From NCBI GenBank assembly GCA_013306675.1, contig JABLUY010000001.1, positions 466,334 through 530,333 of the forward strand: 64,000 nucleotides of DNA, written 5' to 3'. The first letter of the stretch is position 1. Each line of letters starts with the position of its first letter. The notes beneath the pieces were generated by a model. The model saw only the letters and a list, made by a program, of their open reading frames with translations. It was not told the origin of the DNA and searched no databases. This stretch comes from Thraustochytrium sp. TN22. Taxonomy: Eukaryota; Sar; Bigyra; Thraustochytrida; Thraustochytriidae. The translations under genes were made by a program, and so were the position numbers. This document shows, piece after piece, positions 1 through 64,000 of this stretch.

Positions 1-238
1 TCGCAAGACCACTGGCACTGCAGGCTGCGCCCACGCGCCGCGTTGACCATGGCTTCGACTCGAACTTGAATGGCATCACGCAACCACTGGCAGGCGCCCG
101 CACTTTGCTGCACACTGCACAGATTAGTGGGCCGGACGCACGTCGGCGCGAAGCAGCCTGCGCCTGGCAGCCTGTCCGCGAGCGGTGCACGGCCTGCGGC
201 CGTCTAGCTTTAGGAAAGCACGCGGCGCAGGCCTGGAT
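1..238. repeat. Upstream-region duplication, copy A
   Basis: The first ~67 bases match 1613-1681 closely, and patchier similarity continues to about 238, including a block ending in gcaggcctgga in both copies. Copy B lies directly upstream of the minus-strand gene at 609-1526. Copy A is therefore probably the diverged promoter/5' UTR of a sister gene just left of the window (inference). Confidence 0.6.
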
Positions 239-608
239 TATAGTGCACGCCGTGCACGGTGCAGGCCGGTCTGCTTCCTTCTCGGGTGGGTAAGGCAGGG
301 CGGCTATTGCAGGGCCGCCTTGCGTCCTCCTATGATGCCTGGAAGTGGTACAGCTCACTGAGCCAAATCCGTACGAGAAGAGTGGTGTACGAATTAAAAG
401 GCGGTACCTTAGTGCTACCAAGCAGGCAGGTCACCCGGGTCCGAGTCCCCAGCCTGTGCAGTGAGTCGGCCGCAGCAGCCATCGCGCGCGCGGGGCGGCG
501 GCGGTGGCCCGACCACGGGCGAAGAGAACGCCGCACGCAGGAGCCATGCGTGGCTATAGCAACCATAGCCACGATAGGGGGTGTGCATTATTCAACAAAT
601 CTTCACTG
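239..608. other. Intergenic, no gene seen
   Basis: No convincing coding frame. At about 398-460 there is an A-box-like taccttagtgc followed 32 bases later by a B-box-like ggtccgagtcc. The spacing is too short for a tRNA and neither the T stem nor the acceptor stem closes, so at most this is a degenerate tRNA-like fragment. The rest holds the 3' flank of the minus-strand gene that ends at 609. Confidence 0.4.
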
Positions 609-1526
609 TCATTGCGCTCCAGAGCCGGTGTTGGAGGTGCCATCGTCACGAGCCGCAGCGCGCCCGTGTGAGGTCGCGAGCTCCGACACAGCCGCCTCGT
701 AGCGACTCATGGCCATTGGGTCTACTGTAAGCTGGCTGCGAATCGAGCGCAGACGATCGGCCCGTGTTATGGCCTGGCGTTCCAGGCCAGGCGCTGAGTC
801 GTTACGGACCTCTTCTCTGTCGTCCTCAGGCTCTTCTTGGTCGCTCTCTTCTGGGTCATCTTCCGCCTGGTCGCCCTCCTCCAAAAAGCGTACTACCCTG
901 TCGTCAGAAGAAGTGGTGGTGGTCGCTGGTCCGGAAGGGGCAAATTTTGCGACCTCGTGATTCTCTTTGGGTGGAAAGACGGCAAGGGCCACCGGAGGGT
1001 CTGGCGACCATGGCGAATCTTGCGTTCGATAGCAACAGCAGTAGGCAAAGGCTCCTAGGACAACAGCAACAACCAGAATTGACCAATATGGCGGCGTTGG
1101 CGGCGGTGTCGTCGTGGGCGCCGCCGTCGTGGGCGCCAAGGTGGGCGAGGAGGTCGTGGGCGCCAAGGTGGGCGATGGCGTTGTTGGCGCCAACGTTGGG
1201 TACCTGGTTGGTGCCAACGTTGGACGCTTGGTGGGCGTCAATGTAGGCATCCTCGTTGGTGCAGGTGTCGGGCGACGACAGCAGCAGTACTTCTCCGTCC
1301 ACGCTGCAATGCAGAAGTTCCAGTTCCATGCCAGGCCGGAGTACGAGCAGCGATCGCAAATGTAGAGATCGCTCCCGCCTGCCGCCTGCTCCGCGTAGGA
1401 CGAGTCCTGGTGGCAGCTTGACCATTTACAATCACTCGGGCAAGAGTTCTGGGCGTGGCTGCACTGCCCTGCAGCAAGGGAGGCCAACGCGCCGGCCCAG
1501 AGCGCCAGTGCAACGAGCAGCCTCAT
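609..1526 (-). CDS. Type I membrane protein with Cys-rich ectodomain and Pro/Thr stalk
   Basis: A 305-residue protein read from the ATG at 1526; an in-frame Met 38 codons upstream would bury the signal peptide. Residues 1-21 form a signal peptide (MRLLVALALWAGALASLAAG). Residues ~22-85 are Cys- and Trp-rich, with about 13 Cys. Next comes a stalk of repeated PTLAPT-type units, a membrane helix (YWSILVVAVVLGAFAYCCCY) followed by cysteines that could be palmitoylated, and a strongly acidic tail. Such PT stalks are common in stramenopile surface proteins. No catalytic domain is recognised; a cell-surface or wall-sensing role is only a guess. The upstream sequence is duplicated at the left window edge, which suggests a tandem family. 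Confidence 0.75.
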   Translation of the reverse strand: MRLLVALALWAGALASLAAGQCSHAQNSCPSDCKWSSCHQDSSYAEQAAGGSDLYICDRCSYSGLAWNWNFCIAAWTEKYCCCRRPTPAPTRMPTLTPTKRPTLAPTRYPTLAPTTPSPTLAPTTSSPTLAPTTAAPTTTPPPTPPYWSILVVAVVLGAFAYCCCYRTQDSPWSPDPPVALAVFPPKENHEVAKFAPSGPATTTTSSDDRVVRFLEEGDQAEDDPEESDQEEPEDDREEVRNDSAPGLERQAITRADRLRSIRSQLTVDPMAMSRYEAAVSELATSHGRAAARDDGTSNTGSGAQ

Positions 1527-1612
1527 GCTCGTAGCATGCAGCGGCAGCGTTTCGGGACTGCTCACAAGGTAGCCGGGCCGCAGCACAGCGGCGGGACTCG
1601 CATCAGCGCGAC

Positions 1613-1788
1613 TCGCAAGACCACTGCAGGCTGCGCCCACGCGCTGCGTTGACCATCATACCATGGCGTCGACTCGAAACGCAAGGCCTTTTCGTGATCT
1701 GGCTGCTGGCACACTGTGCACGTAGCACCGCACGCCCCATCTGTGTCCGTCATTCTCCTTTTCGCGAAAGCACGGAGCAGGCCTGGAC
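1613..1788. repeat. Upstream-region duplication, copy B
   Basis: Diverged copy of 1-238, lying 87 bases upstream of the start of the Pro/Thr-stalk gene. The first ~70 bases are nearly identical apart from two small indels. Later blocks (cacactg-gcac; aaagcacg-gcaggcctgga) keep their order. It probably holds that gene's promoter or 5' UTR. Confidence 0.6.
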
Positions 1789-3646
1789 AAGACGTCATTA
1801 TTTATGGTTGATGATGCGCCGCCTCCGCGCCGCGTCTGCGACGAGGCTGCTAGGTAGTGTGGTGGTGATGATCCATGGCCAGTGCATCCACCCAAGCAGG
1901 AGCAGAAAGACATGTCCAATGGCTCACTCAAGTTGCGGCGGTCCAACCAAGGTTGAACCAACCATGGCCCACGGCCCACCGTGACCTGAACGCGTCATCC
2001 TTCATCAAGATCCGTGCCTCTCATGTCAGCCCTCTCACCGACCGACTGCGCAGCTCCTTCAAGTTCCCACAAGCGCGCCACGCAGCCACGAACAACTGCA
2101 CGGCACTCACAGTCAGCTCACGGCAGTCCGAGTCTGCGCCGCCCACCTTGAAGACTGTGGCCGTCAGCCTGAGGGGCGGCGCGGCCGACAGCCTCTGGCG
2201 TGCGGTGGCGGCGGGCGAGCCGCCGGCACGGAGCTGAGCCGCGCTGTCGCGCGGTCCGACGCGAGCGAGCCCTCGTCCTCGTCGGCGGAAGCTTGCGCGA
2301 ACCGGCATACTTCCAGGCTGCGGCAGGCTGGCCGCCGGCGTGAGCCAGGGCGCCTGGCCACGCGCCGCCGCCGCATCCTCGCCTGCGAGTCGAGGCTGCG
2401 CCTGCCAATGCCTGCCAGTGCCGGAGCCCGTGAGGGTCAGCCTTGTCGTGGCGGCCAGGTCAGCCATTTGCAGCATGATTTGCTCGAGCACCCGCTGCGC
2501 TCTCCGCCTCAAGAGCCCAGATCCTGGCAGTGCTGCGACTCGGAGTCCTGCCAGCAGCCAGCGGCCGCGGTCGGCGAAACGCTGCGGCGCCGGGGTACCA
2601 GTACCGTAGCGCCGCGGACAGGGCGGCCTGGCCGTACGGCGTGCGCGCGCCGCGCCGCTCAGCTCAGCTCGCTGGCTGCTGAGAGAGCGCCCGCGGCCGG
2701 CGGCGCCTGCGCGGCCGGGTGCACGGCGCGCCTCGGTGGCGGCAGCCAGGTCGCCGAGCCGAGCCGAGCCAAGCCAAGCCGTCGCGGAGCCCAAGGCTTC
2801 CTCACTGAGCGAGGCCCAGGCCTGAGGCCTCGGCGACGCGCGTGGCGCATTCGGCGTGGCGCAGTGGCGCGTCCTTTGTCAGTCACGGTGGCGCGTCCGG
2901 TCGTCCGACGCAGCTCGCGTGGCTCCCTGGCCTGGCCGAGCAAGTCCGCCGGCGCGGCGGCGTTGAACGTGCGCGACAGTACGGTACCCTGGTACTACCA
3001 CCGTGCCCATACCGTACGGCGTACGCCCATTTCGCTCTGACAGGCTCGCTCAGGGGGGCTTCTCCGTTTGCGCGAAAGACGTTGCCAGGGCACGGGCCGC
3101 ACTGGCACGCCACGGTGGCCGCGCGTGGCCGCTCGCTCGGCCCAGCTAGCTAGCTGCCTGTCGCCGCCGCTCTTGCTCAGGTGGAGCATCGCCGCGGCGC
3201 CGCTCCGCGCGCCCCGCGCCGCGCGCCCCGCTTGCTCGACGTGGGCTTGCTCGCGCGCTCGGGCCCATTTCCTTCTTCTCCTTCCGCCTCGTTTCCTTTC
3301 CTCGCGCGGCGCCTGCTTCCTCGCCCTCGCGCTCTCTTTGAAACCCTTTCACCGGCCAGCGCAAGTTGCCAAGCAAGTGGCGGGCTGAAGGGGCTGAAGC
3401 TGGCGCGGAGCCCGACCGAAGTGCAGCGCCAGCCGGCGCGCGGCACGGCAGCCGCGCGCGAGCAAATTCGAAAGCGCGCGGCGCGGCGCGGCGCGGCGCG
3501 GCGCGGCGGCGGCGGCGGCGGCGGGCGGGCGGCGGGCGGGCAGGCAGGCGCGCGCGCGGCGGCGCGGCGCGGCGCGTTGCGGCGCGGCGCGGCGCGGCGC
3601 GGCGGCCGGTGCGGAGGGGCGCGATTGGGACGGCGTTCGTCGGGCC
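1789..3646. other. Long intergenic stretch, GC-rich at its right end
   Basis: Open frames on both strands here are compositionally biased (Ala/Arg/Pro), resemble no known family and overlap one another, so no gene is called. From about 3475 to 3606 the sequence is almost pure G+C built from gcggc and ggc units, directly upstream of the ATG at 3647. This is probably the promoter/5' UTR of that gene. Nothing else is recognised. Confidence 0.5.
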
Positions 3647-6175
3647 ATGGCGGAGTGTAGAGCCGAGGGCGAGGCGCCGCAGAACGAGCGCGACGGCGGC
3701 TGCTTCGCAGGGGAGAGCATGGTCAAGGAGGCGGGCGGCGCGGAGGCGGGCGCGGACGCCGAGTCGGAGCTCTTCGCGCAGCAGCTGCAGCAGATCTTTA
3801 AGCACGGTGAGCAGCAGAGGCACTTGATTGCGCAGGTGCACGACAAGGCCGGGCTCAAGCAGCAGCAGCAGCTGCAGCTGCAGTTGCAGCAGCAGCAGCT
3901 CGCGGCGGCCGGTGACAAGGCCGAGATGGCGGCGGCGCAAGCGCAAGCGCCCGCGGACGCGCTCGACGCTGGCCTGCTGCACGGGCAGCGCGCCGGCAAG
4001 GTCTGGGGCATGCTTCCGGGCAAGCTGGGCAGCTTCCGCACACGTGGCAGCACCCAGCACGGGCGCGGCGGCGGCGGCAGCGGCATCGGCAGCAGCAGTG
4101 CCGGCGCGGCCGGCGTGGAGGACGCCGCTGCGGCGCGCCGCGACGCGATCGAGCGGCTGCTCAGCAACATCGCGCTTACCGAGGAGCGCGGAACGCTGTG
4201 CGTGGTGCTGAACGGTCAGCTGCTCGGCACGGTGGAGGATTCGGAGTTCATTCGTCTGCGCTGGTGGCGCCTTCCGGGCGGCGGTCACGGCGGCAGCAAG
4301 CAGGGGCGCAAGGCGCTGCGGTCCATGTCGGCCGGCTTCTACCAGCCCACGGCGCTCGACATGGGCTGCCGCGTGCAGGTGGAGGCGTGGCCCAAGTTCG
4401 CCCGCGAGAAGCGATTTCGCGCCGAGATCGGCCCGCTGCAGCCGAGCGAGGACCTGGAGGCGCTCGTGGCAGCTGGCTTCGCCAGCCTGCGGTCCAGCTG
4501 GCCCGGCAGCGTCGGTGGCGGCGCGCGCGTGCGCGAGGCTCTTGCCGTGGAGCTGGACGCCGCCTCGGACCGCGTGGCCCGTATTTGCGTCCCGGACGTG
4601 GCGCGCAAGGCCGCGGCCTTCTCGTACGAGCCGGGCGAGGTCTCGCGCCTGCAGATCGTGCTGGACGACCAGCATCCGTGCAAGCTTCGCCTCGCCAAGG
4701 TGCTGCAGCAGGCGGGCGGCGCCAACCAGGCGGTCGAGCTCGAGCTCGACGGTGGGCCGGACGCGCGCAACGCGCTCGTGCTGGGCCTGCTCCGCCGCCT
4801 GCCGCCTGCCGCTGGCGTCAGCGTAATGCTGAGCAGCGAGGTTGTGGACAGCGCCGACGATCCGGCCGAGGCTGCAGAGGACGACGACGACGACAACGAT
4901 GACGACAACGACACGGACGAGACCGCGTCCGCGGACGACCTCGCCGCGGCCACGTGTCCGCCCGCGCCCGTGTCGTCGCCCTCGTCGGCGGCGGCCGCGG
5001 CCGCCTCGCCCCTGTCGGACGCCACCTCGGCGGCGGCGGCGCGCGCGTCGCGGCTGGACCGCGAGTCAGCCTACAAGGACGCGCTCATCCGCGACTTGCG
5101 CGAGCAGATCGCGGAGCTGCAGAGTAAGCTGCGCCGTCACAGCATGCGGTCCGTGACGGAGACGGGCAAGTCGCTCGCGCAGGTCTCGGACCTGTCCAAG
5201 GAGGTGCACCGCCTGCAGTCGCAGCTCGAGGACGCGCAGCGGACCATCGGCGACCTCACCGAGCGCGACACGCGCGCTCAGGCAGAGATCCTTGCCTACG
5301 AGGATCGTATCGCACAGGCCGACCAGGCCCGCGACGCCGCGCAGCGCACCGCCGCGCAGCTGCGCCAGCGCGCCGCCACGCTCGAGACGGAGCTCGCCCA
5401 GGCGCGCGCCGCCGAGCAGGAGCGACGCGAGCGCGTACGCGCGCTCGAGGCGCAGGCGCGCGACGCCGAGCAGCACGCCTTTGACATGCAGGCCTCGCTA
5501 CAAGCGCAGATCTCGCTGCGCGTCGAGTCCGAGGCCAAGGTGCGCGCTCTCCAGGATCGCCTCGAGACCTCCTCCGGCCAGCGCAAGGCGCTGCGCGCCA
5601 AGGTGGACGGCCTGTCCAAGGATGTTGCCCGGATCGTGCAGCTCGCCGGCCTCGAGTCGCTCGCCGAGATGGACGACTTTCTTCGCGACATTGACGCCCT
5701 CCGCACGCGCCTGCGCTCGCGCGAGGCGGAGAAGGCCGACCTGCTCAACGAGAACGCCAGCCTGCGCGCCGCATTGGACCACACTTCGGGCCTCGGCGGT
5801 GCCGCCGCGGCTGGCGGGGCCACTGGTGCCTCTGGCGCAGCGAGCGCGGACGCTGCGGCGCCCGATGCGCGGCCCAAGTTCGTCTTCGGCCGCCGCGTCT
5901 CCGCGGTCGCGCGTGCCGCCAAGGAGAATATGTCCAAGTCGCTGGGCCCGGCGATGGGCTCCACCGACGCGCAGGACGGCGAGATTGACCTCAACCGCAT
6001 CAACTTGAATCGCGCCGACCGCCGCCAGCTCGCCCTCGTCTACCAGCTCGCCAACTCGCTCACGGAGCAGCTCAACGAGAAGGAAGACCATCTCGAGCAG
6101 CAGCGCTTCGCGAACCGCAAGTTGGCGGAGCGCGTACGGGAGCTCGAGATCGAGGCCACGCGCTGGCGTCGCTAA
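3647..6175 (+). CDS. Coiled-coil protein with an A9/AIR9-like domain
   Basis: 842 residues from an ATG in good context (gccATGG). Residues ~1-120 are low-complexity with a Gln-rich patch. Residues ~180-260 contain LLGTVEDSEFIRLRWWR and, later, YQPTALDMGCRVQVEAW. This resembles the A9 Ig-like module of plant AIR9 (YTPT-DDVG signature), a microtubule-associated protein; the match is from memory. An acidic Asp run follows at ~410-430 and a Ser/Ala linker at ~440-475. Heptad coiled coil runs from ~480 to 720, with a second short coil at ~785-842. No enzyme motif is seen. A cytoskeletal scaffold role is inferred. The long minus-strand frame over the 5' half is a shadow. Confidence 0.8.
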   Translation: MAECRAEGEAPQNERDGGCFAGESMVKEAGGAEAGADAESELFAQQLQQIFKHGEQQRHLIAQVHDKAGLKQQQQLQLQLQQQQLAAAGDKAEMAAAQAQAPADALDAGLLHGQRAGKVWGMLPGKLGSFRTRGSTQHGRGGGGSGIGSSSAGAAGVEDAAAARRDAIERLLSNIALTEERGTLCVVLNGQLLGTVEDSEFIRLRWWRLPGGGHGGSKQGRKALRSMSAGFYQPTALDMGCRVQVEAWPKFAREKRFRAEIGPLQPSEDLEALVAAGFASLRSSWPGSVGGGARVREALAVELDAASDRVARICVPDVARKAAAFSYEPGEVSRLQIVLDDQHPCKLRLAKVLQQAGGANQAVELELDGGPDARNALVLGLLRRLPPAAGVSVMLSSEVVDSADDPAEAAEDDDDDNDDDNDTDETASADDLAAATCPPAPVSSPSSAAAAAASPLSDATSAAAARASRLDRESAYKDALIRDLREQIAELQSKLRRHSMRSVTETGKSLAQVSDLSKEVHRLQSQLEDAQRTIGDLTERDTRAQAEILAYEDRIAQADQARDAAQRTAAQLRQRAATLETELAQARAAEQERRERVRALEAQARDAEQHAFDMQASLQAQISLRVESEAKVRALQDRLETSSGQRKALRAKVDGLSKDVARIVQLAGLESLAEMDDFLRDIDALRTRLRSREAEKADLLNENASLRAALDHTSGLGGAAAAGGATGASGAASADAAAPDARPKFVFGRRVSAVARAAKENMSKSLGPAMGSTDAQDGEIDLNRINLNRADRRQLALVYQLANSLTEQLNEKEDHLEQQRFANRKLAERVRELEIEATRWRR

Positions 6176-6880
6176 CTCACAGAGCTGAAGGGGCGCACTG
6201 CGCACCCCCCGCGGCGCCCACGTCGCCACATGTTTTCGCGAGTCGAGCTTCGGGTCGGTCCCGCCCCGCTTTTGTGGAGAATGGCCCCGTACGCGCCTCT
6301 TCTTTTCTTTTCTCCCCCACTCGGTGTCTCCTCGGGCGCCTTGCCCCAGCCTGTTGTTCATTGTGGCTGCCCGCTGCTCGCCAATGCATATGTGTACACA
6401 GAAGAATAAAACCGCATGGCCATTGTATCGATCGTTGATTTGCGAGAAGGCCTGTGCCAGGATTTGGCAAACCACGATGCTTGCATGAGCTGAGCTGAGC
6501 AACAAAATCAAGTCCAGCCGGCACAACACCAGAGAACGTCCTTGACTTTGCCGAGCGTGTCGATCGATCGCGATGGCGGACAGCTCTCGGCCCGCCTCAC
6601 TCACGGCGTGCTGACGGGAATGATTTTGGTGTCGTGAAGCCGGCTTGACTTGCTGAGCGAGCCGGCCAAGTTGACAGCAAAAAAATCGACAACCCTTCTT
6701 GTCGTAGGCCACACCGTCACACTGGCGCAGATAGGTTCCATTGACGGAAGTGCTTGTTGCCCTTCATGGATGGATATCAACTCATCATACGCAGGAGCTT
6801 GGCATCAAAAGCAAGGATAACTTAGTTTTCTCTCTCTCTTTCTCTCTCTCGCGCGCGAACGCTTCCCGCGACGGCCGCAT
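6176..6880. other. Convergent 3' intergenic region
   Basis: Lies between the stop of the A9/coiled-coil gene and the stop of the minus-strand RGS gene. It holds the AATAAA at 6405-6410 and, near 6829-6850, a short CT-rich tract that would fall in the RGS gene's 3' UTR. No gene seen. Confidence 0.6.
6405..6410 (+). terminator. Polyadenylation signal AATAAA
   Basis: Exact AATAAA 230 bases after the stop at 6175 and in the correct orientation for the A9/coiled-coil gene. Confidence 0.5.
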
Positions 6881-9058
6881 TCACAACAAAAAGTCTAGTC
6901 TCGACAGCTGCACGGCGAACGGGTCCTCCTCCTTGGGCTCAACGTTCAGGTCCCGGTGAACGGCGTCGACGTCACCCTCGAAGAGAGAGGAAGCGGGCAT
7001 GGAACTAGCTAGCGCCCCAGGAGCTGATTCCGCATGTGGCGGGACCGAGGGCGACGTCGGTGACTCCATGATACGCGGGCTCGCAGCCTCGCCCTTGGCA
7101 CTGCCGCTGCTGCTCTTGCTGCTGCTGGTGGTATGGCGGGTCAGACCGCCGCGCATCGAGGAGGGCGGCACGGGCGGCGAGCTGCTCGTGCTTGTCACAC
7201 CGCCGTCGCTGCGGTACGCAGCCGCGGCTGAGTCGATGGTAAACACGCGCACCTGGCGGCCCTGGCTGTCGTAGGTGGTGCGAACGGACACCAGCGAGGT
7301 GCCGCGGCGCTGATACATGCGCTTCGGCATGGCCACGCCGCCAAGCACGATGTCGTCGGACCGCGTCGCGAGGTTTGGGGAGGGCGACGAGTCGTCCGTG
7401 ATGGTGCTCGCCGAATCGCTGCTCTTGATCTCGCGCGGCTTGCGGTCCGTGATGACCAGATGTTCGCCTTGGTCAATGTCGCCACCACTTTCTTTCACGC
7501 CGCCACTGCCGCCATCGGCGCCCGAGTCGCCGTGAGCCTCCGCATCCGGGTCCACGTCCACATCAAGGTCCAAGTTGAGGCTAGCGTTCAGGTCCAGCTC
7601 GGAGTCCAGGTCGAGCAGACCCAGACCGTACTTGCCATCCGCGCACGGTAAGAGCGACATCTCGCTCGCCTCTGGACCATCGGCGCCGTGAGTGCCAGCG
7701 CCGTCCGGATCCTCGTCCCTACAGGCGAAGAGCGGCAGCAGCGCGTCGCGGATCTCCTCGAGGAAGTGAAAGTAGCCCTGATTCTCCTTGGCCCAGGCGC
7801 GGAACTGCGCGCGCGAAAGGCGCGCGTCCTGCGCAAGCCCGAGCATGCGCCAGGCCTCCTCGGCGTAGTCGGTCTGCGGCGCCTCGCCGCGACGAATGCC
7901 GTCCGTCTCGGCGGCGACACGTCGGCGGAAGCGCTCGAAGTTATCCATCTCCATGAGCTGCATGATCTCTTCGGCGGCCTGGCGGAAGACGTGGATCGGC
8001 ACGGTGCGCTCGCCGGTCTCGGCTGCGGTCTGCAGCTCCTTCTCAATGGCCTGCTGCGTCTTACCCGCGATATTGATCTGCTTGGGCGCGTCCTCGCAAA
8101 TGTACTGGTCGAAGAGCTGGCGCGCCACCGAGGCCGGGATGCCGCCCGCCTCCTCGTCGTTGTCCACACTCGGGTCCGGCGCGTACAGGTCGCACAGACG
8201 CGACACGGACTCCCAAAACTGGATCGACTCCGACGACCACTCGTGCTCCATGTGGCGCCGGAACGCCTCGCGGCCCGCGGGCGTCTCCAGCGCGTGCTTG
8301 AGCCGGTTCGACATGATGGACCGCACCATGAGGTTAAATTCGGACCGACTCATCTCGCCGTTCGCGTCCACGTCAAAGAGCCGAAAGGCGAGATCCACCG
8401 AGTTGCGCGCCGACCCGCGCTGCGACAAAAACGCGAGCGCCACTACGAAGTCTGCCTTGTCGATCTGCCCGGTCTCGTTCACGTCAAAGAGCGCATAGAT
8501 CTTGTTGAAGAGCAGCGTGTCGATGCCGCCCAGCACACGGCTCAGCACGCTGCGGACCTGCTCGCGGTTCAGCATGCCGTCCGCGGACTTGACCTTGGCC
8601 AGCACGTGCGCAATGTGGCTGCGGTCGCCCTCCACCGCTGCGCCGCCACTCTCGTGGCGGCTCTCGTCGTCCATCCACGCCCGCCGGTGCCGCCGCGCCT
8701 GCGACGGCGTCGTCTTGGGCGGTGACGGCACTTCTGCCGGCCTCGACCGCCTCTTGCGATGCCCAAAGGAATCGAGCACGCCCACCTTGCGCGAGCGCGC
8801 CTTGCCGTTTCTGTGCTCATCCTCATGATGGCGGTGATGCAAATCCTTCGTCGTCATTGTCGTCGTCGTCATTGTCGTCGTCGTCGTCGTCGTCGCTGCC
8901 GCCGCCGCCGCGGTCGCAGTCGTTGTCGCCGGGCCCGTGCTCGTCGCCGCCGCCTGCGACTCCGACGCGGACTTGGACGAGCCCGACGACGACCGCGTCA
9001 GCGGCCGCGCCGCGTGCCCCGCCGCCGCCGCCGCGGGCGCCGACCGCGCGCAGCCCAT
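6881..9058 (-). CDS. Lipid-anchored EF-hand/RGS-domain protein
   Basis: 725 residues from the ATG at 9058. I prefer it over an in-frame Met 35 codons upstream because it begins MGCARS, a textbook N-myristoylation site (Gly2, Ser6) with Cys3 for palmitoylation. After a Thr/Ala-rich linker come EF-hand loops at ~192-203 (DVNETGQIDKAD, Asp instead of Glu at position 12) and ~229-240 (DVDANGEMSRSE, canonical). An RGS fold follows at ~255-380, with ETPAGREAFRRHMEHEWSSE, a central FDQYICEDAP and FRQAAEEIMQLME. A possible third EF-like helix pair lies at ~400-435. The C-terminal ~280 residues are Ser/Asp-rich and probably disordered. RGS domains accelerate GTP hydrolysis by G-alpha, so this may be a calcium-tuned brake on G-protein signalling at membranes (inference). 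Confidence 0.85.
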   Translation of the reverse strand: MGCARSAPAAAAAGHAARPLTRSSSGSSKSASESQAAATSTGPATTTATAAAAAATTTTTTTMTTTTMTTKDLHHRHHEDEHRNGKARSRKVGVLDSFGHRKRRSRPAEVPSPPKTTPSQARRHRRAWMDDESRHESGGAAVEGDRSHIAHVLAKVKSADGMLNREQVRSVLSRVLGGIDTLLFNKIYALFDVNETGQIDKADFVVALAFLSQRGSARNSVDLAFRLFDVDANGEMSRSEFNLMVRSIMSNRLKHALETPAGREAFRRHMEHEWSSESIQFWESVSRLCDLYAPDPSVDNDEEAGGIPASVARQLFDQYICEDAPKQINIAGKTQQAIEKELQTAAETGERTVPIHVFRQAAEEIMQLMEMDNFERFRRRVAAETDGIRRGEAPQTDYAEEAWRMLGLAQDARLSRAQFRAWAKENQGYFHFLEEIRDALLPLFACRDEDPDGAGTHGADGPEASEMSLLPCADGKYGLGLLDLDSELDLNASLNLDLDVDVDPDAEAHGDSGADGGSGGVKESGGDIDQGEHLVITDRKPREIKSSDSASTITDDSSPSPNLATRSDDIVLGGVAMPKRMYQRRGTSLVSVRTTYDSQGRQVRVFTIDSAAAAYRSDGGVTSTSSSPPVPPSSMRGGLTRHTTSSSKSSSGSAKGEAASPRIMESPTSPSVPPHAESAPGALASSMPASSLFEGDVDAVHRDLNVEPKEEDPFAVQLSRLDFLL

Positions 9059-10539
9059 GGCCGCGCCGCCGCCGCGCGAACGCGCCTGGTGAGCCGGCCG
9101 GCCGGAGGACGACGACGAGGTGGAGTGGAGCGCGCGTGCACAAGCCAAGCGCCTCCTCGGCAACCCGAGCAGGCTAGCTGGCCTGCCGCCGCCGCCGCCG
9201 CCGCCGCCGCGCCGCCGGGCGCGTCCGCGCGCCGCCCGCGACAGCCGCCCGCGCCGCCGCTCGCGCTCTGCCGCCGCGCCGCGCGAGCCGCGCCTCGCTC
9301 GGAGCTCGCCGAGGCCGTCTCCTCTGCTCGCCGGGGGATGATGGATGAGTCAAGAGCTCGTTCCTGCTCGCCGCCGCGCCCGCGCCGCGCCCGTGCCGGC
9401 GCCGGCGTAGCCGAGCGGCCGCGCGGGTGCGCAAGTGGGGCTCGCCGCCGCGCGCGGTTGCGCGGCGCACAGGCCGACTTGCCGCGGTCGAGTATCCGAG
9501 TGGGGGCGTATCGGGGATGCCGCCGCGGATTGGCCGGAGGCGAGGCGAATGGAACTCGGAGGCGAGGCGAGGCAAGATGATGGATGCGATGCCCGCGAGC
9601 AGCAGCAGCCAGCGGTTTACTTGCGGCGGGAGGGCGGGCTGATGGAAGTACGTGCGTGCGAGCCTGCCTGCCTGCCTGCCTGCGTCACTGACTGACTGAC
9701 TGACTGAAATGCGGGAGCCGGCGCAGCTTGAAGCGAGAACTGGCTTGCAGCGTTGCGAGGACTGCGAAGACCGCGGCGAGCGCGACGGCTACTGCAACGA
9801 CGACAAGAGCGAGCGGATGCGAACGGCTTCAACATAGCGATGACGCGTAATGGCGTCAAATGCTACACTCGGCGCGGACCTGGACGGTGATACGGAAGGG
9901 CGAGATGCCCCCAGACCGGTCAACGCAGAGAATGCAGGACTGCCAGCCGGCTCAGGCTGGCTAGATCCCCAGCTTTGCAGTCCACAGATGCTCGCGTGGA
10001 CGTTTTTTTTTTAAATAAAATGATGGCCTGGAACTGTAGCCAGTCGCACGGGAGAGCACTGTCTCACATCATCGGCTTCAAGCCGCTCGTCACCACTGGA
10101 TAGCGGACGGATGGTCGAGCACTGGATGATCGTACTGACGGCGTGCACGGCTGTGATGACGCATCTCTCTCGGTCCTCGATCGCCACAGTGCCGGTGCTG
10201 AGGAAGTTTAGCTGTGTTGCTCTTCACGATGCTCTTCACGATGTTGCCGATGCTTGTCAATTTCTTGGCACGTGCTCCGTGCAGAAGACTCGCTCGTCCC
10301 TGGTGATTTCGACGCGGCAGCACCTGGCAAGCGTCGTTCAAGTTGCGCGGCTGGCCCGGGCCCCGGCCCGCCAGGCCGCGCGGCGCCGCGCCTCCGCCGC
10401 CCCGGTCCGGGAAGACCGGTTTTGCCGCGACGACTCGGACTCGGACTCGGACTCCGACTTCGACTTGGACGTTCGGCTGGGTCCGGCGGCGGCGGCAGAC
10501 GCAGAAAGGCCGACGCGGGCAGGCGGCGGGCGGCGGTCG
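9059..10539. other. Divergent intergenic region
   Basis: Lies between the RGS gene (leftward) and the BioA gene (rightward), so it should hold both promoters. It contains a compound microsatellite (9662-9707) and a T-run with AATAAA at 10014-10019 that has no clear plus-strand gene upstream. The frame of the BioA gene stays open back to 10111 but has no family similarity there. No other gene seen. Confidence 0.5.
9662..9707. repeat. Compound tetranucleotide microsatellite
   Basis: About five gcct units (9662-9684) directly followed by about five actg units (9686-9707). Confidence 0.9.
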
Positions 10540-12114
10540 ATGCTCGCGGGCGCGGCGCGAGGTCCGGGCAGGGCGCGGCGCGCGTTCGCGGCGGCCCGCG
10601 CGGGCGCGGCGCGCGGCATGGCGACGCAGAGCGAGGGCGGGAGCGGCGGCGCCCGCAGGTCGAGCAAGCCCCTGGGCGGGAGCAGCGGCGCGGAGCGGCC
10701 GGGCGAGGGCCACGAGGTGGCGCACGCGTTCGCGTACGCGGAGACGGAGTGGCTGTCGTGGGACCGGGACTATGCGCTGCACCCGTACTCGTCCATGACG
10801 AACCCGCTGCCCATGTACCCGGTGCGCAGCGCGGAGGGCGTTCACATGGAGCTGGACGATGGCCTTCGCGTGGTGGACGGTATGAGCTCGTGGTGGGCCG
10901 CCGTGCACGGGTACAAGCACCCGGTGCTGGACGCGGCCATCAAGGAGCAGGTGGACACCATGTCGCACGTCATGTTCGGCGGCTTGACGCACGAGTCGGC
11001 GGCCGCGCTGTGCAAGCTGCTGGTGGATGTGACGCCGGCCGGCCTGGACAAGGTCTTTCTGTGCGACTCGGGCTCCGTCTCGGTGGAGGTGGCCATGAAG
11101 ATGGCCGTGCAGTATTGGTTCACGCTGGGCCAGCCGCGCAAGTCCAAGTTCGTCAGCCTGCGCAATGGCTACCACGGCGACACCTTCGGCGCGATGAGTG
11201 TGTGCGACCCGGTCAACGGAATGCACAGCATGTTCCGCGGCATTCTGGCCGAGAATATCTTCGTGCCGTCGCCTGAAGGCGCGGATGAAGTCGCGGCGCA
11301 CGAGTGTATCGGTGAGCTTGCCAAAGTGCTCGAGGCGCGCTCCGACGAGGTGGCGGCCGTCATCCTGGAGCCCATCGTGCAGGGCGCCGGCGGCATGCGC
11401 GTCTACTCGCCCACGGCGCTCAAGGCGATGCGCGACCTCTGCGACAAGCACGACGTCCTGCTCATCTTCGACGAGATCGCCACGGGCTTCGGACGCACCG
11501 GCGCCCTCTTCGCCTGCATGCACACGCGCGAGACCTTCGACCCGCTCATCACGCCCGCGCCGGAGCGCGACGCGCAGCAGCAGCAGGACGCCCAGGCCGC
11601 CATGTCCTGGCCCACCGAGCCCGTCGTCCCGGACATCATGTGCCTCGGCAAGGCGCTCACTGGCGGCTACATGACCATGGGCGCCACACTCGCCAACCAG
11701 CGCGTCGCCGAGGGCATCTCGGGCCAGGGCGGCGTCTTCATGCACGGCCCCACATTCATGGGCAACCCGCTCGCCTCCGCCGTCGCGCTCGCCTCGGTGC
11801 GCCACCTTCTCGCCAGCCCGTGGCAGGAGCGCGTCGCCAAGACCGCCGAGGTGCTCAAGCGCGAGCTCGCGCCGCTCGCCCAGCTGCCTACGGTGCGCCA
11901 GGTCCGCGTTCTCGGTGCCATTGGTGTCATCGAGCTCGTCGACCCGGTCTCCGACATGAAGCGCGTGCAGCACGCCTTCGTGCAGCACGGGGTTTGGCTG
12001 CGCCCCTTCGGCAAGCTCCTTTACACCATGCCGCCCTTTAACTCCGACGCCCTCATGGAGGAGCACCTCGTCCAAATCGCCCACGCCATCGAGGCCGTCT
12101 GCCACCACCCTTGA
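10540..12114 (+). CDS. bioA: Adenosylmethionine-8-amino-7-oxononanoate aminotransferase (BioA-like)
   Basis: A class III PLP aminotransferase that converts KAPA to DAPA in biotin synthesis, with SAM as the usual amino donor. Diagnostic BioA segments are SSMTNPLPMYPV, GMSSWWAAVHGYKHP, FGGLTHESA, RNGYHGDTFGAMSV and HGPTFMGNPLA. PLP contacts are Asp311 in IFDEIATGFGR and the Schiff-base Lys371 in CLGKALTGGY. I chose the ATG at 10540, giving 524 residues. The peptide from there (MLAGAARGPGRARRAFAAA) is Arg/Ala-rich with no acid, like a mitochondrial targeting sequence, which fits the mitochondrial location of BioA in fungi and plants. An ATG at 10618 (MATQSEGG) is the alternative. A short Gln-rich insertion lies near residue 350. 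An AATAAA follows 45 bases after the stop. Confidence 0.93.
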   Translation: MLAGAARGPGRARRAFAAARAGAARGMATQSEGGSGGARRSSKPLGGSSGAERPGEGHEVAHAFAYAETEWLSWDRDYALHPYSSMTNPLPMYPVRSAEGVHMELDDGLRVVDGMSSWWAAVHGYKHPVLDAAIKEQVDTMSHVMFGGLTHESAAALCKLLVDVTPAGLDKVFLCDSGSVSVEVAMKMAVQYWFTLGQPRKSKFVSLRNGYHGDTFGAMSVCDPVNGMHSMFRGILAENIFVPSPEGADEVAAHECIGELAKVLEARSDEVAAVILEPIVQGAGGMRVYSPTALKAMRDLCDKHDVLLIFDEIATGFGRTGALFACMHTRETFDPLITPAPERDAQQQQDAQAAMSWPTEPVVPDIMCLGKALTGGYMTMGATLANQRVAEGISGQGGVFMHGPTFMGNPLASAVALASVRHLLASPWQERVAKTAEVLKRELAPLAQLPTVRQVRVLGAIGVIELVDPVSDMKRVQHAFVQHGVWLRPFGKLLYTMPPFNSDALMEEHLVQIAHAIEAVCHHP

Positions 12115-12428
12115 ACTATGGAAGATGAATGGCTAGCTTGTCGCATGCGGTCGCTCCAAAATAAAAAACTTTGCTCTCACACTGACAGGCTCGCCCGGCA
12201 GGTGGTTTTCGTTGGCTTTTGGTCGCTCGGCCCTCACAGCTCCTACCAGGCAGTTCCGTGCTCCGGGGCGACGCCGGCCAGCCACGGCTCGCTCGCGCGC
12301 GAGCGAGCGCAAATGCCGGTAGTCGCCTCTGGCGAGCCCACTTTCGGCAAGCTTAGGCCTAAGTTAGAGCTAGCTCGCTCGGCCAGCCGGCGCCGCGAGC
12401 GGGCCTGGCAGACCCCGCACGATGGCCA
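12115..12428. other. 3' UTR of bioA and upstream region of the receptor gene
   Basis: 314 bases with the bioA polyadenylation signal at the left. The right part ends in a strong-context ATG (12422) out of frame with the receptor. Nothing else seen. Confidence 0.6.
12159..12164 (+). terminator. Polyadenylation signal AATAAA
   Basis: AATAAA in an A-rich run 45 bases downstream of the bioA stop codon. Confidence 0.6.
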
Positions 12429-12547
12429 ATGTCGGCCCGGGTGGCGCCGACGGATGGCGCGGCCGCGGCCTACCTGCTGGCCGACGAGCCGCCACCGCCC
12501 GACGAGGAGGACAAGGGCCTGCGCCGGGTCGTGCCCGACGAAGATGA
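12422..12547 (+). promoter_or_regulatory. Overlapping out-of-frame upstream ORF (41 codons)
   Basis: An ATG at 12422 with A at -3 and G at +4 precedes the receptor ATG (12429) by seven bases in a different frame and reads 41 codons to TGA at 12545-12547. The receptor ATG itself has weak context (C at -3, T at +4). Either translation of the receptor is limited by leaky scanning, or the start region has another explanation such as a 5' exon. Confidence 0.4.
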
Positions 12548-15500
12548 GCAACACGGTGGTGCTGCTGCTGCTGTCCCTCTCGGCGCCGGGACGCCGGCCA
12601 ACGCGCCTGCCGTCGCGCCTGCCGTCGCGCCTGCCGTCGCGCCAGCCATCGCGCCGCATGAAGCGCCAATCGATGCGCCGCCTGCAGCGCCGCCGGACGC
12701 GCCGCTCGACGGCAAGAGCTTGTCGTTGTCGTCGCGGCGAGCGCGCAAGCGAGCGCGCGGACGCAAGTACGCCTCGCTGCGCGTCGTGGTCGCGGTCGTG
12801 GTGCTCGTGGGAGCGCTTGTCGGAGGGCTGGCGGCATTTTTCATGTCCTTCGCAGCGGCGGTGGAAAGTGGCGGCAAGCTTGGCGCTTGCTCGCCAGGGT
12901 ACTACTGTCTGCGCAAGACTTTCCGCTTCCCGTGTCCTGGCGGCACGTACGGCAGCACGGAGGGGCTCACAGACAGCGCGTGCTCCGGGTACTGCGACGC
13001 AGGCTACTACTGCCCGCTTGCCAGCACTTCGCCGCGAGAACATGAATGTCCCGCCGGCTCGTACTGCCCGCCAGCCACCGCGTCGCCCATTGCCTGCCCA
13101 GCAGGCAGCTATGGCGCGCAGACGCGACTCTCCAACGACACCTGCTCCGGACTATGCAGCCCGGGCTACTACTGCCCGGCAGGGTCCACTTCTGCGACCC
13201 AAGAGGAGTGTCCCCTCGGCAGCTACTGCCCGGAAGGCACGACGGCAGCGACAGAGTTCACCTGCCCTTTGGGCACCTACAACGACCGGGCGGGGCTCAC
13301 GGCGCTTGAGGACTGCCCGGTCTGCGAAGCGCCCGCTGGCTCGCTCTGCGCGCCGGGGTCCACCTCCTCGCCTAGTGATAGCCTGATTGACTGCCCGGCC
13401 GGCTACTACTGCCCCGGCAGCAGCTTGCCCATCGCGTGCCCGGCCGGCACATACGGCGATGCCACGGGACTCTCCAACGCGGCTTGCACCGGGCCCTGCC
13501 CCAGCGGATACTGGTGCGACGAGGCAACAGCCGATCCGACTGGGACGCTTTGCCCGGAGGGCTTCTACTGCCCGGAGGGAACCACAAACTACACGGAGAA
13601 CTTGTGCTGGGCCGGCTACATGTGCACAGCGGGTACTCGAGAACCGTACTTGGTCTGTCCGCGTGGCTCGTACTGTCCGGAGGGCTCTCCGGAGGGCGTG
13701 CCCTGCCCTGCCGGCACCTATGGTGTGGCGGAAGGCATGGTCCTGGCCAACTGCACGGCTGTCTGCCCGCGAACCTATTACTGCCCGGCAGGAACAGTCA
13801 ACTACCTCGCAAATGTGTGTCCGTCGGGCTCCTATTGCCCCGAGGGTACCGGCGGGGAGCGCGAATTCCTGTGCCCGGCAGGCAACTTCTCCGCGTTCAC
13901 CCGGCTTCACTCCGAGGACCAGTGCAAATGCGACCGGGCCACCGATCCCGACTGCATGTATCGGGGTGTCTGCGCGGCTGGCTACTATTGCCCGGCTGGC
14001 TCTAGCTCGATGCGGGAGAACAAGTGCCCTTTCAACCACTACTGCCCCGAGGGCGCGAGCGTGCCCACGCTCTGCGACGCCGTGGGCTACTACTGCCTGG
14101 AACGCTCGCACTTGCCGCGTGCGCAACTCAACGACGCGCAGATACTCATCTTGGAGACGCTGCCCGCGAAAGCGGCCCTCTGGGAGCAGGATAATCCAGC
14201 CTCGGCGCAGCAGTACCTTTTCCAGGGCTACACCGTGGAAGAGGCTTTCGTGATGGAGACCGCCAAGGATGCCTACACGGGCTCGTTCTACAGCGAGGTG
14301 CGCTACTACCCGGTGCGCGGCCTAGACGGCCTGCACGTCAACGTGACGACCCTAGGCTTCTTCAATGCAACCATTCACATTTGTGATGTGCGGGCCGGCA
14401 TCGACCAGCCTGTGACACTCGACCAGATCGGCGAGGCGCACATGGACGCCGCCGCGAGCGTGAATGACACATACAAGCATATCTTCGAGGCCACCTGGGA
14501 CGTGCCGCGCACGACCGCCGACGGCGAGATGGTCGTCTGCCTGCGCATGCCGCGCGGCGAGGACGAGGCCGCCATCGTGGTCTCCGACGTTTTCGAGGTC
14601 TCCGCGCCGGACATCGTGCGCCACATGCGGAGAGTCTTCACGTCCGTGGTTGCTGCCGTTTTGCTGGGCGTGCTGGGCGTGACTGCACCCTGCACCATCT
14701 TACACGCGACAGTATCGCGCCAGGAGGAGGTGCACTGCCTGGTCAAACCACCTTCTCCGTACATCATCCGCATGCTGACGCGCCTGCATCGCCTTATAGA
14801 GCCGGCACAGCTGCTGGCCATCATCCTCTGGAACCCGAGCGTCAAGCACGCTGGGACGGCACTCGAGGCGCTCGCGCTCTGGTGGAATCACCTCATCGCG
14901 CTCCACGTGCTACCCATCATGGGCTTTCTCATGGCGAGCATCGTCTCGGGCGCGGTGCTCGTGCTGGTCTTCGCAACGGACATCGCGATGCGCTGGCTGC
15001 GCCTGAGCACGAAGCGCCGCCACGAAGTCTCGTGCGTCGGCCGGATGCTGGCCTTTGACATCATGTACATTCCCATTCTCATGACTCTTTTGGCGCCGCT
15101 CGACTGCGCCTACGGCGACCCGGACCGCGGCGACGCCTTCTTCGAGTACGAGGACCAGGTGCTGATGCGCTATTTCTTCGCCGCCGACCTGCAGTGCTGG
15201 TACAACCCGATGCACGCGCTCATGGCCATTGGCGCGGCCATCCTCAGCCCTGTCTTCTACTTGATGGCATTGCGCTACGCTTTCGACGACCCCGACGCCG
15301 AGACACTGCATCTGAACCTCCTCTCACGGTATCGGGTGCATGCCCTCGTGGCCAAGACCTATATCTGCGTGGCTGCGGTCCTGGTTGACGTGCACACAGG
15401 CATCGCCGACTCTACCGCCATGGCGAGCTTTGCCGCGTTCATCTTCGCGAGAATGTTTTTCCAGGCTCGTTCCGTGCAGCCGGCGCTGGGGCGCGCTGGC

Positions 15501-18089
15501 CGCGTCAACGACCTCCTGTCCGGAACGTACCTCGCGCTCCTGTACGCGAGCTTCCAGGCGCTCTTCATCTCATTCACACACCGAGGCGTGCCTCGTGACG
15601 ACCGCACGAGCTGGGCGCTTCTCGCAAGCAGCGCGGGCCTCCCGTTCGCCTTTCTGGCCGGGGTTCGCATGAATCGCGCGCGGTCCGCGGCGCACGCGGC
15701 GCATGTTACCTTTGAGAGCCTGTCGACGGCGGCGGCGCAGAGTACGCGCGACGCGGCGCTCGAGGTAACGCTCGACTTTCTCGTCAGCGTCCACCACAAT
15801 GAGCACCCACGTTTGGACCGCGTTCGCGCATTTGTGCAGCACCTCGGCACGCTCATGGCAGACGAGCCGCGCGCGCGCAAGGTCGTCGCCAAGCTGCTCG
15901 TCGCCAATGCGACCGAGGGGCTGGAGACCTTTGGCGTGGCGCAAGGCGACCTCTCGCTACGCGCCCAGGCGGGCGCCGCCGCAGATGCGCACCTGCCTCT
16001 CTGCGGGACGCCGCGCGAGATGCTCGCCACCATGCTCGCGCCCGTGGAGCACTGGGACCTGGCCGGAGCCGGCCTCGACGACGCCGTCGTGCGGGCCATC
16101 GCCAAAGTACTCGGCGACACACACAAACTCCACACGCTGCGCCTTGGCCGACCGGTCTCGCTCTCGAACGAGATCTTCGTCATGCTGCTCGACGCGCTGA
16201 CCGCGAGCCGCTCCGTGATGCACTTCCAGCTTAGCGCCCCGGACAACCTGCGCGTGCTGGACCACGCTGCACAGATCGGCGATCTGCTGCACGAGCGCTT
16301 GCACCGCTACCGCGAGGAAGGCTCCGAAAGTCTGCCGCTGACGCGCCTGGACTTGGGCGGCGTCCTCACGGTGCGCTACCTCGTGGGCCACGACGCCGCG
16401 CTGCACGAAGATGCCGTGACAGCGCCCGAGGAACAGAGTCTGCTCGTGTCACTAGACTTTGAGATCTCCACGCTGTACGTGCGAGCGCCAAGCCGACGCC
16501 AGCACGCTCCCGCGGACGCAGAGGAGGGTTTGTGCGCGTTACTGCTGCACGCCTGCGCGGGCCACACCCGCTGGGCCCGCCCACTGCGCTTGCGCCTGAG
16601 TGCCAATGAAGAGCACAAGGAGCACCTCGGCCGCGCGCTCTGCGCGTTGGGCGCCTTCGCGACGCTCGACAGCCTGCAGCTGGGCCAGCGCGCGGTGGCC
16701 GAGGAGACCACCCCTGAGATTGACGTGAGCACGATGCCGCAGAACCAGGCCACGACCGCGCTGGTGGAGGGCCTCCTGACGACGCTGCGCCACGTGCAGC
16801 GCGTTGCCCTGCCGTGCGCATCTCACGGCGGCGGCGACGGCGACGACGGCTTGCAGAGCATGGACGAGAGAGGTACGGAGTCTACTACCGGAGACCACGA
16901 CGCTGCCCAGCGCGAGGCGGCTCTGCGCATCGGGCGCGCCATCGCCGGCAACGCCGCGATGCGCCACCTCGACGTGGGCTTTGGTGACCTCGACGTGAAT
17001 GCCTTGCGCAGCACTGACACCAAGATCGCGCTCGTCGAGGAAACCTCTCTCGTGGACGTCCAGGCGTTTGCGGTCTCACCGCTGCTGGAGCGCAACCTTG
17101 GGCTGCAAAAGCTCGAGATTCGCGGCTTGCCGCTCGGTCGCATGCTTTCAGACCACGGCGTGGCTCAGGTCTGCCGTTCGCTCGCACCCTGCACCGCGCT
17201 GCGCAAGCTGGTCCTGGGCGATTGGAAGAGCGGGAATCGAGGCTTCGGCCCGCTATCCATGATAGCCTTTGAGCGCGCCAACCTCGCGCCACGTCTGATC
17301 TCGCTCGACCTACGCCATTGCGGCCTCAACGCTGAGGTTGCGCCTCGCCTTGCGCGCCTGCTGCACACGAGCGCACCACGCCTGCGCAGTCTCAAGCTCT
17401 CGTTGAATCCGCTCGGTGACGCGGGCCTGGAGGCCATCGCCGACCTGCTTGCGGGGGACGAGTGCTCGCTGACGAAGCTGCACTTGGCGCAAAGCGGCGG
17501 ATCGGCCCGCGGACTTGCCACGCTCTGCTCGCGGGGCCTCGCCGCCAATCGCACTCTGCGTCTCCTCGTCCTGGACGGCAACCAGCACCTCGATCTGGAC
17601 GTCTTCGCGGACGCGCTGAGCGCCTCGCCCCTGGCAGAGACACTGGAGACGCTGACCCTGGTGGACTGCCACTTGCAGCAGCTCGAACCGCTCTGGGACC
17701 TGATCGCAGCACCCGTGAATGGCGGAGAGCATCCGGTACTGGCCGCATTGCGCAGCCTCAACCTCTCGGAGAACCCAGGAATCAGCCTGCCAACGATGCT
17801 GTTGCCGTCGCTGGCCAACCTCACGGCGCAGCGCTGCAAGCTCGGCGACGAGGACGGCGCTCGCATCTGCGCGGCGCTCGAGGCGGGCGCCTGCCCGAAG
17901 CTCGAGGGCATCGACTTGACGGAGAACTTCGTCACGGACGACATCACCTTCCGCCTCGCCAACATTCTTGCCAAGCTGCCCGACGACTCAAGCTTCACCT
18001 GCCTCTGCCTCACGGCCAATAACATCTCGGACGAAGCGCGCGAGATGGCGCTCCGTCTGTGCCCACCACGCGTCCTTCTCGACTTGTGA
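12429..18089 (+). CDS. Giant receptor-like protein: GCC2/GCC3 Cys repeats, multi-pass membrane region, C-terminal LRRs
   Basis: 1886 residues. Residues 1-116 are acidic, with APAVAPAV-type repeats, and end in a basic stretch. A membrane helix lies at ~117-143, giving a signal-anchor topology. Residues ~154-560 hold roughly 15-20 CPAGxYCP / GYYCP units of the GCC2/GCC3 (ephrin-receptor-like) Cys-rich type. A Cys-poor ectodomain follows to ~730. About eight hydrophobic segments lie between ~735 and 1080. Residues ~1200-1886 are ribonuclease-inhibitor-type LRRs (LRSLKLSLNPLGDAGLEAIA and similar). The order suggests an extracellular Cys-rich sensor joined through a polytopic membrane domain to a cytosolic LRR platform. 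Ligand and output are unknown. The start is the first in-frame ATG before TM1 and overlaps a short upstream ORF. Confidence 0.85.
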   Translation: MSARVAPTDGAAAAYLLADEPPPPDEEDKGLRRVVPDEDEQHGGAAAAVPLGAGTPANAPAVAPAVAPAVAPAIAPHEAPIDAPPAAPPDAPLDGKSLSLSSRRARKRARGRKYASLRVVVAVVVLVGALVGGLAAFFMSFAAAVESGGKLGACSPGYYCLRKTFRFPCPGGTYGSTEGLTDSACSGYCDAGYYCPLASTSPREHECPAGSYCPPATASPIACPAGSYGAQTRLSNDTCSGLCSPGYYCPAGSTSATQEECPLGSYCPEGTTAATEFTCPLGTYNDRAGLTALEDCPVCEAPAGSLCAPGSTSSPSDSLIDCPAGYYCPGSSLPIACPAGTYGDATGLSNAACTGPCPSGYWCDEATADPTGTLCPEGFYCPEGTTNYTENLCWAGYMCTAGTREPYLVCPRGSYCPEGSPEGVPCPAGTYGVAEGMVLANCTAVCPRTYYCPAGTVNYLANVCPSGSYCPEGTGGEREFLCPAGNFSAFTRLHSEDQCKCDRATDPDCMYRGVCAAGYYCPAGSSSMRENKCPFNHYCPEGASVPTLCDAVGYYCLERSHLPRAQLNDAQILILETLPAKAALWEQDNPASAQQYLFQGYTVEEAFVMETAKDAYTGSFYSEVRYYPVRGLDGLHVNVTTLGFFNATIHICDVRAGIDQPVTLDQIGEAHMDAAASVNDTYKHIFEATWDVPRTTADGEMVVCLRMPRGEDEAAIVVSDVFEVSAPDIVRHMRRVFTSVVAAVLLGVLGVTAPCTILHATVSRQEEVHCLVKPPSPYIIRMLTRLHRLIEPAQLLAIILWNPSVKHAGTALEALALWWNHLIALHVLPIMGFLMASIVSGAVLVLVFATDIAMRWLRLSTKRRHEVSCVGRMLAFDIMYIPILMTLLAPLDCAYGDPDRGDAFFEYEDQVLMRYFFAADLQCWYNPMHALMAIGAAILSPVFYLMALRYAFDDPDAETLHLNLLSRYRVHALVAKTYICVAAVLVDVHTGIADSTAMASFAAFIFARMFFQARSVQPALGRAGRVNDLLSGTYLALLYASFQALFISFTHRGVPRDDRTSWALLASSAGLPFAFLAGVRMNRARSAAHAAHVTFESLSTAAAQSTRDAALEVTLDFLVSVHHNEHPRLDRVRAFVQHLGTLMADEPRARKVVAKLLVANATEGLETFGVAQGDLSLRAQAGAAADAHLPLCGTPREMLATMLAPVEHWDLAGAGLDDAVVRAIAKVLGDTHKLHTLRLGRPVSLSNEIFVMLLDALTASRSVMHFQLSAPDNLRVLDHAAQIGDLLHERLHRYREEGSESLPLTRLDLGGVLTVRYLVGHDAALHEDAVTAPEEQSLLVSLDFEISTLYVRAPSRRQHAPADAEEGLCALLLHACAGHTRWARPLRLRLSANEEHKEHLGRALCALGAFATLDSLQLGQRAVAEETTPEIDVSTMPQNQATTALVEGLLTTLRHVQRVALPCASHGGGDGDDGLQSMDERGTESTTGDHDAAQREAALRIGRAIAGNAAMRHLDVGFGDLDVNALRSTDTKIALVEETSLVDVQAFAVSPLLERNLGLQKLEIRGLPLGRMLSDHGVAQVCRSLAPCTALRKLVLGDWKSGNRGFGPLSMIAFERANLAPRLISLDLRHCGLNAEVAPRLARLLHTSAPRLRSLKLSLNPLGDAGLEAIADLLAGDECSLTKLHLAQSGGSARGLATLCSRGLAANRTLRLLVLDGNQHLDLDVFADALSASPLAETLETLTLVDCHLQQLEPLWDLIAAPVNGGEHPVLAALRSLNLSENPGISLPTMLLPSLANLTAQRCKLGDEDGARICAALEAGACPKLEGIDLTENFVTDDITFRLANILAKLPDDSSFTCLCLTANNISDEAREMALRLCPPRVLLDL

Positions 18090-18278
18090 TTCAGAGCGAG
18101 CAAGTGAGAGACAAAGACTGGGGGAGTATGCCTCTCTAGAGCTAGCTAGCTCCAGCTAGCTAGAGAATGAGACTGAATGACGCATGAACACGTACGCGAC
18201 GAATGACGTTGCAAAGCTGATACATTGACGCAGATGATACGAAGGCTGTTTACAGAGACAGGACGCCTTCTTCATTTC

Positions 18279-18284
18279 AATAAA
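18279..18284 (+). terminator. Polyadenylation signal AATAAA
   Basis: AATAAA 190 bases after the receptor stop and only 39 bases before the stop of the convergent ankyrin gene, so the two 3' UTRs probably overlap. Confidence 0.55.
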
Positions 18285-18322
18285 GTGCCGCCACAAAATG
18301 TAGGTTCTGTGTGCATGCAGCA

Positions 18323-19549
18323 TCAGGCGTAGAGTAGCCTACAGAGCTGAGTCGCGGCGTCCAGCCGGGGTGCCAACTCATGCGCCACCTCGAAGCCAAC
18401 AACCAGGTCCGTCGCAAAGGCCCAGGCAAGTATGCGCGCGGCCAAATCGGCGTTCGTGCCTCGCGCGAGGATCTCAAAGGCAGGGCCCAGCGCCTTCGCC
18501 CGGCGCAAGGCGGGCTGTACGAGGCACTCGGTGTGCAGATGCCGAAAAACGGGCAGAGCACGGTCAGTGACCGCGAGCTCGCGCTGCACGGGCTTGGACC
18601 TCGCCAGGGCCAGAGCTGTGAGCGCGCGGCGCTCGGCCGCCTCCGTGGGCAGCGGCGTGTCGAGCCAGCGCGGGGCTGGGCAGAAGTCCTCCGGGCGCTG
18701 CAGCAGGGCGAGCACGACAGAGTCCCAGTCTTGGACAAAGGCCTTGGCGAGGACCTCCGCGGCGCGCTCCGGCTGTAGAGCGGTACGCGGGTCGCGCAGG
18801 AGCAATGCGGCAACCTCGCCGTGCCCGTTCATGGCGGCGCGCAGGCAGGCGCGACTGTGCATGATGGACGGATCTGCGCCGTGGCACAAGAGCAAGCGCA
18901 CGCAGTCCAGCCAGCCCTCGGCGGAGGCGAGGCGCAGTGCGGCGCCGAGATTGTACTCGTCAAAGGCGGCGCCCGAGGCCAGGAGCTCCTCGCAGACCGC
19001 AAGGTGGCCGCGCTCGGCCGCGAAGCGAAGCGCGCCGCTCAAGTTCGGGTCCAGCCCGAGCTCGAGGAGCATGCGCACGGGCGCAAGGTGGCCGAGCTGC
19101 GCGCTGTCGCGCAGCGCCGCGTGGTCCATGCAGTCCGGGTGAACGCTGCCGGGGAAGGCGCTCAGCAGCAGGCGCATGGCCTCCACGCGGCCCTCGCGCG
19201 CCGCCCGGCAAAAGGCCGTCTCCAGCCCGCGGACCTTGCACAGCTCCGGCAGGCCCACGCGCTCCAGCATGGCGAGCGCCTCGGCGGCCCACCAGGGCGG
19301 GCCGCCGCCGCTGCCGTCGGCCTGCGCGCCGCCGCCGTGGTCGCCGCCCGCCGTGACCTCGCGCAGCCTCCGCACGGCCGCCGCGGCGCCCTCGGCGTCC
19401 TCGGCCACCTCGTGCAGCTCCAGCTCCGCGTCGCCGCCGCCGTCGTCCGCCTCGCCTGCCGCGCGCGGGCGCATCCTGGCGGCGCGCGCCGCGCAGTAGG
19501 CCTCCAGCTCCTCCTTCAGCCACCGCTCCGCGCCCGCGCCGCCCGCCAT
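18323..19549 (-). CDS. Ankyrin-repeat protein
   Basis: 408 residues from the ATG at 19549. Residues ~1-90 are acidic and Ala-rich. Residues ~95-280 form about six diverged ankyrin repeats (ETAFCRAAREGRVEAMRLLL, GALRFAAERGHLAVCEELLA, AALRLASAEGWLDCVRLLL, RACLRAAMNGHGEVAALLL). The C-terminal ~120 residues are helical with no recognised domain. Stand-alone ankyrin proteins are protein-interaction modules; partner and role cannot be read from the sequence. It is convergent with the receptor gene and divergent from the elongin A-like gene. Confidence 0.85.
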   Translation of the reverse strand: MAGGAGAERWLKEELEAYCAARAARMRPRAAGEADDGGGDAELELHEVAEDAEGAAAAVRRLREVTAGGDHGGGAQADGSGGGPPWWAAEALAMLERVGLPELCKVRGLETAFCRAAREGRVEAMRLLLSAFPGSVHPDCMDHAALRDSAQLGHLAPVRMLLELGLDPNLSGALRFAAERGHLAVCEELLASGAAFDEYNLGAALRLASAEGWLDCVRLLLCHGADPSIMHSRACLRAAMNGHGEVAALLLRDPRTALQPERAAEVLAKAFVQDWDSVVLALLQRPEDFCPAPRWLDTPLPTEAAERRALTALALARSKPVQRELAVTDRALPVFRHLHTECLVQPALRRAKALGPAFEILARGTNADLAARILAWAFATDLVVGFEVAHELAPRLDAATQLCRLLYA

Positions 19550-19609
19550 CGCGCGCCGCGCCGCCCGCGCGGCTCCGCTCTGCCGGGTCTGCCGCGCGCC
19601 GCCGCGGAG

Positions 19610-19645
<36 letters not shown>

Positions 19646-19930
19646 CCCGCCTGCCTGCGTCTCAGCATCAGCGCCGGGCCATCCCAGCCTGCCCCGTCGG
19701 CGCGGGCGGGGGCGCGGCCGCGGCGGGGGGCGCCGCCGGCGCCCGCGGCAGCGCGGCAGCGGGCGCCTGGCTGCGCGAGCCGCCGCCGCGCATCCCGTCT
19801 CTGGACAGGGCAGGCAGGGCAGGGCGCCTTCATCGTCCTCATCAGGTCAACGTCGCCTTTGAAGCGCTCCGTGGCGGCGCGGCGCCGGCAGAGCGGCGCG
19901 GCGCGCGGCAGAGCGGCGAGCGGCGGGCGC

Positions 19931-19973
<43 letters not shown>

Positions 19974-20020
19974 GGCGCGCGAGAGGCGCGCGGGCGCGGG
20001 CGGGCGGGCGCGGCGGCGCG
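19550..20020. promoter_or_regulatory. Bidirectional intergenic region
   Basis: 471 very GC-rich bases between two divergent starts (ankyrin leftward, elongin A-like rightward). It contains a (gcct)n microsatellite at 19609-19658 and a (ggc)n run near 19930-19975. The frame of the elongin gene stays open leftwards through this region and into the ankyrin gene, but the translation there is low-complexity and unlike any family. Confidence 0.5.
19609..19658. repeat. (GCCT)n microsatellite
   Basis: About 12 gcct units with one interruption (cccg). Confidence 0.95.
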
Positions 20021-20662
20021 ATGCTGTTCGAGGCGGAGGCCGAGGCCGAGGAGGCGCGCGAGGCGGCCGGCGAGCCGCTGTCGCTGCAGACGCTGTGCAG
20101 GCGCGTGCTGGTGGTGAACCTGCGCAGCTACGAGACGCGCACGCTGCCCCTGCCGGACCTGATGCTGGAGCAGGTGCTGCGGGAGGCAGGCTCGCGCGTC
20201 ACGCCGGAGCTGCTGCGCAAGCTGGACGCGGACCGCGAGGGGGACAAGGAATTCCGGAAGCTGATGGAGCCCTTTTGGGAGCGCATGTGCCGCCAAAGGT
20301 TCCGCGCCAACTGGGAGGACGCCGTCGAGGAGCACAGCACGTGGCGCAAGCGCTACCGCTTCTTGGAGAAGCAACGCAGCAAGCGCTACAAGGCCACGGA
20401 GAAGCTCGCGAAGAAGCGCCGCCGCGAGGAGAAGCAGTTGCGCAAGGCCAAGCGCGTCAAGCCGCTCGACATCAACTCCGTCAGGCTGCCGCACGCGCAC
20501 CAGCTTCAAGACGGCTTCATGAACCCCGGCGTCCAGGTGCCGCGCTCCGCCCGCGCCCCGCGGGCCCCTCGCGGCCCCTCGCTGCCGCAGGACCGCCTCA
20601 GCAAGGTCATGCGCCTCGCCGGCAAGACGGCACGGCTCGGGAACGCCAAGAAAAATCACTGA
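20021..20662 (+). CDS. Elongin A-like protein (short form)
   Basis: 213 residues from the ATG at 20021. Residues ~20-125 match the Elongin_A family: LQTLCRRVLVVNLRSYETRT, LPLPDLMLEQVLREAG, TPELLRKLDADR, then PFWERMCRQRFR and STWRKRYRFLEKQRSKRY. In animals the corresponding segment contains the BC-box that binds elongin B/C and the F-box-like part; elongin A stimulates RNA polymerase II elongation and acts in a ubiquitin ligase. A Lys/Arg-rich stretch at ~125-150 (KKRRREEKQLRKAKRVK) could be a nuclear signal. It is much shorter than metazoan elongin A (~770 residues) and lacks the N-terminal TFIIS-like domain, as in fungi. The match is by eye. Confidence 0.75.
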   Translation: MLFEAEAEAEEAREAAGEPLSLQTLCRRVLVVNLRSYETRTLPLPDLMLEQVLREAGSRVTPELLRKLDADREGDKEFRKLMEPFWERMCRQRFRANWEDAVEEHSTWRKRYRFLEKQRSKRYKATEKLAKKRRREEKQLRKAKRVKPLDINSVRLPHAHQLQDGFMNPGVQVPRSARAPRAPRGPSLPQDRLSKVMRLAGKTARLGNAKKNH

Positions 20663-21131
20663 CGTGCAGTGGTGAGCGGGCCACCGCCGGAGCGCAACGC
20701 GTGCGTACCTTGGCGAGCCCCAGGGCGCTTGGCGAGTGAGAGGGACCGTGCAGAGTCGCCGGCCGCACCGGCCGCATCGCCCGCTTCTCGCTGCCCAGCC
20801 CTACCTACCTACCTACCGCCCGTGTCGCCGTGGTGGCCCCCACCGCCGCAAGCCCAGCCCGACACTGACAGTGAGAGGGAGGGCGCTTCGACTTCGATGG
20901 AGAGGGACATCAGACAAGTGTCCCGATGGCCAACGGTTCACTCCTTTTCGCAGCTCTGCGCCGCGAGGTTACCAAGCCTGACTGTGAACGAGGAGCGCCT
21001 GGCTGGCGGGGCCCAGACAGACAGCGAGGGCGAGAGGCCCACGCGGGCGCAGCGCTCGCCCGCAGGCGCGAGTCGCGGGCACGGCCCGTGCGCCCCGCCC
21101 TGACGCGAGCGCGCGGGCGGAGCACGGCGCC
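20663..21131. other. Intergenic, probable promoter of the katanin gene
   Basis: 469 bases with several overlapping weak frames, none like a known protein. A short cctacctacctacc run lies near 20803. Nothing else seen. Confidence 0.5.
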
Positions 21132-22748
21132 ATGGCGCTCATGGTGGAGGAGCTGCCCGCGACGGTGCAGCGCGCGCGCGAGCTGTCGCTGCTGGGCGAC
21201 TACGAGCGCGGCGAGCAGCTGCTGGGCGAGGCCGTGCAGGCGGCAGAGCGGCAGGTGGCGGAGTGCAAGAAGCTGGCGGCGCGGCGCGCGGTGGGCGCTG
21301 CAGACGCGGACGAGCGAGGCGAGGACGACCTGAGCGCCAAGGAGCGCGAGGCCAGACGTGCTCTGGCGTCCTGGGAGAGCGTGCTTAGCGCGCTCGCGCA
21401 GGAGCGCGACGTTGTGGCTAGCCTGCGCGCCACCGTGGAGGGCGGCGCCGCCAGGCCGCTGCCGGAGCGCCGCGTGCTGGACGCGGCCGCGCCCGAGATG
21501 GGCTCGCCGGCGCCCGGGTCGGCCTCTGCGTCCCCCTCCGCGAGCGCGGACGTGCCCGTGTGGCGCCAGACGCCGGAGCCCGGCCGCAGGCCGGCGCCAT
21601 CCGCCGCGTCAGCGCGCCAGAGTCGCCCGCGCGCGTCCGGGGCGGCGCCGCGGCGGCAGTCCGCGGCCTCCGGCCCGGGTCGCTCGGCCCCGGGCGCCCG
21701 TCGCGAGCGCGATGGGGACGGCGAGCGCCGCCGAAGGCGCAAGCGCGGCACGGCAGGCGGCGACGGGGCCATGCCCTCCTACGCGGAGGCCATGGAGGGC
21801 AGCCCGGACCTGGAGCTCATCAAGCAGATCGAGTCGACCATGCTGACGCGCAAGCCGGATGTGCGCTTCGACGACATCGCCGGCCTGCAGGGCGCGCAGC
21901 GCGTGCTGCAGGAGGCCGTCTTGTACCCGCAGCTCATGCCGCAGTACTTCAAGGGCATTCGGAGACCGTGGAAGGGCGTTCTCCTCTTCGGGCCGCCCGG
22001 CACGGGCAAGACCATGCTGGCCAAAGCCATCGCGACCGAGTGCGAGACCTGCTTTTTCAACGTGGCCAGCTCTTCCCTCACGTCCAAGTGGCGCGGCGAA
22101 AGCGAGAAGATGGTGAGCATTCTCTTCGACATGGCACGCTACTACGCACCGTCCACCATCTTCTTCGACGAGGTGGACTCGATGGCCTCCGCGCGCGGAG
22201 CGTCTACAGAGCACGAGGCCAGCCGCCGCGTAAAGTCGGAGCTTCTCACTCAGATGGACGGCGTCTCCAATGAGGCAGACAAGACCGTCATCGTGCTGGC
22301 GGCCACCAACCTGCCCTGGGAGCTGGACGACGCCATCCGGCGCCGCCTCGAGAAGCGCATTTACATCCCACTCCCAGATCACGACGGCCGCCGCGACCTC
22401 TTCCGGCTCTCCACGCGTACGCTCGAGCTGGAGCGCGACATCGACTTTGACGAGCTCGCCCGACGCAGCGACGGCTACAGTGGCGCCGACATTGCGAACG
22501 TCTGCACCGAGGCCTCCATGATGCCCGTGCGCCGCGTCGTCGAGCAGGCCACGCGCAAGGTGCGCGCCGCCGGTGGCGACCTTCGCCAGGAGATCGACTG
22601 CCTCCGCCAGATCGGCGCCTCCGAGGCCCAGAGCCCGCCCGTGCTGCAGTCCGACTTTTTGGCGGCTCTCGACAACGTCCAGAGCTCCGTCGGGGACCGC
22701 GACCTCTCGCGCTACCGCGACTGGATGGACACCTACGGCGCCCTGTGA
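21132..22748 (+). CDS. KATNA1-like: Katanin p60-like AAA ATPase (microtubule severing)
   Basis: 538 residues from a strong-context ATG (gccATGG). Residues ~1-90 form an N-terminal helical bundle of the MIT/p60 type (VQRARELSLLGDYERGEQLL). A Pro/Ala/Arg-rich linker runs to ~220. The AAA domain spans ~240-470: FDDIAGLQGAQRVLQEAV, Walker A GPPGTGKT at 287-294, pore loop SSLTSKWRGESEKM, Walker B TIFFDEVDSM at ~342-351, and second-region arginines in DDAIRRRLEKRIYIPLP. The Vps4-type C-terminal helix carries FLAALDNVQSSVGDRDLSRY. Katanin p60 hexamers thread tubulin tails to sever microtubules in cilia and spindles. The family call is firm; p60 A1 versus A-like 1/2 is not resolved. Confidence 0.95.
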   Translation: MALMVEELPATVQRARELSLLGDYERGEQLLGEAVQAAERQVAECKKLAARRAVGAADADERGEDDLSAKEREARRALASWESVLSALAQERDVVASLRATVEGGAARPLPERRVLDAAAPEMGSPAPGSASASPSASADVPVWRQTPEPGRRPAPSAASARQSRPRASGAAPRRQSAASGPGRSAPGARRERDGDGERRRRRKRGTAGGDGAMPSYAEAMEGSPDLELIKQIESTMLTRKPDVRFDDIAGLQGAQRVLQEAVLYPQLMPQYFKGIRRPWKGVLLFGPPGTGKTMLAKAIATECETCFFNVASSSLTSKWRGESEKMVSILFDMARYYAPSTIFFDEVDSMASARGASTEHEASRRVKSELLTQMDGVSNEADKTVIVLAATNLPWELDDAIRRRLEKRIYIPLPDHDGRRDLFRLSTRTLELERDIDFDELARRSDGYSGADIANVCTEASMMPVRRVVEQATRKVRAAGGDLRQEIDCLRQIGASEAQSPPVLQSDFLAALDNVQSSVGDRDLSRYRDWMDTYGAL

Positions 22749-22856
22749 GATGTTCGTTCTTGGCGCCACGCCACGCACGCGCGCGCCCAGTGATCGCCGG
22801 CCTCTGGTGGACGGAGGACGGAGGCGCGACCGTGCGGCGGCTTGCGAAAACAATCA

Positions 22857-22890
22857 AGAAAGAAAGAAAGAAAGAAAGAAACGAAGAAAG
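22857..22890. repeat. (AAAG)n microsatellite
   Basis: About eight aaag/gaaa units with one interruption, between the convergent stops of the katanin and deaminase genes. Confidence 0.9.
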
Positions 22891-22928
22891 TTGGATTCTC
22901 TTGTACTTGCGTTTGGACCGCGACCTAT

Positions 22929-23414
22929 TCAGTCCTCCAGGCTGCGCGGCGACTTGGCCTTGACCACCTCGAGCGCCTCATCGCCCATGACGCCGCCTTT
23001 CCACTCGCTGCAGTTGCCCCAAGGCGCCGCGGCGTCGCGCACGGCCGGGAACGGGATGCCGATCTGCATCTGGTGCGCCTCGCCCACGAGCCGCTCGATG
23101 GACGCGCCGAAGAGCACGCGCGAGATGCGGCTCCACATGATCGCACTCGCGCACATGGTGCACGGCTCGCTGCTCGAGTACAGCGTGTAGCCGTCCAGGT
23201 TGCCGCCCTCCGGCACGGTCTGCTGCGCCTCGCGCAAGCAGTTCATCTCCGCGTGGCGCGTGCAATCGCGGTCGCGGAAGGCCGTGTTGTGTGTCTTGGC
23301 CACCACCTTCCCGTCCTTGTCCACAATCACCGCGCCGTACGGCCAGTCGCCCTGCTTCGACTCCTCGATCGCCATCGCCATGAACTTGGCGTCCACCTCG
23401 TCCTGCCCGCTCAT
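22929..23414 (-). CDS. CDA-fold nucleobase/nucleoside deaminase (guanine/guanosine deaminase-like)
   Basis: 161 residues from the ATG at 23414 (MSGQDEVDAKFMAMAIEES); an in-frame Met 22 codons upstream is less likely. The zinc and catalytic signatures of the cytidine-deaminase fold are complete: TRHAEMNCLREA (His ligand plus catalytic Glu) and SSEPCTMCASAIMWSRI (two Cys ligands). GDWPYGAVIVDKDGKVVAKT is the usual first strand pair. RVLFGASIERL resembles plant and bacterial guanine/guanosine deaminases more than tRNA adenosine deaminases, so purine salvage is the likeliest role. The substrate cannot be fixed by eye. It is convergent with the katanin gene, 180 bases away. Confidence 0.85.
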   Translation of the reverse strand: MSGQDEVDAKFMAMAIEESKQGDWPYGAVIVDKDGKVVAKTHNTAFRDRDCTRHAEMNCLREAQQTVPEGGNLDGYTLYSSSEPCTMCASAIMWSRISRVLFGASIERLVGEAHQMQIGIPFPAVRDAAAPWGNCSEWKGGVMGDEALEVVKAKSPRSLED

Positions 23415-23755
23415 CTCGCCTGCGTCACCGACTTCGAAGCGGGCCCGGCTGCCGATCTGCTCCTGCTCTCCACGCCTCACTCGCGCGCCTCACTTCGCCA
23501 GACGATTCGCGAGCGGAGCTTCTCGAGGTCTGCTGCGCTGCGCTGCGCTGCGTTGCGCTGCGGTCGCCGCGTGCGCCCTGGCGCTGACGCACGTGTGCCT
23601 CTCAACACGGTCACGACTCACGATAACAAGGCGGAAGCGGCGACCCAAGTGGCGGAGAGGCAAAGCCGCGGCCACGGCGCGAGCGGCGGCAGTGCGCCGG
23701 AAAGTGCGCCAGCAGCGTGAAGCCGCCAGGCAAAAGCCTTGTACATTGTGCTCAC

Positions 23756-23795
23756 GATGCGAAGAGTCGAATGTCGATGCGAAGAGTCGAATGTC
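23756..23795. repeat. Exact 20-base tandem duplication
   Basis: The unit gatgcgaagagtcgaatgtc occurs twice head to tail with no mismatch. Confidence 0.95.
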
Positions 23796-24198
23796 TCCGC
23801 CTCGGAGCAGCAAAGAAGGCTTCCTGTCATTCGCCATCCTCAAGTGTTTTCGTCCTGCTGAGTAGGAAGAGGTTGGAGTTGCCTACGTTCTTGTCAAAGT
23901 TAGGTCGACCATTTCGTCTGTCTGAGAGATGCTCGCGCGCGGATGACCAGCTGCGAATGCAGGCTGCGGGGTCGAGCGTTGCTGGCGATTGGCTATGGTC
24001 TTCTCGCAGCCATCTGTCGGAAAACCTTTTGTTCAATCCCTCTCCAAGCCTCACGATCTTGCTTTGGCTCTCTCGGTACCGGGTTTCAATTTGGCACTCT
24101 CAACTTCACTCTTGCTCGTTCGACATCATCTACGCTCTCGACATCTCACTTGATCTGAGCACGTGCCCTCCTCCGTCTCACGTCACTTCACACGCTTT

Positions 24199-24205
<7 letters not shown>

Positions 24206-24256
<51 letters not shown>
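24206..24256. repeat. (TC)n tract
   Basis: About 25 uninterrupted TC units, ~270 bases upstream of the LRRC9-like start. Confidence 0.95.
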
Positions 24257-24261
<5 letters not shown>

Positions 24262-24524
24262 CAGTGTCGCCAGTCTGTCTCCCTTGCAAGGCCTAGCCCC
24301 ACCCAACTCACTAATCCGTTCATGGTTGCAGAAAATGCGAACCAAGGTGTGCGAGTCGCTGCGGCGAGTCGCTGCGGTCGCTACGCGCTGGCGCCGAGGC
24401 TGTCGGTGGCGCTCAGGAGGAACCGAAGCACGCGCGGAGTGACTCGGCCATCAAAGATCGGTCGGCGGCGGTCGGTCGGTCGGTCGTGGCGCGCGGCGGG
24501 CAAGCGGGCGCGAGCAAGGGGAGG

Positions 24525-27500
24525 ATGACGCTGGAGGATGTGGGCGCGGCGGTGGCGGCCGTGTGCCTGTTCAATGGCATCCGCGGCGGGGACGACGCGC
24601 AAGAGCAAGAGGCGCGCGCTGAGGTGCGCGAACTGGAGGTCTTCCAGCTGGTGGAGGTGCAGTCGATGAGGTTCGCGGCGCGGTTCGAGGGTCTCGTGGA
24701 GCTGCGCGTCATGTGCCAGAGCGGCATGCGCGACCTGCGCGGGATTGGCTCCTGCGCGGCGCTGGAGCGCCTTTGGGCGACAAGTTGCGGTCTGCGCGAG
24801 CTGGGGCCGGACCTGGGCGCCTGCTCGCGGCTGACGACCCTGGACGTCTCGGGCAACGAGCTGACGCGCCTGGACCATTTGGAGGGTCTCAGTGCGCTGC
24901 GCAAACTCTGGGCCAACGAGAATCGCCTGAGGACTTTGGAGGATCTCAGCGGGCTCGCCGGGCTACAGGAGCTCTGGCTGGCGCGCAACTTCGTCACGGA
25001 GGTCGGCACGGTGCTGGACGGTCTCACGGAACTGCGCGAACTCAACCTCGCGCAGAACGAGATCTGCAGCTTCAAGGAGGTGCTGAATCTGGCGCGCTTG
25101 CCACGCCTCGCCTGCCTCTCGCTGCAGGACCCGCACTTTGGCCCGAACCCGGTCTGCTCGCTCAGCAACTATTGGACCTATGTCCTGTGCCACCTGCGCA
25201 GCCTGGAGACCTTTGACGGCGCGCGCATCGACAAGGAAACCAAGCTGCTCACGGACGCCACCTTCTACAAGAAGCGCATGTACTACAATATGAGGATCAA
25301 GACACTCAAGCGCAACATGTCTAATGTGATGCGCAGCGCGCGCGACGCAGCGCACGCCAGCCAAAGTCGCATCAACATGAGCCTGAGCATCTTGCTCCGG
25401 CAGAGCAAGCTTGTCCAGCGCGAGCTGGACGAGGCAGCCGTCTACGGGCGCAGCGGCGCGTCCGTGGCCGCCGTGTCCTCTGCCGCGGCGGGCGGCGGCG
25501 ACGCGGCACACCGCAAGCAGCTGCAGAACAAGCTCCTGGCGCTCGAGGCCTGTATCGCGGGCCGCCGCGCGCAAGGCACGGCGCTCCTAGACGCGCAGCG
25601 GCAGCTAGGCGCGCGCGTGCAGGAGCTCGGAGCGCGCGCCATAGAGCACCTCAACATGGAGCTCGAGAGCGGCGGCAACCTGCGGCTCGTCGAGGGTAAA
25701 GCGTCCGACTCGTGGTTCGCTTGGGCCGCCAAGCTCTGCCAGGACGCCGCCGACGCACAGGCCTATGGCGCGCTCGGCATGGCCGGCGTGCAGGCCAACC
25801 GCGTGTTGCGTGTGCATAACAAGGGGCTCAAGGTGCGCTTCGAAGAGCGCGTCAGGCGTGTCAGCGAGGCCGTCGGTCGGGCCGTACCCACGGAGCAGGC
25901 CATCTTCGTTGTCGACCGCGACGGTCCCGCCACGGCCGAGGACATCGCTGTGCACGGCTTCCCGGACCCAGCCTCCTTTCTCGTCAGCACGGGTCACGCG
26001 GCTATCCCGCTGCGCACCTACTTTGACGGAAGCGAGGTACGCGGGAAGCGCACCGGCCTGCCGGCCGCGGCGGAGTTCACCGTCGTCGTGGCGCAGGTAT
26101 GCCCCGGCCGCTTCGCAACGAAAGGCTCGGCCCGTGCGCTGCGCGACGCCGGCGCCCTTTTAGCTGAGGACGCGGTCCCACTCCGCAAGCGGACGCACGC
26201 ACAGATCCTCGTGGCGCCGCACCGCACGGCGCGGCGCAAGGTCGAGGACGAGCGCGTGTGGGGCTCCGGCCTCGGCCTCGGGCCCGGCACGGTCACCACC
26301 AGCATCCCCGACGATGGCGCTGTGGTCCCGAGCCAGTTCGTGGGCTTCCATGCGCTCTACCAGGAGCGCAGCGCCGAGGAGGGCGGCGGTCGCGCCTACC
26401 AGGTCTTCGACAAGCAACTTCTCCTCCCTGAGTACGTGGTGAGGCTGCGCTGCGTGCCGGAGAGCGCGGCGCTCCAGGACCGCCTGCGCGCCCTCGCGCA
26501 GAACGCACAGGGCGTGCAGAGCGGGTCGACAGAGGATGACCTGGACAGTGCAGCTGCGGCCCTGCCCGTGACGCCGCGGGCCGAGGCGCTCCTGCAGGCC
26601 CTGCGGCGAGGCGGTGATGTAGGTGCCCTCGTAGAGCCGCTCACGCAGTTTCTGCGCCAGCTGCCGCGCTTCGAGAGCTCGCACGGGACCACCGCGAAGC
26701 GCTGCGAGCAGGTCATGGCGATGCTGCCCACGGTGCGCTCGCGCGCGGCGCTCACGGAGCTCTCGGAGCTGGAGATTTTGCGCTGGACCTGCCAACCTAG
26801 CCTCTCGCAGCTCACCTACCTGAACCTACACGGGAACAACCTCCGGGAAATTCGCGGGCTGGCCACGTGCAAGTCGCTGCAGACGCTGGTGCTCTCGTTT
26901 AACGAGCTGCAGGCGATCGAGGGCCTGGACTCCAGCACGGAGCTCATGCACCTGGACCTGGGCTACAACACCATCAAGCGCATCGCGGGCCTGAACGGCC
27001 TGCGCAAGCTCCGGACGCTGGAGCTCAACAATAATCTAATCTACCGCATCGTCGACGTGCTGGCGCTGCGCGGCCGCCACCCGGACCTTGGTGCGCTCAA
27101 CCTGAGCAGCAACGCGGTCTGCGAGGTGGCCCTGTACACAAGCCAGGTGCTCGAGGCGCTGCCCGGGCTCACCAAGCTGGACGGCCGCGCCATCACGGAT
27201 CGCGAGCGCGCACTGGAGGCGAAACGCGCCCTCACACTGGACGACACGACACTCGCAGAGTTCGCGCGGAGACTGGCGCCTTCCATCACAAAGGAGAATC
27301 TGCAGGAGGTTGAGGCGCTTGAGGTGCGGAACGCCCACCTCGCGAGCTTGGCTGGAGTGCAAAAGCTGACTGGGGCGCGGCGCATGTCGTTCGCGAGCAA
27401 CGATCTGAGCGCCATCGAGTATCTGGAACCTTGCACGCTGCTGGAGGAGCTCGACCTGGAGGACAACCACATTAGCTGTCTTGAGGGTCTGCAGGAGTGC

Positions 27501-28945
27501 CGCTTTCTCAAGAAGCTCGACCTGGGCAAGAACCGTCTCTCGCGCATCAGCGGGCTGGACACGCTGGCGAACCTGACGCAGCTCAGCTTGGAGGATAACG
27601 ACATCCGCACGCTGGCGGGTCTGTCGCGGCTGCAGAATCTCATGGAACTCTACGTGGGCAACAACAAGATCGAGGGCTTGCGTGAGCTGCAACAGCTCCG
27701 TGCGCTTCCGCGCCTGCTGATTGTCGACCTGCTCGGCAACCCTGTGGCGGGGGAGTCAGGCTACCGTCTGTATGCGGTGTACTACCTGAAGAAGCTCAAG
27801 GTGCTGGACGGCGTGGGCGTGGATCGCGGTGAGGTGTCGGCGGCGCGCGAGCGCTACGCCGGCAAGCTCTCGCTCGAGTACTTGGCGGACGAGGTGGGCG
27901 ATACCTACTTCGCGCAGGTCCACGCCCTGGACCTCTCGCAGAGCAAACTGCGCGAGGTGGACCCGAACTGCCTCACGGGCGCGCACTTTCCGAATCTGGG
28001 CGAACTCGACCTCAGCGGCAACGCCTTCAGCACAGTGGACGTTGTGCAGGGGCTTTCGGCGCTCACCACGCTGCACCTCGCCGGGAACCGGCTCTCGGCG
28101 CTCTCCAAGAGCGTTTTGGCGACGCTCCCCATGTTGCAGGAGCTTGACCTGAGCCAGAACCGCATCGTGAGCATGATGGACCTGGGCCTGGAGAGCGCGC
28201 GCGAGCTGCGCGTGCTAAAGCTGGACGGCAACGAGATTGCCCAGGTCCAGGCGCTCGAGACTTGCGCGGAGCTGCGCGAGCTGCACCTGAGCAAGAACAA
28301 GTTCCGCACGATGGAGTCCTTCGAGGTGGAGATGGCCGGCCTTGCGAGCCTGCGCAGCCTGCGCCTCGAGGAGAACGCGCTGCGCACCCTTGCGTACCTG
28401 CGCCAGTGCACCAAGCTGCACTCGTTGCACCTCGGTTCAAACCGCGTGCTTGAGCTCACAGAGATGGACAAGCTCACGTGCGTGCCGTTCCTGCTGGAGC
28501 TGTGCGCGACGGGCAACCCGGTGGCGCGCAAGAAGATGTTCCGCTCGCGCATGATCTTCAACATGCCGGCGCTCAAGTTTCTCGACGGCAGGGAGGTAAC
28601 TTCCGAGGAGCGGCGCCGCTCCGAGGCGCTGCTCAACCCAGGGCCCGAGTCCCTGGATCCAATGCAGGTACCGGACGCGATGCTGGTGACGAACACGGAC
28701 GCCTGGGAGCGCGCCAGCGGCCTCGGGGCGCTCACCGTCACGGGCAAACTGCCCGCCAAGGCGCCCGCGTTTACGGTGAGCGGCCGCAGCGGGCTTTCCT
28801 CCTTGGGCGGCGCCAGCGGTGGAGGTGGGGGAGCCCCAAGCTCCGGCAGCCCGACCGCGCGCCTCAACCGGCTCGACCTAAGCGGCGGCGCTACGGTCCG
28901 GACAAGCCAACAGCAGCAGCAACAACAGTTGCTCTTGCAGCAAGC

Positions 28946-29001
<56 letters not shown>

Positions 29002-29438
29002 CGAGACCAGGGTTCGCGAAGCGCGGCGCGCCGAATGTCAGCATCCCGATCTCCGGCAAGCCGGTGAGCGGGGTCTCACTCATCGTGCAGAGCTCGACCC
29101 CGACGAACCAGCTGAACGCCAGAGCGGGCCGCGGAGCGGCGGCCGAGAACAGCCCAACCACGACGACGCTAAAACTGCCGCGCGTGACGACGGAGGAACC
29201 CGCCGATGCCGCCGCCGCCACCACTGTCCCCGGAGTTGGGAGCCCGTTGCTGGGTGGGACGCCCCTGACTCCAGCGAGCATCGGCGCCGCAGACGAGAGC
29301 GGTAGCGCGAGCCCGGCCGCGGCCGGGCTCACCGAGTTTCAGAAGCTTTTCGCCAACTCGCACAGCCACAAAGCCATGTGGCAGACCCCGCCAGAGCGCC
29401 GCGGCGCGCGCCGCGTCTTCGTCCAGGCACGGCGCTGA
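24525..29438 (+). CDS. LRRC9-like giant leucine-rich-repeat protein with a possible PARP-like insert
   Basis: 1637 residues from the ATG at 24525; the frame is open 13 codons further up but without an ATG. SDS22-type LRRs occur in several blocks: ~55-240, ~760-880, ~930-1090 and ~1125-1345, each ending in a cap like those of ciliary LRR proteins (FDGARIDKETKLLTDATFYK). Size and block layout match LRRC9. Between blocks 1 and 2, ~440-640 holds HGFPDPASFLVSTGHAAIPL, EFTVVVAQVCPGRF and YQVFDKQLLLPEYVV, which recall the ends of a PARP catalytic fold. The tail (~1400-1637) is Ser/Thr-rich with a polyQ run at ~1462-1492 (CAG repeats near 28908-29000). A ciliary or cytoskeletal scaffold role is inferred from the family. 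Confidence 0.85.
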
Positions 29439-29535
29439 AGTGGATGAAGATAAAGATGAAGGTGAAGAAGTAGAAGTAGAAGCAATCAGCATGCAGTCTG
29501 GGTCTTACGGTTGGACACGCGGAGAGGAGTGGGGA

Positions 29536-30417
29536 TTACTTGAAGAACTTGCCGACGGCAGTGATGCGCAGTGCGACCTGCTGGGCCTCGGCAATCTCCA
29601 CAGTGACGGGGTCCTCGAGCGGGGCGCTCTGCGCGAGCCACTCAAAGGTCCAGCCAAACTCCTCCGCAGCCTCAAGCAGGGCCTTCCACTCGTGGTCCTG
29701 GAAGCCCGGATAGTTGATGAGCTCGTCGAAGACCAGCAGAGTGCCCGGGACGATGCGCGGCGCGAGCACGCGCAGGGCATAGATGGTGGCCGAGTAGAGG
29801 TCGGCATCGAGGTGCGCCACGGCGACCTTGGCGTCCTCGGCGCCGGGGCGGTCCGCAAGAAAGGGCTCAAGCGTGTCCTGAAAGAGGCCCTTGACCAGGC
29901 GCACATTGTCAGCCACCGGAGGCATCCTACCCTTGCAGTCGAAGGTGCCCTGCTCAAACTTGTCGCGCCACGCCTCGGGCAGGCCCTCGAACGTGTCGAA
30001 GCCGTACACGAGACGGCCCGGGGGCGCGTGGCGAGCCATGAGGTTGATGGTCTTGCCGGAGAAGACGCCAAACTCGAGCCAGAGGCCCTCCAAGGGCCTG
30101 CCCTCGGCGCAGGCGTGCTGCAGCGGGATCTTCGCCAGCCTGCCCTTGGGCGGCCGCTTCAGGTCCAGCCTCCATGCGCGGTCTGCGCGCAGCGCAAAGG
30201 CGGAGCTGGCCGGCCCGCCCGCCTCGCCGTCCGCGCCGCCCTCGCTGAGCTCGCCCTCCTCGCTGAGCTCGCCCTCCTCGCGCTCCTCGTCCTCCTTGGC
30301 GGGGGCGGCGGCCTCTTCGCCCGCCGCGGCCTCGGCGCCGTCCACGCGCGCGCGCTTGGGCGCCGCCGCGGGCCCGGCCGCCTCGGCCGCGCCGCGCTTC
30401 GCCTCCGGCTCGCCCAT
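29536..30417 (-). CDS. SAM-dependent methyltransferase, TylF/macrocin O-methyltransferase-like
   Basis: 293 residues from the ATG at 30417. Residues 1-70 are Ala/Glu-rich with a basic PKRAR patch that could be a nuclear signal. The class I methyltransferase core starts near 98: motif I is LWLEFGVFSGKTINLMA at ~112-128, then VYGFDTFEGLPEAW, then HLDADLYSATIYAL at ~202-215 (a DADLY signature typical of TylF-like metal-dependent enzymes), and PGTLLVFDELINYPG. The likely reaction is methyl transfer to a small molecule; the substrate is unknown. The stop is 98 bases from the stop of the convergent LRRC9-like gene, and the start shares a 227-base divergent region with the first LCCL gene. Confidence 0.85.
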   Translation of the reverse strand: MGEPEAKRGAAEAAGPAAAPKRARVDGAEAAAGEEAAAPAKEDEEREEGELSEEGELSEGGADGEAGGPASSAFALRADRAWRLDLKRPPKGRLAKIPLQHACAEGRPLEGLWLEFGVFSGKTINLMARHAPPGRLVYGFDTFEGLPEAWRDKFEQGTFDCKGRMPPVADNVRLVKGLFQDTLEPFLADRPGAEDAKVAVAHLDADLYSATIYALRVLAPRIVPGTLLVFDELINYPGFQDHEWKALLEAAEEFGWTFEWLAQSAPLEDPVTVEIAEAQQVALRITAVGKFFK

Positions 30418-30644
30418 GCTCGCGCGCGCCTGCCCGCGCCGCGTGGACGCCGCGAATCGGGGCTGGACGCCGGCCGGCGACGGCGACGAACTTGAGCACC
30501 AACGGCGCCTTGGCCCAGGATACCAGGCGGTACCAGGACCGCGACGACGAGCAGAACCAGAGCCAGAACCAGGACCGGGGCCAGGGCCAGGGGGACCAGC
30601 GGCGGCACGGCGCGGCGCGCGGCGCGAGGGAGGCGGAGGCGGCC
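30418..30644. promoter_or_regulatory. Short bidirectional promoter region
   Basis: 227 bases between the methyltransferase start (leftward) and the LCCL gene 1 start (rightward). The LCCL frame is open through part of it but has no ATG. No TATA-like box is obvious. Confidence 0.5.
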
Positions 30645-32447
30645 ATGGCGGACTCCACGCGGCTGCTGACCAAGGCGGAGTCCACGCCGCTGCTGGACGC
30701 GGAAGACGGGGACCCGGACGCGGAGGCCGGCGGCGCCTGGGACGCGGCCGAGCGCGGCGAGGGCCAGGGCCAGGGCCAGGGCCAGGGAGAGGGAGAGGGT
30801 GAGGGAGAGGGAGAGGGAGGGGCAGCCGAGCGCGAGCGGGCGGCGTCCGTGCTCGGCGACGAGTTCGTCTTCGCGTGCGGGTGTCGCGGCGAGGACGGGC
30901 AGGGCAGGGGACGCCAGGGTTGCGCCGGCTGCTGCGTGTGCTCCAAGCAGCAGGTGTGCTGCCTGAACCTGCGGCCCGCGCCGCTGCCCAAGCTGCGCGA
31001 CGGGTTCTGGGGCACCGAGGCGCTACGGCGCGTGCAATGCGGGGGCGAGAAGCTGCGCGCCGTGTACGGCCCGTGGCTGCTGGCGCTCTTCAGCGTGGCG
31101 GCGCTGGGCGGCTTCTTTGCGATCGCGTACTTTGACTTCATGGGCATGACGTCGGACCGGCCCATGCCAATCGGGTGCACCATGTCGATGCAGACGACGC
31201 AGGCCTCGTACACGAGCACGCCGCTCTCCGAGACCTGCGGCGGCGGCCCGTGCCTCGGGTCCACCATGGAGGGCTGGGTCACCATGAGGTGTCCGGACCA
31301 CTGCCTTGTAGACTGGTCGCAGCCTGTGTACGGGTCGAACCCGTACAAGTCGACGAGCCGGACATGCGCCTCTGCTATCCACGCGGGCGCCATGGACGCG
31401 CGCACCGGCGGCTGCTTCGAGGTCCAGATGATTGGCGTCGTGGCCAACTTCGCGGGCTCCGACGAGCACGGCGTGGACTCGCGCTCCTACGCGGTGCCCA
31501 GCAGCGCCTACATGGTGCGCGAGAGCCCGAACCGCAACTGCAACTCTCTGCGGCCCTGGATGGACGCCTACATCTTCTTTGTCATGGCCATCCTCTTTCT
31601 CGTGATACGGCCCAACGCCTGGTACATGCTGGTGGCGCTCGTGGTGGCGGGCTACTTTTACCTCGTCACCGAGTACCGCTACTATTCCGACTTTGCGCAG
31701 GTCCTCAACACGCGCTCCACGCGTCTGCTGGAGCTCCTGCTCATGGCCTTTTTCCTCTGGCACATGGCGGTGCGCGTCACCTTGCCGGACCCGCGCACGC
31801 ACCCGATCGACGGCCTTGTCTTTTACTTTTTGCCCTACTGGCTCGGCGTCCACATGGACGTCTTCTCCTACATGGGTCTGGACCTTTCCTTCTCCAAGGG
31901 CGGCCTGGTCAACGTCGGCGCCGTCATTGGCCTTGGACTCATGGTGCTCATTGGAATGCCGCTCGTCGTGCTGCAGCTTCTGCTCTTCTACCGCGCTGGC
32001 ATGATGCTCAAGGTCCTCTTGTACGTGTGCACCACGGCCGGCATCGTCATGATCGTCACGTTGGCCGTCCATGACTACCTCACGATCCACCTGCACCACT
32101 TCATGTTCGGCGGCCTGGCAGTACTCATTTTCCAGGGTCAGCCGCGTCTCCGCTACTCCATCGTCCTGCAGGCCGCCATGCTCGGCGTGCTGGTCAACGG
32201 CGTCACCGTCTGGGACATCGCGCCGCTCTACGACGCGCAGAGCGACTCTGTCAGTGGCACGGTCAGCACCACCTTGGGTGCCGCGCCCCCGCCGGTTCTC
32301 GACACAAACGCAACCAGCTCCAATACTACCGCGGCCATGACGCAGGTCGCCGCTGCGGCGGCACACGGCATCCGTGCCCAGGTACTCGACCTCCTTGCCT
32401 CCGCGGCTAGTCCGAGTCAGCCGCCGCTTGCCAGTGGCGGCGAGTGA
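30645..32447 (+). CDS. LCCL-domain multi-pass membrane protein, copy 1
   Basis: 600 residues from the ATG at 30645 (ggccATGG). Residues 1-60 are acidic with a gqgqgq/geg repeat (ggccag units near 30762-30790). A conserved cytosolic Cys motif follows (GDEFVFACGC, CCVCSKQQVCCLNL). TM1 is at ~140-162. The LCCL domain at ~175-290 carries RCPDHCLVDWSQPVYGS, TSRTCASAIHAGAMD and GGCFEVQMIG. About seven or eight membrane helices follow from ~305, including HLHHFMFGGLAVLIFQGQPR and GVLVNGVTVW, which recall the HH and GLxxNG motifs of fungal LCCL membrane proteins. The function of that family is poorly known. It is about half identical by eye to the next gene, so they are tandem paralogs. Confidence 0.88.
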   Translation: MADSTRLLTKAESTPLLDAEDGDPDAEAGGAWDAAERGEGQGQGQGQGEGEGEGEGEGGAAERERAASVLGDEFVFACGCRGEDGQGRGRQGCAGCCVCSKQQVCCLNLRPAPLPKLRDGFWGTEALRRVQCGGEKLRAVYGPWLLALFSVAALGGFFAIAYFDFMGMTSDRPMPIGCTMSMQTTQASYTSTPLSETCGGGPCLGSTMEGWVTMRCPDHCLVDWSQPVYGSNPYKSTSRTCASAIHAGAMDARTGGCFEVQMIGVVANFAGSDEHGVDSRSYAVPSSAYMVRESPNRNCNSLRPWMDAYIFFVMAILFLVIRPNAWYMLVALVVAGYFYLVTEYRYYSDFAQVLNTRSTRLLELLLMAFFLWHMAVRVTLPDPRTHPIDGLVFYFLPYWLGVHMDVFSYMGLDLSFSKGGLVNVGAVIGLGLMVLIGMPLVVLQLLLFYRAGMMLKVLLYVCTTAGIVMIVTLAVHDYLTIHLHHFMFGGLAVLIFQGQPRLRYSIVLQAAMLGVLVNGVTVWDIAPLYDAQSDSVSGTVSTTLGAAPPPVLDTNATSSNTTAAMTQVAAAAAHGIRAQVLDLLASAASPSQPPLASGGE

Positions 32448-33386
32448 CGGTGACCGTCACCTGAACTACCACGTCCTCCTAACTAAAAGTTAAGTACTGC
32501 AAGAGCTCGCTGTCCTCGACGACCGATCGATCAGCGCTCTCCTACCTCGAGGTTGTCGTTCGACTCGGAGGCTGTCGAGTCGAGGCAGTCGAGGCTCTGG
32601 CACCCAAGACTCAGAGGCTCTGCAAAAAGAAATTCAACCTGACAGCGAAGCCATCGCTGGCTCCGACCCACAATGCTAAGTTACGTATCAACAAACAAGT
32701 TACCTACCTGCCTGTGCCAGCCTGCTGCGGTCTCCGTTCGCTCCTCGTGGGCTAGGGCCGCCGCGCTAGGCCGCGCTGGCGCTGGAGCCGCGCTTCGTTC
32801 GGCCTTGCCACATTTTTCTCGTCGTGCGCCGCGCCACTTTGACAAAGGCACTACGCGTCCCGGGGCGAACAACAAACGCCCAAGGTCGGGCCAGCGCGCT
32901 CGCGCTCGGGCCGGCGCGCGCGCACGCGGCTGGCGGGCGAGTGGCGCGCGCAGGCCCTGGCCGCGGCAGCGAGCGAGGCGAGCGGCAGAGGTCTTTCTGC
33001 GCGCAGCGAGCCCAGCCCAGGCGCCTGCAGCCTGAGCTGCCAGCCTCGACATCAACGACCACTGCAAGGTGGCGGGCCGTCGACGGCACTGCAGCCCAGG
33101 CACGGCAGGTACGGAGAGTCCCAGGCGTGCGTGCGTACGGCGCCAGCTGGCGCGGCTGGCGGCGGCGGTGAGGCCCGCCTGCCTGCCGGCCTGTGCCCAG
33201 TCTTCGAAGCGCGCGGTTCGCTCGCGACGAGGAGGCGGTCGCGTGCAGCACGTCTACTAGGCCTACCTGTCGCGCGTGGGGTGTCTCTCGTCGTCAGAGC
33301 TCGCTCACTGACCTGACAGCGAGGCGCGCTCGCTCGCTCACTCCCACTCCGCCGGCCTGGAAACCCTCGCGCAGATCGGGGCCAAG
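32448..33386. other. Intergenic region between the LCCL paralogs
   Basis: 0.94 kb. The left part (to ~32700) is of ordinary composition and contains degenerate gtcgaggc units near 32570-32600. The right part is GC-rich, with overlapping Arg/Ala frames that are not called. No gene seen. Confidence 0.5.
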
Positions 33387-35858
33387 ATGCCGATGCGGCA
33401 GGGGGGCAGGGGCAGGCTCCTGCAGCGCGCCTCGTCGAGGCCGCAGGGCGGGGAACTGTCCGGGTCGTCGATGGCGTCGACGCAGGCAGCGAGCTCGGAC
33501 GATGGCGAGGCGGACGCCGACGCCGTGCTGCAGGTGCTGCACGGGGCGTCCAACGAGGACCAGGATGAGCTCGAGGCGCAGAAGCGCCAGGCCGCCGAGT
33601 GCACGCAGAGCAAGCACCGGCGACGCAGGCGACGACCTGGACTCGGGCTCGGTGACGAGTTCGTACCTGGCTGCGGCTGCGACGACGGCAGGGCGTCCTT
33701 TTGCGTGTGCTCGCGCACGCAGGCGCTCTGCCTGGACCTGAGCAAGCAGCCGCTGCCCAAGCTGCAGGACGGGCTCTGGGGCACGGACTGGCTCGTGCGG
33801 CGCGCATCGTGCAAAGAGAACTTTCGCGCGCGCTTCGGGCCGTGGCTGCTTGGTCTGCTCAGTGTCGCGCTCCTGGGCGGCTTCTTTGGCATTGCGTGGT
33901 GGGACTACATGGGCATGTCCTCGGACAGGCCCACGCCCGTGGGCTGCACGGCGCAGTACTGGTCCAACTCGACGACGCTGGACTCGACCTGCGGCGTCGG
34001 CGGCCGTGACTGCCGGCCGCTCGACACGGACGGCAACTGGTTCACCGTGCGCTGCCCTGACCACTGTCTGGTCGACTACGCCGCGCCCGTCTACGGTACC
34101 GACGTGTACACGGCGACGAGCCGCATCTGCGCGGCCGCGGTGCACGCGGGCGTCATGGACGCAGTCAGTGGCGGCTGCTTCGACCTGCGCCTGACGGGCC
34201 CACAGACAGACTTTGCGCCGACCTCGCGCAACGGCGTGGACTCCCAGTCGTTCAATGGCTGGTTCCCGCGCACCTTCGAGGTGCGCGCCGTGGACAACGC
34301 GAGCTGCAACGCGCTGCGTCCGTGGATGGATGCCTACATCTTCGTCGCCATGGCCGTGCTCTTCGTGCTCGTGCGGCCCTCGCCCTGGTATATGCTCTTG
34401 GCGCTCGTTGTGGCCGGCTACCTGTACCTGGTGACTGAGTACCGGTACTACTCTAGCTTTGTGCAGGTACTCAACGCGCGCTCGCCGCGCCTGCTCACGC
34501 TCGTGCTCTTCGCCTATGTGCTCTGGCACCAGGCCGTGCGCGAGACGCTGCCGGACCCGGCGCGCTTCCCGCTGGACGGCCTGGTGCTCTACTTTCTTCC
34601 CTTCTGGATCGGTGTGCACCTCGACATGTTCGAGAACGTCGGCATCACCACCTCCCTCACGAACGGCGGCCTGGCGAGCGCCGGCGCCATCCTCGGCATC
34701 GCCCTCATCATCGGCATTGGCGTACCGCTCCTCGTGCTGCAGTGCGCGCTCTTCTACCGCGCCAGGATGCTGCCTCGCGTGCTGCTCAACGTCACCCTCA
34801 CTTTGGTCATTGTCATTGTCGTCACGGCCGCGGTCAACGACGAGCTCTCGCTGCACGTGCATCACTTTATGGTGGGCGGGCTGGGCGTCCTCCTTTTCCA
34901 GGGCCAGCCGCGGCTGCGCTACTCAATCATGCTGCAGGCGGCCTTGCTAGGTGTCCTCGTCAACGGCGTCACCGTGTGGAACATCGACACGCTCTACGAC
35001 GTGGTCACGCCGAGCTCCACCACCGTGGAAGTGGTCTACTGGACCGGGATCAACCGCACTGGCACGCGGCTTGACTTGTCCTGGGCGCTTGCTTCCACCG
35101 TTGTCAACGACTGGGGATGCGACCAGGAGGGCCTGGACGACTTTTACGCCGCGTACGCAGACGCCGTCCTGGGCGCCCAGACTAGCAGCGTGTACTACGA
35201 GGCCGTGGACACGCCCGCACCGTCGGCGGTGCCGACAAGCTCGGCCACGCTCCTTGGGCGAAGCGCGCTCACCGCCGCACCGACCTCAACGCCGAGTGCA
35301 GCGCCGAGCATGGCGCCAAGCGCCGCATCGACCAGGGCTCCTACCGGGACGCCCACGACGTGGTGGAACGCCTTCGGTGGGGGCTCCCCTTTTGCCGGGG
35401 CCTCCCCCTCGTCCTCGCCCCGGTCCACCACGGTCAGTGGGATCTTCACAGACGCGGGCGCCGAGGGCGGCGCCGCAGGCGCAAGTGTGGGCGGGGGCCG
35501 CCGCCGGCTGGCTGTGGCGGCGCCCTCACTCATCCCGGGCGACAACCAGCCCCTCTTCCGGATGGCCATCAACTCGGTTATCTTTTTGGACGAATACTTC
35601 GAGGCGGGCCAGTCCGTCTACTACGCCAGCGTGGACCTGGACGTGCCGGGCTCGCACTTTTATCTCACAGTCGGCAACGATGGCAGCCTCTCGCAGACGC
35701 TGCCGTATCTGATGCCTCCGGACGCGGCGAGTGATAATGAGACGCAGGTCGGTGCCGGAATCTACAACACGAGCTTCGTCACGCCGGGCAACCACTGCGA
35801 ACATGTATATGCGCTCGTCCTCTTCGAGAATGGCGACCTTCCCTCGAACGGATTTTGA
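33387..35858 (+). CDS. LCCL-domain multi-pass membrane protein, copy 2 with a C-terminal ectodomain
   Basis: 823 residues from the ATG at 33387. It has the same layout as copy 1: cytosolic GDEFVPGCGC and FCVCSRTQALCLDL, TM1 at ~150-175, an LCCL domain at ~185-305 (RCPDHCLVDYAAPVYGTDVY, SRICAAAVHAGVMD, GGCFDLRLTG), then the polytopic region with HVHHFMVGGLGVLLFQGQPR and GVLVNGVTVW, ending at ~535. It differs by an extra ~290 residues after the last helix: a Cys-poor stretch, a Pro/Ser/Thr stalk (PSAAPSMAPSAAS), then a globular part with FRMAINSVIFLDEYFEAGQS and N-glycosylation sequons. The extra domain is unrecognised. The paralogs probably arose by tandem duplication, with later gain or loss of this tail. 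Confidence 0.88.
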   Translation: MPMRQGGRGRLLQRASSRPQGGELSGSSMASTQAASSDDGEADADAVLQVLHGASNEDQDELEAQKRQAAECTQSKHRRRRRRPGLGLGDEFVPGCGCDDGRASFCVCSRTQALCLDLSKQPLPKLQDGLWGTDWLVRRASCKENFRARFGPWLLGLLSVALLGGFFGIAWWDYMGMSSDRPTPVGCTAQYWSNSTTLDSTCGVGGRDCRPLDTDGNWFTVRCPDHCLVDYAAPVYGTDVYTATSRICAAAVHAGVMDAVSGGCFDLRLTGPQTDFAPTSRNGVDSQSFNGWFPRTFEVRAVDNASCNALRPWMDAYIFVAMAVLFVLVRPSPWYMLLALVVAGYLYLVTEYRYYSSFVQVLNARSPRLLTLVLFAYVLWHQAVRETLPDPARFPLDGLVLYFLPFWIGVHLDMFENVGITTSLTNGGLASAGAILGIALIIGIGVPLLVLQCALFYRARMLPRVLLNVTLTLVIVIVVTAAVNDELSLHVHHFMVGGLGVLLFQGQPRLRYSIMLQAALLGVLVNGVTVWNIDTLYDVVTPSSTTVEVVYWTGINRTGTRLDLSWALASTVVNDWGCDQEGLDDFYAAYADAVLGAQTSSVYYEAVDTPAPSAVPTSSATLLGRSALTAAPTSTPSAAPSMAPSAASTRAPTGTPTTWWNAFGGGSPFAGASPSSSPRSTTVSGIFTDAGAEGGAAGASVGGGRRRLAVAAPSLIPGDNQPLFRMAINSVIFLDEYFEAGQSVYYASVDLDVPGSHFYLTVGNDGSLSQTLPYLMPPDAASDNETQVGAGIYNTSFVTPGNHCEHVYALVLFENGDLPSNGF

Positions 35859-36043
35859 GGGGCGCGCGGCGTGGACAGGAGATTCAAGTTGTACATACTG
35901 GTACCACCTCTTCGAGTAACTTATGTGTGTGTGCTGTGTGACGGGTCCTGAGTCGTGTGGGACTGTGTTGGTTTGGTTTGGCTTTCTACGTTCAGCTTGG
36001 CTTACCGACTTGGTACGCTCACCGACCGGATCGACAGTTCCTC

Positions 36044-37417
36044 CTACTGGAACTGGATGAGTCCGTGGTCGCGCATGAGCGCAAAGCGGTTGCGCCAGTT
36101 CGGGTCCTGCATGTAGTGCTGAAGCTTAGCAGGGTGCGCGGAGCACTCTTGCAGCACGCGCTGCGTCTCCGGGTCGGAGAGCAGCGCGCGCAGATCGTCG
36201 CGCGCCAGCACGCGCTTGACGTCGCCCTGCATCTTGGCCTCCTCGCGCGTCATGATGGCGGGCGCCGAGGCGTCCACGGCGGCCTGCACCTGCTGGCGCT
36301 CCAGCTCCTCGCCCATTTCGGTGAAGTGCTCGCCCAGCGTTTTCATAAAGGCCTCGATGAAGACGCGTGCGTCCGGCGAGGTTCCATATTCGCGCATCGC
36401 GGCGGTCGGGTCCTGTTGGAGCCGCTGGAAGAGCGCGGCGCTGCGCGGGTCCGCCATGCCGCGGGCCAGAATCGGATTGGCAAGGATGCGCTCCTGCAGC
36501 TTTTGGTTCGCCCAGTCGCCCTTCTCCAGCTCGCGCACCGCGCGCTGGGCCTCGGGAATCTCAAACACCGAGGACTTGGTCCGCCCTTGCTGCTGCTGCT
36601 CCTCGTGCTGCTGGGCTGCGGAGTTCTCCTTGCCGCGCAGCATCGGCATCGAGTACTCCTCGAAGGCCTTCGGGTAGAGCTTTTGGAACTCCTGCTCCAG
36701 CAGCGGTTTCTCCTGCGCCGAGACGGCGGCCGCGCCCCGCTCCAGGCAGCGCACCGCGTCACTGTCGCGCTTGAGTGCGCGCAGCGCGAGCGCGCGTCGC
36801 ACATGTGCCTTGGCCCACGTGGGACGTAGCCTGATGGCCTGGGTTGCATCGGCCTCGGCCGCCGCGGCGTCCTCGAGCTTGAGCGCCACAAGCGCGCGGT
36901 TGCAAAAGAGCGCGGCCTCGTCCTGATACCATGCCTCGCCGAGGCCGGCGGACCGGCAGCGGTCCAGCGCGCGAGTGTACAAGTCGCGCGCCTCGTCCAG
37001 CTGGCTGGCCTTGAACGCCTTGTTGCCGTGCGCTTTGAGCGTGTCCACCTCCTGTGCGCGTGCCTTCTCGCGGAGGCGCCGCGCCTTGAGCGCGTCGCCC
37101 AGGCCAGACGCAAAAGTCTCGTCGGCCTTCTTGCGCTCGGCCTCCTTGCGCGCCTGCTGTACGCCGCGAGCGGCCTGGCTGGCGGCCTGCATTTGCTCCA
37201 GCAGCGTTGGCGCCTCGTCTTCGGCGCCTCCCGCGCGCAGTTGCAGTTTCTCCACGGCCTCGCGCGCCGCCCGCTCCAGCTCCTCGTCCTGGGCTGGCGC
37301 CTCTTCCTGCTTCTGCTTGAGCGTCGACTTTTGGGCATTCTTCTCCGCCACCTCCTCCACCTCTTCGTCGTCGTCGTCGTCGTCGTCGTCACTGTCCGCC
37401 AGCGGCGGCGGCATCAT
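36044..37417 (-). CDS. STI1/HOP-like TPR co-chaperone
   Basis: 457 residues starting with two adjacent ATGs (37412-37417). Residues 1-60 have an Asp/Glu run. Three TPRs lie at ~125-245 (KAHGNKAFKASQLDEARDLY, AALFCNRALVALKLEDAAAA, AKAHVRRALALRALKRDSDA). A Gln-rich linker follows, then an STI1-type DP helical region at ~305-365 (QERILANPILARGM) and a second at ~405-457 (DLRALLSDPETQRVLQECSA, LQHYMQDPNWRNRF). TPR plus DP domains are the layout of Hsp70/Hsp90 co-chaperones, but one TPR block instead of three makes it a reduced HOP or a Tic40/SGT-like relative. It is convergent with LCCL copy 2 and divergent from the TMEM8-like gene. Confidence 0.82.
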   Translation of the reverse strand: MMPPPLADSDDDDDDDDEEVEEVAEKNAQKSTLKQKQEEAPAQDEELERAAREAVEKLQLRAGGAEDEAPTLLEQMQAASQAARGVQQARKEAERKKADETFASGLGDALKARRLREKARAQEVDTLKAHGNKAFKASQLDEARDLYTRALDRCRSAGLGEAWYQDEAALFCNRALVALKLEDAAAAEADATQAIRLRPTWAKAHVRRALALRALKRDSDAVRCLERGAAAVSAQEKPLLEQEFQKLYPKAFEEYSMPMLRGKENSAAQQHEEQQQQGRTKSSVFEIPEAQRAVRELEKGDWANQKLQERILANPILARGMADPRSAALFQRLQQDPTAAMREYGTSPDARVFIEAFMKTLGEHFTEMGEELERQQVQAAVDASAPAIMTREEAKMQGDVKRVLARDDLRALLSDPETQRVLQECSAHPAKLQHYMQDPNWRNRFALMRDHGLIQFQ

Positions 37418-37547
37418 CGTCCTGCGCGTGCGTGTCTGTCTGCGTCAGTCCCGGCGACCTCGACCGTTGACCTCTCCCTCCGCGCGCCCGATGCCGCATC
37501 GTGTTCTGACTTGCGCAGGCGACGCACGTACTCGACTGGCGCGGACA

Positions 37548-37582
<35 letters not shown>

Positions 37583-37922
37583 ATGAGCGCCGCGCCCGCT
37601 GGGGCCTCGCCGCGCTCCTCGGCCATGGTCGCGCGCGCGCGGAAAGAAACCTGTTCTGGTCTGCCTGCCAAGGCCCGGTGCCAGCGCCGCCTCCGTTTTT
37701 TTGCGGCTCTTTCGAAGCCAAAATTTGAAAAGCGCGCGACTTGAGCTAGCCAGGTAGCAGCTCGCGAGCCCGCGTGCAAACCTCGCTCGCTCGCTCGCTC
37801 GCTCGAGGCGCGCGCGCTGCGCTGCCAGCGCAGGTCCGCGAGGTCCGCTCGCGCGACCGCGCGGTTCTTCGCTGCGTCGCCTGGCCCCTTCGGGCTTCGT
37901 CTCGTTTCACGCGTGGCGCGCG
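37418..37922. promoter_or_regulatory. Bidirectional intergenic region
   Basis: 505 bases between divergent starts (STI1-like leftward, TMEM8-like rightward). It contains a (gcgggc)n hexamer run at about 37550-37580 and gctc units near 37787-37805. No gene seen. Confidence 0.5.
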
Positions 37923-39668
37923 ATGGCGCCGTCCTCCAGGCTGCTCGTCCTCGTGCTGCTCGTCCTCACGGCGGCCCAGCGGGTCGCCGTGGCGCAAGGG
38001 AGGCGGCAGCCGCGCAGGGACGTGCAGCTGTGCTGCGAGGCGGTCGGCGCCGGCCTCGAGGACGTGCCGGCGCAATGCGGCGCGCATGGGCTCGGGTACC
38101 GGTGGGTGCAGGAGGACCCGCTCCAGGCCGACAAGCCCCTCCTGCAGAGCGTGGACGAGCAGGACGCAGCCGCGACGCAGGCGCGCACGCTCTTGGGGCT
38201 GAGCGTCTCGGTGGTGGTTGCCGTTGCTTTGGGGGAGCGGTTCCTGGAGAGGACGGCCGACCCGACCGTGACGATGAGCGGCTTGGCGGCCGGCGCTGCG
38301 GCGATCGGCTTGGCCGCGGCGCAGTGGAGGTGCGCCAAGCTGGCCGACCTGAGCCCGCTCGGGTGGATGCGCGTGGGCAACGTGTTCTCGGCGCTGCACG
38401 CGAGCTCGCTGCTGTGCTCAAGCCTCTTTGCTGAGGACCTGCGTCTTGTGCCGGCGCTCGAGCTGGCCAGTCTGGGCCAGCTCGTGCTCGTGACGTATGC
38501 GCAGGAGAAGCTGCTCTGGCGCCCGCTGTGGAGCAACGGCGTGCCATTCCTGGCGCTGGCGTGCGCGGCGGTCCTGCGGAAACTCGGCGTGGGCTTCACT
38601 CGCGCGATGGGGTGCGGGCTCTTTGCAGGCATGGTGTTCGTTTCGATGCTACCGGCCTTCGACGTGGACCCGAATCACGCGGGAACCTTCCTGGGCATGT
38701 CGTCTGATCAGAACCTCTTGGTGGCACTCACATGGCCGCTCGTGGTGGTGCCTGCGTGCGCTTGCCTGGTGGCCGCACGGTCCTCCAAGTGGCGGCTCGC
38801 GATCGCCTTGGCGGGCGTGATGCTCGTGGCGGGCGTGCTGCTGCGCGACATGGGCGGTGCGGACATGGGTGATTCCGTGCCACTCTTTTCGCGCGCGCGG
38901 CCACAGTCAGGCATGACAGGCCGATGGTGCTGCATGGCTCCGCGTCCCCGTAGCACGCGTTCGTGTGCGAGCGGAGCCCGCTCGCGGCGCTGGTTTCACC
39001 ACTTCGAGCGAGAGCCGGACCTGGCGTGGTCCCCGGAGACCTGGGGCATGATCTTTGTGACGGTACTGTCGAACGCCAGCGGCGTGCCAGCCGCGGTGCA
39101 CGTGTGGAGCAAGGGCAATGTTGCGGCGGCCATTATTGCGCTGGCCACCATGGCGTTCTCAACGTTGTACCACCTGGCGGACTCGCTGGACAACCACATT
39201 CTGGGCCTCTCCGAGGGTAACTGGCACCGACTGGATAACATCTTCGCGATCTTGGCATTCGTGACGCTGCTCATATACCTCGCCGAGGCGACCGTGGATG
39301 TGCGGGACATGCACAGGGTACGCATGGGCTTTGTTCTCCTCACGATACTGCTTCAAGAGATCGGGCCGTGGCGCCTCGAATGCACGCTCATCCCGGTCGC
39401 CCTAGGACTGGTCTTCTTTGTGGTATACCTGACGCGCCACCCGACGGTGCGCGCCGCGCTCTGGCGCAACCCGGAACACGCCTTTCGGCATGCTGGCGTA
39501 CTGCTGGTGCTGGGCGTGGCCGGCTTTGTCAAGGGCCTGGACGAGGACCGTGACTGGCTGCGCGCCGCACACGGCGTCTGGCACCTCTGCACCGGGCTCA
39601 GTTTTTACTATTCGGCGCGCGGGATGTGGCTTGTAGTGCAGGAGCACCGCAACCTGAAGCGTGCTTAA
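37923..39668 (+). CDS. TMEM8/PGAP6-like (CREST superfamily) protein with an extra N-terminal membrane half
   Basis: 581 residues. Residues 1-25 are a signal peptide. The first half (~85-325) has about seven hydrophobic helices with no family I recognise. The second half (~365-575) matches the TMEM8/myomaker domain (DUF3522): MIFVTVLSNASGVPAAVHVW, AFSTLYHLAD, NWHRLDNIFAILAFVTLL, and near the end RAAHGVWHLCTGLSFYYSA. The Ser, His, Asp and C-terminal HxxxH positions match the CREST metal-dependent hydrolase motifs. Animal PGAP6 is a GPI-specific phospholipase A2 that trims GPI anchors at the surface. Residues ~320-355 (about 38890-39000) are unusually Arg/Cys-rich compared with the rest and could mark a local annotation or assembly problem. 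The hydrolase function is inferred. Confidence 0.8.
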   Translation: MAPSSRLLVLVLLVLTAAQRVAVAQGRRQPRRDVQLCCEAVGAGLEDVPAQCGAHGLGYRWVQEDPLQADKPLLQSVDEQDAAATQARTLLGLSVSVVVAVALGERFLERTADPTVTMSGLAAGAAAIGLAAAQWRCAKLADLSPLGWMRVGNVFSALHASSLLCSSLFAEDLRLVPALELASLGQLVLVTYAQEKLLWRPLWSNGVPFLALACAAVLRKLGVGFTRAMGCGLFAGMVFVSMLPAFDVDPNHAGTFLGMSSDQNLLVALTWPLVVVPACACLVAARSSKWRLAIALAGVMLVAGVLLRDMGGADMGDSVPLFSRARPQSGMTGRWCCMAPRPRSTRSCASGARSRRWFHHFEREPDLAWSPETWGMIFVTVLSNASGVPAAVHVWSKGNVAAAIIALATMAFSTLYHLADSLDNHILGLSEGNWHRLDNIFAILAFVTLLIYLAEATVDVRDMHRVRMGFVLLTILLQEIGPWRLECTLIPVALGLVFFVVYLTRHPTVRAALWRNPEHAFRHAGVLLVLGVAGFVKGLDEDRDWLRAAHGVWHLCTGLSFYYSARGMWLVVQEHRNLKRA

Positions 39669-40393
39669 TGGAGAGGCGCTGACCTGTGAAGTGCTCTGAT
39701 CCTCGAAATGCCCGTACTGGTCAGTGTAGTCACAAGGAGGAGAGAGAGAGCAAACGCTTTCCTGGCGCGCAACTTGGCTGTGGTCTCCCCCCTTCCCCTT
39801 CCTCCTCGACGCGAACGCGCTCGTTGATGAACATGTAGCGCGCAAGGAGACGAGTGAGTTCCCTCTTGCAGCCTGTGCTGTAGTGGCCTCAAAGCGCGTG
39901 GCACCGGGTCGCCGGTGGCGCACGTATCGCGTCGCGTCGCGCAGCAAGAGGGGAGGGACAGCCAGCGATCGGGCAGTGATCTCTCCCATCTCTCATTCTC
40001 CTTCCCTTTTCTTTTTGCTAGCTATGCCCTTCGGGTCAAGCTGCCTCGGCCTCGATACAGATGTTTGGAGCCCGACCCAGCGCGAGGGGCAACTTCGGGC
40101 GACCGCCGTCGAGCGCCGGCGTCTTAGAAAGACAATTGAACTTGAGCTTGTGGATGGCAACATAGCAGCGTTTCATTTAGGCCTCGTTGACGCCAACGTG
40201 TGGGCGGCGTGGGGGCGTGCAGTGAAGTGCGAGTACGCCGATCAAAGCAACCACGCCCCCCTTTCATGGCAAGCACGAGGCAAACATGACCAGAGATGAC
40301 TCCCGGTCCTCAAGAGATGACTCCGGTCGTCGCGCGCTTGCAATTTGCTCGCGTGCCGCACCCCTGCGACGGCGGGCAGGAGCGACAAGCGAG
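39669..40393. other. Convergent intergenic region
   Basis: 725 bases between the stops of the TMEM8-like and YEATS genes. The composition is lower in GC than the flanking genes, with a short (ga)n run near 39738-39750. No coding frame with family similarity and no structured RNA recognised. Confidence 0.5.
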
Positions 40394-41206
40394 CTACTGA
40401 GCGGGCTGCGGCTGCTGCTGCTGGGCCTGCTGGCGGGCCTGCTCTCGCTTGAGCGCTTGGATCTCCTCGATGCGGGCGGAGGTCTCAGCGAGCTCTTGAC
40501 AGGTGCGATCGATCTCTTGTGAGACGAACTTTTGTGCGGCGACAATCTCGCGCATGCTCTCGACCTCGGAAATGGTGGTGAAGCATGCGCGGATCTCCTC
40601 GGGAGAGACGTTCTTGCGCGCCGTGGCCATGTCGTGCTGCGTGAGCAGCTGGTAGAGCGATTCCTCGGGCTCGTGGAAGATGATCTCCTCGTAGTTCTCG
40701 GAGACGACGGGCTTCTTCTTGAGCGTGGCAATGTTGGCCGCAGAGCTGCCAGCCGGGTAAAGGCGCAAGAAGTGCATGAGGTCGACGGAGGTCTCATTGG
40801 CGTCGTTAAAGACGACAACGACCTTGGCCGTGAACTCGCCCCAGCCGCGCTGCTTGGTGAAGTAGGGCGGCTTGTGGCAGGTGACCAGCGGCTCGCTGCA
40901 GCTCTGGTGCAGCACAAAGTCCACGCGCTTGATCAGGTAACTCAGGTCCTCATCCTCCAGCCCGCGCACGTAGATCCACCACTCGTGCGTCGCATTCTCC
41001 GTGCTCTGCTTGCCCAGGAAGAAGGCCACGGACCCGACCACGATGGGCCGCACGACCGTGCGCCCGGCGCCGACGGCGTTTGCCGCCGCCACGGCGCCGC
41101 TGCCGTTGCCGCTACCGGCGGCGCCAGCGGCCACGCCGACCCCCGCGCCGCTCCCCGTGCCGGACCCCGCGCTGCTCGCGCCGCCCGCGCCGCCCTCGGC
41201 GGGCAT
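40394..41206 (-). CDS. YEATS-domain protein (Yaf9/GAS41-like)
   Basis: 270 residues from the ATG at 41206; a second ATG at 41305 is possible, and the frame above that lacks an ATG. A Gly/Ser/Ala N-terminus leads into the YEATS domain at ~49-150: RPIVVGSVAFFLGK, THEWWIYVRGLEDEDLSYLI, VDFVLHQSCSEPLVTCHKPP, then QRGWGEFTAKVVVVF. His, Ser and the Trp of GWGEF form the acyl-lysine pocket in this family. A C-terminal coiled coil (~220-260) with a Gln-rich end is typical of Yaf9/GAS41, which it uses to join the SWR1/TIP60-NuA4 chromatin complexes. The likely role is reading acetyl- or crotonyl-lysine on histone H3. Confidence 0.93.
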   Translation of the reverse strand: MPAEGGAGGASSAGSGTGSGAGVGVAAGAAGSGNGSGAVAAANAVGAGRTVVRPIVVGSVAFFLGKQSTENATHEWWIYVRGLEDEDLSYLIKRVDFVLHQSCSEPLVTCHKPPYFTKQRGWGEFTAKVVVVFNDANETSVDLMHFLRLYPAGSSAANIATLKKKPVVSENYEEIIFHEPEESLYQLLTQHDMATARKNVSPEEIRACFTTISEVESMREIVAAQKFVSQEIDRTCQELAETSARIEEIQALKREQARQQAQQQQPQPAQ

Positions 41207-41436
41207 GGCCTCTGCGGTTTTGATCTGCCGCTTCTCGTGCCGAGCCCGGCCTGCCCAACGACGAGCCTGAACATGAACATGATGAGGCCCGCAAACTGTC
41301 AACATTCCGATTCGTGGCGAGCTAGCTGCGTGACTCACAACATGCAGCTGAGAGCAAGGCAAAACACTTCAAAAAGAGCAGAAAAAAGATGAAATGAAAC
41401 GGTGAAGCAATGTGCAGAGGTCGGAGGTCGCCTGGC

Positions 41437-44400
41437 TCACTGCATCTTCCGCAGGAGAGCCTCGTACTGCTCCTTGGACGAGACGTAGCGAGGATGGTCC
41501 TCACTGAACTTGACCTTGCGGATGGCGTTACAGCGCTCGAGCGCCTCCTTGGCCTCGTCGAGGCGATCGCATTCCTCGAGGACAGCGGCCAGCTCCTGCA
41601 GGCCGGTGGCGAAGAAAGGGTGGTCATCAGGAAGCGAGGCGTCCCAGGCGGCGATCGCCTCTTTGAGAAGGCGTTCACTGAGTGCAAGCTGTTGGCGCTT
41701 GTGCGCAAGCATACCGCGGCTGTAGAGCACCTGGCCGTAGGTTGGGTGCGTGTCGCCGAGGAACTTGGCCTTGATATCGGCGGCAATGATGAAGGTCTCG
41801 TCAGCAGAGTCGAGGTCGTCCAGTTGAAGCTTGAAGCGAGCGAGGCCCATGTACGTGTCAGAGGCGTCGATGTGGTGCTTCCCGAGGCGCTGCTCACGAA
41901 TGGAGAGGGCGCGAAGGTAGAGCGACTCGTTGAAGGCCGGATCTGGTTCCACACCCTCCTGAGCAGCCTTGTCAGGCCACATATGCACCATGCGCATGAG
42001 CTCCGCGTAGCGGTCGCATACGATGGCGACCGCAATGCTGGAAGGCCCGAACATCGTCTCGGCGTCCTCAAGCGCTGACTTGAAGGTGGCCTGTGACTCC
42101 GCGTACCTGCCGAGATGGACGAACATGAAAGCGAACTCGGTCATGCCTCGTACGAGCGCGGCGTTCTCGCCGGCAGCCCGGAGCTGTGGGAGGCCGGTGC
42201 GATAGAGCGCCTCGGCCTCGACGTACTGTGAATCGAGGTTGAGCACGTTGGCGAGCTCCACCATGAGGATCGCACGGGGCGCCTGCGTCTGGCCGTCATC
42301 GGGCAGGAGGTCGAGTGCCTTCCGCAGGACCGAGGACGCGAATGTGTACTTGCCCATCTCCTTGGTGAGACGCGCGATCGCCTCGAGCTGCGGCACGGTA
42401 AGAACCTGGCCCTGGATGACGGCTTCGTAGCTCGAGACCGCCTCGTCGATCCCGCCGAGCACGTCACGCCACACCTCGATTGCCTCATGCAAGAGGCTTG
42501 TGCAGGCAACCTGAACAAAGGCCGGATCGAGCATGAGCTCTCGAAGGCGGCCCACCATCCCGGCCCTGGGCATGTGATGCAAGAGCATGCGGACCTTGCG
42601 CACGTTGAAGGCGTCCGTGCCGGCGAGTGTCAGCGCATGGGTCTCGACGTATCGCGCCTTGCCAACGTCGGTGAAGCCTGCGTCGTCAAAGTAATTGGCA
42701 ATGCTGCGGTGCAGGTGCTCGTTCTCCTCCTCCGAAAGCCCGCCCTCGATGAATCGATGCTGGACAAGCTCACCGATGGTCCGATGGAACCACGCGAGAA
42801 CCCCCGTGCCGTGGTCGCCAGCGCGGGTGACGATGAGGCCCGGGAACTCCTCAAGGAGCTGGGTCAGAACGAGGGGCGGCATGCGGCGGATAGGCGGCCT
42901 CCAGAACTCGAAAACCGTATCGAGAAGGTCGTCGTCGAGCGATAGAATGTCCTCCAGCTCGCGCTGCGTGACACCGCCGATGGAGGCCGTGAGGATGCCA
43001 AGGGCACGCGAGACGAGCTTTGCGCCCCGCCTGCGCTCCACTCTTTCGACGTGGGCCATGAAGACTTCCTCAATGGTGCCACCGAGGGAGATTTCAGACG
43101 CCTCGTCGAAGGAGCGCCACCTGCGTGCCGTGTTGCAGCAGAGGATGAGAAAGAGGGCCGGCTGGCCAACGCAGCGCGTGATGAGCAGGTCGGCCTGCTC
43201 GCGGGAGACCTGTCGCCTAAAGACGGCGAGCCAGCTGGCGAGGAGGGTCTCCACGTCCCCTCGTGAAAGCGTCTCGACTTGTTCGAAGTGGTCGGATGGC
43301 ACGGCGTCTTGGAGCGTCTTGAGACAGTTGACTCCGGCACCTTCAGAGAGAACGGACACCAGGACGCGGACGCCGCCGGGGAGCGCCTGCGGGAGCCAAG
43401 AGAGGCTGTCTCGGGCATTGTCCTGGTTTTCGAGCTGGTCCAGGGCGTCAAGGATGATGATGAGCGGGCCGTCGAGGGTGGTCGCGGCGACGTTGACGAG
43501 CTCTGCAAAGCGCTGCGTGAGCTCGGAAAGGGTTGTGGCGGAGCGCATGCTGTCTGTGACGCCGCTGGCCTTGAGGATGGCCTCCAGTTGGTCGGCGAGG
43601 CTCGTGAGGAGCGCGACGGGCGTCGAGGACTGCGGTGTTGTACCGAGGAAGCGCTGCATGACAACTGCGCTGCCGTCAGCGAGCTCTTGCGCCTCCTTGG
43701 TGAGGCGCGCCATGAGACTCGTCTTGCCGGACCCGCCATCGCCAAAGACGACGAAGGGCACGGCCAGGTCGTCAGACGTGGCGGTCTGTAGGTAGGCGAG
43801 GGCGCCATTGTAGGCGGCTTCGTTGGCTGCGAGCGGCGCGAAGGACATGGACCGGGACGTAGCGTAGGTGCTATGGGAAGAGACCTCGTGCAGCAAGGCA
43901 GCGTCGACACCGTCGCCGGCGCGTGGGTGCTTCTGGCGTGCGTGGCGAATGGAGCTCACCATGGCCTCGCAAAAGTGGTCGCAAATACCCTTCAGGTAGT
44001 CGACGTGCTTCTTGGAGGCGAGCGAAATGCCATCCCGAGTGAGCACAAGCTCGTAACGCTTCATGCGGAAGTCGGAGACGAGTGTTACGACCTCGTGATG
44101 CACCCTGCCGAAGACTCGGTCGGCGCCCTCCATGGCGTCAACGTTGGGGTCGTCAACGAACTTGCGCAGAACCTCGTCAGGAATCTGGCTGCTCCCGAAG
44201 TTGGTGATGTGGCGCCGGAAGACCATGACGGCGTCGGGGCGCTCGGCCTTGTCGACTTGGAGGATGCCATGCACAATCTCGTCCTCGGTCATGGACAAAA
44301 AGTAGTTCTGCAGCGCTTCGCCCTGCAATGTGACGCGCGCGCCCCGGCGCAGAGCTTCGCGCAGGGCATCCTCTGAGGAAGCGGATCCACCTTCCTGGGC

Positions 44401-45003
44401 CGTGCCCAGGATGTAAGCAGGCGGGACGGCGTTGAGGTCCTCGCGGAAGAAGCGAAAAATGAGTTCGCGCTCGTCCTCGCTCACGGCCCCGGCGATCCCG
44501 AGGAGCTCCTGGCTCTCGATCGCGACAGGGATGCGCTCAAAGCCAATTTTGTCGCCGCTGAAGAGGACGAAGGAGATCCCGGCCGACTCGCGGTGACAGC
44601 GCTCCACTTCGAAGATGCACACCTCGGCGGTATCGTGCGACGCGGCCATCTCTGCCGTGATACCCCAGCGCAGATCTACCGGCGTGATGAATTCGCACTC
44701 GAGCACTGCCGCGAACTCGCGCAGGTACTGGTAGGTGTCCATCATGAGAAGGTTGCGCTCGTACTCGAAGTCCGTGAAGGTCGACGAGATGAAGGAGAAG
44801 ATCTTGGGCCGCGGCACGAAGTCCGCGCCGCTGCGCAGCACGCTCTGCAGGAAGTCGGCGCTTGCTTTCGGCACCTCCTCCAGCTCCTCGCGCGCGCTCT
44901 GCAGCGTGTTCTTCCATCGCGCCCGCTCCTGCCGCGGCACCCCCTTCCACAGATCCTCCAGGTTCTTGGGCTCCCTATGACGTCCGAAGAGGGAGGAGAG
45001 CAT
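41437..45003 (-). CDS. STAND NTPase with DUF4062 and TPRs (nephrocystin-3-like)
   Basis: 1188 residues from the ATG at 45003. Residues ~65-165 are a DUF4062 domain: KIFSFISSTFTDFEYERNLL, then ITPVDLRWGITAEM, the N-terminal signature shared by NPHP3, TEP1 and NWD1. The P-loop NTPase spans ~395-700, with Walker A GDGGSGKTS at 421-429 and Walker B PLIIILDALDQLEN at ~513-526. A winged-helix-like region follows, with TQRELEDILSLDDDLLD. From ~880 to 1188 come kinesin-light-chain-type TPRs (YTFASSVLRKALDLLPDDG, YAESQATFKSALEDAETMFG, DEAKEALERCNAIRKVKFSE). STAND proteins are nucleotide-gated signalling switches that oligomerise on ligand binding; their output here is unknown. It sits 848 bases downstream of a TIR-domain gene on the same strand, which may be its partner. 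Confidence 0.9.
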   Translation of the reverse strand: MLSSLFGRHREPKNLEDLWKGVPRQERARWKNTLQSAREELEEVPKASADFLQSVLRSGADFVPRPKIFSFISSTFTDFEYERNLLMMDTYQYLREFAAVLECEFITPVDLRWGITAEMAASHDTAEVCIFEVERCHRESAGISFVLFSGDKIGFERIPVAIESQELLGIAGAVSEDERELIFRFFREDLNAVPPAYILGTAQEGGSASSEDALREALRRGARVTLQGEALQNYFLSMTEDEIVHGILQVDKAERPDAVMVFRRHITNFGSSQIPDEVLRKFVDDPNVDAMEGADRVFGRVHHEVVTLVSDFRMKRYELVLTRDGISLASKKHVDYLKGICDHFCEAMVSSIRHARQKHPRAGDGVDAALLHEVSSHSTYATSRSMSFAPLAANEAAYNGALAYLQTATSDDLAVPFVVFGDGGSGKTSLMARLTKEAQELADGSAVVMQRFLGTTPQSSTPVALLTSLADQLEAILKASGVTDSMRSATTLSELTQRFAELVNVAATTLDGPLIIILDALDQLENQDNARDSLSWLPQALPGGVRVLVSVLSEGAGVNCLKTLQDAVPSDHFEQVETLSRGDVETLLASWLAVFRRQVSREQADLLITRCVGQPALFLILCCNTARRWRSFDEASEISLGGTIEEVFMAHVERVERRRGAKLVSRALGILTASIGGVTQRELEDILSLDDDLLDTVFEFWRPPIRRMPPLVLTQLLEEFPGLIVTRAGDHGTGVLAWFHRTIGELVQHRFIEGGLSEEENEHLHRSIANYFDDAGFTDVGKARYVETHALTLAGTDAFNVRKVRMLLHHMPRAGMVGRLRELMLDPAFVQVACTSLLHEAIEVWRDVLGGIDEAVSSYEAVIQGQVLTVPQLEAIARLTKEMGKYTFASSVLRKALDLLPDDGQTQAPRAILMVELANVLNLDSQYVEAEALYRTGLPQLRAAGENAALVRGMTEFAFMFVHLGRYAESQATFKSALEDAETMFGPSSIAVAIVCDRYAELMRMVHMWPDKAAQEGVEPDPAFNESLYLRALSIREQRLGKHHIDASDTYMGLARFKLQLDDLDSADETFIIAADIKAKFLGDTHPTYGQVLYSRGMLAHKRQQLALSERLLKEAIAAWDASLPDDHPFFATGLQELAAVLEECDRLDEAKEALERCNAIRKVKFSEDHPRYVSSKEQYEALLRKMQ

Positions 45004-45851
45004 CCTCGCACCCTGCTTGGCGCTGCCAGTGCTCGGCGTCGCTCACAGCAGTTGTTGCGGGTTTGCTCTTGCGCGGCCTTGCGCGGCCTCGCCGAGAGTG
45101 CGTGCCGCGCGTCTGTCGCACGACGAGTTTGCCCGTCGTACCTTCGGCGACTCCGAACACGCTCGCGAGAGCCAACTTGAAGGCCCAGCGAGGGAGTTAC
45201 GGTTCTGCCGACACTGTAGCGATCGCGTGGGTAATCCAGGAGAACCACGGCGAGTCTTGTCTGATTCTTTATTAGCACATGAGCCAACGCTTGCACCACT
45301 GCTTCTTCCGAAACGCGGCCGGGTACCCCGGGCCTGCGCTTTGGCTACAGCCGCAACCCACCCGGCATCGGCAATCCCATTATCCAAGTGTCGAGGGCGG
45401 CCGGCCGCAGCAGCGCGGAGCCTGCCAGAGCCCAGGCTGGCGACGCTGCGCTGGGCAGCGGCACCGGGCCAGCGGTGGCGCGCTGGCCAGCCTGGCTGGC
45501 CAGCCTGAGGGACGCCGTGGTTGTTGTTTGGACTTGCAGAACCAAAGCAAGGATCAAAAGAGTGCGGCGGATCGGGGTGGCTCGTGCAGCTCGTCCGGGT
45601 CGGCCCTCGCGGCTCACGCCGTGGCCGGCCAGGTGCAGGCCCAGCAAACCTGAAGGGCCCGTGCCGCACCGGAACTCGGACTCGGAGAGCTGCGAGCTGG
45701 AGCCGTGGCGCATCAGCCTGAGGAGGTAGTTAACTTAGTCAGGGAGCGGCCAGAGTGCGACGCGCCGCGTGCAGCGGCTTCTCCGAAAATCAGATCAAGT
45801 CGTGGGACGACGTGCTGCAGCTGCGCACGCACACGGAGCATTGTGTTAGGA
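45004..45851. other. Intergenic region between the TIR and STAND genes
   Basis: 848 bases. It should hold the TIR gene's 3' end and the STAND gene's promoter (both genes read leftward). Overlapping frames in the GC-rich middle (~45380-45720) have no family similarity. No polyadenylation signal is obvious. Confidence 0.5.
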
Positions 45852-47972
45852 CTACATGAGGTAACAGGCATTGCCGGCGCCAGGCGTGCGGGTGGCGCGG
45901 CGCCCCACCGAGACGCGCATGCCTTGCGAGAGGCGGCGCGAGAGGCTCTTGCGCTCCGGCTTGACGTCGGCCAGCATGGTGGTGGCAAAATGGTCCTGGA
46001 TGTCGCGGTGCATCTTGCGCACGCATAGGCTAAAGACGGCGTCGTAAATGGGCATGGCGTTGGCGCTGCGCACTCGGTCGAGGCCGTCGGGCAGCATGGC
46101 CATTTCGGCGCCGATGTCCACGCCCTCGCGGAAGACCGGGAGGATGAGCATGTCCGGGATGGCGACAGCCATCTTGAGCTCCTCGTAGCACCAGTCGGCG
46201 CGGCCGGCCTCGGCGTTGGCACGCATGAGGGCGGCCGAGGAGAGCTTGGTACCCTCGCCCTCCGCAGTGGAGGGCGCGACGGTGAGCAGCGGCATGATCA
46301 CACGCGAGCGACTGACGGCGCGCTGCAGCTGCGCGCGAAAGTCACCGGCGCCGAGGCCGTGGGAGTCGCTCACGTCCAGAAAGACGAGGTACCCGAGCTT
46401 CTCAAGGTAGAGGCGCAGGCGGTCGGCGAACTCGACCTGAGAGCGGCGGTAGGAGATGAAGATGTCGTGGTCGTAGGTCTTGTCGTGGGGCATGCGAAGC
46501 AACATGTCTTGCGGCAGCGCGCGGCCCTCGGCGACGTCGTTGCCGGCGTCGTGGTCGTCGAGCTCGGGCGCGCGAGGCGCGTGGCTGGTGTCGGTGCGAC
46601 TGGGCTTGGCGAGCCCGAGACGGCCCATGGTGGCCATGAGGTCGCGCACCTGCGCGAGCATCTCGGCGTCGGAGCCGGAGAAGAGCGCGCCGGGCTGGGT
46701 GGCGAAGATGTCGCTGAGCGAAGGGTCCGCACCGTTGCTCGATGCCTTGCCCTGGACGCCGACGCTGAAGAGCAGGCGCGCCTCGAGGCCGGACGGTAGC
46801 GTGAGCACGGCCGCCAGGGTGTGCGAGCGCACCTGGTCTTGGTGGATGCTCTCCACGGCGAAGGACACGGCTGCTGTGCCCCCCATCCAGAGCAAGCTGG
46901 CCTCAGGCGCGCCGCACGCAAAGTACCCAGTCGGCACCTCGAGGCGAACTGGGTACGCCTGCTGGCGCTCCAAGAGCAGGGGGCCGAACATGCCCACGCG
47001 GACGGGCGATGCTGGGCCCGACGAAGCGTACAGGTTGGTGTCCGGGTCCACGTAGGCCATGATGGTGACAATGAAGGTCTCTTGCGGTACAACGGCGTGG
47101 CGTGGCCCATAGGCGCCCAGGTACGCCGAGTCCACAGTAGGCTGTTCCAGCATCTTTTGCACCGCGGGCTGCACATGCACCTGGCGCTGGGGCGTGGCGG
47201 AGGCGGAGGCGGCGGATGTGGCGCCCCCCGCGGTCAATTCGGGCTCTGCGCCTGGGCCGCCGCGCAGGCGCAAGACTAGGTGGGCGTCGACAATGTCGCC
47301 GCGCGCATCCCTTTGCACGAGCTCACCATCCTGGACCTGGCGTCCAGCCACGATAACGCGCTGCTGGTCCGGCGGAATACCCTCGCGGTCATAAACCGCC
47401 TCCTTGGCGTCGCCCCACGTCATGCCCTCCTCGACCGACATGGCGATGGTCTTGCCGGTCAGGGTGCGGATTGCCAGAGTGGCCGGCTCGGCGGCCTTCT
47501 TCTTCTTCATCGTCTTCTTTTTCTTGTTGCTGGACTTGGTTGTCAGCCCCATCGCCCCGAGCACCATCGCCCCAGGCATGAAGGTATCCATCTTGTTGCT
47601 GGACTTGCTTGTCAGCACCATCGCCCCGGGCATGAAGGTATCCTCGTCGTTGACCTCGTCGTCCTCTACAGAGTCGCCGACCTCCGCGTTGCCGTCCTCC
47701 GCCTCCTCCTCCTCCTCCTCCTCCTCCTCCTCCTCCGCGGTGACGGCCTGGACCTCGAACATGGCGGGAAAATCGAAGAGCTCCCCGATGGTGCCCTGCG
47801 CGTCAAGCTCCACGCGGCGCCCGCCAACGCGGAAGGCCACCACCTGCACCGCCGCCAGCTCCGCGTACACTAGCTGCAGCACATCCTCCACGCTGAAGGT
47901 AGGGTCCACGTCCAGCGTCAGCACCGCCTCCTCGCGCTCGCCGCGCCCGGGCACCACGACCAGCAGCAGCAT
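45852..47972 (-). CDS. Ubl-ubiquitin-beta domain-TIR fusion with a C-terminal CaaX box
   Basis: 706 residues from the ATG at 47972. Residues 1-77 are a beta-grasp, Ddi1-like Ubl (LTLDVDPTFSVEDVLQLVY). A Glu run (79-92) and a duplicated segment containing DTFMPGAMVL (111-149) follow, then a Lys run. Residues 164-239 are a diverged ubiquitin: TLAIRTLTGKTIAMSVEEGM, GIPPDQQRVIVAGRQVQDGE, ending LRLRGG with more protein after it. Residues ~290-408 form a beta-rich domain like those preceding TIR in some bacterial proteins (from memory). The TIR domain is at ~500-665: YDHDIFISYRR, then DWCYEEL with Glu598 at the position of the NAD-cleaving glutamate. The tail is basic and ends CYLM, a CaaX prenylation motif. 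A membrane-bound NADase or scaffold signalling protein is inferred. The LRGG could be a deubiquitinase cleavage site. Confidence 0.88.
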   Translation of the reverse strand: MLLLVVVPGRGEREEAVLTLDVDPTFSVEDVLQLVYAELAAVQVVAFRVGGRRVELDAQGTIGELFDFPAMFEVQAVTAEEEEEEEEEEEAEDGNAEVGDSVEDDEVNDEDTFMPGAMVLTSKSSNKMDTFMPGAMVLGAMGLTTKSSNKKKKTMKKKKAAEPATLAIRTLTGKTIAMSVEEGMTWGDAKEAVYDREGIPPDQQRVIVAGRQVQDGELVQRDARGDIVDAHLVLRLRGGPGAEPELTAGGATSAASASATPQRQVHVQPAVQKMLEQPTVDSAYLGAYGPRHAVVPQETFIVTIMAYVDPDTNLYASSGPASPVRVGMFGPLLLERQQAYPVRLEVPTGYFACGAPEASLLWMGGTAAVSFAVESIHQDQVRSHTLAAVLTLPSGLEARLLFSVGVQGKASSNGADPSLSDIFATQPGALFSGSDAEMLAQVRDLMATMGRLGLAKPSRTDTSHAPRAPELDDHDAGNDVAEGRALPQDMLLRMPHDKTYDHDIFISYRRSQVEFADRLRLYLEKLGYLVFLDVSDSHGLGAGDFRAQLQRAVSRSRVIMPLLTVAPSTAEGEGTKLSSAALMRANAEAGRADWCYEELKMAVAIPDMLILPVFREGVDIGAEMAMLPDGLDRVRSANAMPIYDAVFSLCVRKMHRDIQDHFATTMLADVKPERKSLSRRLSQGMRVSVGRRATRTPGAGNACYLM
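47523..47643 (-). repeat. In-frame tandem duplication inside the Ubl-TIR gene
   Basis: Two copies of a ~52-base unit (one with a small insertion) encode the repeated DTFMPGAMVL...SKSSNK segment between the two ubiquitin-like domains. Confidence 0.85.
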
Positions 47973-50373
47973 CCTCGCCCTCGCCCTCGCCCTCGCCCTC
48001 GCCCGCGCTCGCTCGCCCTCGCTTTCGCCCTCGCCCGCGCCTGCGCTCGCGCTCTACCTGCCCGCGCGGCCAGCGCCGCGCGTCGCGCGCGCTGTCTCGG
48101 GCTGGGCAGTGCCTGCCGCTCTCCAAGCCAAGTCCAACTTGAAGAAGGCCGCAAGGCGCACTCGCCGACGGCGCGTGCCGCGCGGGTGCCGTCGTCACTG
48201 CCGTGGCCGTGGGCACTGGCCAGCTTGGCACGCGCCGTGTTATGTTATACAGAGTGGGTACAGATACAGATGCACGGCTGCGGCGCCGCGACGGCCCCAG
48301 TTGCGCCGCGACGGCCCCAAGTGCGGCTTTATCGAAACAACGTCAAAGCCTGAACATGCCTGGCTGTCAATCAACCCACGGCCGGCCGGCCAGCGTGAGC
48401 GTGTTTCAAGTTGATGGCCTCCTTCTTGATGTCATAATTAATGGCTGCCAGTGGGAGGGAGAGCCTGAGGGGATGCGCGAGGACAGCAGCCTTGGCCCGA
48501 GTCACATGGATGACGAGCGTGTGCGAAAGGATGATGAAAAATTCGTCATCATCCAGTGCAGGAGCCTGTCACGGTGCGTCGCACGGCTCCGCCGCTCGCG
48601 CTCAATGACAAAAGGCAGACGGGCGAGCGAGCAAGCGAGTGGGCGTCCTTCGTCGCGTGATAAGGCTCGCTGCCGGAGCACGCTGCAGCCTCCGGCTGTC
48701 CCACGGCGTGACGGCAGCCTTGTAGCCGCTGGCGGCCACGCGCAAGATTTATCTCAGCCTTAGGCATAGGGGAGCTAGGCCTAGCTCACTGGCACTGTCA
48801 AAGCCTGCACTGCTTGCTGCGACACCAGCGGCAAGCCGCGCGAGAGCCTCGCGCAACCCGCTGCCATCTGGCTCTGGATCAGAGAAAGATAGATACCTTC
48901 CTGTCCGGGTCTGCCTGTCCTGGCTGCTGCTGTTGAAGCCAGCAACTTGAGCAGAACGAGCTGGCTGGCGGAGGAACCGCGCGCGGCTCGGCGGCCTCTA
49001 GACGCTGGCCGCTGGCCAGCGAGGGCTGCTCGCGGCCGGCGGCCGGCCGGCCGTCCATCGTTAGGCTAGTTTGCCGGCAAGGCGCGAACAGTGGTAGCGA
49101 TCGCTTCGCAGACTTCAACAAAGACTTCGTACCTCAGCCGGCCGACATTCGAATTTGGCGCAGCGTGGCGGCGGCGCGGCGCACGGGCCCCGCTGGTTGG
49201 CGAGTGGCAAGCGCCGCGGCGCGGGGCCGCCTGGCCGGCGTTGCACGCGGCGCTTCCACGAGCGCGGCTGCCTTCTCACAGAAGCCAGCCGGAGACGCCA
49301 GCCCAGCCGGGCCAGCCCAGCCCAGCCCAGCCCCGCCCCGTGCTGCTGGCTGCAGTGCTGGCAGGCTGGCTGCTCGCTCGCTCGCTCGCTCGTGATCGCT
49401 GTGGACGGCGAGCGGCGAGCTGGCGTCGAGCGAGGGCTTGCTTGCGTGCGCTGAGCTGGGCCGCCCGGGCGCCGCGGCGCGGCTTGCGGCGCGGCACGAG
49501 CCTGTCAGAGCCTGTGAGGACAGACAGGGCAGACAGGGCGCGCTTCGGACCGCCTTGTTGTCTGGTTGCTGGCAGGCAAGGACTCGGCCAGGACACGAGG
49601 CTCGGCTCGGCTCGGCTCGGCTCGGCGCGGCGCGGCTCGGCTCGGCTCGCCACGCCACGCCACGCCACGCCACGCCACGATACGCTACCACTGGCTCGGC
49701 TCAGCAGTGTCCGTGCCGCTCGCTGCTTGCCTGCCTGCCTGCCTGCCTGCACCTGGCTGCACGGGCTCGCGGCCTCCGCTTCTGTTCCTCTCCTGCCAGT
49801 CCGAGTCCTTCGTGGTCGCAGTGGTGGGGCCGGTCGTGGCGTCGCTGCGCTGCGCTGCTGCGCTGGCCCTGCGACGCCTTGCGGCCTTGGCAAGCTGGCC
49901 GCGGCGGCTTGGCAAACTGCCTTGAAGCAACCGTGACGGCGGAGCGGCGGCCAGCCTGAGCAGCGCCGGCCGCGGCTGGCTGGCCAGCTGCCAGCTAGTA
50001 AGTTAGCACGGCGAGAGTAGCGACCCCGAACGAACTGCAGTGCAAGTGCAGCTCAGCACTCGCTGACTGACTTTTCAAAGTTAGTTAAGTTACCGCAGGC
50101 AGAGCGCAGCTGGCTGGCTGGTAGCGGCCAAGTGCGAAGAAGGCAGCAGGGTGAGGCGCCCCGCCAGCCGCGGCGCAGCCCGAGCCGGCCGCGTGCGCGC
50201 GCCAGGGCGAGGAGGCAGCCGGCCCGCGCGGCGGGGGAGGGAGGGAGGGCGGCAGAGCGGAGCGGGCGGAGCGAGCGCAGCGCCTGCGAGCCGCGTGCCT
50301 GCGGCCGGCCTGCGGGGCGGGCGGCTGGGCGGGCGGCGGCTGGGCGGGCGGGCGCGTGCGCGGCCTGCCATCC
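47973..50373. other. Long divergent intergenic region
   Basis: 2.4 kb between the Ubl-TIR gene (leftward) and the MYB gene (rightward). It contains a ~20-base duplication (gcgccgcgacggcccca, about 48283-48322), a less GC-rich patch at ~48400-48560, and pentanucleotide arrays (49599-49680). The many open frames are Ala/Arg-rich mirrors of each other with no family match. A GTAAGT at 49998 and a CAG at ~50096-50098 could bound a small 5' UTR intron of the MYB gene, but the polypyrimidine tract is poor. Confidence 0.45.
49599..49680. repeat. Pentanucleotide arrays (GGCTC)n then (CCACG)n
   Basis: About ten ggctc/ggcgc units (49599-49650) run into about six ccacg units (49650-49680). Confidence 0.9.
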
Positions 50374-50567
50374 ATGGAGCGGGCGCGCGTGGACGCGACG
50401 CCGCAGATGCTGCCAAAGCTCGAGGACGTGGGCAGGATGAGCGAGCTGACCGCGCGGCTGGCGGCCGCGGTGGCGGCGGCCAAGCGCGACGAGGCGGCGC
50501 GGCCAGGAGGCGACGCGGGCGGCGGCTTCGGAGGCATGCAGGGCGGCGCGCTGCCTGCTCCGCAGCC

Positions 50568-50603
<36 letters not shown>

Positions 50604-50771
50604 GCTGCCGCATGCGAATCAGCAAGCCTCGCAGTCGGCCGCCACGCAGCAGCTCTTTTCGGCGGGCTGGCCAGCGCGGTCCACAGAGATCCCTGCGGCG
50701 CACCACCTTTTCGGAGCCGTGCAGCAGGGCAACCCGACGCTTGCGCTGCAGCTGCCGCACGCGCCCGAGCC

Positions 50772-50822
<51 letters not shown>

Positions 50823-53727
50823 CAGCTTCGACATGCCCATGTCGTCCACACCGCCGCCACCTGCGAGGCCGACGCCCGGCGCGCCGGCGCGCCGTAGCAA
50901 CAGCACACCGACGCTGGACCTGAGCGCGCTCTCCTCGCGCGCCCCGGGGCCCGCCCTTGGCGAGTCACCGTCCGGCCCGCTCCTGCGGCCGCGCAGCCCC
51001 ATGGATGGGCTCGCCGAGACAGCCGTGGCGCTGGCCAGCGCGCGTCAGTCGCCTACAGAGGCGCTCGGCAAGCTCTCGCTGCTCTCCAACCTGAGCCTGC
51101 TGTCGTCCGCGTCGCAGCCGCAGCAGCCGCAGCAACTGGAGCCGCAGCATGGTAGTTCGCAGCAGGAGCAGCCGCAGCAACAGCAGCACCAGGCTCGGCA
51201 CCTGCAGGAGATCGGCGGCGGCGCCGCCTCGTTTAGTTATCCCCTGCACGGTACATCGCCCTCCTCGCAGTCGTCACAATCCTCGTCGCGGTCTGCCTTC
51301 GAGTCTTTGCATACGTCGCGGTCCACGGCGGAGCTGTCCACCGCGAGCCAGGACAGCTTGCTGCTCCTGGCCGCGGACGACAGGGCGACGCCGCGCCGCG
51401 GGTCCGAGGAGGCCTCCGTGGATGTGGCTGATGGCGCGGATGCGGACGTCGAGATGACGACGGCCGTCGCGCAGTCGCGCACGCTGCAACACCAGTCGTC
51501 TGCCGCGACGGCGGGCCTCGATGCGGACTCCGACGCGGGCACCATCAGCTACGCAGGCAGCCGCACTGCAAGCGCCGCATCGCTGGAGATCGCCGCGCTC
51601 GTGGATGCCGCGGCTGCGGCACGGTCTGCTCAGAGCAGCAGCATCAGCAACAGCAACAGCAACAGCGAGGGGGATGGCTTGGCGAGCGCCGCCGCCGCCG
51701 CGGCCGCGCCGGCGCCGGGGGCGGCGCCGGCTGCGCCCGAGGCGGAAGCGGAGGCCGGCGCCAGCGCCGGCGGGGCACCCAAGACGACCAAGTCGCGGCC
51801 CAATGTGCTGGCCAGCATCATGGCCGGCCTGACGCCTGCTGCCTGGGCGAAAACCACGAGCCGCATGCTGGGCGGAGGCAAGCGCAAGTCGGCCGACGCT
51901 GCGGCGGCCGCGGCCGCGGCCGCCGCGGCGAGCGCCGCCGCCGCCGCCGAGGACGGCAACGATGTGGCCTCGCTCTCGGCCTCGGAGGACGCCGCGTCCT
52001 CGTCCCAATCGTCCTCGGGCAAGTTCAAGGCGCCGCGGCGCAAGGCTGCCGGGTCCAATCCGCGGCGCTGGACCGACGAGGAGGACGAGCTTCTGCGCAA
52101 GGCCGTGGCTCAGTTCGGCGACACGCGCTGGAAGGAAATCGCTGCCGTGGTTGGCTCGCGCGACAACGTCCAGTGCCTGCAGCGCTGGCGGAAGTCGCTC
52201 AAGCCGGGGCTCAAGAAGGGCGCCTGGCGCCAGGAGGAGGACGACCTGCTCCGACAAAAGGTGCAGGAGCGCCAGGCTGACCCCTCGCTCACCTGGACCT
52301 GGGTTTCAAGTCACATTGAGGGTCGCAACGCCAAGCAGTGCCGCGAGCGCTGGCAGAATTTCCTCGACACCTCCATCAAGCGCGGCGGCTGGACGGACGA
52401 GGAGGACCGCGAGCTCGAGCGCCTCTACCAGCAGCTGGACGGCCGCTGGGCGCGCATCGCGCGCAACATGCCGGGCCGCACCGAGAACAGTGTCAAGGTG
52501 CGCTACCAGTCGCTCAAGCGCTCGCGCGACCGCGAGTCTTCCTCGCGCGGCACGCCGCTGCCCGAGGACCTCGATGCAGACCAGGCCGCGGCAGCCGCCG
52601 CTCCCACAACGACCAAGAAGAAGGGCGCCAAGCGGCCCAGCGGCGTGGCGGCTGAGATGGAGGGCATGGTGGGCGCGGCGCGCGCCGACCACTCCTCCTC
52701 GACCTGGGGCATCGTCTCCAAGTTCAAGAAGCGCAAGTCGGCCTCGCTGCCCGTAGCGTCCGCCAGCGCCGCCGACGCCGACCTCGACGCTGAGGAGCTC
52801 TACTCACGGCCCTCTACCGCCTCCTCGGATGCCTCGGCCTCCGGCTCCGACACGCACAGTGTCGGGCCCTCAGCCGCCACCGTCAAGGACGAGCGCAGCG
52901 ACGACTTTCACGACCATCTACGTGATGTCAAGCGCAAGGTGGCGCGCAAGTCGGCGCCGCCCTCGCTCATGAACGCCATGCAGGCGCTCCACCAGGCCTT
53001 TTCCTTTGGGGTCGACTCGCAACGCGCCATTCAGAACCTCTCGCGCGATGCCGCGCGCATGACGTCCGCGCCGCAGGCCTCTGTCACGCTCGCCTCGGTG
53101 CTGGGCGCCGCGTCCAAGCACGCGCCCTCCGCGCCGCAGCCGCAGCCGCAGCCGCCGACATCGGTCTCGGTCTCGGCCGCCACGCAGCCCATGGACTCCA
53201 TGGACACTTCGCCGGACTCGCCCCTCCTCTTTGGCCCCCCGGCGCACCAGACCGCGTCGGCGCCGCTTGCGTCAACACAGCAGCAGGCGCCGCCGTCCCA
53301 CACGCAAACCTCGCAGCAGACGCCTATTGGCGATGTCGCTACCGCGGCCCCGCCCTGCTCTGGCTTTTCGCTCCCGCGCTCCCACTCCTTCCCGTCCCTC
53401 GAAGCGCTCACGCACTCTCTCGGCTTGGTTGGTGGCGCTCGCCAGCAGCAGCAACAGCAGCAGACGACGACGACGACGACGACAGCGAACTCTTCAACCA
53501 CCACGCCGTCCTTTGGCAATGGGGTTGCCTCCAGTATGCACGCCTCCGCATCGCTCAACGCACTTGCGCAGGCCACGCAGGCCGCGCAGCAGCCGGCCAC
53601 GTCGCTGCACGAGCTTCTGCAGCAGCAGCTCCTCCAGCAGCAGCAGCAGCAGCAGCGCCAGCAGCATGGCCTCGGGCACCGCCACCTGTCCGAGGACAAC
53701 AGTCTTTACCAGCACAGGCTCGGCTGA
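50374..53727 (+). CDS. Three-repeat (3R) MYB transcription factor with polyQ tracts
   Basis: 1117 residues from the ATG at 50374; the frame opens six codons earlier without an ATG. PolyQ tracts (CAG runs near 50569-50600 and 50772-50820) and Ser/Ala-rich stretches fill residues ~60-550. Three MYB repeats follow: R1 ~563-610 (WTDEEDELLRKAVAQFG, CLQRWRKSLKP), R2 ~615-668 (WRQEEDDLLRQKV, KQCRERWQNFLD), R3 ~672-718 (WTDEEDRELERLYQQLDGRW, PGRTENSVKVRYQSLKR), in which the third Trp is Tyr. The spacing and KQCRERW match the c-Myb/3R-MYB class, which binds YAACNG sites and often drives G2/M genes. More polyQ and a polyT lie near the C-terminus (53448-53660). Nuclear DNA binding is firm; targets are unknown. 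Confidence 0.93.
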
Positions 53728-54478
53728 CTCGTGCGGGGCGGGGACCACCGCGGCTGGGCCTAGATCATTTGAACTCCTTGTATCGCCTTCTCTCGAGTGG
53801 AGAGAGAGGACGGAGGGCTCCCTCTCAAGCAGCCGGAGACTCTTCTTTCTCTCCCCTGTTATGTTTTCTTTTTTCGGAACCAAAAACCCATGTGCACATG
53901 CCTTTGCTTTTGATCTTGACCTCTTCTCTTTTGGGCGTGCCGCAGCTCGCCGCAGAACCCTCGCCCCGGGGCCGATTCGCGCCGATTCGCGCCCGCGCCG
54001 TCCGAGTCACTTCTGCCAAGCCAAGCAAGTCAAACTCCTGGCAACTCACGGTGGACTCGGACTCCGGAAGCGCCGCGGCGGCGTCCGAGTCGCTTCGCGC
54101 CCCGCGCCCCGCACCCCGCGACTCGCGCCGCGCCTCGCAGCACGGCCCTGGGCCAGCACTGGCAACGCGCCGACGCGAGAAGCCAGAGGCTGGGGCAGCT
54201 TGCGTTGCGGCCAAGTGCGTTGCGCACTGGGTTGCGGCCGTGCGTTGCGGTCTCGCGCGCGCTCCTGCCAGTGGCCGGGACCTGCAGTGCGGCGGGCCGG
54301 GCAGCAAAACGCAGACTGCAAACTGCGAACGTCCAAGCGTCGAACGTCCAAGCAATCAAAGCAAGCGTGACCACGTGGCGGCCGGGCACGTCACGGTACA
54401 GCTGCGAGATCTCGTGCCAGCCCTTGTACTCGCGCGGCTCAACCCGACCGCGGCGCGGCGCGGCCCGGCGACGCGGAA
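53728..54478. other. Intergenic, no gene seen
   Basis: 751 bases between two plus-strand genes. It holds the MYB 3' UTR and the promoter of the next gene. Short imperfect duplications occur (gccgattcgcgcc near 53970; gttgcg units near 54200-54250). No supported coding frame. Confidence 0.5.
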
Positions 54479-55855
54479 ATGGGCGGCACCACCACCGCTG
54501 ACCCGAGCACGTGCGCGCCGGTGGGCAAGACGGCGAGCACGGCGCCCTCTGGCGGCCTGGAGCAGCCAAACGGGGAGACGAGCTCTGGGATGCTCTTGGA
54601 GAACTCCAGGCACCTGGAGTTTGCCCTCGGCCTCATGCAGAGCGTGGCTGGCGAGAGCTTCCGCTCGATCAAGGGCCACAGTCAGGAGGCGCTGTTACAA
54701 AAGAACAAGGACCTCCTTGATGGGCTGAAGCGACACACCGTCTCCAAGGTCCTGGAGCTCCTCGGTGGCCGAACGTCCATCATGAAGGCGGGCATGTACT
54801 TTTTGCCCACGTACAAGGAGGCCTTTAAGACGGACACCGTCCTCTTCGTCAATGGCGTGATGTGCTCCTTCCTGGTCGATCGTTGCGGGCTGCCGCCCAA
54901 GGTGGCGGCCGCAGTCGGCAGAGTTCCGCGCCAGCGCTACCTGAACCACAGCGTTGCGGAGCAGCCGGACGACATTCTTGGCGACGCAAGAATCGCGCCT
55001 CTGGTCTTTCTACTCGAGCAGGTCCTCTGGGACACCATCATGCGCGACAACGACCTCGAGGCCTGCGTGCGCGTCTTCATCTCCAAGGAACGCACAGCCT
55101 TCGCGAAAAAGCTTGACGACGACCTCCAGCCACTTCTCAGGTGCTTCAAGCGCATCTCAGCAGCTGACGCCGAGGCCGATGCCGCGGCCGATCTGTCGGT
55201 TCTCGACCTCGCTGGCGTGCCCAAAAAGCACCTCCCGGGCTGGTTCACGAGCAAACCATGGTTGCCGCACGCGTGCGAGGACTTGCTCCCAACCACCAAG
55301 GAGACCCAGGACGGGGCGGCGCTGGGAAAAGACATTGCCGACTCGCGTTTGGAGGCCACCGGCGTCGGCAACGCATGCATCTTCAAGTGGAAGGGCATGA
55401 GCAGGACCCAGGTCGCCCTCGCTATGGCGTGGGCCTTGCGCTGCTACCTCCCGGCCGATTCGCCTGAGTGGACTCGGCTGGCGGCTCGACGGAGCTTGAC
55501 ATCCAGTGAGTTCTTCTCCATTGTTCATCCCACGCAGCTTGCCTGGCTCTGGACCTGCATGCTGCGCAGGGGAAATGGCAAGGCCGTGGGCCGGAACGGG
55601 CATCACAGCGCAGGCCACCAGGCCTTCACGCTGCTGGAGCGGTGCAACGCGTGGATCTCGCACTGGAGGAGCGAGCTCGAGGACGACCGTCGTTTTCCTG
55701 TGCAAGACCAGCTCGTGTGCTTTCGGGACGCCCTCACTGCCGACCAGGAGGCAAAGACGACCAAGAAGCGCAAGCAGCCGCCGCCGTCAAGTGTTTGCCG
55801 CCCTGCTCCTGTGCCGCAGCGGCGCTGCACTTGGGCCGACCACCCATTCGCTTGA
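54479..55855 (+). CDS. Unrecognised protein, 458 residues
   Basis: A clean frame from an ATG with A at -3 and G at +4, with codon usage like its neighbours. Residues 1-40 are Ser/Thr/Gly-rich. From ~45 to 220 it is mostly amphipathic helix (SFRSIKGHSQEALLQKNKDL, APLVFLLEQVLWDTIMRDND, ERTAFAKKLDDDLQPLLRCF). Residues ~275-400 contain a Trp-rich part (FKWKGMSRTQVALAMAWALR, VHPTQLAWLWTCMLRR). The C-terminus is Lys- and Pro-rich (KKRKQPPPSS), a possible nuclear signal. I see no signal peptide, membrane helix, metal site or nucleotide-binding motif, and no family comes to mind. It is probably a real lineage-specific gene. Confidence 0.65.
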   Translation: MGGTTTADPSTCAPVGKTASTAPSGGLEQPNGETSSGMLLENSRHLEFALGLMQSVAGESFRSIKGHSQEALLQKNKDLLDGLKRHTVSKVLELLGGRTSIMKAGMYFLPTYKEAFKTDTVLFVNGVMCSFLVDRCGLPPKVAAAVGRVPRQRYLNHSVAEQPDDILGDARIAPLVFLLEQVLWDTIMRDNDLEACVRVFISKERTAFAKKLDDDLQPLLRCFKRISAADAEADAAADLSVLDLAGVPKKHLPGWFTSKPWLPHACEDLLPTTKETQDGAALGKDIADSRLEATGVGNACIFKWKGMSRTQVALAMAWALRCYLPADSPEWTRLAARRSLTSSEFFSIVHPTQLAWLWTCMLRRGNGKAVGRNGHHSAGHQAFTLLERCNAWISHWRSELEDDRRFPVQDQLVCFRDALTADQEAKTTKKRKQPPPSSVCRPAPVPQRRCTWADHPFA

Positions 55856-56490
55856 TCCTCCGCTCGCATCACGGTCGTGGAGCATCTGCAAAGAGCAACT
55901 GCGGCATTCTGCAAAGAGCATCTGCGGCTCCAGCATGATCTGTAACTAAGTTAGGCCTACACACACAAGGCAACCCATGTCTCGATCACTTCCTTGATTT
56001 TTCTTGATCAAAACCTGCGTTTCCTTCTTCCTCAAACAGCACGCTAGGTCCAAAGCCCAAGATGCCCAAGATGCCCCAAGGCCTCAAGCGATGTGTTCGC
56101 AAGCTAGCTCCGAGTCAGCTCCGGCTCGCGAGCCTTCGCAACGCAGGAAGTCGAGTCAGCACTGAATGCCCGCGTGGCTCCGACGAGCCGCAACGCATAG
56201 ATCGTACGTACAACCATTGCGGACCAGGCTCCGAGGCCTCGGGGCTCTCGACAACCCGCCCGAGCCGCAACGCCGTCGGCACCTGCTCTGGCCGGCCTAC
56301 GGCGCGGCCGACGCAGGGCGGCCAGAGCGCAGTGCGTCCACCAACCGACCAAGAGCGCGTCCGAGAGCACCATCGCGCCGTCGTGGCCGCCTACCTGTGA
56401 ATGATCATCACTCGGAATGCCTGTCTGTCTGTATGTCCGCGGCATGCTGTCGGCGGACAGAGGCCAGGCTGGGAGCGCTGAACGGGCGCG
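55856..56490. other. Intergenic with a short tandem repeat
   Basis: 635 bases. It includes two ~23-base units of tctgcaaagagca(a/t)ctgcgg at 55885-55930, then lower-GC sequence to ~56040 and a caagatgccc duplication near 56059-56080. No gene seen. Confidence 0.5.
55885..55930. repeat. Imperfect 23-base tandem repeat
   Basis: Two adjacent copies starting tctgcaaagagca, with three or so differences, just after the stop of the unrecognised gene. Confidence 0.8.
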
Positions 56491-57747
56491 ATGAGAGCGC
56501 ACGGGGCGGCGGGCGATACGCAGCAGACCCCGAAGGCCGCCGAGGCGAGCGAGCAGAAGCAAAACCCGAAAAGGCGGTGGCCGGAGCAAGTGCGTACGTA
56601 CTGCATGAAGATGAAGCGCGCCGTGGTCGTGGGCGGGAGTTACGCCGGTCTGGCGGCGGCCAGGTCGCTGGAGCCGCTGGGCGTGGCGGTGACGCTCGTG
56701 GAGCGCAACGAGAAGTTCTTCCACAAGATTGGCGGCACGCGGGCCAGCGTCAAGCCGGGCTATGAGGATGTGGCTTGCCTGTCATTCGACGGCGTGCTCA
56801 AGGGGCCCGAGTCGCGCTTCCTGCAGGGCGAGGCCGTCAGCCTGGACCCGGCAGGGTCTCACATCGAGGTGAAGCGCCTGGACGGCGTCTCGGAGCAGGT
56901 CGCGTACGACCACCTTGTGCTAGCCATGGGCTTGCGCCACGGCTACGGCCAGCTGCCGGACCGCGGCCTGAGCGCTGCAGAGATGCTCGAGGTCCTGCGT
57001 CAGGACCAGCGCGAGGTGGCCGCGGCCAAGGAGATTGTCATGGTGGGCGGCGGCGCACTCGGCGTGGAGTCTGCCTCCCAGATCAGGGCCACCCACCCAG
57101 ACAAGACCGTGCACCTGTACCACACGCGTGACCGCCTGGTGAACTCCAACGTCCCGGACGTCTCCGAACAGTTCTCCCAGGTCTGCAAGGAGAAGCTCGA
57201 GGCCATGGGCGTGCACCTGCACCTGAGCGCGGGCCGCCACTCCAAGGAGGACTTCGAGCGCATGCACCCCGACGCCCTTGTCATCATGACGGCCGGCGTG
57301 GCCCCGAGCGCGTCTACGCTGAGCATGATCCCCAAAGAGTGGATCAGCGAAAAGACCGGCGACATCAAGGTGCTGCCTTCGCTACAGGTGGACGGCGCAC
57401 CGCCCAACATCTGGGCCGTTGGCGACATCGCGGGCTCTGGTGCCTCTAAGAAGGCTGGAGCTGCCATTGCGCAGGCCAAGCGCGTTGCATTCAACATCGG
57501 CGAGGCCTGTGCCGAGCCCTTCCAAAGCCCGCCACAGACCTGGTGGGACTGGTCTCAACCGTTCCGCAAGCCGTGGCGCGGCCCCCGCACCGGCTCGCGC
57601 GCCAAGCTGCAGCTCTACATTGGCGAGGATGACGCCGTTGTCGAGGCCAATGGGCAGCTCCTCAACGACGAGTATGCCAGGCAGACCATCCACGCGGACA
57701 AGGGCGTCGGCAAGGCCAAGAAGATGCTCGGCCTCTCTGGTCTCTGA
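56491..57747 (+). CDS. FSP1/AIFM2-like FAD-dependent NAD(P)H oxidoreductase
   Basis: 418 residues from the ATG at 56491; the Met at residue 39 or 41, directly before the Rossmann strand, is an alternative start. FAD-binding motif: RAVVVGGSYAGLAAARSL at ~43-60. NAD(P)-binding motif: KEIVMVGGGALGVESASQI at ~180-198. The second FAD motif is PPNIWAVGDIAG at ~304-315. Size and order match AIFM2/FSP1 and the fungal AIF-like proteins of the pyridine nucleotide-disulfide family without redox Cys. Human FSP1 reduces coenzyme Q and vitamin K at membranes and protects against ferroptosis. Human FSP1 begins with a myristoylated Gly; this protein begins MRAHGA, so that anchor is absent, and the 40-residue extension is not a clear targeting peptide. 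Confidence 0.88.
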   Translation: MRAHGAAGDTQQTPKAAEASEQKQNPKRRWPEQVRTYCMKMKRAVVVGGSYAGLAAARSLEPLGVAVTLVERNEKFFHKIGGTRASVKPGYEDVACLSFDGVLKGPESRFLQGEAVSLDPAGSHIEVKRLDGVSEQVAYDHLVLAMGLRHGYGQLPDRGLSAAEMLEVLRQDQREVAAAKEIVMVGGGALGVESASQIRATHPDKTVHLYHTRDRLVNSNVPDVSEQFSQVCKEKLEAMGVHLHLSAGRHSKEDFERMHPDALVIMTAGVAPSASTLSMIPKEWISEKTGDIKVLPSLQVDGAPPNIWAVGDIAGSGASKKAGAAIAQAKRVAFNIGEACAEPFQSPPQTWWDWSQPFRKPWRGPRTGSRAKLQLYIGEDDAVVEANGQLLNDEYARQTIHADKGVGKAKKMLGLSGL

Positions 57748-57820
57748 TTATTTCGTTGCTTGCTAGCCCGCTAATAGCTAACCTTAGTGGAGTAGGGTAG
57801 CGGCGTTCTACTCTAGCTAG

Positions 57821-58091
57821 GTAAGCTCTAAAGAAACTGTGAAGCGTTTAAGAACTTGGTGCCGAGTGCTTGCCGTAGTGCCTGTCGTAGGGCTTCTGCC
57901 GAGAGCCTGCCGTAGAACTTTTGCTGTAACGTTAGAGCCTGCCGTAGAGCTTAGCCGTGGAGCATTTGTCGCAGCGCTTTTGCAATAGAGCTTATACCGT
58001 GGAGCTTGCCGCCGGTGCTTGCCCCTCACCTCTGCCTGTCGCGTTGCGGGCCTCTCAACTGCCTGCCCTCCGTCATCATCTTCTCTTTCAG
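57821..58091 (+). other. Probable 5' UTR intron of the EEP-hydrolase gene
   Basis: A consensus donor, ctagctag|GTAAGC, at 57821 and a strong acceptor, ttctctttcag, ending at 58091 enclose 271 bases. The downstream coding ATG lies 22 bases after the acceptor. A branch-like ctcaac occurs near 58049. Nearly all of it is filled by a degenerate 13-base repeat. This is the clearest intron candidate in an otherwise intronless window. Confidence 0.55.
57861..58022. repeat. Degenerate ~13-base tandem array, consensus GCCGTAGAGCTTT
   Basis: About 12 head-to-tail units that keep the GCCGTAG-GCTT skeleton but differ at several positions each; it lies within the predicted 5' UTR intron. Confidence 0.8.
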
Positions 58092-58112
58092 ATCAAAACG
58101 CGATTTCGATCA

Positions 58113-59834
58113 ATGCGCGCGGGCCTGGGCGTGGCAGCGGTGGCGGCGCGCGCCGGACTCGTGGGCGCGGGGCTGGCGAGCGCGGGGCGGCGGCTGGAGC
58201 AGCTGGGCGCGGCGCTCGGCGGCGCGGCAGCGGTCGGTCTCACGGTGCCAGCCAGAAGCATGGCGACGGCAGCCGGCGAGGGCGCCGAGTGCGCCGTGGA
58301 GGCGGGCTCGCAGCTGAGCGTTGCGAGCTGGAACGTGGCGGCCATCAACAACAACCCGTTCGAGTACTGGCTCTCGTACGAGAACGACGCCTACAACGAG
58401 CTCATGGCTGAGGTGCAGCGCTTCGTGCAGGCGCCGGGCGACGACGACGTGCCGGTGTCGGAGGTGATCACGGACGAGCGCTTCGCGGAGCTCAAGGAGC
58501 TCATGGCGGCACATGGCTGGGACGACCTGGATGCGGTCGAGGACATGTGGCGCGCGGACTTCCGCGACCGGCGCATCGTGTCCGGCTTCCTCAAGGACAA
58601 GGAGATCGGCAACAAGCGCCTGGCGTCCATGCTGGACCGCGTGACCAACACCATTGACCTGGCGGGCGGCGACCGCGCCTTCCGGCCCACGCCCATCAAC
58701 TGCTACGGCGGCCGCTTCAAGGACTTTGAGGACTGGTGGGAGCACTGGAAGGCCTTCATGTTCCACGACAAGCTCTCTGTGCGCCTCAAGGGCGAGGTGC
58801 GCGAGGTGGTGCCGGCCGACCTGCTGCTGCCCATCAAGCGCGCCAAGTACCCGGCCGTCACCGAGGAGGAGGAGCGCCTCAGCCTGCCGCTGCAGACGGC
58901 CTGCGCCGCCGCTTTCGACGGCATCCTCGTGCACATGCTCAACAAGGTCTCGGGCAGTGACACCTGGCAGACCCTGCGTGCCGACCTCAGCCAGGCGCTC
59001 AACATGCAGAAGAACGCGCGCACGCTCGAGATCCTCGCGCAGACATACGCCGACACCGACGTCATCTTCGTGCAGGAGGCCGCTGCCGCCTTCGTGTCCA
59101 GCGTCCACGCCGAGAAGACGCTCGCAGACCGCTTCGAGGTTCTGGCGCCCGTCACCTCCGGCAAGCGCGACCAGCTCTCGGTCCTGCTCGTCAACAAGGC
59201 GGCCGTCGACGCTGACGCCGCCGAGGACGTCTCGGACGCCGTGGCCGCCAAGTTCCCCGCTGGCGTCGACGTGCCCGTGGCCGAGGGCGACATTTTCGCC
59301 GTGCGTGTGCCGCGCGCCAACGCCGGCCCTAACGACGTCCCCTTCGTGCTGGTCTCCTTCCACGGCGACACCAATGGCCTGGCCACCATCCCGGTCGTGC
59401 GCGCCGTGCACGACTACGTGCAGGAGGACCTCGCCGGCAAGGCTACGCTCGTCTTTGGCTTGGACGCGAACACGTACGAAAACGCCACGCCCGGCAAGAC
59501 ACAGGACGTTCTCGAGTTCGGCCGCGCCTACGTCGACCTCGGGCTCACTTCCTCCTGGGGCGACGTGCCCAGCGCCACCGAATACACGACCTTCAACGCG
59601 CGCACCTTTTTGCAGCCGCAGCTCAACAAGGCCGTCACCAAGGACCAGGTACGCGCCAAGGGCGACGTCAACCCGAAGGACTTCATCCTCTTTTACAAGA
59701 CGCAGCTCCGTGCCGCCGCGCCCACTGTCAAGGACAACACCGGCGACAAGTCCTTCTTCGAAGGCGTCTTCCCCACGCTCGAGTTTCCCTCGGACCACGC
59801 CGTCATCTCGACCACGCTCGAGCCCGTTGCCTAA
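58113..59834 (+). CDS. Endonuclease/exonuclease/phosphatase (EEP)-fold hydrolase, probably mitochondrial
   Basis: 573 residues from the ATG at 58113; the frame is open further up but has no ATG before the predicted splice acceptor. The start peptide (MRAGLGVAAVAARAGLVGAG) and next ~50 residues are Ala/Arg-rich and acid-poor, like a mitochondrial presequence. The EEP catalytic set is present in order: Asn in SVASWNVAAINNNPFEYW, Glu in VIFVQEAAAAF, a LVSFHGDTNGLATIP strand, Asp/Asn in LVFGLDANTYENA, and the final FPSDHAVISTTL. A ~200-residue helical insertion lies between the first two motifs. EEP enzymes cleave phosphodiester or phosphate bonds in nucleic acids, lipids or inositides; the substrate is undetermined. 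Confidence 0.85.
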   Translation: MRAGLGVAAVAARAGLVGAGLASAGRRLEQLGAALGGAAAVGLTVPARSMATAAGEGAECAVEAGSQLSVASWNVAAINNNPFEYWLSYENDAYNELMAEVQRFVQAPGDDDVPVSEVITDERFAELKELMAAHGWDDLDAVEDMWRADFRDRRIVSGFLKDKEIGNKRLASMLDRVTNTIDLAGGDRAFRPTPINCYGGRFKDFEDWWEHWKAFMFHDKLSVRLKGEVREVVPADLLLPIKRAKYPAVTEEEERLSLPLQTACAAAFDGILVHMLNKVSGSDTWQTLRADLSQALNMQKNARTLEILAQTYADTDVIFVQEAAAAFVSSVHAEKTLADRFEVLAPVTSGKRDQLSVLLVNKAAVDADAAEDVSDAVAAKFPAGVDVPVAEGDIFAVRVPRANAGPNDVPFVLVSFHGDTNGLATIPVVRAVHDYVQEDLAGKATLVFGLDANTYENATPGKTQDVLEFGRAYVDLGLTSSWGDVPSATEYTTFNARTFLQPQLNKAVTKDQVRAKGDVNPKDFILFYKTQLRAAAPTVKDNTGDKSFFEGVFPTLEFPSDHAVISTTLEPVA

Positions 59835-59914
59835 TCTTTGAGACAAGTCAAGGACAAGACCATCTTCGACGCGACGCACGCATCTTCTTGGCGACCTGAA
59901 CTTTTATAAATAAT

Positions 59915-59920
59915 AATAAA
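59915..59920 (+). terminator. Polyadenylation signal AATAAA
   Basis: AATAAA in an AT-rich run 81 bases after the EEP-hydrolase stop. Confidence 0.6.
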
Positions 59921-59955
59921 AAAGGGACGGGTGGCACGCCGGAGAGCCTCTTGAA

Positions 59956-59958
<3 letters not shown>

Positions 59959-60005
<47 letters not shown>
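59959..60005. repeat. (TC)n tract
   Basis: About 23 uninterrupted TC units between the convergent 3' ends of two genes. It would be transcribed as a pyrimidine run from the left gene and as (GA)n from the right gene. Confidence 0.95.
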
Positions 60006-60008
<3 letters not shown>

Positions 60009-60036
60009 TTCATGATGGCAAACTTCCTTGTTAGAG

Positions 60037-61104
60037 CTACAACTTGGCGGATGCCTGCGCCTTGGCCGTCTGCAAGAGCTCGAGCACGGCCCGCGCGTCC
60101 GCGAGCGTCGACAACGGCTCGCCGCCGCCGCGCACGCAAACGCGCAGAAAGTGTTCCAACTCCGCCTCGATCGTCTTCGGGTACGCTTCGTACGTGTGCG
60201 AGTGGATAGTATGGCTCTTGTTGATGACCAGGTCGTTGTACGAGTACCGCGCGGCGCCCTCAGAGCCAATGACCTTGACATGCATGCTCCACGGCTCCGA
60301 AGAGTGGTCGTCCGCCGAGAATGACCCCTGCAGCACGCACAATGCGCCCGAAGCCACCTTGAAAAGGACCACAGCCGTGCTCTCGCGGTCGCGCACCTTG
60401 CTTCCAACCGTGGACGCCAGAGCCCGGATTTCGATCGCGTCGGCGCCGCCCGTCGTGCCGCCCAACAGGTAGCGCGCCAAATAGCCGTGGTGCGTCATGA
60501 CCTGCTGCATGAAGCCGGGCAGATCCTTGGTGATGCGGTCCGGGTGGAAGATGTTGTAGTGCACCGACACGTACACGAGATCGCCGAGGCGGCCCTGTTC
60601 GATGGCCTCACGCATGCGCACGAGCTGGGGCTCGTAGATGTAGTTGTGGCCCGGCATGCACACCAGGCCGCGCTCCGCCGCCAGCGCTGCCAGCTCGTCG
60701 ATCTCCGCCACCGTCGGCGCCACGGGCTTCTCCACGAGCACGTGCTTGCCGTGGCGCAGCGCCTCGGCCGCCAGCGTCGCATGCGCCTGGAGCGGCGTCA
60801 GCACGAGCACCGCCTCCACCTCTGCGTCGGCCCAGACCTCGTCCAGCGTCGCAAAGACCTTGGCCGCGCCAAAGAGCCGCGCACGCTCGTGCACGTCCAG
60901 CACCACGCCGGACGCCGTCACGTCGCGCTCGCGGTGGTTCCACACGCCCACCAGCCGCCCGGCGCCCGACCTGCGCAGCGCTGCGGCATGCTCCGTCGCG
61001 ATGTCGCCCACGCCCAAGAAGGCCACGCCCACCGGCCTGCCTAGCTGCGACGCCTGCGCCGTCTGCGCCGTCTGCACGGTCTGCGACGCGCCGCCGCTCG
61101 CCAT
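60037..61104 (-). CDS. Gfo/Idh/MocA-family NAD(P)-dependent oxidoreductase
   Basis: 355 residues from the ATG at 61104. An upstream in-frame ATG at 61227 would add a peptide with (SL)n encoded by a ctcagg hexamer repeat, which looks like 5' UTR. The Rossmann motif is VGVAFLGVGDIATEHAAAL at ~25-43. The family signature HGKHVLVEKPVAPTVAEIDE at ~118-137 carries the EKP lysine. The C-terminal alpha/beta domain has CMPGHNYIYEPQLVRMREAI, GRLGDLVYVSVHYN and a LQGSFSADDHSSEPW strand. Members oxidise or reduce sugars, inositols and related polyols; the exact substrate cannot be told. It is convergent with the EEP gene, 202 bases away. Confidence 0.92.
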   Translation of the reverse strand: MASGGASQTVQTAQTAQASQLGRPVGVAFLGVGDIATEHAAALRRSGAGRLVGVWNHRERDVTASGVVLDVHERARLFGAAKVFATLDEVWADAEVEAVLVLTPLQAHATLAAEALRHGKHVLVEKPVAPTVAEIDELAALAAERGLVCMPGHNYIYEPQLVRMREAIEQGRLGDLVYVSVHYNIFHPDRITKDLPGFMQQVMTHHGYLARYLLGGTTGGADAIEIRALASTVGSKVRDRESTAVVLFKVASGALCVLQGSFSADDHSSEPWSMHVKVIGSEGAARYSYNDLVINKSHTIHSHTYEAYPKTIEAELEHFLRVCVRGGGEPLSTLADARAVLELLQTAKAQASAKL

Positions 61105-61334
61105 CCTCAGGCTCAGGCTCAGGCTCAGGCTGGCACTGCAGATGTGGTTCTGGTTCACCGTGAGCACTGCGTGACTTGATCCTGTGAGGGATCGTCCGGC
61201 GGAGCCTGAGGACGTTGGCTGCGCCATGACCTTGATGCGCAAGCCTCTCGCTCCGTAGCAACAGCTCCACGCTCAGCAAGTCATTCGCAATGCTAGAATT
61301 CCACTGCAGCGCCCGCCATCTCCTCGCAGCCAGG

Positions 61335-61395
61335 TGGTTGAGTTCTCCACGGTGACCTGAAGCTGCAGCGGCACACCGGACTTGCCTTCGGTCCT
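61335..61395 (-). pseudogene. Relic fragment of an intradiol dioxygenase gene
   Basis: Read on the minus strand this encodes GVPLQLQVTVENS, against GVPLQLQVTVVNS in the intact gene at 61630-62595 (corresponding DNA near 62280-62330). The DNA also matches (agctgcagcggcac shared). Similarity stops on both sides, and no start, signal peptide or iron site is nearby. It is best explained as the remains of a third tandem copy, or as a small duplication from its neighbour. Confidence 0.65.
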
Positions 61396-61568
61396 CCTCG
61401 GACAGGCAGACATCGGGTTGGCCTTCTCTGGCCTCATGCCGAGCGCCGCCGAGCGCCGCAGGAAAGATGGGCCACGACTCGGAGCCTCAGGAGGCGCCTC
61501 GAGGCCGCCTCGAGCGACGAAATTGATCACAAAAGCAATGAACAGGACGGTTCTTTTCTAACTACTTG

Positions 61569-61602
61569 CGACTCGGACTCGGACTCGGACTCGGACTCGG
61601 AG
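61569..61602. repeat. (GGACTC)n hexanucleotide run
   Basis: About five to six units just downstream of the dioxygenase stop. A similar run occurs at ~10433-10460, upstream of bioA. Confidence 0.9.
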
Positions 61603-61629
61603 TGGTGGAACCACTCTTCAGCAGTTTCT

Positions 61630-62595
61630 CTATAAGAGGAGCAGGAGAAGGAGGGCGAGCAAGACGCTGGTCGACAGGGTGGTGGCGGCCGAGGGCGCGC
61701 CGGTGGGCCGGGGCGTCGGCACCGTGGGCGTCGAGTTGCCCGCAGCAGTGGGCGGCGTCGCGGTCGGGGCGCCGGTGCTAGTGTAGGAGCTGGGAGGATC
61801 GACACCGACAGTCACGTAGGCGATGACGCCAGCGAGGTTGCCCTCGCCCTCGTACATCTCGCGCGTCGTGGTCAGACCGTAGCTCGTGTACCACATGTCG
61901 GAGGCGAGAGTGGTCTTGGTGACGGTGTTGTCCTGGTACGCTTCGGCCTCTGCGAGCTCGTTGACGAGGTCGTCGGTGAAGAAGAGCTGGCCGACATGCG
62001 AGACGGTGCCGCCCGTGTAGGACTCGCCGCTGTCCGTCTCGGTGATGCTAAAGTGGACGCGGATGTGGACGTGCGTGACGCGCCCCTGGTACCACCCCGG
62101 GAAGATGGTGTTCATGACTGCGGTGCCGCTCGAGTTGGTGTACTGGATACCGCGCAGAAAGGTCGTGTCATCCGTGGCAGAGCCCGTGTTGGTGCTCGCG
62201 GCGATGAAGTGGCTGTAGATGCCGTTGGCGTCGCAGTGCCAGAACTCGATGGCGGCGCCCACGACCTCTTCGCAGTTGTTGGAGTTCACCACCGTCACCT
62301 GCAGCTGCAGCGGCACGCCCTCCTTGTCCTCGATCATGTTGTCGCGAATGGGCGCCTCATCCCATACATACGGGCCGGCCGTCGTCTCTGCATCAAGCGG
62401 GCAGGTGTCCAGCTCACGGCCCTTGGCCGCGCACGCCGCTGAAAGCTTGTTCGCATGCGCCAGCAGCCTGGCGGGCTCTGGCTTGTGCGCAGCCCAGTGG
62501 CCCGCCGGGACCACGTGCGCCGTAGCCGGCTGCGTCGACGCCAGCACCAGGCCGGCCGCAGCCAGCAGCAGCGCCTGTGTCGCGCCGCGCGCCAT
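61630..62595 (-). CDS. Secreted intradiol ring-cleavage dioxygenase-like protein, copy 1, probably GPI-anchored
   Basis: 321 residues from the ATG at 62595; the longer frame lacks an upstream ATG. A signal peptide (MARGATQALLLAAAGLVLAS) ends near 26. The intradiol dioxygenase core is ~75-245: GPYVWDEAPIRDNM, GVPLQLQVTVVNS, EFWHCDANGIYSHF, TIFPGWYQGRVTHVHIRVHF. Two Tyr and two His of the Fe(III) site are all present (GIYSH, GWYQ, THVHI). A Pro/Thr stalk and a hydrophobic C-terminus (TLSTSVLLALLLLLLL) look like a GPI-anchor signal. Family enzymes open catechol rings between the hydroxyls; extracellular forms in fungi and oomycetes are poorly characterised. It is a tandem paralog of the gene at the right edge. 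Confidence 0.9.
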   Translation of the reverse strand: MARGATQALLLAAAGLVLASTQPATAHVVPAGHWAAHKPEPARLLAHANKLSAACAAKGRELDTCPLDAETTAGPYVWDEAPIRDNMIEDKEGVPLQLQVTVVNSNNCEEVVGAAIEFWHCDANGIYSHFIAASTNTGSATDDTTFLRGIQYTNSSGTAVMNTIFPGWYQGRVTHVHIRVHFSITETDSGESYTGGTVSHVGQLFFTDDLVNELAEAEAYQDNTVTKTTLASDMWYTSYGLTTTREMYEGEGNLAGVIAYVTVGVDPPSSYTSTGAPTATPPTAAGNSTPTVPTPRPTGAPSAATTLSTSVLLALLLLLLL

Positions 62596-63049
62596 TCTCG
62601 CTTGCTCAGCTCTGTCGCGCTCTGTCGCGCTCTGTCCTGTCTTGAGGGGTTCTTGCGCAGCCTTGCGCACCAATTGCGTGCGTTCTGGCTTTGCTGGCGT
62701 CGAGACCCCGCGGGTTGCCCGCTCCCGCAGCTAACCGCTCCTACCACCCCAGCGCCGCGGGCTGGCGGGCGAGGGACCGCGGCGCAGGCACTGACCAGGT
62801 CACGTCAGAACCTGGTCGGAGTCCATGCCACTGCAGTGGAGGCTGCCAGCGGAGCCTCGCCACTGGCACTGCATGGAGCTGCAAGCACTGGCACTTGCCA
62901 ATGAAGGCCAGGGCAAGGGCGTTGGACTCAGCGACTCGCGAGGCTGGGAACTTGGCAACGGATTCAGAGGAGGCGAAAGCACTGGCACGCGCTGGCTGGC
63001 TGACTGGGTGCTTTTCTTTTCTTTGCTAACTACGCAGGTACTTTACCTT
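62596..63049. other. Intergenic region between the two dioxygenase genes
   Basis: 454 bases holding the promoter of copy 1 and the 3' end of copy 2. A ctctgtcgcg repeat lies at ~62610-62635. No gene seen. Confidence 0.55.
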
Positions 63050-64000
63050 TTACATAAACGGCGTCTCGAGGAGGAGGAGGAGGGCTACGAGCGCCGCAAC
63101 GAGCACGGTGATGGGCTCTAGGGCAGCGGCAGCAGCAGGGGCCGCGGTGGGATTGATGGTGGTGGGCGTTGCCTCGCTCGCAGGCGTCGGCGCCGTCGCA
63201 GTTGGGCCCGCTGTGGCCGTGTAGGAGGAGGGCGGGTCGATGCTCACGACAACGTAGGCGATGACGCCGGCAGCGAAGCCCTGCTCAGGGTACATCGGGA
63301 CGGTGGTGGTCAGGCCATACTCGCCGCCCTGCTCGTTCCAAACCTTGTCGGAGGCGAGCGAGGTCATGGACGCCGTGTTGTCCTGGTACGCTTCGGTCTC
63401 GGCGATGGTGTCGATGAGGTCGTCGTCGAAGAAGAGCTGGCCCACGTGCGAGACCGTGCCGCCCGTATACGACTCGCCGCCGCTCGTCTCGGTGATGCTG
63501 AAGTGAACGCGCACGTGAATGTGCGTCACACGACCCTCGTACCAGCCGGGGAAAATGCTGCTCATGACGGCCGTGCCGGTCGAATTGGTGTACGAGATGC
63601 CGCGCAAAAAGGTGGAGTCGTCCGTGGCGGACCCGGTGCCCTGGCTCGAGGCGACAAAGTGGCTGTAGATGCCGGTCGCATCGCAGTGCCAGAACTCCAC
63701 CGCCGCGCCCACCACCTCCTCGCACGTGTTGGAGTCCACCACGGTCAGCTGCACCTGAAGGGGCACGCCAAGCTTGTCCTCCGTCATGTCGGAGCGGATG
63801 GGCGCCTCGTCCCAGACGTACGGCCCTGCCGTCGTTTCGCCGTCAAGCGGGCACCCCGCCAGCGTGCGGCCCTTGGCCGCGCACGCCGCCGAGAGCTTGC
63901 GCGCGTGTGCCTGCACGCGCGCCGCGTTCGGTTGGCTCGCCGTCCAGTGGCCGGCGGGCACGTCATGCGCCGCGGCAAAGGCAGCCGCCGCCAGCACCAG
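63050..64000 (-). CDS. Secreted intradiol dioxygenase-like protein, copy 2 (5' end beyond the window)
   Basis: The frame is open to the last base of the window and no ATG lies inside, so the start and most of the signal peptide are outside (visible end: LVLAAAAFAAAHD). Everything else parallels copy 1: GPYVWDEAPIRSDM, GVPLQVQLTVVDS, EFWHCDATGIYSHF, SIFPGWYEGRVTHIHVRVHF with all four iron ligands, then a Thr/Pro stalk and a hydrophobic tail (ITVLVAALVALLLLL) followed by a few polar residues, so the GPI signal is slightly less typical. By eye the core is roughly 70-80% identical to copy 1. Confidence 0.88.
   Translation of the reverse strand: MVLAAAAFAAAHDVPAGHWTASQPNAARVQAHARKLSAACAAKGRTLAGCPLDGETTAGPYVWDEAPIRSDMTEDKLGVPLQVQLTVVDSNTCEEVVGAAVEFWHCDATGIYSHFVASSQGTGSATDDSTFLRGISYTNSTGTAVMSSIFPGWYEGRVTHIHVRVHFSITETSGGESYTGGTVSHVGQLFFDDDLIDTIAETEAYQDNTASMTSLASDKVWNEQGGEYGLTTTVPMYPEQGFAAGVIAYVVVSIDPPSSYTATAGPTATAPTPASEATPTTINPTAAPAAAAALEPITVLVAALVALLLLLETPFM

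Follow-up and report, generated by a model that had tools for sequence, protein, structure and literature searches.

TIR-domain NADases and ubiquitin each hold a central place in immunity and cell death, but they usually meet via separate proteins. In SARM1, the TIR domain is accompanied by ARM and SAM domains, which serve NAD sensing and octamer formation. Ubiquitin, for its part, occurs in fusion precursors (the Ub-L40, Ub-S27a and FAU types), in which a second protein follows directly after ubiquitin via LRLRGG. The gene described here lies in a 64,000-nucleotide window of Thraustochytrium sp. TN22 (the whole stretch of DNA that was analyzed) and has features of both systems. The closest solved sequences to its TIR domain are those of the SARM1/tir-1 NADases, with which its SYRR aligns, as does, in the tir-1 rows, its glutamate; unlike SARM1, however, it carries a ubiquitin-like domain (UBL), a ubiquitin and an all-beta domain. 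As in the fusion precursors, more protein follows directly after LRLRGG, but the ubiquitin is internal, has only 36/76 identity, has lost its chain lysines and has a proline after the diGly.

A first-pass annotation had read this locus as one gene with two ubiquitin-type domains, an intact diGly, a TIR domain and a CYLM end. The sequence bears this out: a single frame of 706 amino acids (45852–47972, minus strand) encodes a UBL at the N-terminus, followed in order by a charged linker, a diverged ubiquitin that ends in LRLRGG, an all-beta domain, a TIR domain of the SARM1 type and a basic CYLM tail.

45852–47972, minus strand: entire gene, one open frame of 706 aa (frame read; Hondaea orthologue)
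47733–47972, minus strand: residues 1–80, N-terminal UBL, beta-grasp fold
47484–47732, minus strand: residues 81–163, acidic run, repeat DTFMPGAMVL (twice) and lysine cluster KKTMKKK (sequence)
47256–47483, minus strand: residues 164–239, diverged ubiquitin ending LRLRGG (Pfam, PDB)
47133–47255, minus strand: residues 240–280, low-complexity linker, its first residue a proline directly after the diGly
46737–47132, minus strand: residues 281–412, all-beta domain
46479–46736, minus strand: residues 413–498, linker (Hondaea alignment)
45978–46478, minus strand: residues 499–665, TIR domain of SARM1/tir-1 type (Pfam TIR_2; SARM1/tir-1, E 1.8e-4)
46179–46181, minus strand: codon of Glu598, predicted catalytic glutamate (alignment with tir-1 W-x-x-x-E; Hondaea orthologue and nearest paralogue)
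45855–45977, minus strand: residues 666–706, basic tail with a CYLM end, a candidate CaaX box (sequence; prenyltransferase alpha repeats in the genome)

Such an arrangement provoked a question: is it truly one gene? Third-position GC ranged from 0.795 to 0.92 across eight segments of the frame, near the values of the two neighboring genes (0.815 and 0.877); the entire frame, tail included, thus behaves as coding. Upstream of the start codon, 27 codons without an in-frame ATG extend to a stop. A protein search with residues 250–706, in which the 8000 candidates with the most shared words were scored, returned one match (E 2.9e-124), a protein of Hondaea fermentalgiana (P0001) that shares the MLLLV start. 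It contains a UBL region, an acidic stretch, KKTMKKK, a ubiquitin with LRLRGG, a beta region and a TIR domain in the same order, at 52–55% identity; over residues 166–665, 265 of 507 aligned positions are identical, and the N-terminal part aligns too. The domain order sought elsewhere in the thraustochytrids on the advice of the first-pass annotation was thus found, and the gene is therefore conserved. The annotation had also named the possibility that the ubiquitin and TIR parts are separate genes; to judge from the sequence they are not, as they share one frame in two thraustochytrids. As far as the two sequences can tell, then, the gene encodes one conserved polypeptide.

The Hondaea record is a single chain of 820 aa, named TFIID subunit 14, with a YEATS domain at 631–709. 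Taken as deposited, it would be a true ubiquitin-TIR-YEATS fusion that links the TIR domain to a chromatin reader. The organization of the present locus makes this most improbable: the matching GAS41 gene is separate here, 4.8 kb downstream of the ubiquitin-TIR gene and with one gene between them, and a methionine of the Hondaea record stands directly before the stretch that matches this separate gene. Because GAS41 is separate here yet nearby, the record is probably the product of two neighboring genes run together in the gene model. Its name comes from the GAS41/YEATS part, so the ubiquitin-TIR protein is probably misnamed.

40433–41065 (extent of the match), minus strand: GAS41/TAF14 (YEATS) gene, orthologous to the C-terminal portion of the Hondaea protein record (69% identity, E 3.5e-98)
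41437–45003, minus strand: gene with DUF4062-like, NACHT/STAND and TPR parts, NPHP3/NWD1-like (Pfam; DUF4062 at 18.7 vs. 24.7 bits, E 0.002)

The DUF4062 match in the intervening gene falls below the curated cut-off, and the first 441 residues of that gene match six further places in the genome. A preprint describes DUF4062 as a TIR-like NADase family, places it next to NACHT in human NWD1, NWD2, TEP1 and NPHP3, and gives TEP1 as the only one of these four that was active in its assay (PMC13174449). On this basis, the window holds a neighboring pair of genes that may both be of NADase type. Elsewhere in the window, ORFs with LCCL domains occur at 30492–32447 and 33387–35858, both on the plus strand.

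We examined the TIR domain for signs of enzymatic function. It matches PF13676 (TIR_2) with 34.9 bits against a cut-off of 28, and its best solved sequences are those of SARM1/tir-1 (E 1.8e-4). The first-pass annotation had suggested a comparison of Glu598 with the catalytic glutamates of SARM1 and bacterial TIR domains. Glu598 aligns with the glutamate of WVHKEL in tir-1 (rows 8p2l and 8p2m), which is the catalytic one in tir-1/SARM1; the human SARM1 rows span only the first third of the domain and end before this position. The glutamate is conserved in the Hondaea protein and in the nearest paralogue (L009, described below), and SYRR is kept in all three. Foldseek returned a SARM1 row (7djt, E 3.9e-3) with a structure model in which the TIR blocks have a pLDDT of about 27–50. 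The SAVED-TIR profile of PADLOC matches residues 498–559 (E 1.2e-8), and a match of the TIR part to NCBIfam ThcB4 is far below its cut-off. On these alignments, the domain probably splits NAD+.

At the N-terminus, the fold match of the UBL is good, on a low-confidence structure model (the models have mean pLDDT values of 34.7 and 52.1); by sequence, a comparison of the UBL with the PDB yielded chance-level rows only. At E up to 1, the Pfam matches in the 706-aa protein are to ubiquitin and TIR_2 only. The KKTMKKK cluster of the linker that joins the UBL to the ubiquitin (47484–47732, minus strand) is kept in Hondaea. The same linker contains an imperfect repeat, DTFMPGAMVL...TKSSNK, that is missing in Hondaea. 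Could the beta-grasp domains be ordinary UBL adaptors, like those of shuttle proteins, that recruit the protein to UBA proteins or the proteasome, with the TIR domain an interaction module devoid of NADase activity? The modeled UBL fold is consistent with this, some TIR domains are scaffolds, and the Rad23 profile does find the ubiquitin part of the Hondaea protein, albeit far below its cut-off (18.1 vs. 207.3 bits). UBL adaptors, however, need no LRLRGG, and a TIR domain without activity sits poorly with a glutamate and an SYRR that the Hondaea protein and the nearest paralogue have as well. We regard this explanation as unlikely.

How unusual is the combination within this genome? A scan of the 37.9 Mb at E up to 1 gave 128 PF13676 matches, 114 of them over the cut-off and 14 below; these are counts of domain matches, and some are tandem copies or contain an internal stop. 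For PF00240, the scan at E up to 0.01 gave 34 matches. When the two lists were compared by contig and position, just one of the 34 ubiquitin matches shared a frame with a TIR match, that of the gene in the window. Twenty other TIR ORFs were fetched, and none matched a profile of the ubiquitin-linked TIR domain. A Pfam scan of eight of them found four Roc-COR-TIR (ROCO) proteins, two with LRR, along with SH3_15-TIR (2), Ank-TIR (1) and TIR alone (1). The nearest TIR domain in the genome (33–34% identity) belongs to a single other ORF, L009 on contig C395, an 838-aa frame with a long acidic low-complexity middle and, at its C-terminus, a TIR domain of the same type with DWCYREL; no other close relative of the TIR domain was found in the genome. 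The TIR loci L033, L034, L036, L037, L040, L042 and L044 serve as examples of what is a large, receptor-like repertoire.

The ubiquitin part is strongly diverged. It shares 36 of 76 residues with human ubiquitin, the Hondaea counterpart shares 38 of 76, and the two share 46 of 76 with each other (a two-residue gap in Hondaea was set per the pairwise alignment with residues 166–665). The ordinary ubiquitin genes of the genome, a five-copy polyubiquitin and two further fusions that we take to be of the ribosomal type, encode near-standard ubiquitin; the divergence is thus specific to the TIR-linked copy. Relative to the human protein, the substitutions K6R, K29A, K33R, K48R and K63D are present. 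Both thraustochytrids have other residues at positions K29, K33, K48 and K63, a point that the first-pass annotation had not noted; K6 is lost here only, and H68 is lost in Hondaea only, where it is a serine. Kept in both are K11, K27, L8, I36, I44, V70, R42, R72 and LRLRGG. The domain is internal, not N-terminal: 163 residues, including the UBL, precede it, and 467 follow the diGly.

Ubiquitin chains are commonly built on K29, K48 and K63, and the ubiquitin-fusion degradation pathway builds them on K29 and K48, both of which are absent from the TIR-linked ubiquitin. With K29, K48 and K63 gone, this ubiquitin would not easily serve as a degradation signal and would instead act as a lasting address label. 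Our preferred reading, to which we assign a probability of roughly 0.4, is accordingly a tentative one: the protein may be a TIR NADase of the SARM1 type whose ubiquitin is a docking head, fixed and non-extendable. Ubiquitin receptors would find permanent ligands, resembling mono-ubiquitin, in this ubiquitin and in the UBL; UBA, UIM and CUE proteins, proteasome shuttles and deubiquitinases are candidates. Clustering that depends on these receptors would bring TIR domains together, perhaps at a membrane via the basic tail and a candidate farnesylated Cys703, and the clustered domains might then cleave NAD+ with Glu598, by analogy with other TIR NADases activated by oligomerization. That oligomerization drives the activation of TIR NADases is stated in the above preprint (PMC13174449). 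The domain order kept in Hondaea, the proximity of the TIR domain to SARM1/tir-1 with Glu598 on the tir-1 glutamate, the retention of L8, I44 and V70, the loss of the chain lysines, the proline after the diGly, the divergence specific to this ubiquitin copy and its unique sharing of a frame with a TIR match all argue for this reading. Against it stand the replacement of His68, a member of the Ile44 face, by serine in Hondaea, and the retention of LRLRGG: docking by the Ile44 face needs no tail, yet both species have preserved the tail more fully than expected by chance.

Indeed, in each species the last eight residues of the ubiquitin are identical to those of human ubiquitin, with P values of 0.0016 and 0.0026 given the overall identity, where positions are taken as exchangeable and the two species are not independent. 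This conservation, together with the intact R42 and R72, suits a ubiquitin-fusion precursor. In such a precursor, deubiquitinases would cut after LRLRGG, releasing a free tandem UBL-ubiquitin modifier and an active beta-TIR NADase with a lipid tail. The glutamate after the diGly in Hondaea would permit this, and the five-copy polyubiquitin and the two ribosomal-type fusions are precedents in the same genome. The proline in this position of the present gene speaks against it, for proline after the diGly slows deubiquitinase cleavage, as do the internal location of the ubiquitin and its 36/76 match, in contrast to the near-identity in ordinary precursors. Ub-Pro fusions are among the designed model substrates of ubiquitin-fusion degradation (PMC3791797). 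The kept LRLRGG therefore conflicts, at the level of sequence, with the proline that follows it, and it is exactly there that the two species differ. The first-pass suggestion of control by deubiquitinase cleavage retains the intact LRLRGG in its favor, but it is weakened because proline follows here (glutamate in Hondaea). We judge a processed precursor, the main rival, to be improbable, although less so than the adaptor without enzymatic activity; both rank behind the NADase with a docking head.

The membrane-associated part of the preferred reading, a docked and clustered NADase, depends on the C-terminal tail, KPERKSLSRRLSQGMRVSVGRRATRTPGAGNACYLM, in which a basic stretch is followed by C-Y-L-M and then the stop. 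Methionine at the X position of a CaaX box fits farnesyltransferase, and tyrosine at a1 is unusual yet allowed. Contigs C153, C452 and C19 carry prenyltransferase alpha repeats (PPTA) that score over the cut-off. On the other hand, the loose CaaX pattern fits three of 350 sampled frame ends, namely the CYLM end and two others. Together with the tyrosine and the lack of such a tail in the Hondaea record, this lends some weight to the notion that the CYLM end arose by chance and that the protein is soluble, a prospect that we hold at somewhat below even odds in view of the basic stretch, the terminal methionine and the prenyltransferase repeats. Of the membrane tether proposed at first pass, the CYLM at the C-terminus stands, in one species; the Hondaea record lacks it because that record continues into GAS41. 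A CaaX box in this one species is plausible from its sequence.

A bolder version can be formulated, in which the protein would be a self-contained ubiquitin-gated NADase. The ubiquitin head would hold the TIR domain off, diGly cleavage or receptor capture would free or cluster the farnesylated TIR domain, and the UBL-ubiquitin half would become an ISG15-like tag. We think it quite unlikely that all of this applies. If true, such an enzyme would form a direct enzymatic bridge from ubiquitin processing to NAD+-depletion death.

Searches for further relatives gave little. Beyond Hondaea, no protein relative was found at E up to 0.01 among the 8000 scored candidates that shared the most words, or at E up to 1 among 615 scored candidates; in both of these searches, P0001 itself exceeded the length limits. 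Bacterial and archaeal contigs yielded 76 pattern matches and viral contigs 22, with no confirmed relative in either set, and plasmids yielded one weak TIR match (E 0.02). Among the open-licence papers listed, no title or abstract opening dealt with a ubiquitin-TIR fusion, and no open-licence paper was found that contained both 'thraustochytrid' and 'TIR domain'. We know of no description of the combination.

The gene combines known domains in a new way, and it points to the thraustochytrids as a little-studied source of TIR-based systems. The combination suggests a direct link from ubiquitin signaling to an enzyme of the cell-death type, and a single conserved chain with both parts permits a direct test of whether ubiquitin recognition or processing switches a TIR enzyme. 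Like ISG15-type tandem UBL modifiers, the protein has two beta-grasp domains of which the second ends in LRLRGG, but here an 80-residue charged linker separates them and a TIR effector is attached. With Ddi1/Ddi2 and UBQLN/Rad23 it shares an N-terminal UBL (the fold match is good, the model of low confidence), whereas a Pfam scan at E up to 1 gave neither a retroviral-protease nor a UBA domain. Finally, its TIR part resembles the bacterial TIR-SAVED (CBASS) and Thoeris TIR effectors, as reflected in the match to the SAVED-TIR profile (E 1.2e-8); that match, however, spans only the TIR part of the profile, and the partner domains of those effectors leave no Pfam sign here.
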